The translations under genes were made by a program, and so were the position numbers. A stretch of DNA of 34,156 nucleotides, taken from positions 1-34,156 of the forward strand of contig JAJYTG010000012.1 in NCBI GenBank assembly GCA_021793195.1. Reading direction: 5' to 3'. The notes under the pieces are model-generated. The model was not told where the DNA came from, did not search any database, and saw only the letters and a program-made list of their open reading frames with translations. The DNA comes from Pseudomonadota bacterium (GTDB lineage Bacteria > Pseudomonadota > Gammaproteobacteria > Xanthomonadales > Rhodanobacteraceae). Shown piece after piece: positions 1 to 34,156 of this stretch (position 1 is its first letter; each line of letters starts with the position of its first letter).

Positions 1-1281
<1,281 letters not shown>

Positions 1282-1316
1282 TCCGGCGCTCTCCTGTTCG
1301 TCCGGCGTCGGTCGCG

Positions 1317-1394
1317 GACCAGATCCTTCGGGCTGCGCCCTCAGGATGACAGCAAGAAAGAAAAGTTTGTCACCCTGAGCGCAGCGAAGGGTCT
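1317..1394. repeat. Paired inverted repeat element, copy 1
   Basis: Left arm begins AGATCCTTCGGGCTGCGCCC and ends with CAGGATGAC. The right arm, GTCACCCTGAGCGCAGCG followed by AAGGGTCT, is its imperfect reverse complement, separated by a short A-rich loop. Each arm also has internal dyad symmetry (CTG...CAG). This looks like a REP/BIME-type dispersed element in which two related palindromes face each other. Elements with this CCTTCG...CTCAGG core recur in many bacterial genomes, though I cannot count copies here beyond the second one in the same gap. Confidence 0.8.
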
Positions 1395-1447
1395 GGCGAC
1401 CGACGTCATCCGCAGCCGCGTATGGGCGCGATCGAAGCGGGACTGGC

Positions 1448-1542
1448 GACCAGATCCTTCGGGCTGCGCCCTCAGGATGACAACAAGAGCGGCAACAAAA
1501 GACAGAAACAAAAGTTGTCACCCTGAGCGCAGCGAAGGGTCT
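1448..1542. repeat. Paired inverted repeat element, copy 2
   Basis: Second copy of the same element in the same orientation. The first 34 bases of the left arm and 26 bases of the right arm are identical to copy 1. The A-rich loop is longer (about 35 bases against 18) and has diverged. Identical arms with variable loops suggest that the arms are the selected or recently copied part. About 50 bases of unrelated sequence separate the two copies. Confidence 0.8.
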
Positions 1543-1640
1543 GTGGATGACACGGGGGCATGCGCGGTGGTCGCGCAGGGCCGGCTGCGCGCATTGATCG
1601 AGGCGCTGCATGCCGCTTGCGGCGCTGCGGTACTGCTGCG

Positions 1641-1725
1641 GACTGCGGAGGACTGCGGAGGACTGCGGAGGACTGCGGAGGACTGCGGAGGACTGCGGAG
1701 GACTGCGGAGGACTGCGGAGGACTG
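1641..1725. repeat. Decanucleotide tandem array (GACTGCGGAG)n
   Basis: Eight perfect head-to-tail copies of GACTGCGGAG from 1641 to 1720, followed by a partial unit GACTG and preceded by a degenerate half unit. The period of 10 bp is close to one helical turn, so the same face of the DNA carries the same bases along the array. It lies in the leader upstream of yajC. All frames through it are open simply because the unit lacks stops, so I do not read it as coding. Confidence 0.97.
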
Positions 1726-1859
1726 AGCCCCTTGCGCCGGCGCCGGATGGCCCCATCCACGCGCTGCATCCGGGCCCTGGAACCTGCAGGCGGCCGGAGC
1801 GCATGGCATACTTCAGCGCTTTTAGACGCCGGCAGGGCCGGCCACAGGCGAGATCGACC

Positions 1860-2192
1860 ATGGATTTCCTGATTCCGAATGCCTACGCACAAGGCGCCGC
1901 GGGTGCCGCGCCCGGCAACCCTTTCATTTCGTTTCTGCCGCTGATCGCCCTGTTCGGCATCTTCTATTTCCTGATGATCCGCCCGCAGATGAAGCGGCAG
2001 AAGGAATTGCGCAAGATGATCGCCGACCTCGCCACGGGCGACGAGGTGGTCACCAACGGCGGCCTCGCCGGTCGCGTGGACGATCTCGGTGACGGGTTTC
2101 TGACCCTGGAGATCGCGTCGGGGGTCAAGGTCAAGGTGCAGCGCCAGGCGATCTCCGCCGTGCTGCCGAAAGGCACCCTGAAGGTCTCCTGA
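1860..2192 (+). CDS. yajC: Sec translocon accessory subunit YajC
   Basis: Small inner-membrane protein that associates with SecDF and the SecYEG holotranslocon. The 110-residue product has a short periplasmic N-terminus, one hydrophobic helix at about residues 25-41 (LPLIALFGIFYFLMIRPQ), and the basic cytoplasmic stretch and small beta domain typical of the family (GDEVVTNGGLAGRV near residues 60-75). ATG at 1860 is chosen because the typical N-terminus MDFLIPNAYAQ begins there; the reading frame is open further upstream, but only through the decamer array. A CATACT hexamer about 50 bases upstream could be a -10 box without a good -35. secD follows after 43 bases. Confidence 0.96.
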   Translation: MDFLIPNAYAQGAAGAAPGNPFISFLPLIALFGIFYFLMIRPQMKRQKELRKMIADLATGDEVVTNGGLAGRVDDLGDGFLTLEIASGVKVKVQRQAISAVLPKGTLKVS

Positions 2193-2198
2193 TGTTCC

Positions 2199-2217
2199 GC
2201 CGCGGCAGCGCCGCGGC
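2199..2217 (+). promoter_or_regulatory. Stem-loop between yajC and secD
   Basis: The self-complementary octamer GCCGCGGC occurs twice with AGC between, which allows an 8-bp GC-only hairpin with a three-base loop in the yajC-secD gap. No T-run follows, so it is more likely an RNA stability or processing element than an intrinsic terminator. Confidence 0.35.
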
Positions 2218-2235
2218 CCACCCGGAAGTGCAGGC

Positions 2236-4083
2236 ATGAGTGATTTTCCCCGCTGGAAGTACGCCCTGGTGGCGGTGGTGCTGCTGATCGGCATCGTCTA
2301 CGCGTTGCCCAACCTGTTTCCACAGCAACCGGCCGTGCAGATCCAGGCCAACCGCGGCGGCAGGGTCGACACCGCGCTCGAGCAGCGCGTGGCAGGTCTG
2401 TTCGCCAAGGCCGGCGCGCCGGCCGGCAGCCTGGTGCTCAACGGCGACCGCCTGCTGGCACGCTTTCCCAATACCGATCAGCAGCTCAAGGCCTACACCA
2501 CCGCGCGTGACGCGCTGGGCGAGGACTACGTGGTCGCGCTGAATCTCGCCTCGACCGTGCCGCCGTGGTTGCGCGCGATCGGCGCCAATTCGATGCCGCT
2601 GGGGCTCGACCTGCAGGGGGGCGTGCACTTCCTGATGCAGGTCGACAACAAGGCGGTGATGAACCAGCAGATGCAGCGCTACACCGACGACATCCGCGAC
2701 GCGCTGCGCGAGAAGCACATCCCCTATGACGAGGTGGTGCGCATGCCCGAAGGCGTGCGCGTGGTGCTGCGTGCCGCCGCCGATCACGACGCGGCGCTGG
2801 CGGCGATCAGCGCCAACGACCCCGACCTGACCCTGACCACCGCCAGCGACGGCGTCACCGTGACCGCGTCGCTGAAGCCCGAGAAGCTGATCGCGATCGA
2901 GCAGAGCATCGTCCACCAGAATCTCAGCACCCTGCGCAACCGCGTCAACGCGCTGGGCGTCGCCGAACCGCTGATCCAGCAGCAGGGCGCGAGCCGCATC
3001 GTGGTCGAACTGCCCGGCGTGCAGGACACCGCCGAGGCGAAGAAGATTCTCGGCGCCACCGCCACCCTCGAGTACCACGCGGTCGACGAGAGCGTGAATC
3101 CGGCCGAGGCGACCCAGAGCGGCAACGTGCCGCCCGAGGATCGGCTCTACAAGATGCGCGGTGGCGGCTCGATCGTGCTGAAGAAGAAGGTGATCGTCTC
3201 CGGTGACGAGCTGATCGATGCCTCCAGCGGCTTCGACCCGCAGAGCGGCGCGCCCTCGGTCAACATCGAGCTGAACTCGGCCGGCGCCAAGAAGATGCTC
3301 GACTACACCACCCAGAACGTCGGCAAGCGCATGGCGGTGGTGTACATCGAGCGCATCCCCGAGACGCGGATGGTCGACGGCAAGGAAGTGCACACCTCGC
3401 GCACCAGCGAGGAGGTGATCAACGCCGCCACCGTCAACGGCGTGTTCGGCAAGCGCTTCACCACCACCGGGCTCGGCCTGCAGGAGGCCAAGGAGCTGGC
3501 CCTGCTGCTGAAGTCCGGCTCGCTGGCGGCGCCGATGGACATCGTCGAGGAGCGCGTGATCGGCCCCAGCCTGGGTCAGCAGAATATCGTCCAGGGCCTG
3601 CGCGCGGTCGGCCTCGGCCTCGGCCTGGTGCTGCTGGCGGCGGCGTTCTACTACAAGCTGTTCGGCCTGGTCGCCGACATCGCGCTGGTTTTCAACCTGG
3701 TGCTGCTGGTCGCCGTGCTGTCGATTTTCCAGGCCACCCTGACCATGCCCAGCATCGCCGGCATCGTGCTGACGCTGGGCATGGCGATCGACGCCAACGT
3801 GCTGATCTGCGAACGCATCCGCGAGGAGCTGCGTGGCGGATCGACGCCGCTGGCATCGATCCGCGCCGGCTACCAGAAGGCATGGGCGACCATTCTCGAC
3901 GCCAACGTCACCCACCTGATCGCGGCCTTCGGGCTGATGACCTTCGGTTCGGGCTCGATCCGCGGCTTCGCGATCACGCTGGCGGTCGGCATCCTGACCT
4001 CGATGTTCACCTCGGTCACGGTCACCCACGCGATCACCGCGCTGCTGCACGGCGGCCGCAAGCTCAAGACGCTGTCGGTCTGA
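2236..4083 (+). CDS. secD: Protein translocase subunit SecD
   Basis: RND-like inner-membrane protein that, with SecF, uses the proton-motive force to complete protein export on the periplasmic side. The 615-residue length equals that of E. coli SecD. There is an N-terminal membrane helix (about residues 8-27), then the large periplasmic region with GLDLQGGVHFLM (residues 123-134), then a C-terminal block of helices from about residue 455. The GMAIDANVLICERIREEL motif places the proton-relay Asp at residue 519, as in E. coli. The start has GGAAG about 8 bases upstream. secF follows, but with an unusually long 175-base gap filled by a palindromic element. Confidence 0.98.
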   Translation: MSDFPRWKYALVAVVLLIGIVYALPNLFPQQPAVQIQANRGGRVDTALEQRVAGLFAKAGAPAGSLVLNGDRLLARFPNTDQQLKAYTTARDALGEDYVVALNLASTVPPWLRAIGANSMPLGLDLQGGVHFLMQVDNKAVMNQQMQRYTDDIRDALREKHIPYDEVVRMPEGVRVVLRAAADHDAALAAISANDPDLTLTTASDGVTVTASLKPEKLIAIEQSIVHQNLSTLRNRVNALGVAEPLIQQQGASRIVVELPGVQDTAEAKKILGATATLEYHAVDESVNPAEATQSGNVPPEDRLYKMRGGGSIVLKKKVIVSGDELIDASSGFDPQSGAPSVNIELNSAGAKKMLDYTTQNVGKRMAVVYIERIPETRMVDGKEVHTSRTSEEVINAATVNGVFGKRFTTTGLGLQEAKELALLLKSGSLAAPMDIVEERVIGPSLGQQNIVQGLRAVGLGLGLVLLAAAFYYKLFGLVADIALVFNLVLLVAVLSIFQATLTMPSIAGIVLTLGMAIDANVLICERIREELRGGSTPLASIRAGYQKAWATILDANVTHLIAAFGLMTFGSGSIRGFAITLAVGILTSMFTSVTVTHAITALLHGGRKLKTLSV

Positions 4084-4091
4084 GGTCTGGT

Positions 4092-4251
4092 GGCCGGTAG
4101 CGGAAAAATCGCAAGCAGCTCGCTCGGACTGGCCGTGCCGGGCGGGCTCCCCTCACTCGGCCCATAGCGATGGCTATGGGCCTCGCTCCGCAGCCGCGCC
4201 CGACACGCCCATTCCTTCGCGATCCCTCTTCCGCTTTTTCCGTTACAGGCC
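4092..4251. repeat. 160-bp imperfect palindrome (MITE/REP-like) between secD and secF
   Basis: Three nested inverted repeats share almost one centre near 4170. The outer arms at 4092-4115 and 4228-4251 match at 20 of 24 positions and contain CGGAAAAA or its complement. The middle arms at 4134-4148 and 4192-4207 pair around CGTG(C/T)CGGGCG. The core at 4159-4182 is a perfect 10-bp stem, GGCCCATAGC, with a GATG loop. The right outer arm ends seven bases before the secF start, and its AGGCC is the only plausible ribosome-binding sequence. No open reading frame of note lies inside. It looks like a non-autonomous element or a large structured RNA. Confidence 0.75.
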
Positions 4252-4258
4252 GCTAGCC

Positions 4259-5197
4259 ATGGAAATCTTCAATCCGCACAGCAACATCCACTTCCTCAGC
4301 CTGCGCCGCTACAGCATCACCGTGTCGGCGCTGCTGATGGTGCTCGCGATCGGGCTGATTGCGGTGCGCCACATCAACTACGGCCTCGATTTCACCGGCG
4401 GCGTGCTGGTCGAGGTCAGCTACGCCAAAAGCGTGGATACCAACGCGGTGCGCCAGACGCTGGAGTCGGCCGGCTTCCAGCATCCACTGGTGCAGAGTTT
4501 CGGCGGCACCCGTGACTTCACCATCCGCCTGCAGCCGAAGCCCGGCGACAGCAACACCGACCAGACGGCGCGCCTGGTGATGGCGGCCCTGACCGCCAGA
4601 AACCCCGGCGTGACGATGAAGAGCACCAGCTTCGTCGGCCCGCAGGTCGGTGCCGAACTGCGCAACGACGGCGTGGTGGCGGTGATCTTCGTGATCGTCC
4701 TGATCATGCTCTACCTCGGCCTGCGCTTCGAGAAGCGCTTCGCCGTCGCCGCGCTGATCACCGAGGTGCACGACACCGTGCTCACCATCGGTTTCTTCGC
4801 GCTGACCCAGCGCGAGTTCGACCTCACCGTGCTGGCCTCGCTGATGGCGGTGGTCGGCTACTCGATCAACGACAAGGTGGTGGTGTTCGACCGCGTGCGC
4901 GAACTGTTCCGCAACACGCGCCGCGCCGAGCCCGAGGAAATCCTCAACCGCGCGATCAACTCGACGCTGTCGCGCACCATCATCACCTCGCTGTTCACCG
5001 GCATCGCCATGGCCGCGCTGTACCTGTTCGGCGGCCCGGTGCTGCACGGCTTCGCGATCACCATGATCATCGGCATCATCATCGGCACGCTGTCGTCGAT
5101 TTTCGTCTCCAGCCCGCTGCTGCTGTGGCTGGGCGTATCGAAGAAGGACCTGATGCCGGTGACCAGGGAAAACCCCGAGCTGGCGCAGCGGCCGTAG
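4259..5197 (+). CDS. secF: Protein translocase subunit SecF
   Basis: Partner of SecD in the proton-driven SecDF complex. The 312-residue product starts with a membrane helix (about residues 18-37) and has the family signature YGLDFTGGVLVEV at about 40-52. Five further helices follow from about residue 138. The GYSINDKVVVFDRVRE motif carries the conserved Asp205, matching the E. coli SYSIND region. The palindromic element directly upstream could either break or modulate co-transcription with secD. The gene ends in a 94-base gap before the convergent murU. Confidence 0.98.
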   Translation: MEIFNPHSNIHFLSLRRYSITVSALLMVLAIGLIAVRHINYGLDFTGGVLVEVSYAKSVDTNAVRQTLESAGFQHPLVQSFGGTRDFTIRLQPKPGDSNTDQTARLVMAALTARNPGVTMKSTSFVGPQVGAELRNDGVVAVIFVIVLIMLYLGLRFEKRFAVAALITEVHDTVLTIGFFALTQREFDLTVLASLMAVVGYSINDKVVVFDRVRELFRNTRRAEPEEILNRAINSTLSRTIITSLFTGIAMAALYLFGGPVLHGFAITMIIGIIIGTLSSIFVSSPLLLWLGVSKKDLMPVTRENPELAQRP

Positions 5198-5263
5198 GAC
5201 GCGCGCCAGCCGCAGCCGATGCGCGCAACGGCTTGCGCTCCAGTCTTTGGGCTTTGGATTTCC

Positions 5264-5284
5264 CCCGGGTCCCGGGTCCCGGGC
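5264..5284. repeat. CCCGGGT short tandem repeat
   Basis: Three 7-bp units (CCCGGGT, CCCGGGT, CCCGGGC) in the gap between the convergent secF and murU genes. Each unit contains the palindrome CCCGGG. It resembles the octamer array before tgt in being C-rich and short-period, but the unit differs. No terminator with a T-run is visible in this gap. Confidence 0.6.
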
Positions 5285-5291
5285 CCCGCTC

Positions 5292-5999
5292 TCAGCCGTC
5301 CCCGGCGCTCAGCGCCGCGTCGAGCCGCGCCAGCTGCTGCGGCGTGCCGAGGTTGTGCCAGCGGCCGTCGAAGGCCTCGCCGCCGACGCGGCCGCGGCGC
5401 AGCGCGGCCCGATACAGCGGCAGCAGGCGAAAGCGCGGCGGATCCAGCATGATGCCGGGCTCGGCCGCCGCGGTCGTGCGCCAGTCGGCGAACAGCGCGG
5501 GCCGGCAGATGGCGATGTTGGCGTAGGTCATGCGCCTGCCGCCCTGCTCGACGATGCGATCGCCGTCGAGCCCGAAGTCGCCGGCCGCGTGCCAGTCGGG
5601 ATTGCGCACCATCACCAGCTGCGCGAGATCGTCGGCGCCGATGCGCAGCCGCGCGAAATCGTAGTCGGTCCACAGGTCGCCGCTGACGGCGATGAACGGG
5701 GCATCGCCCAGCAGCGGCAGCGCCTGCAGGATGCCGCCGCCGGTCTCCAGCGCCTGCTCGCCCTCGTGGCTGTAGCGGATGCGCAGGCCCCAGCGCGAGC
5801 CGTCGCCCAGCATGGCGGGGAATTGTTCGCCGAGATGGGCGGTGTTGATCACCACCTCGCGCACGCCGGCCTCGGCCAGGCGTTCGAGGTGGCGCACGAT
5901 CAGCGGCTGGCCGGCGACCGTCAGCAGCGGCTTGGGCGTGCGCTCGCTGAGCGGGCGCATGCGTTCGCCGCGGCCGGCGGCGAGGATCATCGCCCTCAC
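5292..5999 (-). CDS. murU: N-acetylmuramate alpha-1-phosphate uridylyltransferase MurU
   Basis: Nucleotidyltransferase that converts MurNAc-1-phosphate and UTP to UDP-MurNAc in the peptidoglycan recycling route described in Pseudomonas putida. The 235-residue product starts with the nucleotide-binding loop MILAAGRGERMRPLSE (residues 4-19), followed by TPKPLL. SGDLWTDYDF carries the metal-binding Asp, and the C-terminal GRWHNLGTPQQL is typical of MurU. The GTG start overlaps the amgK stop in a GTGA arrangement, so translation is probably coupled. The reading frame stays open upstream, inside amgK, but that part has no family similarity. Confidence 0.93.
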   Translation of the reverse strand: MRAMILAAGRGERMRPLSERTPKPLLTVAGQPLIVRHLERLAEAGVREVVINTAHLGEQFPAMLGDGSRWGLRIRYSHEGEQALETGGGILQALPLLGDAPFIAVSGDLWTDYDFARLRIGADDLAQLVMVRNPDWHAAGDFGLDGDRIVEQGGRRMTYANIAICRPALFADWRTTAAAEPGIMLDPPRFRLLPLYRAALRRGRVGGEAFDGRWHNLGTPQQLARLDAALSAGDG

Positions 6000-7009
6000 G
6001 GCGCCGGCGCCGTCAGGTCGCGGTCGGCGACGGCGCGTTCGAGCAGCGCGGCGAGCGGCGCCAGTTCGGGATAGCGTCGCGCCACGTCCATGGCGTAGGC
6101 GTACACGCGCGGCAGGTCGGCGAGGTAGCCGCGCTTGCCGTCGCGGTACCACAGCCGGCAGAAGATGCCGAGTACCTTGATGTGCCGCTGCAGGCCCATC
6201 AGGTCGAAGCTGCGCAGGAAAGCCTGCGGACCGACACCGATGGGCAGCAGGCCGGCGTCGATCAGCCGCAGGCGGTGATCCAGCGCCCAGCGCTCGACCC
6301 GCGCCTGCGGCCAGACGATGTAGCAGTCGCGCAGCAACGAGACGAGGTCATAGGTCAGCGGGCCGCACACGGCGTCCTGGAAATCGATGATGCCCGGGCC
6401 GTCGGCGTCGAGCACCAGCAGGTTGCGGCTGTGGAAGTCGCGGTGCACGAACGCGACCGGCTGCGCCTGCGCGGCGTGGACCAGCTGGCGGAAGGCGATT
6501 TCCAGCACCTCGCGCGAGCCGCAATCGGGCCGCGTGCCGAGATGGCGCTCGAGGAACCAGCGCGGCAGCAGTTCCATCTCGGCCACCAGATGCGGCTCGT
6601 CGTAGCGCGGCAGTCCCTGCGCATCGACGTCGCGCTGCATGCGCAGCAGGGCATCCAGGGCATCGGCATAGAGGATGTCGACGCTGGCCGCATCGAGTTC
6701 GGGCAGGTAGGTGCGGTCGCCCAGATCCTGCATCGCGATGAAGCCGCACTCGCGGTCGGCCGCCAGCACCCGCGGCGCGGCCAGGCCGGCGCGGCACAGG
6801 CGCGCATCCACGTCCAGCCACGGGCGGATGTCCTCGTGCTCGGGCGGCGCGTCCATCACGATCACGCTGTCGCCGTCGTCGCGCCAGCCGCGCCAGTAAC
6901 TGCGGAAGCTGGCGTCGGCCGAAGCCGGCCGCAGCTCCAGCGCGGGTGCGTCGAGGGCGCGGCGGGTCCAGTGCAGGCGCTGTTCGGCGCGGGTGGTCGC
7001 GGCAGTCAT
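5996..7009 (-). CDS. amgK: N-acetylmuramate/N-acetylglucosamine anomeric kinase AmgK
   Basis: Aminoglycoside-phosphotransferase-fold kinase that phosphorylates MurNAc or GlcNAc at the anomeric position, giving the substrate for MurU. The 337-residue product has the catalytic loop HRDFHSRN (His189, Asp191, Asn196) and the metal-binding DFQD (Asp209). Neighbouring murU is the best evidence that the substrate is an amino sugar and not an antibiotic. The pair lets cells rebuild UDP-MurNAc without the MurA step, which in Pseudomonas gives intrinsic fosfomycin tolerance. ATG at 7009 (MTAATTRAEQ) is preferred over upstream in-frame starts, which would run into the manC leader. The gene is divergent from manC. 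Confidence 0.92.
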   Translation of the reverse strand: MTAATTRAEQRLHWTRRALDAPALELRPASADASFRSYWRGWRDDGDSVIVMDAPPEHEDIRPWLDVDARLCRAGLAAPRVLAADRECGFIAMQDLGDRTYLPELDAASVDILYADALDALLRMQRDVDAQGLPRYDEPHLVAEMELLPRWFLERHLGTRPDCGSREVLEIAFRQLVHAAQAQPVAFVHRDFHSRNLLVLDADGPGIIDFQDAVCGPLTYDLVSLLRDCYIVWPQARVERWALDHRLRLIDAGLLPIGVGPQAFLRSFDLMGLQRHIKVLGIFCRLWYRDGKRGYLADLPRVYAYAMDVARRYPELAPLAALLERAVADRDLTAPAP

Positions 7010-7118
7010 GCGGCAGGTGGTGGTGGCGGTGCCATGAGGATAACAGCGGCCATCCGCGCTGCCCGCGGCGTCCGTTACACTGCGCCGAGACGTCACGCGC
7101 CGCTGGAGACTGGCCCGC

Positions 7119-8525
7119 ATGAAGCTGATTCCCGTGCTGCTGTCCGGCGGCTCCGGCACCCGCCTGTGGCCGCTGTCGCGCGAGGCCTATCCCAAGCAGT
7201 TCCTGCCGCTGGCCGGAGCGCAGACCATGCTGCAGGCGACCTGGCTGCGGGTGCGTGATCTCGGCGGCACCGCGCCGCTGGTGGTCGCCAACGAAGAGCA
7301 CCGCTTCATGGTCGCCGAGCAGTTGCGCGAAGTCGGCTGCGCGCCGGCGGCGCTGATCCTCGAACCGGTCGGCCGCAACACCGCGCCGGCGATCGCGGTG
7401 GCCGCGTTGCAGGCGCTGGCCGGCGGCGAGGACGCGCTGCTGCTGGTGCTGCCCTCCGATCACGTGATCCGCGACGAGGTCGGTTTCCGCGCCGCGGTGC
7501 GCGCCGCGCTGGCGGCGGCGGAGCAGGGCGCGCTGGTGACCTTCGGCATCGTCCCGGCCGCGCCCGAGACCGGCTACGGCTACATCAAGGCCGCGCCCGG
7601 CGAGGGCGTGCGCGCGGTCGAGCGCTTCGTCGAGAAGCCCGATCGCGCCACCGCCGAACGCTACCTCGCCGAAGGGGGCTACTACTGGAACAGCGGCATG
7701 TTCCTGTTCCGCGCCGGACGCTTCCTCGAGGAACTCGAACGCCTGCAGCCGGCGATGCTGGCCGCCTGCCGCGAGGCGCTGGCGAAGGCACGGCGCGACG
7801 TCGATTTCCTGCGTCTCGACAAGGACGCCTTCGGCGCCGGTCCGGCCGATTCGATCGACTACGCGGTGATGGAAAAGACCGCGCACGCCGCGGTACTGCC
7901 GGTGGATCTGGGCTGGAGCGACGTCGGCTCCTGGTCGGCGCTGTGGGAGGTCGCGGCGCGCGACGCCGCGGGCAACGCGCACCGCGGCGACGTGATCGCG
8001 CTCGACTGCCGCGACACCTATGCCTGGGGCGAGCGCCGGCTGATCGCGCTGATCGGCCTCGACGACGTCGTGGTGGTCGATACCGACGACGCCCTGCTGG
8101 TGGCGCGCAAGGACCGCGTGCAGCAGGTCAAGGAGATCGTCCGGCGCATCAAGGCCGAAAAGCGCAGCGAGGCCACCTGGCACCGCAAGGTGTATCGGCC
8201 TTGGGGCGCCTACGACTCGATCGACGCGGCCGAGCGCTTCCAGGTCAAGCGCATCACCGTCAAGCCGGGCGCGACGCTGTCGCTGCAGATGCACCACCAT
8301 CGCGCCGAGCACTGGATCGTGGTCAGCGGCACCGCGCGCGTGACCCGCGGCGAGGAGGTGTTCCTGCTTGGCGAGAATGAATCGACCTACATTCCGCTGG
8401 GCACCCGCCACCGGCTGGAGAATCCGGGCAAGCTGCCGCTGGAGCTGATCGAGGTGCAGTCCGGCGGCTATCTCGGCGAGGACGACATCGTCCGCTTCGA
8501 GGACAAGTATGGCCGCGAGGCCTGA
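7119..8525 (+). CDS. manC: Bifunctional mannose-1-phosphate guanylyltransferase / mannose-6-phosphate isomerase
   Basis: Type II PMI-GMP enzyme (ManC, AlgA and XanB family) that makes GDP-mannose for exopolysaccharide or LPS. The 468-residue product has the pyrophosphorylase signature [20 protein letters not shown] at residues 8-27 and FVEKP in the sugar-binding region. The C-terminal cupin isomerase domain begins near residue 382 with metal ligands in HHHRAEHW (392-399). GGAG lies about ten bases before the start. A TACACT hexamer at 7076-7081 is a possible -10 box without a recognisable -35. The cysD start codon lies inside the last codons of this gene, so the three genes form one transcription unit. 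Confidence 0.96.
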
Positions 8526-9432
8526 GCGCGCCACCGTGATGGATCACCTCGATCGGCTCGAGGCCGAGAGCATCCACATCCTGCGCGAGGTGGCGGCGAC
8601 CGCGCGCCGCCCGGTGCTGCTGTACTCGATCGGCAAGGATTCCTCGGTGCTGCTGCACCTGCTGCTGAAGGCGTTCCGGCCCGGGCGTCCGCCGCTGCCG
8701 CTGCTGCACGTCGATACCGGCTGGAAGTTCCGCGAGATGATCGAATTCCGCGACCGCCGCGTGGCCGAGACCGGGGTCGAGCTGATCGTGCACGTCAACG
8801 AGGAAGGCCGTGCCCAGGGCATCGGCCCGATCAGCCACGGCGCCAGCGTACATGTGGACGTGATGAAGGTGGTGGCGCTGAAACAGGCGCTGGACCGCGG
8901 CGGTTTCGACATGGCGATCGGCGGTGCGCGCCGCGACGAGGAAAAATCGCGCGCCAAGGAGCGCGTGTTCTCGTTCCGCAACGCGCAGCATCGCTGGGAC
9001 CCGAAGAACCAGCGCCCGGAGCTGTGGAACCTCTACAACACCCGCCTCGGTCCGGGCGAAAGCGTGCGCGTGTTCCCGCTGTCGAACTGGACCGAGCTGG
9101 ACGTCTGGCAGTACATCCGCCGCGAGGCGATCCCGGTGGTGCCGCTGTACTTCGCCGCCGAGCGCCCGGTGGTGGAGCGCGACGGCGCGCTGATCATGGT
9201 CGACGACGAGCGCCTGCCGCTGCGCCCCGGCGAGATCCCGCAACGGCGCAGGGTGCGCTTTCGCTCGCTGGGCTGCTATCCGCTGACTGCGGCGATTCCG
9301 TCCGCCGCGACGACGCTGGACGCGGTGATCGCCGAGATGCAGGCCAGCCGCCAGTCCGAGCGCGCCGGCCGCGTGCTCGACCACAGCGCCGGCACCTCGC
9401 TGGAGCAGAAGAAGCGCGAGGGGCATTTCTGA
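8509..9432 (+). CDS. cysD: Sulfate adenylyltransferase small subunit CysD
   Basis: Catalytic subunit of heterodimeric ATP sulfurylase, forming adenosine 5'-phosphosulfate (APS) from sulfate and ATP. The 307-residue product has the PP-loop segment [13 protein letters not shown] (residues 39-51), [13 protein letters not shown], and the C-terminal [12 protein letters not shown] at 8509 is chosen because GAGGA lies five bases upstream; ATG at 8539 is the alternative, with no good ribosome site. The chosen start overlaps manC by 17 bases. The cysNC start shares the last base of this stop (TGATG). No cysH, cysI, cysJ or sulfate uptake genes are adjacent. In Xanthomonas the equivalent genes are also known as raxP/raxQ and feed tyrosine sulfation of RaxX. 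Confidence 0.97.
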
Positions 9433-11279
9433 TGGCGCCGCCGCTGACGCAACTGCGCCTGCTCACCTGCGGCAGCGTGGACGACGGCAAGAGCACCCTG
9501 ATCGGGCGCCTGCTGGCCGACGCCGGGGTGGTGCCCGATGATCTGCTGGAGCAGCTCGCGCGCGACAGCCGCCGCTACGGCACCTGCGGCGACGCGCTCG
9601 ATTACGCGCTGCTGCTCGACGGCCTGCAGGACGAGCGCGAGCAGGGCATCACCATCGACGTCGCCTGGCGCTACTTCGCCACCCCGCGGCGCAGCTTCAT
9701 CGTCGCCGACTGTCCCGGCCACGAGCAGTACACCCGCAACATGGCCACCGGCGCCTCGGCCTGCGAGCTGGCGGTGGTGCTGGTCGACGCCGGCGCCGGA
9801 CTGAAGCCGCAGACGCGCCGGCACACCTACATCGCCGCCCTGCTCGGCATCCGCCACGTCGTGCTGGCGGTCAACAAGATGGATCGGGCCGGGTACGCCG
9901 AGGAGCCCTTCCGCGCGATCGAGGCCGAGTACCGCGCACTGGCGGCGCGCCTGGGCGTGGTGCAGGTCACCTGCATCCCGGTCGCCGCCGTGCACGGCGA
10001 CATGCTGGTGCAGCGCGGCGCGCGCATGCCGTGGTACCGCGGGCCGACCTTGCTCGAACACCTGGAGACGGTCGGCGTCGAGGATCCCGCGGCGACGTCG
10101 GCGTTTCGCCTGCCGGTGCAGTGGGTCAATCGCCCCGACGCCGGCTTCCGCGGCTACGCCGGCACCGTCGCCGCCGGCATGGCCGCGGTCGGCGACGCAC
10201 TGGTGGTGCTGCCGTCGGGGCAGCGCACCACGCTGGCGCGGGTGCTGGACGCGAACGGCGAGGCCACTCGCGCCGTCGCCGGCGCGGCGGTGACCCTGGT
10301 GCTGGCCGACGATCTCGACATCGCCCGCGGCGACGTGCTGGCGGCGGCCGGCGATCCGCCCGCGCTGGCCGACCAGTTCGCCGCGCACCTGCTGTGGCTG
10401 GGCGATGCGCCGCTGCTGCCGGGGCGCCCCTACGAGCTGCGCGTGGGCACCCGCAGCGCCGTCGCCCAGGTCAGCGAGATCCGCCATCGCGTCGACGTCA
10501 ACACGCAGGAGCACCTGGCCGCGAAGCGGCTCGAACTCAACGCGATCGGCGAGGTGCAGCTGAGCCTCGATCAGGCGATCCCGTTCGAGCCGTACGCGAC
10601 CAGCCGCGCCCTGGGCGGTTTCATCCTGGTCGATCGCATCAGCCACGCGACGGTGGCGGCCGGCATGCTGGACTTCGCCCTGCGTCGCGCCGCCAACATC
10701 CACTGGCAGCATCTCGATGTCGACCAGACCGTGCGCGCCGCGCTCAAGGGCCAGCATCCGCGCTGCCTGTGGTTCACCGGCCTGTCGGGCGCCGGCAAGT
10801 CGACCATCGCCAACGCCGCCGAGCGGCGCCTGCTGGCGCTGGGCCATCACACCTACCTGCTCGACGGCGACAACATCCGTCACGGTCTCAACCGCGATCT
10901 CGGCTTCACTGACGAGGACCGCGTCGAGAACATCCGCCGCGTCGCCGAGGTGGCGCGGTTGATGGTCGATGCCGGCCTGATCGTGCTGGTGTCGTTCATC
11001 TCGCCATTCCGCGCCGAGCGGCGCATGGCGCGCGAGCGCTTCGCCGCGGGCGAGTTCATCGAGGTGTTCGTCGATGCGCCGCTGGCGTTGTGCGAGCAGC
11101 GCGATATCAAGGGTCTCTACGCCAAGGCGCGCGCGGGCCAGCTGCGCCATTTCACCGGCATCGACTCGCCCTACGAGCCGCCCGAGGCGCCGGAACTGCA
11201 CCTGCACGCCGATCGCGACAGCGCCCTGGCGATGGCCGAGCAGGTGGTGCGCGCGGTGCTGGCCGACGATCGCGACTGA
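9432..11279 (+). CDS. cysNC: Fused sulfate adenylyltransferase GTPase subunit / APS kinase CysNC
   Basis: Two-domain protein of 615 residues. The N-terminal part is the CysN GTPase that drives ATP sulfurylase: GSVDDGKST (residues 14-22), GITID (72-76), DCPGHEQY (93-100) and NKMD (148-151). The C-terminal part, from about residue 435, is APS kinase with P-loop GLSGAGKST (450-458), [15 protein letters not shown] and FISPF. It therefore yields PAPS directly from APS. The fusion is the NodQ/CysNC type, also seen in xanthomonads. Translation is probably coupled to cysD through TGATG. A GC-rich hairpin follows the stop but has no T-run. Confidence 0.97.
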
Positions 11280-11356
11280 AGGCCGCCGCGGCACGGCGGC
11301 GCGGATTCCTGCGGTTCCATCACCCGCCGCGCCTGGTCGCGCGACGGGCCGGGTGG

Positions 11357-12949
11357 CTACGGCACGGCGTGCGCCAGGAACCGCGGATCGCGGCGCGCGT
11401 GCGTGGCCTGTTCGAAGCCGTAGGCGATCGCGATCAGGGTCGGCTCGCTCCACTTCGCGCCGAAGAAGCTCACGCCGACCGGCAGGCCGTGCACGAAGCC
11501 GGCCGGCACGGTGATGTCGGGATAGCCGGCCACCGCGGCCGGGCTCGAACTCGATACGCCGACGTGGTCGCCGTTGACGAGATCGGTGGTCCAGGCCGGA
11601 CTGGCGGTCGGTGCCAGCAGCGCGTCGAGATGGTCCTTCTGCAACGCGGCGTCGATGCCCTCGGGGCCGGCGAGGCGCTTTTCGTCGGCCAGCGCCTTGC
11701 GGTACTTCGGATCGGTCAGCGGGCCGCGCTTCTCGGCCGCGATCATCAGGCCCTGGCCGAACCAGGGCAGCTCCTGCGCCGCGTGCGCCCGGTTGAAGGC
11801 GATCACGTCGGCCAGGGTCCTGACCGGCACGCCGCTGCGGGTGGCGAGGTAGGCGTCGAGGTCGTGCTTGAACTCGTACGACAGCACGATGTTCTCGTTC
11901 TTGCCGTAGTCGTCGAGGTGCGGGATCACCACCGGATCGATCACCGTCGCGCCGGCCTTGCGCAGCGCGGCGATCGACTGATCGAGCACGCGCAGCACGT
12001 CGGGATCGTCGCCGGCCAGCGCGCGCACCACGCCGATGCGCTTGCCCTTGAGGCCGCCGGCCTCGAGGAAGCGCGTGTAGTCGGTCTTGTGCGCGTTGGC
12101 GTCGGCGCTGGCCGGGTCGGCGGGATCGCTGCCGGCCATCACCGTCAGCAGGCGCGCCGCGTCGGCGACGTCGCGCGCCATCGGTCCCGCGGTGTCCTGG
12201 CTGTGGCTGATCGGCACGATGCCGGTGCGCGGGATCAGGCCCAGCGTGGGCTTGATCGCGACGATGCCGTTGACCGAGCCGGGGCAGACCAGCGAGCCGT
12301 CGGTCTCGCTGCCGATCGCCACGGTGCTGAGGCCCGCGGATACGGCCACCGCCGAACCGGAGCTGGAGCCGCAGGGATTGCGGCTCAGCACATAAGGGTT
12401 GCGCGTCTGTCCGCCGCGGCCGCTCCAGCCGCTGGTCGAGTGATTGGAGCGGTAGTTGGCCCACTCGCTGAGGTTGGTCTTGCCGAGGATCACCGCGCCC
12501 GCGGCGCGCAGCCGCGCCACCAGGGTGGCATCGGACGCGGCCGGTGCGCCGACCAGGGCCAGCGAGCCGGCCGTGGTCTGCATGCGATCGCCGGTGTCGA
12601 TGTTGTCCTTGAGCAGCACCGGGATGCCGGCCAGCGGACCCAGCGGCTTGCCGGCGCGGCGTTCGGCATCGATGCGTCTGGCGATGGCAAGGGCGTCGGG
12701 ATTGAGTTCGATCACCGCGTTGAGGTGCGGGCCGGCGCGGTCGATCGTGTCGATGCGCCGGATGAACATCGCCGTCAGCTGCGCCGAGGTCAGCGTGCCG
12801 GCCTGCATCTTCGCTTCGAGCCGGGCGATGCTGGCGTCGTACAGCGGCGCGACGGCCGCGTGTCCGGCGGGCGCTGCCGCGACAGGGGCGGGCGCAGCCG
12901 AAAGGGCGGACAGCAGGACGAGCGACAGCAGAACGAGCGTGCGGCGCAT
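11357..12949 (-). CDS. Exported amidase (amidase signature family)
   Basis: Amidase-signature hydrolase of 530 residues with a Sec signal peptide ([20 protein letters not shown], cleavage probably near AAA-AP at 24-28), so it acts outside the cytoplasm. The Ser-cisSer-Lys machinery is visible: Lys114 in [12 protein letters not shown], a serine-rich cis-Ser loop CGSSSGSA (193-200), and the nucleophile Ser219 in [15 protein letters not shown] at 12949 is fixed by a strong AGGAGG seven to eight bases upstream. The substrate cannot be told from sequence. Members of this exported subgroup are often annotated only as amidase, or as peptide or aryl amidase. It is not GatA, since there is no gatB or gatC nearby and it is secreted. 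Confidence 0.92.
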
Positions 12950-13009
12950 GGCAATCCCCTCCTCAAGATCCGGCGATGATGCCACCGTCGCGTGGCCGCG
13001 GCGTGAGCG

Positions 13010-13525
13010 TCAGCGAGGTGCGCGCACCGCCGCCGCCAGATCGCGCCAGGGCCGCGCGTCCCAGAACCGGCGTGCCTGCCCGGAGGGCGAGGGCAGCACC
13101 CACAACGCGGTCGTGTCCCAGCGGCATGCTTGCAGTCCGTAAGCCACCGCATGCCCCAGCGCGGCTTGCGCGGCGTTCTTGCTGGTGAAGGCCAGCAGTC
13201 GCGGCGCGTGGCGTCGGATCTTGCGCCGCAGCGCGGCCACGTCGAAGGCGCCCGTGGGCAACTCGTTGTCGTTGCCGACATGGTGCTTGGCGAGGTCGGT
13301 CAGGCCGATGCCGAAATCCGGAAGGCGCCGGAACTCGCGCGGCGTCAGCGGTTCGGGGAGCAGGCCGACGGCGTGCACGGTGCGCCAGAAGAAATTGCCG
13401 GGGTTGGCGTAGTAGGCACCGGCTGCCGCCGAGGCGCGACCGGCGGCGGTGCCGCAGAAGACCAGATCGAGGCCGGGACACAGCACGTCGGGCAGGACGT
13501 GGCGGCGCGCGCGCGTGGTGAGCAT
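13010..13525 (-). CDS. Mug-like mismatch-specific DNA glycosylase
   Basis: Uracil-DNA glycosylase superfamily protein of 171 residues, nearest to the Mug/TDG group that removes U or modified pyrimidines opposite G. Visible motifs are LVFCGTAAGRASA (motif 1, residues 21-33), YYANPGNFFWRTVHAVGL, DFGIGLTDL, and a second motif LPSPSGQARRFWD at 144-156. In E. coli Mug and human TDG motif 1 reads GINPG, with the Asn positioning the water. Here the Asn position is Ala27, so chemistry or substrate may differ. The start gives the sequence MLTTRARRHVLPD directly before the fold. It is divergent from the BNR-repeat gene, with a shared 117-base regulatory gap. Confidence 0.85.
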   Translation of the reverse strand: MLTTRARRHVLPDVLCPGLDLVFCGTAAGRASAAAGAYYANPGNFFWRTVHAVGLLPEPLTPREFRRLPDFGIGLTDLAKHHVGNDNELPTGAFDVAALRRKIRRHAPRLLAFTSKNAAQAALGHAVAYGLQACRWDTTALWVLPSPSGQARRFWDARPWRDLAAAVRAPR

Positions 13526-13566
13526 GCACACGATGATCGCACGTCGATTTCGATGCGCCGCAGGGT

Positions 13567-13631
13567 GTCGAAACGGGCGCGGTGGAGTAGGGTGCGCGAC
13601 TTCGGGATGCGCCCCGGTGTCCCGTTTCGAC
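13567..13631. promoter_or_regulatory. 11-bp inverted repeat in the mug-BNR divergent gap
   Basis: A perfect inverted repeat, GTCGAAACGGG at 13567-13577 and CCCGTTTCGAC at 13621-13631, flanks 43 bases that contain GAGTAGGGT, a plausible -10-like stretch for the BNR gene. The right half ends 11 bases before that gene's start codon. It could be a two-site operator or a leader RNA stem. No regulator gene adjoins it. Confidence 0.4.
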
Positions 13632-13642
13632 GAGAGTCCGCC

Positions 13643-16600
13643 ATGTCGTATCGATTTCGCTCGCTCCTGGCCGCCGCGCTGACGCTCGCGGCCTGCACGC
13701 TGCCCGCGTGGGCCGCGCCCGCGCCCGCGCCGTTGCCCGCGCAGCTGATGCCGGCGCTGCACTGGCGCCTGCTCGGTCCGTTTCGCGGTGGCTGGGCGAC
13801 CATGGCCGCAGGCATCCCGGATCAGCCCGAGGTCTATTACATCGGCACCGCCGGCGGCGGCGTCTGGCGGACTGAAAACGCCGGGCGCACCTGGGCGCCG
13901 CTGACGAACCATATCGGCGCGGCTTCGATCGGTGCGATCGCGATCGCACCGTCCGACCCGAAGGTGATCTATGCCGGCAGCGGCCAGCCCGAGCCGCGCT
14001 ACGACATCGCCGCCGGCGACGGCATGTATCGCTCCGCCGACGGCGGCCGGCACTGGCAGCACGTCGGACTCGCCGACACCCGCCACATCGGCGCGATCTG
14101 GGTCGATCCGCAGCACCCCGACACCGTGGTCGTGGCCGCATTGGGTCACGTGTTCGGACCCAGCCCGGACCGCGGCATCTACCGCAGCAGCGACGGCGGC
14201 AAGCACTGGCAGCACGTGCTGTTCGTCGATGACAGCACCGGCGGCGTCGATCTCGCCGCCGATCCGAAGGATCCGCGCACGCTCTACGCCTCGTTGTGGA
14301 GCATCCGCAACTATCCGTGGCTGAGCTACTTCAAGCCGATCGTCGGCAGCGGCAGCGGCCTGTTCGTCTCGCACGACGACGGCGCGCACTGGCACAAGCT
14401 GGGCGGCGCGGGCTGGCCCACGGCGCCGCTGGGGCGCATCGGCCTGGCGGTCACCGACACCGCGGCCGGCACGCGCATCTACGCCGCGATCGACGGCGGC
14501 GACGATGCCGCGGCCACCGGCCTGTGGCGTTCGGACGACGGCGGCGGCCACTGGCTGCGCGTCAACGCCGACGCGCCGGTGACCAACTGGTACGCCAGCC
14601 GCATGACCGTCGACCCGCGCGATCCGGACACGCTCTACACCACCGGACAGTCGATCCGCGTCTCGCACGATGCCGGCAAGACCTTCCACGTCGCCAAGGG
14701 CGCGCCCGGCGGCGACGACTACCACTATCTGTGGATCAACCCGCTGCATCCCGAGGATCGCATCACCGCCAGCGACCAGGGCGCGGTGGTGACCATGGAC
14801 GGCGGCAAGACCTGGTCGAGCTGGTACAACCAGCCGACCGGGCAGTTCTATCACCTCGCCGCCGACAACCGTTTTCCGTACTGGATCTACTCCGGCCAGC
14901 AGGACAGCGGCACCGTCGGCATCGCCAGCCGCAGCGACTATGGTTCGCTGACGTTCCGCGACTGGCATCCGGTCGGCGGCGACGAGCGCGACTACGACGT
15001 GCCGTATCCGGCCGATCCCGGCATCGTGTTCGGCACCGGGCTGGGCGGTCGCGTCTCGCGCTGGGACGCGCGCACCGGCCAGGTCGAGAACGTCTCGCCG
15101 TGGCCGGTGATGAGCTACGGCAAGCGCCCGACCGGCGTGAAGTACCGCTACACCTGGATCACGCCGCTGGTGATCGGCCAGCAGGCGCCGTATCCGCTCT
15201 ATCTCGGTGCGCAGGTGCTGTTCCGCTCCGTCGATCAGGGCCGCCACTGGTCGGTGATCAGCCCTGATCTCACCGGCGCGGTCGCGGGCAGCAAGGACTG
15301 CGGGCACACCGTGGACCTGGCGCACGCCCGGGCCTGCGGTTACGGCGTGATCTACAGCATCGGACTGGCGCCGTCCGCTCCGCGGACGATCTGGATCGGC
15401 ACCGACGACGGCCTGGTGCAGGTCACGCACGACGGCGGCCGGCACTGGAGCAACGTCACGCCGCGGGGCGTGCCGCAGTGGGCGCGCATCGACAGCGTGG
15501 ACGTGTCCGCGACCGATCCGGACACGGCTTACATCGCGGTCGACAACCACCGCAACGACGACTTCCGCCCGTACGCCTTCCGCACGCACGACGGCGGCAA
15601 GACCTGGCAGGCGATCGACGGCGGCCTGCCGCGCGATCATTACGTCGCCGTGGTGCGCGCCGACCCGGTCAAACCCGGGCTGCTGTATGCCGGCACCGAC
15701 ACCGGCGTGTATGTGAGCTTCGACGACGGCGCCGCCTGGCAGCCGCTGCAGCTCAACCTGCCGACCGCCTGGGTGCGCGATCTGCTGGTGCACGGCAACG
15801 ATCTGATCGCCGGCACCCAGGGTCGCGCGATCTGGGTGCTGGACGACGTCACGCCGCTGCGCGAGGTGACGGCCGGCATCGCCGATCAGCCGCTGCACCT
15901 GTTCGCGCCGGCCGCCGCGGTGCGCGTGCACGCCGATAACAACAAGGACACGCCATTGCCGCCGGAAACTCCGGTCGGCCGGAATCCGCCGGCGGGCGCG
16001 CCGATCGACTACTGGCTGGGGCCCGACACGCGCGGCGCGGTGACGCTGACGATCCGCGACGCCGCCGGCCACGTGGTGCGGCGTTTCAGCAGCACCGATA
16101 CGCCGCGACCGCGCAACGCGGATCGCTACTTCGCCGCCAGCTGGATCAAGCCGGCGCCGGTGCTCGCCGCGACGCCGGGCATGCACCGCTTCGTCTGGGA
16201 TCTGCGCGAGCCGCGGCCGCTGGCGATCCGCTACAGCTACAGCATCGCCGCGGTGTGGGGCGAGAACACCCCGATCCTGCCGCGCGGACCGTTCGTGCTG
16301 CCCGGCCGCTACAGCGTCGAATTGAGCGCCGACGGGCGGACACAGAGCGTGCCGTTGACGGTGACCGAGGATCCGCGGGTGACGGCGACCGCCGCCGACC
16401 TCGTGCAGCTGCTGGACTTCCAGCACAGCGTGCAGGCGAGTCTGGCGCAAGCCTATGTCGGTACCGGTCAGGTGCAGGCGGTCGCGGCGCAGCTGGCCGC
16501 GTTGCAGGCGCGCTCGACGATCGAGCCGCCGCTGCGCGCGTCGATCGCCGCGCTGGCGGCGCAACTGCAGCCCGCCGGAGCGGACGCGGCCGGGATCGCC

Positions 16601-16867
16601 GCCTTCGAACACGCCAGCGGCGAACTGGCCGCGCTGGCGACCGACGCAGGCTCCGCCGATGCCGCGCCGACCGCGGCGCAGCGGCAGGTGCTGAGCGAGG
16701 CCGCGACCCGCGTCGATGCGGCGCAGCGGCGCTGGCAGGCGCTGCAGGCCGGGCCGCTGGCCGCGCTCAACGCAGGCCTGCTGCAGGCCGGGCTGGCCGC
16801 GGTTCGCGTACCGACGCCCGATCATGTCCAGGTGCAGCCGGTGCCGGAGGGTCAGGACCGGCCCTGA
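13643..16867 (+). CDS. Large exported BNR/Asp-box repeat (VPS10/sortilin-like beta-propeller) protein
   Basis: A 1074-residue exported protein of the VPS10 or WD40/YVTN/BNR-like family common in Xanthomonadales. The N-terminus is a signal peptide. LAAC at residues 15-18 fits a lipobox, while AWA-AP at 22-26 would fit ordinary signal peptidase, so lipoprotein status is open. At least eleven Asp-box repeats of the S/T-x-D-x-G-x-x-W type are visible (for example SADGGRHW, SSDGGKHW, TMDGGKTW, THDGGKTW), enough for two propellers. The last 250 residues are a separate beta-rich domain followed by an Ala-rich helical tail. The true ligand or enzymatic role is unknown; some relatives are annotated as glycosyl hydrolases, but I see no catalytic signature. 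ATG at 13643 is chosen because the signal peptide begins there. Confidence 0.88.
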   Translation: MSYRFRSLLAAALTLAACTLPAWAAPAPAPLPAQLMPALHWRLLGPFRGGWATMAAGIPDQPEVYYIGTAGGGVWRTENAGRTWAPLTNHIGAASIGAIAIAPSDPKVIYAGSGQPEPRYDIAAGDGMYRSADGGRHWQHVGLADTRHIGAIWVDPQHPDTVVVAALGHVFGPSPDRGIYRSSDGGKHWQHVLFVDDSTGGVDLAADPKDPRTLYASLWSIRNYPWLSYFKPIVGSGSGLFVSHDDGAHWHKLGGAGWPTAPLGRIGLAVTDTAAGTRIYAAIDGGDDAAATGLWRSDDGGGHWLRVNADAPVTNWYASRMTVDPRDPDTLYTTGQSIRVSHDAGKTFHVAKGAPGGDDYHYLWINPLHPEDRITASDQGAVVTMDGGKTWSSWYNQPTGQFYHLAADNRFPYWIYSGQQDSGTVGIASRSDYGSLTFRDWHPVGGDERDYDVPYPADPGIVFGTGLGGRVSRWDARTGQVENVSPWPVMSYGKRPTGVKYRYTWITPLVIGQQAPYPLYLGAQVLFRSVDQGRHWSVISPDLTGAVAGSKDCGHTVDLAHARACGYGVIYSIGLAPSAPRTIWIGTDDGLVQVTHDGGRHWSNVTPRGVPQWARIDSVDVSATDPDTAYIAVDNHRNDDFRPYAFRTHDGGKTWQAIDGGLPRDHYVAVVRADPVKPGLLYAGTDTGVYVSFDDGAAWQPLQLNLPTAWVRDLLVHGNDLIAGTQGRAIWVLDDVTPLREVTAGIADQPLHLFAPAAAVRVHADNNKDTPLPPETPVGRNPPAGAPIDYWLGPDTRGAVTLTIRDAAGHVVRRFSSTDTPRPRNADRYFAASWIKPAPVLAATPGMHRFVWDLREPRPLAIRYSYSIAAVWGENTPILPRGPFVLPGRYSVELSADGRTQSVPLTVTEDPRVTATAADLVQLLDFQHSVQASLAQAYVGTGQVQAVAAQLAALQARSTIEPPLRASIAALAAQLQPAGADAAGIAAFEHASGELAALATDAGSADAAPTAAQRQVLSEAATRVDAAQRRWQALQAGPLAALNAGLLQAGLAAVRVPTPDHVQVQPVPEGQDRP

Positions 16868-16889
16868 ACGCGGCGCGCGGTGCGCCGGA

Positions 16890-17669
16890 TCAGTCCGGCG
16901 CCCAGCGCGCTGCGCCGGGATCGCGCCGCCAGCGCGCCTCGCCCTGCGCCACGCCGTCGCGGACGTAGCGGCGTTCGCGCAGGACGCGGATGCCGTCGTC
17001 GTTCACCCGGATCAGGCTGCAGGCGCGGGTGCCGTAATCGGCGCCGCGGATGAAGATCGGCGCCAGCAGGCGCTCGCGCTCGAGGCCGACGCCGGTGTCC
17101 GGCAGCGCGGCGTCGGCCGGCTGCGCGGTGTCGGCCAGCAGGTCGAGCAGGGCGTCGTCGTTCGCACCGTCGGCGAGTTGCACCGCGGCACCCTCGCGCA
17201 GCCGCTCGGTCTTGGGCCAGCGCGCGTGCCACGGGCCGTTGCTCATCACATGCAACCCGGGTTCGAGCACGAAGGCGCGCCCGCTGACGCCGTCGACGCC
17301 GAACGCGGCTTCGGCATCGCCCAGCAGCAGATTGAACGGCCCGTACACGGCGTGCTCGCGCGCCGCCTGAGCGGCGAAATCCGCAGCGTCGAAGTCGCCC
17401 AGCAGGTAGTCGCGCACCAGCGCGCCGCGCGAACGTGGCGTCGTTTGCAGCTGCGGTTGGCGGCGATTGGTGACCACCGCAAAGTGCCCATCGGCCCGCA
17501 GGCCCAGCCAGGCGCCGCCGGCTTGCAGGTCGCGTCCGCCGACGACGCGCGGGTCCTCCGGCCAAGGCGCGGCGGCGGCGCTGGGACGCGCGTGGAACTC
17601 GTCGCGGTTGCCCAGCAGCAGCAGCGGTCGCCGCGGATCGACGCGATGCGCGAGCAGTACCAGACACAT
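16890..17669 (-). CDS. NRDE (TANGO2) family protein
   Basis: A 259-residue protein with the family signature LLGNRDEFHARP near residue 18 and the N-terminal MCLVLLAHR, where Cys2 would be exposed after Met removal, as expected for an Ntn-hydrolase-like fold. Further family marks are GGRDLQAGGAWLGL and VTNRR. In eukaryotes TANGO2 is linked to heme and lipid/CoA metabolism, but the bacterial function is not settled. Its start lies five bases after the coaE stop on the same strand, so the two are probably co-transcribed. That is of interest given the proposed CoA link of TANGO2, although it may be chance. Confidence 0.92.
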   Translation of the reverse strand: MCLVLLAHRVDPRRPLLLLGNRDEFHARPSAAAAPWPEDPRVVGGRDLQAGGAWLGLRADGHFAVVTNRRQPQLQTTPRSRGALVRDYLLGDFDAADFAAQAAREHAVYGPFNLLLGDAEAAFGVDGVSGRAFVLEPGLHVMSNGPWHARWPKTERLREGAAVQLADGANDDALLDLLADTAQPADAALPDTGVGLERERLLAPIFIRGADYGTRACSLIRVNDDGIRVLRERRYVRDGVAQGEARWRRDPGAARWAPD

Positions 17670-17674
17670 GGCGC

Positions 17675-18304
17675 TCAGCGCTCCGCGGCCGCGGCGAGCA
17701 GGCGATAGTGCGCGTGCAGCGCGGCAACCGCCGCTTCCAGCGCCGGCTCGCCGCCGCTGTTGTCGAGCACGTCATCGGCCCGTTGCCGGCGCGCGGCATC
17801 ACTGGCCTGGGCGTCGAGCAGGCGCTGCGCGTCGGCGGCGTCGCTGCGATCGCGTTGCATCAACCGCGCCCGGCGCAGCGCCGCCGGCGCATCCACCAGC
17901 AGCACGCGATCGACCCAGGCATACGCGGGCCAGGTTTCGACCAGCAGCGGGATGTCCAGCAGTGCGTACGGCGCCCGGACCTCGTCGAGACGGGCCTCGA
18001 TCCATGCGCGCACGCGTGGGTGCACGATGGCTTCCAGGCGGCGGCGCTCCCCGACGTCGGCGAAGACGCGCCGGCGCATCCAGCCGCGGTCGAGGCTGCC
18101 GTCGGCGGCGATCGCTTCGGGTCCGAAAGCCGCCGCGATCTCCGCCAGGGCCGGCTGCCCGGTCTGCACCACCGCGCGCGCCGCCGCGTCGGCGTCCAGC
18201 ACCGGTACGCCCAGCGCCGCGAAGCGGCGGGCGACCGCGCTCTTGCCCGCCGCGACACCGCCGGTCAGGGCGACCGTGTACGGGCGCGGGCGGGCGACGG
18301 GCAT
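17675..18304 (-). CDS. coaE: Dephospho-CoA kinase
   Basis: Last step of CoA synthesis, ATP-dependent phosphorylation of dephospho-CoA in the cytoplasm. The 209-residue product has the P-loop GGVAAGKS (residues 15-22), the VLDADAAAR segment at about 35-43, and IPLLVET in the CoA-binding part. It is slightly longer at the N-terminus than E. coli CoaE because of the MPVARPRPYT lead. It begins four bases after pilD ends, which matches the frequent pilB-pilC-pilD-coaE order of gammaproteobacteria. Confidence 0.97.
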   Translation of the reverse strand: MPVARPRPYTVALTGGVAAGKSAVARRFAALGVPVLDADAAARAVVQTGQPALAEIAAAFGPEAIAADGSLDRGWMRRRVFADVGERRRLEAIVHPRVRAWIEARLDEVRAPYALLDIPLLVETWPAYAWVDRVLLVDAPAALRRARLMQRDRSDAADAQRLLDAQASDAARRQRADDVLDNSGGEPALEAAVAALHAHYRLLAAAAER

Positions 18305-18308
18305 GGCT

Positions 18309-19172
18309 TCAGCGCACGAACAGCGTCAGGTAGGCGTGCAGCAGGGTGTCGCCGGCGACGAACCAGATCCAGCCGGCGGCAGCGAGGTAGGGACCGAAGG
18401 CGATCGGGATGCTGCGGTCGCGGCCGCGCAGGACCAGCATCGCGCTGCCGACCACGGCGCCGACCAGCGACGAGATCAGCACGATCGGCAGCAGCGCGCC
18501 CGCGCCCATCCAGGCACCCAGTGCGGCGAGCAGCTTGAAGTCGCCGTAGCCCATGCCTTCCTTGCCGGTCAGCAGCTTGAACAGCCAGTACACGCTCCAC
18601 AGGCTGAGGTAGCCCAGCGCCGCGCCGAGGATGGCCTGCGGCGCGCTGACGAAAACATGGCCCAGCCCCAGCAGCAGGCCCAGCCACAGCAGCGGCAGGG
18701 TGATCGAGTCGGGCAGCAGCTGGGTGCGCAGATCGATGCCGGTCAGTGCCACCAGCGACCAGGTCAGCACCAGGCCCGCGAGCGTCTGGGTGCTGGCGCC
18801 GAAGCGCCAGGCGATCGCCGCGCTGAACAAGGCGGTCGCCAGTTCGACCAGCGGGTACTGGATCGAGATCGGTACGCGGCAGTAGCGGCAGCGGCCGCGC
18901 AGCCACAGCCATGACAGCAGCGGAATGTTGTCGCGGGCGGCCAGCGCGTGCATGCAGTGGGGGCAGTGCGAGGGTTCGCGCACCAGGCCCGGCGGCGGGA
19001 TGCGCTCGTCAGCCGGAAGCTGCAATGCCTCGCGCGCTTCGCCGCGCCAGGCGTGTTCCAGCCGCGCCGGCAGGCGCAGGATGACGACGTTGAGAAAGCT
19101 GCCGACCAGCAGGCCGAGCACGCCGATGACTGCGACCAGCACGGCGGGGGAAAGCAGGGTGATGAAGGACAT
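18309..19172 (-). CDS. pilD: Prepilin peptidase / N-methyltransferase
   Basis: Inner-membrane bifunctional enzyme that cleaves type IV prepilins and type II secretion pseudopilins and methylates the new N-terminus. The 287-residue product has multiple membrane helices, the two zinc-type CxxC pairs (Cys70/Cys73 and Cys95/Cys98) needed for methylation, and the two aspartates of the aspartic protease, Asp147 in GIDLRTQLLPD and Asp211 in GMGYGDFKLL. ATG at 19172 gives MSFITLLSPAVL, the usual short lead into helix 1. An upstream in-frame start would add 16 basic residues with no family match. About 100 bases with a strong hairpin separate it from pilC. Confidence 0.97.
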   Translation of the reverse strand: MSFITLLSPAVLVAVIGVLGLLVGSFLNVVILRLPARLEHAWRGEAREALQLPADERIPPPGLVREPSHCPHCMHALAARDNIPLLSWLWLRGRCRYCRVPISIQYPLVELATALFSAAIAWRFGASTQTLAGLVLTWSLVALTGIDLRTQLLPDSITLPLLWLGLLLGLGHVFVSAPQAILGAALGYLSLWSVYWLFKLLTGKEGMGYGDFKLLAALGAWMGAGALLPIVLISSLVGAVVGSAMLVLRGRDRSIPIAFGPYLAAAGWIWFVAGDTLLHAYLTLFVR

Positions 19173-19221
19173 CCGTCGGTACCCTTGTCGGCAACGCGGG
19201 CGAGCGGCCCGTGACAGCAAG

Positions 19222-19254
19222 GCGCCCGCCGTCGCGCTCGGCGCGGGCGGGCGC
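19222..19254 (-). promoter_or_regulatory. GC-rich stem-loop between pilC and pilD
   Basis: GCGCCCGCC at 19222-19230 pairs perfectly with GGCGGGCGC at 19246-19254 around a 15-base loop. It lies about 20 bases after the pilC stop. No T-run follows on the minus strand. It may reduce read-through into pilD or protect the pilB-pilC message, which would fit the lower need for peptidase than for assembly proteins. Confidence 0.4.
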
Positions 19255-19274
19255 GGGACGTGCGCGGCGGCGGA

Positions 19275-20540
19275 TCAGAATGTGCCGGCCAGCTTGAAGA
19301 TCGGCAGATACAGACCAATGACCATGCCGCCGACCATCACGCCGATCACGACCATGATCATCGGCTCGAGCAGAGTGCTCAAGGTGTCGACGGCGTTGTT
19401 GACCTCTTCCTCGTAGAACTCGGCGACCTTGAACAGCATCGCGTCCAGCGCGCCGGATTCCTCGCCGATCGCGGTCATCTGCACGACCATGTTGGGGAAC
19501 AGGCCGGTCTGGCGCATCGCCAGCTGCATCTGGTGACCGACGGCGATGTCGTCGCGCATCTGCCGGATCGCCTTGGCATAGACCACGCTGCCGGTGGCAC
19601 CGGCCACCGCGTCCATCGCCTCGACCAGCGGCACGCCGGCACGGAAGGTGACGCCCAGGGTGCGGGCGAAGCGCGCGATCGCCGACTGGCGCAGGATGTT
19701 GCCGATCACCGGCATCTTCAGCGACAGCCGGTCGACGGTGTGGGCGAAACTCTCCGAGCGCTTGTAGGCGCTGACGATCAGCACGACGCTGCCGACGACA
19801 ATGATCAGCAGCAGCCACCAGTACGACTGCATGAACTCCGACATGTTGACGATCATCTGGGTGAATGCCGGCAGGCTGGTGCCGGCATCCTTGAACACCC
19901 CCTGGAATACCGGTACCACGAAGATCAGCAGGATCACGCTGACCAGGATCGCGACCGCGAACACCATCGCCGGATAGAACAGCGCCTTCTTGATCTTCGA
20001 CTTGATCGCCTCCATGCGCTCCTTGTAGGTGGCGACGGTGTCGAGCACGGTGTCGAGCACGCCGGCGGATTCGCCGGCCTTGACCAGGTTGCGGAACAGT
20101 TCGTCGAACTGCACCGGATGACGGGCGAGCGCCTCGTGCAGGGTCGAGCCGCCTTCGATCGCCTGCTTGATGTCGACCAGCATGTTCTTCATGCGCACGT
20201 TGCGCTGGCCGCTGGCGATGATGTCGAAGGACTGCACCATCGGCACGCCGGCCGCCATCATGGTGGCGAGCTGGCGGCTGAAGATGGCGATGTCACGCGG
20301 CTTGATGGTGCTGCCGGCGGAGCCGAACAGCGGCTTGGATTTCTCCTTGACCGTCTGCGGATTCATGCCCTGCTTGCGCAGCTCGGCCTTGACGAGGCTG
20401 GCGTTCTTGGCCTGCATCTCGCCATGCATCTTCTGGCCGCGGCGATCCAGCGCGACCCAGTCGTAGGCAGTCAGCTTGCTGACCTCGGCGCGCGCGGCGC
20501 CGACGTCACGCGGGTTCTTGGCGGTGGCGGCGGTGGCCAT
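19275..20540 (-). CDS. pilC: Type IV pilus inner-membrane platform protein PilC
   Basis: Polytopic platform of the type IV pilus machine, contacted by the PilB and PilT ATPases. The 421-residue product has two tandem T2SF domains: IFSRQLATMMAAGVPMVQSF opens the first near residue 85, and RFARTLGVTFRAGVPLVEAM opens the second near residue 290. Membrane helices lie near 187-210, 240-258 and at the C-terminus (MIMVVIGVMVGGMVIGLYLP). Both GE-S-G turns are present (AGESAGVLD and IGEESGALD). A GGGGAG ribosome site precedes the ATG by about six bases. It starts ten bases after the pilB stop. Confidence 0.97.
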   Translation of the reverse strand: MATAATAKNPRDVGAARAEVSKLTAYDWVALDRRGQKMHGEMQAKNASLVKAELRKQGMNPQTVKEKSKPLFGSAGSTIKPRDIAIFSRQLATMMAAGVPMVQSFDIIASGQRNVRMKNMLVDIKQAIEGGSTLHEALARHPVQFDELFRNLVKAGESAGVLDTVLDTVATYKERMEAIKSKIKKALFYPAMVFAVAILVSVILLIFVVPVFQGVFKDAGTSLPAFTQMIVNMSEFMQSYWWLLLIIVVGSVVLIVSAYKRSESFAHTVDRLSLKMPVIGNILRQSAIARFARTLGVTFRAGVPLVEAMDAVAGATGSVVYAKAIRQMRDDIAVGHQMQLAMRQTGLFPNMVVQMTAIGEESGALDAMLFKVAEFYEEEVNNAVDTLSTLLEPMIMVVIGVMVGGMVIGLYLPIFKLAGTF

Positions 20541-20550
20541 GTGAGCTCCC

Positions 20551-22287
20551 CTAGTCCTTGGTGACGCGGTTGATTTCGGCGAGGCTGGTGACGCCGTTGC
20601 GCACCTTCATCAGGGCCGAGGCGCGCAGATCGCGAATGCCGTCCTTGCGCGCCACCTCGGCGATCTTCAGGGCGCTGCCGCCCTCGAGGATGATGCGCTG
20701 GATGTCGTCGGTCATCGGCATCACCTGGTAGATGCCGACGCGGCCCTTGTAACCCTCGGTGCAGCCCGAGCAGCCGACGGCGTCGTAGAGATTGATCTTG
20801 CCGCTGCTGATGTCGGCGATCTCGGTATCGCTGAAACCCTCGGCCTTCAGCGCCGCCGCCGGCAACAGCAGCGGCTTCTTGCAGTCATGCAGCCGGCGCG
20901 CGAGGCGCTGCGCGATCACCAGCGTCACCGACGAGGTGATGTTGTAGGGCGCGATGCCCATGTTCATCAGGCGCGCGATGGTCTGCGAGGCATCGTTGGT
21001 ATGCAGTGTGGACAGCACCATGTGGCCGGTCTGCGCGGCCTTGATCGCGATCTCGGCGGTCTCGAGATCGCGGATCTCGCCGACCATGATCACGTCGGGA
21101 TCCTGGCGCAGGAACGAGCGCAGCGCGGCGGCGAAGGTCATGCCGCGCTTTTCGTTCTGCTGTACCTGGTTGATGCCGGGGACGCGGATCTCGACCGGAT
21201 CCTCGACGGTGGAAATGTTGCGCCCGTCGACGTTGAGGATGTTCAGCGCGGTGTACAGCGACACCGTCTTGCCCGAGCCGGTGGGCCCGGTGACCAGGAC
21301 CATGCCGTAGGGCTTCTCGATGGCATCGAGGAAAAGCTTCTTCTGGTCCTCCTCGTAGCCGAGCTTCTCGATGCCCAGCTTGGCCGCGGCGCCATCGAGG
21401 ATGCGCATCACCACTTTTTCGCCGGCCAGCACCGGCAGCGTGCTGACGCGGAAGTCCATCGCCTTGGACTTGGAGATCGCCAGTTTCATGCGGCCGTCCT
21501 GCGGGATGCGGCGCTCGGCGATGTCGAGGCTGCTCATCACCTTCAGGCGCGAGGCGATGCGCGGCCCGAGCTTGACCGGTGGGTTCGATACCGTGCGCAA
21601 CACGCCATCGACGCGGTAACGCACGCGATAGGCGGTCTCGTAGGGCTCGAAGTGGATGTCGGAGGCGCCGCGGCGGATGGCATCGACCAGGATCTTGTTG
21701 ACGAACTTGACGATGGGCGCCTCGTCGGTCGCCGAGGCGTCGGGTGCGGCGTCGGTATCGACATCGCCGGACTCCAGCTGCAGGTTCTCCAGACCCTCGT
21801 CGTCATCGAGGCCGGTGATGCTGGTACCCGCCTGCTGCATCGCGAAATCGATCGCGCGCTGCAGCTCGTGCTCCTCGACCAGAATCGGATCGACGTTGTG
21901 GTTGGAGTGGAACTTGATCTCCTCCAGCGCGCGCGGGTTGGTGATGTCGGCGACGCCGACGAACAGGCGATTGCCGCGCTTGAACAGCGGCAGCGCGCTG
22001 TGTTTGCGCACCAGTTCCTCGCTGACCAGTTTCAGCGGCATCTGCACCGGGTCGATCGCCGATACGTCGAGCAGCGGCACGCCGAACTCGGCCGACAGCG
22101 CCAGCGCCACCACCCGGCCCTCCACGAGGCCGCGTTCGGTCAGCAGGGTATGCAGGGAGATCTTGTGCCGGGTGGCCTCGTCGACGGCGCTGCGCGCATC
22201 GGCCTCGGCCAGCACCTTGTCCATCACCAGTCGCCGCGCCAGACCCGGCAGTCCGGCCAGCGGTGGCGGATTCATCTGAGTTGCCAT
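20551..22287 (-). CDS. pilB: Type IV pilus extension ATPase PilB
   Basis: Cytoplasmic hexameric ATPase that powers pilus extension. The 578-residue product has the N-terminal T2SSE-N (MshEN-like) domain over about residues 45-155, an acidic linker at 160-190, then the ATPase core. The core shows Walker A GPTGSGKT at 334-341, the Asp box STVEDPVE near 359, Walker B DPDVIMVGEIRD at 396-407, and the His box GHMVLSTLHTND at 421-432. The zinc module is DCKKP...VGCSGCTEGYKGR. No pilA, pilR or pilS lies in the window, though pilA often sits beside pilB in this order. The 216 bases upstream contain hairpins but no promoter that I can assign safely. Confidence 0.97.
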   Translation of the reverse strand: MATQMNPPPLAGLPGLARRLVMDKVLAEADARSAVDEATRHKISLHTLLTERGLVEGRVVALALSAEFGVPLLDVSAIDPVQMPLKLVSEELVRKHSALPLFKRGNRLFVGVADITNPRALEEIKFHSNHNVDPILVEEHELQRAIDFAMQQAGTSITGLDDDEGLENLQLESGDVDTDAAPDASATDEAPIVKFVNKILVDAIRRGASDIHFEPYETAYRVRYRVDGVLRTVSNPPVKLGPRIASRLKVMSSLDIAERRIPQDGRMKLAISKSKAMDFRVSTLPVLAGEKVVMRILDGAAAKLGIEKLGYEEDQKKLFLDAIEKPYGMVLVTGPTGSGKTVSLYTALNILNVDGRNISTVEDPVEIRVPGINQVQQNEKRGMTFAAALRSFLRQDPDVIMVGEIRDLETAEIAIKAAQTGHMVLSTLHTNDASQTIARLMNMGIAPYNITSSVTLVIAQRLARRLHDCKKPLLLPAAALKAEGFSDTEIADISSGKINLYDAVGCSGCTEGYKGRVGIYQVMPMTDDIQRIILEGGSALKIAEVARKDGIRDLRASALMKVRNGVTSLAEINRVTKD

Positions 22288-22395
22288 AAGGAAGTGTGCC
22301 TAACCCCCGGATCCGATACCGAATCTACCGCAAAACCCGTATCGATGGGCATTCCGGAGCCCAGCATGGTCGGGAGTGACCCCGGGGAGGGTGAT

Positions 22396-22438
22396 GGCGG
22401 TCACGCCGGGCGCCGGCGACCGCCGCGGGGAGGCCCCG
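22396..22438. terminator. Tandem stem-loops upstream of pilB
   Basis: GGCGGT-CA-CGCCGG pairs with CCGGCG-ACCGCC around a GCG loop (12 pairs with a two-base bulge, 22396-22424). A second hairpin, CGGGG-AGG-CCCCG, follows at 22426-22438. They lie downstream of the small membrane protein gene and upstream of pilB, both on the minus strand. Neither is followed by a T-run, so terminator activity is uncertain. Confidence 0.35.
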
Positions 22439-22503
22439 TCAGTTGCCAGGCGGCTTCCTCAGGTTGAACACCCGGCGCAGCCGCGACGGCGTCTGTCTGC
22501 GTT

Positions 22504-22863
22504 TCACGGTTTGCGCTTCGCGGCGTCGCGGTCGAGGTGGAAGCGATGCAGCATGCGATGCACGAACGGCGCCAGCAGCACGCCGGCCAGGAAGATCACG
22601 ACCAGGCCGCAGTACAGCGCGTAGGTGCCGGCGAAGAGCTTGCCGGCCAGCGTCGCCGGCGACTCCAGCGGACCCATGCCCGACAGCAGCATCGCCGCGT
22701 TGACGTAGGCGTCGGCCCAGCCCAGATGCTCGAAGCCGTGATAGCCCAGCATCCCGGCCAGCAGAGAGAGCGTGATCACCGCGATCGCCGCCAGCAGGTT
22801 GCGCGCGACGCGGCGCAGGAACTGGCGGCGCGGCAGCAGCGGGTCGGCGCGGTGCTCGTACAT
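22504..22863 (-). CDS. Small two-helix membrane protein, ion-channel-like
   Basis: A 119-residue protein with two hydrophobic helices (about residues 20-43 and 76-103), a re-entrant-like segment between them (AAMLLSGMGPLESPATLAGKL) and a basic C-terminus rich in H and R. The arrangement recalls a two-helix potassium channel pore, and relatives are sometimes annotated as such. However, the filter sequence TVGYG is absent and GMGP stands in its place, so channel activity is unproven. Its ATG overlaps the stop of the thioredoxin-TPR gene (TGATG), implying coupled translation. Confidence 0.75.
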   Translation of the reverse strand: MYEHRADPLLPRRQFLRRVARNLLAAIAVITLSLLAGMLGYHGFEHLGWADAYVNAAMLLSGMGPLESPATLAGKLFAGTYALYCGLVVIFLAGVLLAPFVHRMLHRFHLDRDAAKRKP

Positions 22864-23732
22864 CAGAACAGCAGCGAAGTCATGCGGCGGCGCGTGCGTG
22901 CGACCAGCTCGGCATCGTCGATCACCTGGAACGCGGCCAGCAGGCGCTTTTTCGCCTGGCCCTCGTTCCAGCCGCGGGCGTCGGCCAGCAGGGCCAGCAG
23001 GTCATCCAGCGCTCCCGCGCTGTCGCCGTCGACCAGCTTGTGCACGGCGAGCAGATCGCGCGCGGCGTAATCGTTGCCGTCGGCGGCGGTGCGCGCCCGC
23101 AAGGTCGCCACGTCAGGCGCGCCCTCGATCGTGGCGGCAAGATCGAGCCGGCTGCGCAGCACCCTGGCGCGGTCGTCGCTGGCGAGGTTGGCGGGCAGGG
23201 CATCGAGCTCGGCCGCGGCGGCCCTGGTGTTGCCGGCGCGCATGAACGCCTGCGCCAGCTCGAGCTTGAGCTCGGCCTTGTCGGGCTCGCGCGCCAGGGC
23301 CTGCTGCAGACGGTTGACGGCTTCGGCGGGCGTCTCCGGCGGCAACTCCGCAACCGGCACGTCTTGCGCCGCCGCCGCGCCGGGCTGGATGCCGTGACGC
23401 GCGAGAAATTCGCGCACCCCGCGTTCGGGCAGCGCGCCCATGAAACCGTCCACCGGCTGGCCGTCCCTGATCAGCATCACCGTGGGCAGGCTGCGCACGC
23501 CGAACACCTGCGCCAGCGCCATTTCCTTGTCGGTGTCCACCTTGACCAGGCGGAATGCGCCCGCGTACTCGCCAGCGAGCTTTTCCAGGATCGGTCCGAG
23601 CTGCTTGCAGGGACCGCACCAGGCGGCCCAGAAATCCACCAGCACCGGCTGCTGCAGCGAGGCGTTGAGCACCTCGGTTTCGAAGTTGGCCTGGGTGGCG
23701 TCGATGACGTGGGCGTTGAGGGCGGCAGGCAT
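22863..23732 (-). CDS. cnoX: Thioredoxin-TPR chaperedoxin (CnoX/YbbN family)
   Basis: A 289-residue cytoplasmic protein with an N-terminal thioredoxin fold (active site WCGPC, Cys39 and Cys42; cis-Pro in RSLPTVML) and a C-terminal helical TPR-like region from about residue 130. This is the build of CnoX/YbbN, which protects proteins from oxidative aggregation and hands them to GroEL/ES. E. coli YbbN has lost the full CxxC, whereas this one keeps it, as in Caulobacter CnoX, so redox activity is likely. ATG at 23732 gives MPAALNAHVIDATQANFETEV, matching family N-termini. It is divergent from the YeeE/YedE genes. Confidence 0.93.
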   Translation of the reverse strand: MPAALNAHVIDATQANFETEVLNASLQQPVLVDFWAAWCGPCKQLGPILEKLAGEYAGAFRLVKVDTDKEMALAQVFGVRSLPTVMLIRDGQPVDGFMGALPERGVREFLARHGIQPGAAAAQDVPVAELPPETPAEAVNRLQQALAREPDKAELKLELAQAFMRAGNTRAAAAELDALPANLASDDRARVLRSRLDLAATIEGAPDVATLRARTAADGNDYAARDLLAVHKLVDGDSAGALDDLLALLADARGWNEGQAKKRLLAAFQVIDDAELVARTRRRMTSLLF

Positions 23733-23879
23733 GGCGGGGTTCCGCGACAAGACGATCGCCCATGATTGGGGCCGGCGCGGACCGACGCAAGCGGCGCCGG
23801 CGCTGGCATGAGGTGGCGCGTGCGCCCGCCTGTCGCGGCAGGCGTTAGCATGGGGGCCGGCTCGATCAGGAATCTGCGG

Positions 23880-24347
23880 ATGAACACGCTGGCAGCGTTG
23901 TTTCCCGAGGGCTGGGTGCACTATCTGGCGGGCGGCGTGCTGATCGGCGCCGGCATCGGGTTGGTGTTCGTCGGCACCGGGCTGATCGGCGGCGCCAGCA
24001 GCTTTTTCAGCGCCACCCTGTCGTGGTTTGACCGCTCGCCGGGATTCCGCGTCGAAGGCCTGGCGGCTTCGCGCCGCTGGCGGCTGGTGTATGCGATCGG
24101 CATGCTGCTCGGGGCGTCGTCGTGGTGGGCCGGGCGCGGCGGTGCGGCCTGGCTGACGGCGGTGCCCGCCTGGCAACTCGCGCTGGGCGGCGTGATCGGC
24201 GGCTTCGGCGCGCGTCTCGGCGGCGGCTGCACGTCGGGGCACGGTGTCTGCGGGCTGGGCAACCTGCAGTTGCCCTCGCTGGTGTCGGTGATGGTGTTCC
24301 TGAGCACCGCGGTATTGACCGCGCATCTCCTGGCGGCGGTGCGCTGA
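23880..24347 (+). CDS. YeeE/YedE half-transporter, first component
   Basis: A 155-residue membrane protein of the sulfur-transport family PF04143. It has helices near residues 14-48, 70-84, 97-112 and 130-152, and the signature GGFGARLGGGCTSGHGVCG with Cys117 and Cys124. Full-length relatives such as TsuA take up thiosulfate, using cysteines at this type of site. Here the transporter is split into two halves, as in many proteobacteria. ATG at 23880 is preceded by AGGAA, and the start gives MNTLAALFPEGW. It overlaps the second half by one base. Confidence 0.93.
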   Translation: MNTLAALFPEGWVHYLAGGVLIGAGIGLVFVGTGLIGGASSFFSATLSWFDRSPGFRVEGLAASRRWRLVYAIGMLLGASSWWAGRGGAAWLTAVPAWQLALGGVIGGFGARLGGGCTSGHGVCGLGNLQLPSLVSVMVFLSTAVLTAHLLAAVR

Positions 24348-24802
24348 TGGGGCGCATGGACTCGGCGGTCACGGCGGGGGTCGAACTGCGCGGAGCGGGC
24401 TGGCTGTGCATCGGCCTCGGCGGCGGCCTGTTCGGCTTCGGCCTCGCGCTGAGCGGCATGGTGCGGCCCGAGGTGGTGCTCGACTTCCTGATGTTCCGCG
24501 ATCTCGGCCTGCTGCTGGTGCTGGGCGGTGCGGCGCTGACCGCAATGCTGGCCTTCCGATTGGCTCCGCGGCTGCTGCCGCGGCCGTTGCTGGGTGGCTG
24601 GTTTCATGCGCATCCGGCGCGCATCGACCGGCGCAGCATGCTCGGTGCGGCGCTGTTCGGCATCGGCTGGGGCATCAGCGGCGTGTGCCCGGCACCGGCG
24701 ATTGCCGGCCTGGGCGCGGGCGACTGGCCCCTGCTGTGGAGCGCGGCGGGACTGTTCCTCGGCGCCTGGATCCAGGGGCGCTGGTTCGCGCGCTCCGGAT
24801 GA
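24347..24802 (+). CDS. YeeE/YedE half-transporter, second component
   Basis: A 151-residue membrane protein that completes the split transporter. It has the motifs FGFGLALSGMVRPEVVLDFL (about residues 29-48) and GIGWGISGVCPAPAI (105-119, with Cys114), which match the second conserved half of YeeE/YedE proteins. It starts within TGATG of the first half, so the pair is translated together and probably forms a heterodimer. No adjacent ArsR/BigR regulator, persulfide dioxygenase or rhodanese gene is present, so the sulfur species carried is open. Confidence 0.93.
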   Translation: MGRMDSAVTAGVELRGAGWLCIGLGGGLFGFGLALSGMVRPEVVLDFLMFRDLGLLLVLGGAALTAMLAFRLAPRLLPRPLLGGWFHAHPARIDRRSMLGAALFGIGWGISGVCPAPAIAGLGAGDWPLLWSAAGLFLGAWIQGRWFARSG

Positions 24803-24811
24803 CTCGCGTGC

Positions 24812-25078
24812 TCAGCCGTGGTGCAACTTCAGCACCAGGATGATGCCCGCCAGGACCAGGGTGAGGCTGTTGGAAAGGATGATCGGCCACGAGCCCAGCA
24901 CCAGCCCGTAGCCCAGCCAGAACGCGATGCCCACGGTGAAGATCAGGTACATGCCCAGCGACAGCGCGCGGGTGTCGCGCGTGCGCAGGGTGCGCCAGAC
25001 CTGCGGCACGAAGGCCACCGTGGTCAGCGTGGCGGCGATGTAGCCCAGCCAGTCGCCGGGCAGCGCGGTCGCGATCAT
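24812..25078 (-). CDS. SemiSWEET-type (PQ-loop/MtN3) transporter
   Basis: An 88-residue membrane protein with three predicted helices (about residues 9-27, 41-59 and 63-85) and the PQ motif at Pro25-Gln26 in VAFVPQVWRT, followed by LSLGMYLIF and an Asn-containing third helix (LSNSLTLVL). Bacterial SemiSWEETs act as homodimers that move small sugars by facilitated diffusion. The ATG overlaps the amidohydrolase stop (ATGA), so translation is probably coupled. It converges on the second YeeE/YedE gene with nine bases between them. Confidence 0.93.
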   Translation of the reverse strand: MIATALPGDWLGYIAATLTTVAFVPQVWRTLRTRDTRALSLGMYLIFTVGIAFWLGYGLVLGSWPIILSNSLTLVLAGIILVLKLHHG

Positions 25079-26412
25079 TCGCTCACGGCGCGGCCATCGT
25101 GCTTGAACACGACGCCGTCCTTCATCACGAAGCCGACGTGCTGCAGCAGGCTGACGTCGGCCAGCGGATCGCCGGTCACGGCGATCACGTCGGCGCGATA
25201 GCCGGGCGCGATGCGGCCGAGCTCGTTCGGGTGATGCAGCAGGGCCGCCGCGTTGACGGTGGCGGCCTGGATCGCGGCCATGGCCGGGATGCCGGCCTCG
25301 ACCATGTAGGCAAACTCTCTGGCGTTGTCACCGTGCGGATAGACGCCGGCATCGGTGCCGAAGGCGATCCGGACCCCGGCGCGATACGCCTTGCCGGCGG
25401 TGGCCAGGATCCTCGGGCCGATCGCCGCCGCCTTGGCCGCGACCTGCGGCGGGTAGTAGCCCGGCACCTTCGCTTTTCCGGCCACGAACTCGCCGGCGGT
25501 GATGGTCGGCACGTACCAGGTCCCATGCTGCTTCATCAGCGCCATGTCGGCGGCGTCCATGGCGGTGCCGTGCTCGATCGAATCGACCCCGCCCAGCACC
25601 GCGCGGCGGATCGCCTCGGCGCCGTGCGCGTGCGCGGCCACGGTGTAGCCGTAATCGTGCGCGGCGGCGACCACGGCCTGGATTTCCGCCAGCGTCATCT
25701 GCGGATTGTCGCCGCTGGCGCTTTCGTCCAGCACCCCGCCCGAGGGCATGATCTTGATCACGTCCACGCCCAGCTTGTAGTGCGCGCGCACGGCTTTCCA
25801 AGCGTCGGCGGGGCTGTCGATGATGCCGTGCAGCGGGCCGGGATCGCCGGCCAGATCCATGCGGTAGCCGTCGGTCGGATCGGCGTGGCCGCCGGTGCTG
25901 CCGATCGGCTCGCCCGCGGTGTAGATGCGCGGCCCCGCGATCAGGCCGCCCTTGATCGCATTGCGCAGGGCGATCGATTCGCTGGCGATGTCGCCGAGAT
26001 TGCGCACCGTGGTGAACCCGGCCAGCAGCGTGCGCCGCGCGTACAGCGTGCCGCGAATCGCGTAGTCGGCGGGGTTGAGGCGGAACCGGTCGCTGTAGGT
26101 CGTCGGCCCGAACTGCATCGTCAGGTGCACGTGGGCGTCGATCAGGCCCGGCAGGCAGGTGCTGCGGCCGAGATCGATCACGGTGGCGCCGGGGCGTGCG
26201 CCGCGGCCGGGCTCCACCGCGACCACCCGGTCCTTCTCGATCACGATCGTGCTGGCGCCCAGGGTACGGCCCGCGGCGGGGTCGAGCAGGTGGCCGCAAT
26301 GCAGGAGCGTCGTTGCGGACGGACGCGTCGCGGCCGGCGCCGGATCGGCGGTGGCCAGCACGAGTGGTGATGCCAGCAGTGCCGTGGCGACGACGGCGAT
26401 TGGCAGGCGCAT
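25075..26412 (-). CDS. Exported metal-dependent amidohydrolase (prolidase/imidazolonepropionase-like)
   Basis: A 445-residue amidohydrolase-superfamily enzyme with a signal peptide (MRLPIAVVATALLASPLVLA, cleavage near residues 20-28). The metal site can be followed: HxH at His94/His96 in DAHVHL, a carboxylated Lys220 in DVIKIMPSGG, His261 in AAHAHG, His281 in IEHGT, and Asp354 in FGTDAG. This layout matches the Xaa-Pro dipeptidase-like amidohydrolases such as the Sgx9260 group, so the substrate may be an N-acyl or prolyl peptide. AGGGGAG about seven bases upstream supports ATG at 26412. It is divergent from leuS. Confidence 0.93.
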   Translation of the reverse strand: MRLPIAVVATALLASPLVLATADPAPAATRPSATTLLHCGHLLDPAAGRTLGASTIVIEKDRVVAVEPGRGARPGATVIDLGRSTCLPGLIDAHVHLTMQFGPTTYSDRFRLNPADYAIRGTLYARRTLLAGFTTVRNLGDIASESIALRNAIKGGLIAGPRIYTAGEPIGSTGGHADPTDGYRMDLAGDPGPLHGIIDSPADAWKAVRAHYKLGVDVIKIMPSGGVLDESASGDNPQMTLAEIQAVVAAAHDYGYTVAAHAHGAEAIRRAVLGGVDSIEHGTAMDAADMALMKQHGTWYVPTITAGEFVAGKAKVPGYYPPQVAAKAAAIGPRILATAGKAYRAGVRIAFGTDAGVYPHGDNAREFAYMVEAGIPAMAAIQAATVNAAALLHHPNELGRIAPGYRADVIAVTGDPLADVSLLQHVGFVMKDGVVFKHDGRAVSE

Positions 26413-26470
26413 GGCGAACTCCCCTGGTGGCAACCGGGCCAGCATAACCGCGCGCCGCAGCCGGCTGCGC

Positions 26471-29259
<2,789 letters not shown>

Positions 29260-29302
29260 GCCTACGATGGCATCGCGTGCCTCCATCTTCCGGAATCCGT
29301 CC

Positions 29303-29830
29303 ATGCGTTTGCGCCGTTCCGCTCCCGTCCTGATCGTCGCCCTGGCGCTGCTGCTGGCGGGCTGCGGATTCCACCTGCGCCGCAGCGCCGCGCTGCCCGC
29401 GGGCATGCAGACGGTGCATCTCGACATCGCCGGCGGCGGTTCGCTGCAGCGCCAGCTGACGCGCGCCCTGCAATTGTCCGGCGCCACCGTGGTCGGGCAT
29501 GGCGGCAAGGGCGTGGCCACCCTGCGCGCGCCAGTGGCGCAGTTCAGCACCAACGCGCTGACCCTCACCGGCTACGCCCGCGTCAGCGAATACAGCGTGC
29601 GTTACCGCGTCGAGTTCGAGGTGCTGGGTGCCGACGGCCAGGTGATCGCGCCGTTGCAGACGATCGAGATGGGACACGAGTTCACCTTCGACTCGACCCA
29701 GGCGATCGGCATCGCCGGCGAGGTCGACGCGATCCAGCGCAGCCTGACCGGCGACATGGTGCAGGCGATCCTGCGCCGCCTCGACGCCATCGCCAAGCAC
29801 CCGCCGCCGCCACAGCCGGCGCCGGGCTGA
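29303..29830 (+). CDS. lptE: LPS-assembly lipoprotein LptE
   Basis: Outer-membrane lipoprotein that plugs the LptD barrel for LPS insertion. The 175-residue product has a signal peptide with lipobox LLAGC (Cys21), followed by GFHLR, a mark of the family. The body has the alternating pattern of the LptE beta sandwich, with YSVRYRVEFEVL in the middle and QSLTGDMVQAIL-like helix at the end. ATG at 29303 gives a 20-residue signal peptide; ATG at 29267 is possible but would add 12 residues before it. leuS-lptE-holA is the usual gammaproteobacterial order, and holA starts two bases after this stop. Confidence 0.95.
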   Translation: MRLRRSAPVLIVALALLLAGCGFHLRRSAALPAGMQTVHLDIAGGGSLQRQLTRALQLSGATVVGHGGKGVATLRAPVAQFSTNALTLTGYARVSEYSVRYRVEFEVLGADGQVIAPLQTIEMGHEFTFDSTQAIGIAGEVDAIQRSLTGDMVQAILRRLDAIAKHPPPPQPAPG

Positions 29831-29832
29831 GC

Positions 29833-30852
29833 ATGCTCAACGCGGCGCAGTGGCGGCGCGAGCTGGCGGCCGACGCGCTGCGGCCGGCGTATCTGCTGGC
29901 CGGCGACGAACTGCTGGTGCTCGAGGCCAGCGACGCGCTGCGCGCGCGCGCCCGCGCGCTGGGTTACGACGAGCGCGTGGTGCTGGACGTGGAGTCCGGC
30001 TTCGACTGGGATGACCTCGCACGCGCCGGTGCCGGCCTGTCGCTGTTCGCGGTGCGCCGCCTGTTCGACCTGCGCCTGCCGACCGGCAAGCCCGGCAAGG
30101 ACGGCAGCGAAGCGATCGGCGCCTGGTGCGCCGCGCCGCCGCCGGACAGCGTGCTGCTGATCAGCAGCATCGCCTGGAGCAAGAGCCACGAGGGCGCGTG
30201 GTCGCGCGCGGTCGAACAGGCCGGCGTCGCCGTGCACCTGACCGCACCGCGCCCGCACGAGCTGGTCGCCTGGCTGGGCGAGCGCCTCGCCGCGCGTGGC
30301 CTCGGTGCCGCGCCCGAGGCGCTGGAGCTGCTGGCGCAGCGCGTCGAGGGCAACCTGCTCGCCGCCGCGCAGGAGGTGGACAAGCTGGCCATCCTGCAGC
30401 CCGGCGGCCGGCTCGATCTTGAAACGCTCGAACGCCTGGTCGCCGACAGCGCGCGCTACGACGTGTTCGCGCTGACCGACGCCGCGCTGGGCGGCGATGC
30501 CGAGCGCGCGCTGCGCGTGCTCGCCGGTCTGCGCGCCGAGGGCGAGGACCTGATCCCGCTGCTCGGCTGGTGGGTCAGCCAGCTCAATATCGCCGCACGC
30601 CTGGCCGCGGCGCCGAACTTCGACGCCCAGGCCCGCGCCGAACACCTGTGGCAGGCGCGCGAGGCGCTGTTCCGGCGCGCCCTCAGGCGCAGCCCCAACC
30701 CGCGCTACTGGCAGCGCTGTCTGGTCTGGGCCGGCCGCATCGACCGCATGGCCAAGGGTCGCGAGAGCGGCGAGCCCTGGCGCGAGTTCGAGCGCCTCGC
30801 CGTCGCCGTCGCCCTGCCGCGACATGCAGCCGCGCTGGCGGCGCAGGGGTAG
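29833..30852 (+). CDS. holA: DNA polymerase III delta subunit
   Basis: Clamp-loader subunit that opens the beta sliding clamp. The 339-residue product matches E. coli HolA in length (343). It begins with the family pattern RPAYLLAGDELLVLEASDALR, and it has the AAA+-like middle part EGNLLAAAQEVDKLAILQPGG (about residues 174-194), followed by the VADSARYDVFALTDAALGGD segment. In the cell it is part of the replisome. In many gammaproteobacteria nadD follows directly; here about 1.2 kb with two extra genes intervenes. Confidence 0.97.
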   Translation: MLNAAQWRRELAADALRPAYLLAGDELLVLEASDALRARARALGYDERVVLDVESGFDWDDLARAGAGLSLFAVRRLFDLRLPTGKPGKDGSEAIGAWCAAPPPDSVLLISSIAWSKSHEGAWSRAVEQAGVAVHLTAPRPHELVAWLGERLAARGLGAAPEALELLAQRVEGNLLAAAQEVDKLAILQPGGRLDLETLERLVADSARYDVFALTDAALGGDAERALRVLAGLRAEGEDLIPLLGWWVSQLNIAARLAAAPNFDAQARAEHLWQAREALFRRALRRSPNPRYWQRCLVWAGRIDRMAKGRESGEPWREFERLAVAVALPRHAAALAAQG

Positions 30853-30881
30853 GGCGGGTCCGCGCGCGTCGGGTAGTGGTC

Positions 30882-31256
30882 TCAGCGGACATACGGGTAG
30901 ATTTCGTCGGCGATCCAGTAACACTCGAGCACGACCGCGAAGAGCGTGCCCGCGAGCCACAAGATCCACCTTCGGCTTTTCCAGGTGCCGCGAAATGCGC
31001 AATGCCGTACGGCGACCTCTGCGCAGTAGGCGGCGCAGTAGGCGGCATTGGCGATCGCCGCGAGGGCGAGCAGTTCCAGCAGCGCTCGTCCGCTGAGCGC
31101 CGCACGGAAGTGGGGCCATGTCAGCGCCAGCCAGGCGAACAGGACCGCGGCAAGCACGAGGTTGTAGGCGATCCGGCGCGGCTCCCAATAGCGCAGAGCA
31201 TCGAGGAACGCTGCGCTCGACGTGCCCGGTGGGCTGTCCGCTGACGGGGTATCCAT
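30882..31256 (-). CDS. Small membrane protein of unknown function
   Basis: A 124-residue protein with three hydrophobic helices (about residues 30-47, 58-80 and 97-115), a basic link RGTWKSRRW before the third, and an acidic/aromatic end YWIADEIYPYVR. I recall similar hypothetical proteins in xanthomonads but no known function. It lies on the strand opposite to its neighbours, between holA and nadD, and is divergent from the RidA-like gene. Two adjacent YCA-AYCA repeats give helix 2 a cysteine pair. Confidence 0.7.
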   Translation of the reverse strand: MDTPSADSPPGTSSAAFLDALRYWEPRRIAYNLVLAAVLFAWLALTWPHFRAALSGRALLELLALAAIANAAYCAAYCAEVAVRHCAFRGTWKSRRWILWLAGTLFAVVLECYWIADEIYPYVR

Positions 31257-31444
31257 GCCATGTCACCTGCCGTGCGCGGGTTGTCTGGTGACATTCGATC
31301 CGGGATGCCGGGCATTCCGGGGACCGGTTCCGGGCCGACTCGGGACAGGTCGGGGGGCAATTCCTGCCGGCGTGCCCGGTTTGCCGCCGCGAAGACTGCA
31401 TCAGTGCGTGCGGTACCATCATGCGCCGGTTTCGGAGATCGCAG

Positions 31445-31933
31445 ATGTCCAGAATCGACCAAAGACTGAGGGATCTCGGACTTGCGCTTCCGCTGCCCCT
31501 GCAGCTTCCTCCGGGTGTGATCCTGCCGTTCCCCTGGATCAGGATCGTCGGTACCAGAGCGTTGATCTCGGGTCACGGACCCACGAACGGGGATGGCTCG
31601 CTTGCCGGGCCGCTGGGCAAGGTCGGAAGCGACGTATCGCTGGAGCAGGCCTACCTTGCCGCCCGCCTCACGGGGCTGGCCATCCTTGGCAGCCTGAAGC
31701 GCGAACTTGGTGACCTGGATCGAATCGCATCCTGGTCCCGTGCATTCGGAATGGTCAACTCGGCCCCCGGCTTCAACCGACAACCCGCCGTCATCAATGG
31801 GTTCACCGACCTGATTGTCGATGTCTTTGGTCCCGAGAAGGGCGCGCACGCCCGGAGCGCGGTCGGCCTGGCAGAGCTTCCATTCAATATTCCTGTTGAG
31901 ATTGAAGGTGAAGTCGAACTGCTTTTGCAATGA
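31445..31933 (+). CDS. RidA-like (YjgF/YER057c/UK114 superfamily) protein
   Basis: A 162-residue protein of the RidA superfamily in the longer subgroup with an N-terminal helix (MSRIDQRLRDLGLALP). The core shows ISGHGP, the middle GMVNSAPGFNRQP, and the C-terminal HARSAVGLAELPFNIPVEIEGE. Arg137 sits where the substrate-binding Arg of RidA enamine/imine deaminases lies. The true substrate is unknown. GGAG about eight bases upstream supports ATG at 31445. Base composition is clearly less GC-rich than the neighbours, especially at the 3' end, which suggests recent arrival or relaxed codon use. Confidence 0.88.
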   Translation: MSRIDQRLRDLGLALPLPLQLPPGVILPFPWIRIVGTRALISGHGPTNGDGSLAGPLGKVGSDVSLEQAYLAARLTGLAILGSLKRELGDLDRIASWSRAFGMVNSAPGFNRQPAVINGFTDLIVDVFGPEKGAHARSAVGLAELPFNIPVEIEGEVELLLQ

Positions 31934-32071
31934 CGCCTGGCCCCTGCCCGGACAGCAGAACAGGGGCACGGTTGCACTTGTTCTGAAACGCCACTCTGGC
32001 CCCGGTTCCCGTTTCGGTATTCCGCCGGGCGGGCAGCTGCTCGCCGCGCGGCTTGCTAAGGTGTAGCGGCC

Positions 32072-32743
32072 ATGCCCCCTTCCACCGCCACTGCGCTGCG
32101 TCCGCTGGCCATCCTCGGCGGCACCTTCGATCCGGTGCATCTGGGGCATCTGCGCGTGGCGTGGGAGGCCGCCGAGCAGCTCGGCGCCGAGGTGCGCCTG
32201 CTGCCGGCGAACCAGCCGCCGCACCGGCCGCCGCCGGTGGCCAGCGCCGCGCAGCGGGTGGCGATGCTGCGTGTCGCGCTGGCCGGGCAGGACCGGCTGA
32301 CGCTGGACCTGCGCGAGATCGAGCGTGCCGGGCCGTCATGGACGGTGGACACGCTGATCGCGCTGCGCCGCGAGATCGGTCCGCTGCGGCCGCTGGTGCT
32401 GCTGATCGGCGCCGACGCCTACGAGGGCCTGACCAGTTGGCATCGCTGGCGGACGCTGTTCGAGCTGGCCCACATCGGGGTGCTGACGCGGCCCGGTCCC
32501 AGCACGCCGCTGCCGCCGGAACTGGAGTTCGAGACGGCGCCGCGCCGCGCACACGAACCGGCCGTGCTGCACGGCGCACCGGGCGGACGAGTGCTGGCGA
32601 TCGCGGTGACCGCGCTGGCAATTTCGGCGACCCGGGTGCGCGCGCTGCTGGCCACCGGGCACCTGCCGCGTTTTCTGGTGGCCGACGCGCTGCTGGCCGA
32701 TCCCGAACTGCTGGCACCGTATCGATCCGGCCCGATCGGCTGA
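32072..32743 (+). CDS. nadD: Nicotinate-nucleotide adenylyltransferase
   Basis: Adenylates nicotinate mononucleotide to deamido-NAD in NAD synthesis. The 223-residue product has the nucleotidyltransferase motif GGTFDPVHLGH at residues 16-26 and the second motif ISATRVR near residue 189. LIGADAYEGLTSWHRW marks the substrate-binding part. It is followed by rsfS and rlmH in the usual nadD-rsfS-rlmH order, though with a 137-base gap that appears to hold a new promoter for rsfS. Confidence 0.97.
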   Translation: MPPSTATALRPLAILGGTFDPVHLGHLRVAWEAAEQLGAEVRLLPANQPPHRPPPVASAAQRVAMLRVALAGQDRLTLDLREIERAGPSWTVDTLIALRREIGPLRPLVLLIGADAYEGLTSWHRWRTLFELAHIGVLTRPGPSTPLPPELEFETAPRRAHEPAVLHGAPGGRVLAIAVTALAISATRVRALLATGHLPRFLVADALLADPELLAPYRSGPIG

Positions 32744-32812
32744 GTACCGGCTGCGGGAGCGCGTGAATCGACGGCCCGCACGTCCCGATTGCCGGCCTTG
32801 CGCCGGGGCTGG

Positions 32813-32837
32813 TACGCCCGGAGTGCGGGCGTATACT
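32813..32837 (+). promoter_or_regulatory. Palindrome overlapping a -10 box before rsfS
   Basis: TACGCCC at 32813-32819 and GGGCGTA at 32827-32833 form an inverted repeat with a seven-base gap. It runs into TATACT at 32832-32837, a good -10 hexamer. The -35 region is poor. It may be a rsfS promoter with an overlapping operator, or a stem at the end of nadD. Confidence 0.35.
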
Positions 32838-32880
32838 GATTTCGCGCATTCCGCGCGCCCGGCTCCGAGGTGAGCATCGC

Positions 32881-33282
32881 TTGGCCACGACCGCTGCTGT
32901 TTCGACCGCACGCCGCAACAAAGCCGCCATCCCGACCGCCGCCCGCATGCGCGCGCTCGTGCTCGCCGCCCTCGACGAACTCAAGGCCCGCGAGGTCAAG
33001 GAGATCGATGTGCGCGGCAAGACCTCGATCACCGACCTGCTGGTGATCGCCTCCGGTACCTCCACTCGCCATGTCAAGTCGATCGCCGACGAAGTCGCGC
33101 GCGTCGCCCGTCATGCCGGCGCGCCGCCGATCGGCATCGAGGGCGAGCGCGAAGCGGAATGGGTGCTGGTGGATCTGGGTGACATCGTGGTGCACGTGAT
33201 GCTGCCGCGCATCCGCGAGTTCTACGGGCTCGAGCGACTGTGGACCCTGGGTCCGGACGCCGAGGCCGCGGCCGCGGGCTGA
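32881..33282 (+). CDS. rsfS: Ribosomal silencing factor RsfS
   Basis: Binds ribosomal protein L14 and blocks subunit joining when nutrients are low. The 133-residue product has the family core VKEIDVRGKTSITDLLVIASGTSTRHVKSIADEV and VHVMLPRIREFYGLERLW. The start is taken as TTG at 32881 because GAGGTGA lies seven bases upstream. An internal ATG at 32947 would still keep the domain but has no ribosome site. The product would start MATTAAVSTARRNK, an extension of about 22 residues before the fold. rlmH follows after three bases. Confidence 0.95.
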   Translation: MATTAAVSTARRNKAAIPTAARMRALVLAALDELKAREVKEIDVRGKTSITDLLVIASGTSTRHVKSIADEVARVARHAGAPPIGIEGEREAEWVLVDLGDIVVHVMLPRIREFYGLERLWTLGPDAEAAAAG

Positions 33283-33285
33283 ACG

Positions 33286-33756
33286 ATGCGCGCGCATCTG
33301 CTGGCGGTCGGCGAGCGCATGCCCGCCTGGGTGGCCGCCGGCTTCGAGGACTACCGCAAGCGGCTGGCGCACGAGTTGCCGCTGGACCTGATCGAGATCC
33401 GTTCCGGTGCGCGCGGCAAGGGCCGCGATCCGGCGCGCGCGATCGCCGACGAGGGCGCGGCGCTGCTGGCCGCTCTGCCGCGCGATGCGCGGGTGATCGC
33501 TCTGGACGGCCACGGTGCCGGATGGAGCAGTGAAACACTGGCGCAGCAGCTGGCCGACTGGCGCATGCAGGGCCGTGATCTGGCGTTGCTGATCGGCGGC
33601 GCCGACGGGCTGGCCGAGACGGTGCTGGCGCGCGCCGAACTGCGCTGGTCGCTGGGCCCGCTGACACTGCCGCACATGCTGGTGCGGGTGCTGGTCGCCG
33701 AGCAGCTCTATCGCGCGGCCAGCCTGCTGGCCGGGCATCCCTATCACCGCGGTTGA
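33286..33756 (+). CDS. rlmH: 23S rRNA (pseudouridine-1915-N3)-methyltransferase RlmH
   Basis: SPOUT-family methyltransferase that methylates pseudouridine 1915 of 23S rRNA in complete 70S ribosomes. The 156-residue product begins MRAHLLAVGERMPAW and has the SAM-binding knot segment LLIGGADGL (residues 102-110) and the C-terminal LPHMLVRVLVAEQLYRAASLLAGHPYH, which is diagnostic. Length agrees with E. coli (155). It is the last gene of the nadD-rsfS-rlmH run. Confidence 0.98.
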   Translation: MRAHLLAVGERMPAWVAAGFEDYRKRLAHELPLDLIEIRSGARGKGRDPARAIADEGAALLAALPRDARVIALDGHGAGWSSETLAQQLADWRMQGRDLALLIGGADGLAETVLARAELRWSLGPLTLPHMLVRVLVAEQLYRAASLLAGHPYHRG

Positions 33757-33843
33757 TGCGTCCGGTCAACCGGAAGCATCGGGGCGCGTTGCGGTAACCG
33801 GGGCCGGCGAACCGGAGGATGGCTTGCGTCGAGACGACGGGCG

Positions 33844-33936
33844 CAGGTCGCCGCGATCAACGCGGTCGTGCGCGATCCGAAGGCACGTTTCCTTGCGGTG
33901 CGCTCGAGCTTCTTCGAGCCCGACGTGGCCGACTGA
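33844..33936 (+). pseudogene. Possible gene remnant after rlmH
   Basis: In the same frame as rlmH, after its stop, a stretch translates to AQVAAINAVVRDPKARFLAV and then RSSFFEPDVAD before a TGA. The composition and hydrophobic pattern look protein-like, unlike the Arg-rich noise typical of this GC content. There is no upstream start or ribosome site. I do not recognise the family. It may be the C-terminal end of a decayed gene, or chance. The rest of the 33757-33975 gap shows only a small CCGGT-CA-ACCGG dyad near 33763. Confidence 0.2.
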
Positions 33937-33975
33937 AGCCGGTTGCGCGTACCGCGCGGCCGGCGCTGATCGCGA

Positions 33976-34156
33976 TCAGTGGATGCCGATGCCGACGCCC
34001 AGGCCGATGCCGATGTTGGGCCGGTTGCTGCGCAGTTCCTCGGCGGTCCACAGGTGGATGGCCTCGACCTTGACCAGCGGGAACACGTACGGCGCTTCGC
34101 CGACCTTGCCGGCGCGGGTGCCGGCAATGCGGCCGCGCAGGGTGACCAGGGCACCG
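33976..34156 (-). CDS. Slp-family outer-membrane lipoprotein (3' part only)
   Basis: Only the last 59 residues are inside the window; the gene continues past the right edge. The segment reads VTLRGRIAGTRAGKVGEAPY, then VFPLVKVEAIHLW, which fits the C-terminal half of Slp, the starvation-inducible outer-membrane lipoprotein family. The end IGIGLGVGIGIH is a glycine-isoleucine alternation typical of the Slp tail in xanthomonads. The signal peptide and lipobox would be off the edge and cannot be checked. Confidence 0.75.
   Translation of the reverse strand, partial: GALVTLRGRIAGTRAGKVGEAPYVFPLVKVEAIHLWTAEELRSNRPNIGIGLGVGIGIH

Follow-up and report, generated by a model that had tools for sequence, protein, structure and literature searches.

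The Correia elements of Neisseria (CREE or NEMIS) are described in the available text of PMC2649163 as having long forms of 153-157 bp with inverted-repeat ends, which occur in many copies, are found in transcripts and form a hairpin that is a substrate of RNase III. MITEPsy1 of Pseudomonas syringae, according to the accessible part of PMC3189936, is a short element that duplicates a CTAG or YTAA target, and its transposition has been shown. A preference for the TA in CTAG has been reported for IS630 (Tenzen 1991, cited in the available portion of PMC2170065). In addition, ERIC is a short dispersed element of enterobacteria and vibrios that can affect host transcripts (PMC10969869, available part), and the REP/REPIN sequences are palindromes of 20-40 bp tagged GTAG/CGTC (PMC3733652, available part). 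A different kind of precedent concerns translation: in T4 genes 38 and 25, RNA structure shortens the distance between the Shine-Dalgarno (SD) sequence and the AUG from 22 nt to 5 and from 27 nt to 11 (PMC3014915, available part). Here we describe a palindromic element in a window of 34,156 nucleotides, which is the whole stretch of DNA analyzed. The element appears to be an ordinary MITE whose location is unusual and whose fold may matter there.

In this window, secD (2236-4083; 615 aa) and secF (4259-5197; 312 aa) are open reading frames of the plus strand, as are all the features located below, and carry the Pfam domains SecD-TM1, SecDF_P1_head and SecD_SecF_C in the first case and SecD_SecF_C and Sec_GG in the second. 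A first-pass annotation had placed a palindromic element with a perfect 10-bp core between both genes, and the element proved to be real. A search of 4050-4300 returned three inverted repeats: an outer one with arms at 4087-4115 and 4228-4256 (29 nt, 79% identity), the left containing the terminal inverted repeat TGGCCGGTAGCGGA... and the right ending in ...TCCGTTACAGGCCG plus CTAG; a middle one at 4126-4144 and 4197-4215 (19 nt, 84%); and a core at 4159-4168 and 4173-4182 (10 nt, 100%), which makes a hairpin of 10 perfect pairs with a 4-nt loop (4159-4182). They are nested parts of one nearly full-length imperfect hairpin that fills the secD-secF gap (4084-4258, 175 nt). The predicted fold of this gap has an energy of -99.7 kcal/mol, against -69.2 +/- 3.9 in 200 dinucleotide shuffles of the same stretch (z -7.82), none of which was as stable. 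The extent first given, 4092-4251, was right in location and one base short on each side: comparison with copies elsewhere sets the element at 4091-4252, that is 162 bp here, the commonest length in the family being 160. It was also correct that such gaps are short elsewhere (9-10 nt in nine of the 12 same-genus genomes with a SecF start) and that the right arm comes close to the secF ATG, since it ends six bases 5' of it. Scans of 3950-4350 gave two terminator-like sites, both on the minus strand and none on the sense strand, and no sigma-70 promoter in the element. An intrinsic terminator was considered as an identity for the element and rejected, as the sense strand has no stem that leads into a T run.

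The element belongs to a repeated family. By BLAST, its own genome holds three full-length copies with 89-100% identity (query included) and one 42-base fragment, and matches were found in five of 61 genomes, own included, one of them (G026) belonging to another genus and matching at 78%. Tahibacter aquaticus and T. soli gave 28 and 27 match rows, counting fragments and rows from both strands, and a Chiayiivirga MAG gave eight; the three other genomes in the same comparison gave none. A profile search over the fetched loci resolved 64 non-redundant places, 52 of them full length, and 32 of these 52 measure exactly 160 bp. In an order-wide sample with two candidates scored per genome, matches occurred in at least 10 of 398 genomes and at least eight of 98 genera; four of the 10 genomes had a short match only, although for one of these four, G056, the profile search gave a match over model positions 3-153. 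Full-length copies were also present in another family of the order (f8; genomes G205 and G225), so that we are dealing with a repeat common to different families of this order. A scan with a pattern whose 15 fixed bases gave too little selectivity returned at least 118 stretches, eight of which hold the element by reading; the rest look like chance.

Terminal inverted repeats are common to the copies, some of which have frayed ends, and length and fold are largely constant among them, though pairs go down to 63% identity. There is no transposase gene in the element, and the 162 bp found here are too short for one. We regard it as very probable that the sequence between secD and secF is a copy of a MITE of about 160 bp, which is dispersed and non-autonomous, is palindromic over nearly its full length and inserts at CTAG. 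A name for this family was not found in the open-licence papers searched, and Rfam contained no match to the element. REP/REPIN sequences were rejected as a classification, the unit being about 160 bp with CTAG flanks. Some individual copies show features of their own. A copy in T. soli (L234:2001-2168) has A...T instead of G...C as its outermost bases on both sides, and its flanks provide TAA stops for both convergent genes; a truncated copy in G004 (L301:3145-3244; model positions 1-80) adjoins what by eye is a tRNA-like gene. Also by eye, a CTCRCTC(G/C) motif is present three times in the element (columns 34-41, 66-73 and 97-104 of the alignment described below), and two of its copies lie opposed in an internal loop beside the core hairpin, possibly as a protein-binding site.

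Filled and empty alleles define the target. The secDF site was compared in the 12 same-genus genomes with a SecF start (a 13th, G001, has no SecF orthologue and was omitted). Genomes G000, G007 and G009 are filled, with a gap of 173-175 nt from the secD TGA. The draft genome G004 is empty, reading TGA-ggaCTAGtc-ATG with a gap of 9 nt and a single CTAG, and the eight further genomes have gaps of 9-10 nt. The window's element lies between a left target copy that reads CTGG (4087-4090; CTAG in G007 and G009) and a right copy that reads CTAG (4253-4256). At a second locus, G000 and G004 are filled, with a right CTAG that is unchanged and a left one that has degenerated to CCAG or TGAG, and G007 (aatggaCTAGaacgtc) and G009 (cagcggCTAGaacgtc) are empty, with one CTAG each; the other nine genomes are not comparable there, their alignment beginning 20-29 bases inside. 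At both loci, then, the element was inserted into one CTAG, leaving two. Among the 41 of 52 copies with clean ends (the 11 with frayed ends being omitted), 24 have CTAG on the right, 15 on the left and 11 on both sides. The target is clearly CTAG, and the flanks fit a 4-bp CTAG duplication and a TA duplication within CTAG alike.

The genomic context of the copies was obtained with a crude rule of open reading frame and GC3, so that the counts of placements, stops and classified CTAG sites in this paragraph are approximate. Of 54 copies considered, 24 have co-directional neighbors, 19 convergent and five divergent ones, one is inside an open reading frame and five could not be assigned. A gene runs into 47 of 104 element ends, and 16 of these 47 genes stop exactly at the flank (13 with TAG and three with TAA; 15 of 52 copies). 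At the second locus mentioned above, the CTAG likewise contains the stop codon of the right-hand gene. A preference for stop codons was considered and rejected: as eight of 39 classified CTAG sites that are free of the element are stops too, we claim no preference beyond CTAG itself. The tetranucleotide is strongly depleted in the 257,504 bases of element-bearing loci plus window: 47 sites lie outside the elements, where about 762 would be predicted from base composition. A hand count of the copies between co-directional neighbors, with secDF counted once, gave 12 in the same orientation as the genes and 10 in the opposite one. Given this lack of bias, an RNA role tied to one strand is not supported for the family as a whole, and we do not claim it.

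The element would be mobilized in trans, by a putative DDE transposase related to those of IS630/Tc1-mariner. Transposases with the PF13358 (DDE_3) domain are present in three of eight element-bearing genomes (six rows), and their ends are unlike those of the element: three of the six copies begin with TAGTG, as the element does, but the closest end, in G009, differs at five of 17 positions, so that no IS630 element with shared ends was obtained. Among the matches listed for a 17-base end pattern, with one mismatch allowed, in the 398 order genomes, there was no IS-length element with TGGCCNGTAACGGA ends (matches in 13 genomes; 25 loci among the matches listed were examined), and the mobilizing enzyme is therefore one that we infer. 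End-pair scans of the loci did not yield an IS-length autonomous partner either, and BLAST gave no match in plasmids and one match of 26 bases (E 0.5) in phages. At L255 and L256 in the Chiayiivirga MAG and at L252 in G009 there are IS630-family copies, some 1.16-1.19 kb long and with TAGTGT at their ends, which are candidate distant relatives of the mobilizer.

Regarding the history of the secDF copy, a tree of secD plus secF gave ((G000,G004),G007),G009 with support of 100 at these nodes. The element entered the secD-secF junction in an ancestor that the window's genome has in common with G007 and G009, or did so more than once, and the simplest reading of the tree would be one insertion followed by loss in G004. 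Because G004 is unusually divergent just inside secF (eight differences from G000 in 120 nt, where G007 has only four), recombinational replacement by an empty allele explains this loss as well as precise excision does. In a tree of the element itself, the three secDF copies were not grouped with support, so that the junction may have been entered repeatedly.

The insertion has a consequence for the start of secF. In nine element-free genomes, the secF SD lies just 5' of the ATG, where it either overlaps the secD stop or adjoins it, and pairs with the anti-Shine-Dalgarno (aSD) at -5.7 to -12.0 kcal/mol. The window allele retains it as GAGG at 4082-4085, overlapping the secD TGA (4081-4083), with an aSD pairing of -6.3 kcal/mol, or -6.6 with a longer stretch. 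All three filled genomes keep this left SD (-5.8 to -6.3 kcal/mol), now about 170 nt upstream of the ATG, and pairing of the aSD with the 20 nt directly 5' of the ATG reaches only -2.5 kcal/mol. The element thus separates the ancestral Shine-Dalgarno of secF from its ATG. The first-pass annotation had taken the right arm to carry the only likely ribosome-binding bases of secF; this has to be abandoned, as the AGG of that arm (4247-4249) is weak (-2.5 kcal/mol) and paired in the stem, and the better GAGG is to the left of the element. It had also proposed that folding of the message would affect SecF translation. The fold should indeed matter for SecF initiation, but since GAGG survives left of the element, it need not block SecF and may rescue it.

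How this could occur follows from the geometry of the insertion. The element would be co-transcribed with secDF and would fold into one long hairpin and, CTAG being self-complementary and the element palindromic, the stem closes at 4087:4256. A closed hairpin would hold the displaced SD 3 nt from the ATG along the strand, and opening of the CTAG pairs would widen this spacing to as much as 11 nt. Such a split ribosome-binding site, made by the hairpin, would still allow SecF synthesis, and RNase III processing of the stem may compete with initiation at it. The predicted pattern is that of a split site, with a good SD far upstream, a weak one near the AUG and structure in between. A palindromic element in a palindromic tetranucleotide would be structurally silent in RNA, the hairpin closing at the point of insertion, and could therefore insert between SD and start in a conserved operon gene and leave initiation possible; what the insertion would leave is a folding-dependent switch on the SecD:SecF ratio. 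That a transposon has made a split ribosome-binding site at secF is a reading that we put forward, from a single locus, as possible but somewhat less likely than not.

In the minimum-energy fold, the SD itself is paired, GG at 4084-4085 with CC at 4257-4258, and must therefore be opened. Calculated on naked RNA, in which the stem base escapes the disturbance that ribosomes leaving secD would cause, the predicted cost of freeing the SD (7 nt) and positions -2 to +15 with the hairpin kept is 9.9, 12.0 and 10.5 kcal/mol in the three filled alleles, and that of freeing the longer stretch from -20 to +15 for the proximal site is 27.9, 24.5 and 28.1 kcal/mol, the two sets of costs referring to stretches of different length. 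Eight element-free alleles have predicted costs of 3.9-12.3 kcal/mol; six of them, at 3.9-6.8, are below any filled allele, and G004 has 9.6. The split route is consequently predicted to be near the empty allele in G004, the closest relative, far cheaper than the proximal one and less open than most element-free alleles. Two other copies, L222 and L164, were considered as further split sites and dropped because their orthologues have no evident SD there, L222 having in addition a TATGAT close upstream. The L222 copy (1500-1690, T. soli) has a pmbA/tldD-type gene on one side and a Fur-family gene on the other; its TATGAT is a short distance 5' of the likely ATG, an arrangement also seen in two of five orthologues, and suggests a leaderless promoter at the edge of the element.

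As the main alternative, the same MITE could act chiefly as a double-stranded substrate of RNase III, cleavage parting the secD from the secF message and SecF then being made from a processed message with a weak start; we consider this somewhat unlikely. The long stem in the predicted transcript speaks for it, as does the cutting of Correia elements by RNase III in transcripts reported in the available parts of PMC2649163 and PMC10969869. However, a cut in the stem would put the strong SD on the other fragment and leave secF with the pairing of -2.5 kcal/mol. A plainly inert insertion, just tolerated while SecF is expressed in any case from a start of its own, seems unlikely to us. It agrees with the balanced orientation among co-directional neighbors and with a predicted mean unpaired share around the start that is alike in filled (0.33; G000, G007 and G009) and empty (0.32; G004) alleles, but the better SD is parted from the ATG in three genomes, and SecF is still open in G007 and G009, with 97% and 92% identity to that of the window. 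The first-pass annotation had reasoned that absence from close relatives without effect on the SecF level, together with a lack of other copies, would mark the element as inert; it is absent from the close relative G004, which favors inertness, but other copies do exist.

Whatever its effect at secF, the stem can be followed across the family. An alignment of 40 rows combined the copy in the window with 39 full-length copies out of the 52 (a duplicate of the window copy and 12 frayed copies were omitted), with a mean pairwise identity of 81% and a lowest of 63%. Its consensus stem has 60 pairs, and 89.6% of 2394 cells pair, against 28.7-44.0% when partners are slid by 1-3 columns, a comparison that favors the counted stem because this was taken from the consensus of the same sequences. 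Changes on both sides occur in 21 of the 60 pairs (13.5 in shuffles) and in 90 cells (27.8 in shuffles), and the excess of further pair types is smaller (58 against 51.9; three of 500 shuffles as high), it being noted that cells are sequences and not events and that the shuffles do not keep relatedness. Examples are columns 16-160 in the terminal repeat (G:C and A:U, the 14 A:U cells looking like one subfamily) and, in the core hairpin, columns 78-93 (C:G, A:U and G:C) and 79-92, with changes on both sides. In single-sequence folds, at least 60% of the consensus pairs were recovered for 33 of 40 copies (36 for the outer stem, 29 for the middle and 33 for the core); RNAalifold on the alignment gave 29 pairs only, with local hairpins in place of the middle stem, and its covariation term was only -1.28. 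On this comparison, we read the stem as one that is kept by changes on both sides.

Near-palindromes are known to undergo quasipalindrome correction. Such correction during replication would give changes on both sides without selection on the folded form, and we judge it improbable as what keeps the stem. Against it, the same positions stay mismatched in most copies (A.C at columns 27-150 in 34 of 40, and C.A at 51-120 in 36 of 40). Conservation of at least 90% is no more frequent in unpaired columns (30 of 48) than in paired ones (79 of 120), however, so that inheritance alone could explain the fixed mismatches. Finally, that the stem is a host-built regulatory RNA of secDF, an attenuator or thermometer and not a mobile element, would also accord with changes on both sides, but is very improbable given the copies at many unrelated loci, the empty alleles at their sites and the lack of orientation bias, Rfam match and terminator-like site on the sense strand.

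Returning to the split ribosome-binding site, no report of a MITE between an SD and a start codon was found in the open-licence papers searched. The three filled alleles and the empty one, all in close relatives, form a natural set for measuring the effect of a hairpin between SD and start. If the split site is true, it would explain the survival of palindromic mobile elements inside operons and would show a simple evolutionary route to structured ribosome-binding sites.

In comparison with known systems, the present family resembles the Correia elements in its similar length, inverted-repeat ends and many copies. It differs from them in its host, in end sequences that look different, as judged without alignment, and in that nearly its whole length can pair. 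With ERIC, of 127 bp, it shares being short and dispersed. Its use of CTAG as target is like that of IS630/Tc1-mariner elements, which duplicate TA and, unlike it, carry a transposase, and three of six PF13358 copies in these genomes have the same TAGTG start. MITEPsy1 is likewise short and has a CTAG target, but it measures 100 nt, its ends (GGAAGG...) are like those of an IS5-family element, and full-length pairing is not mentioned in the available text of PMC3189936. As for the proposed effect, T4 genes 25 and 38 offer the likeness of a structure between SD and AUG that gives a working distance, which at secF is predicted only; there, 22-27 nt are bridged by a structure that is not a mobile element, and at secF the bridge would span about 170 nt of inserted element.
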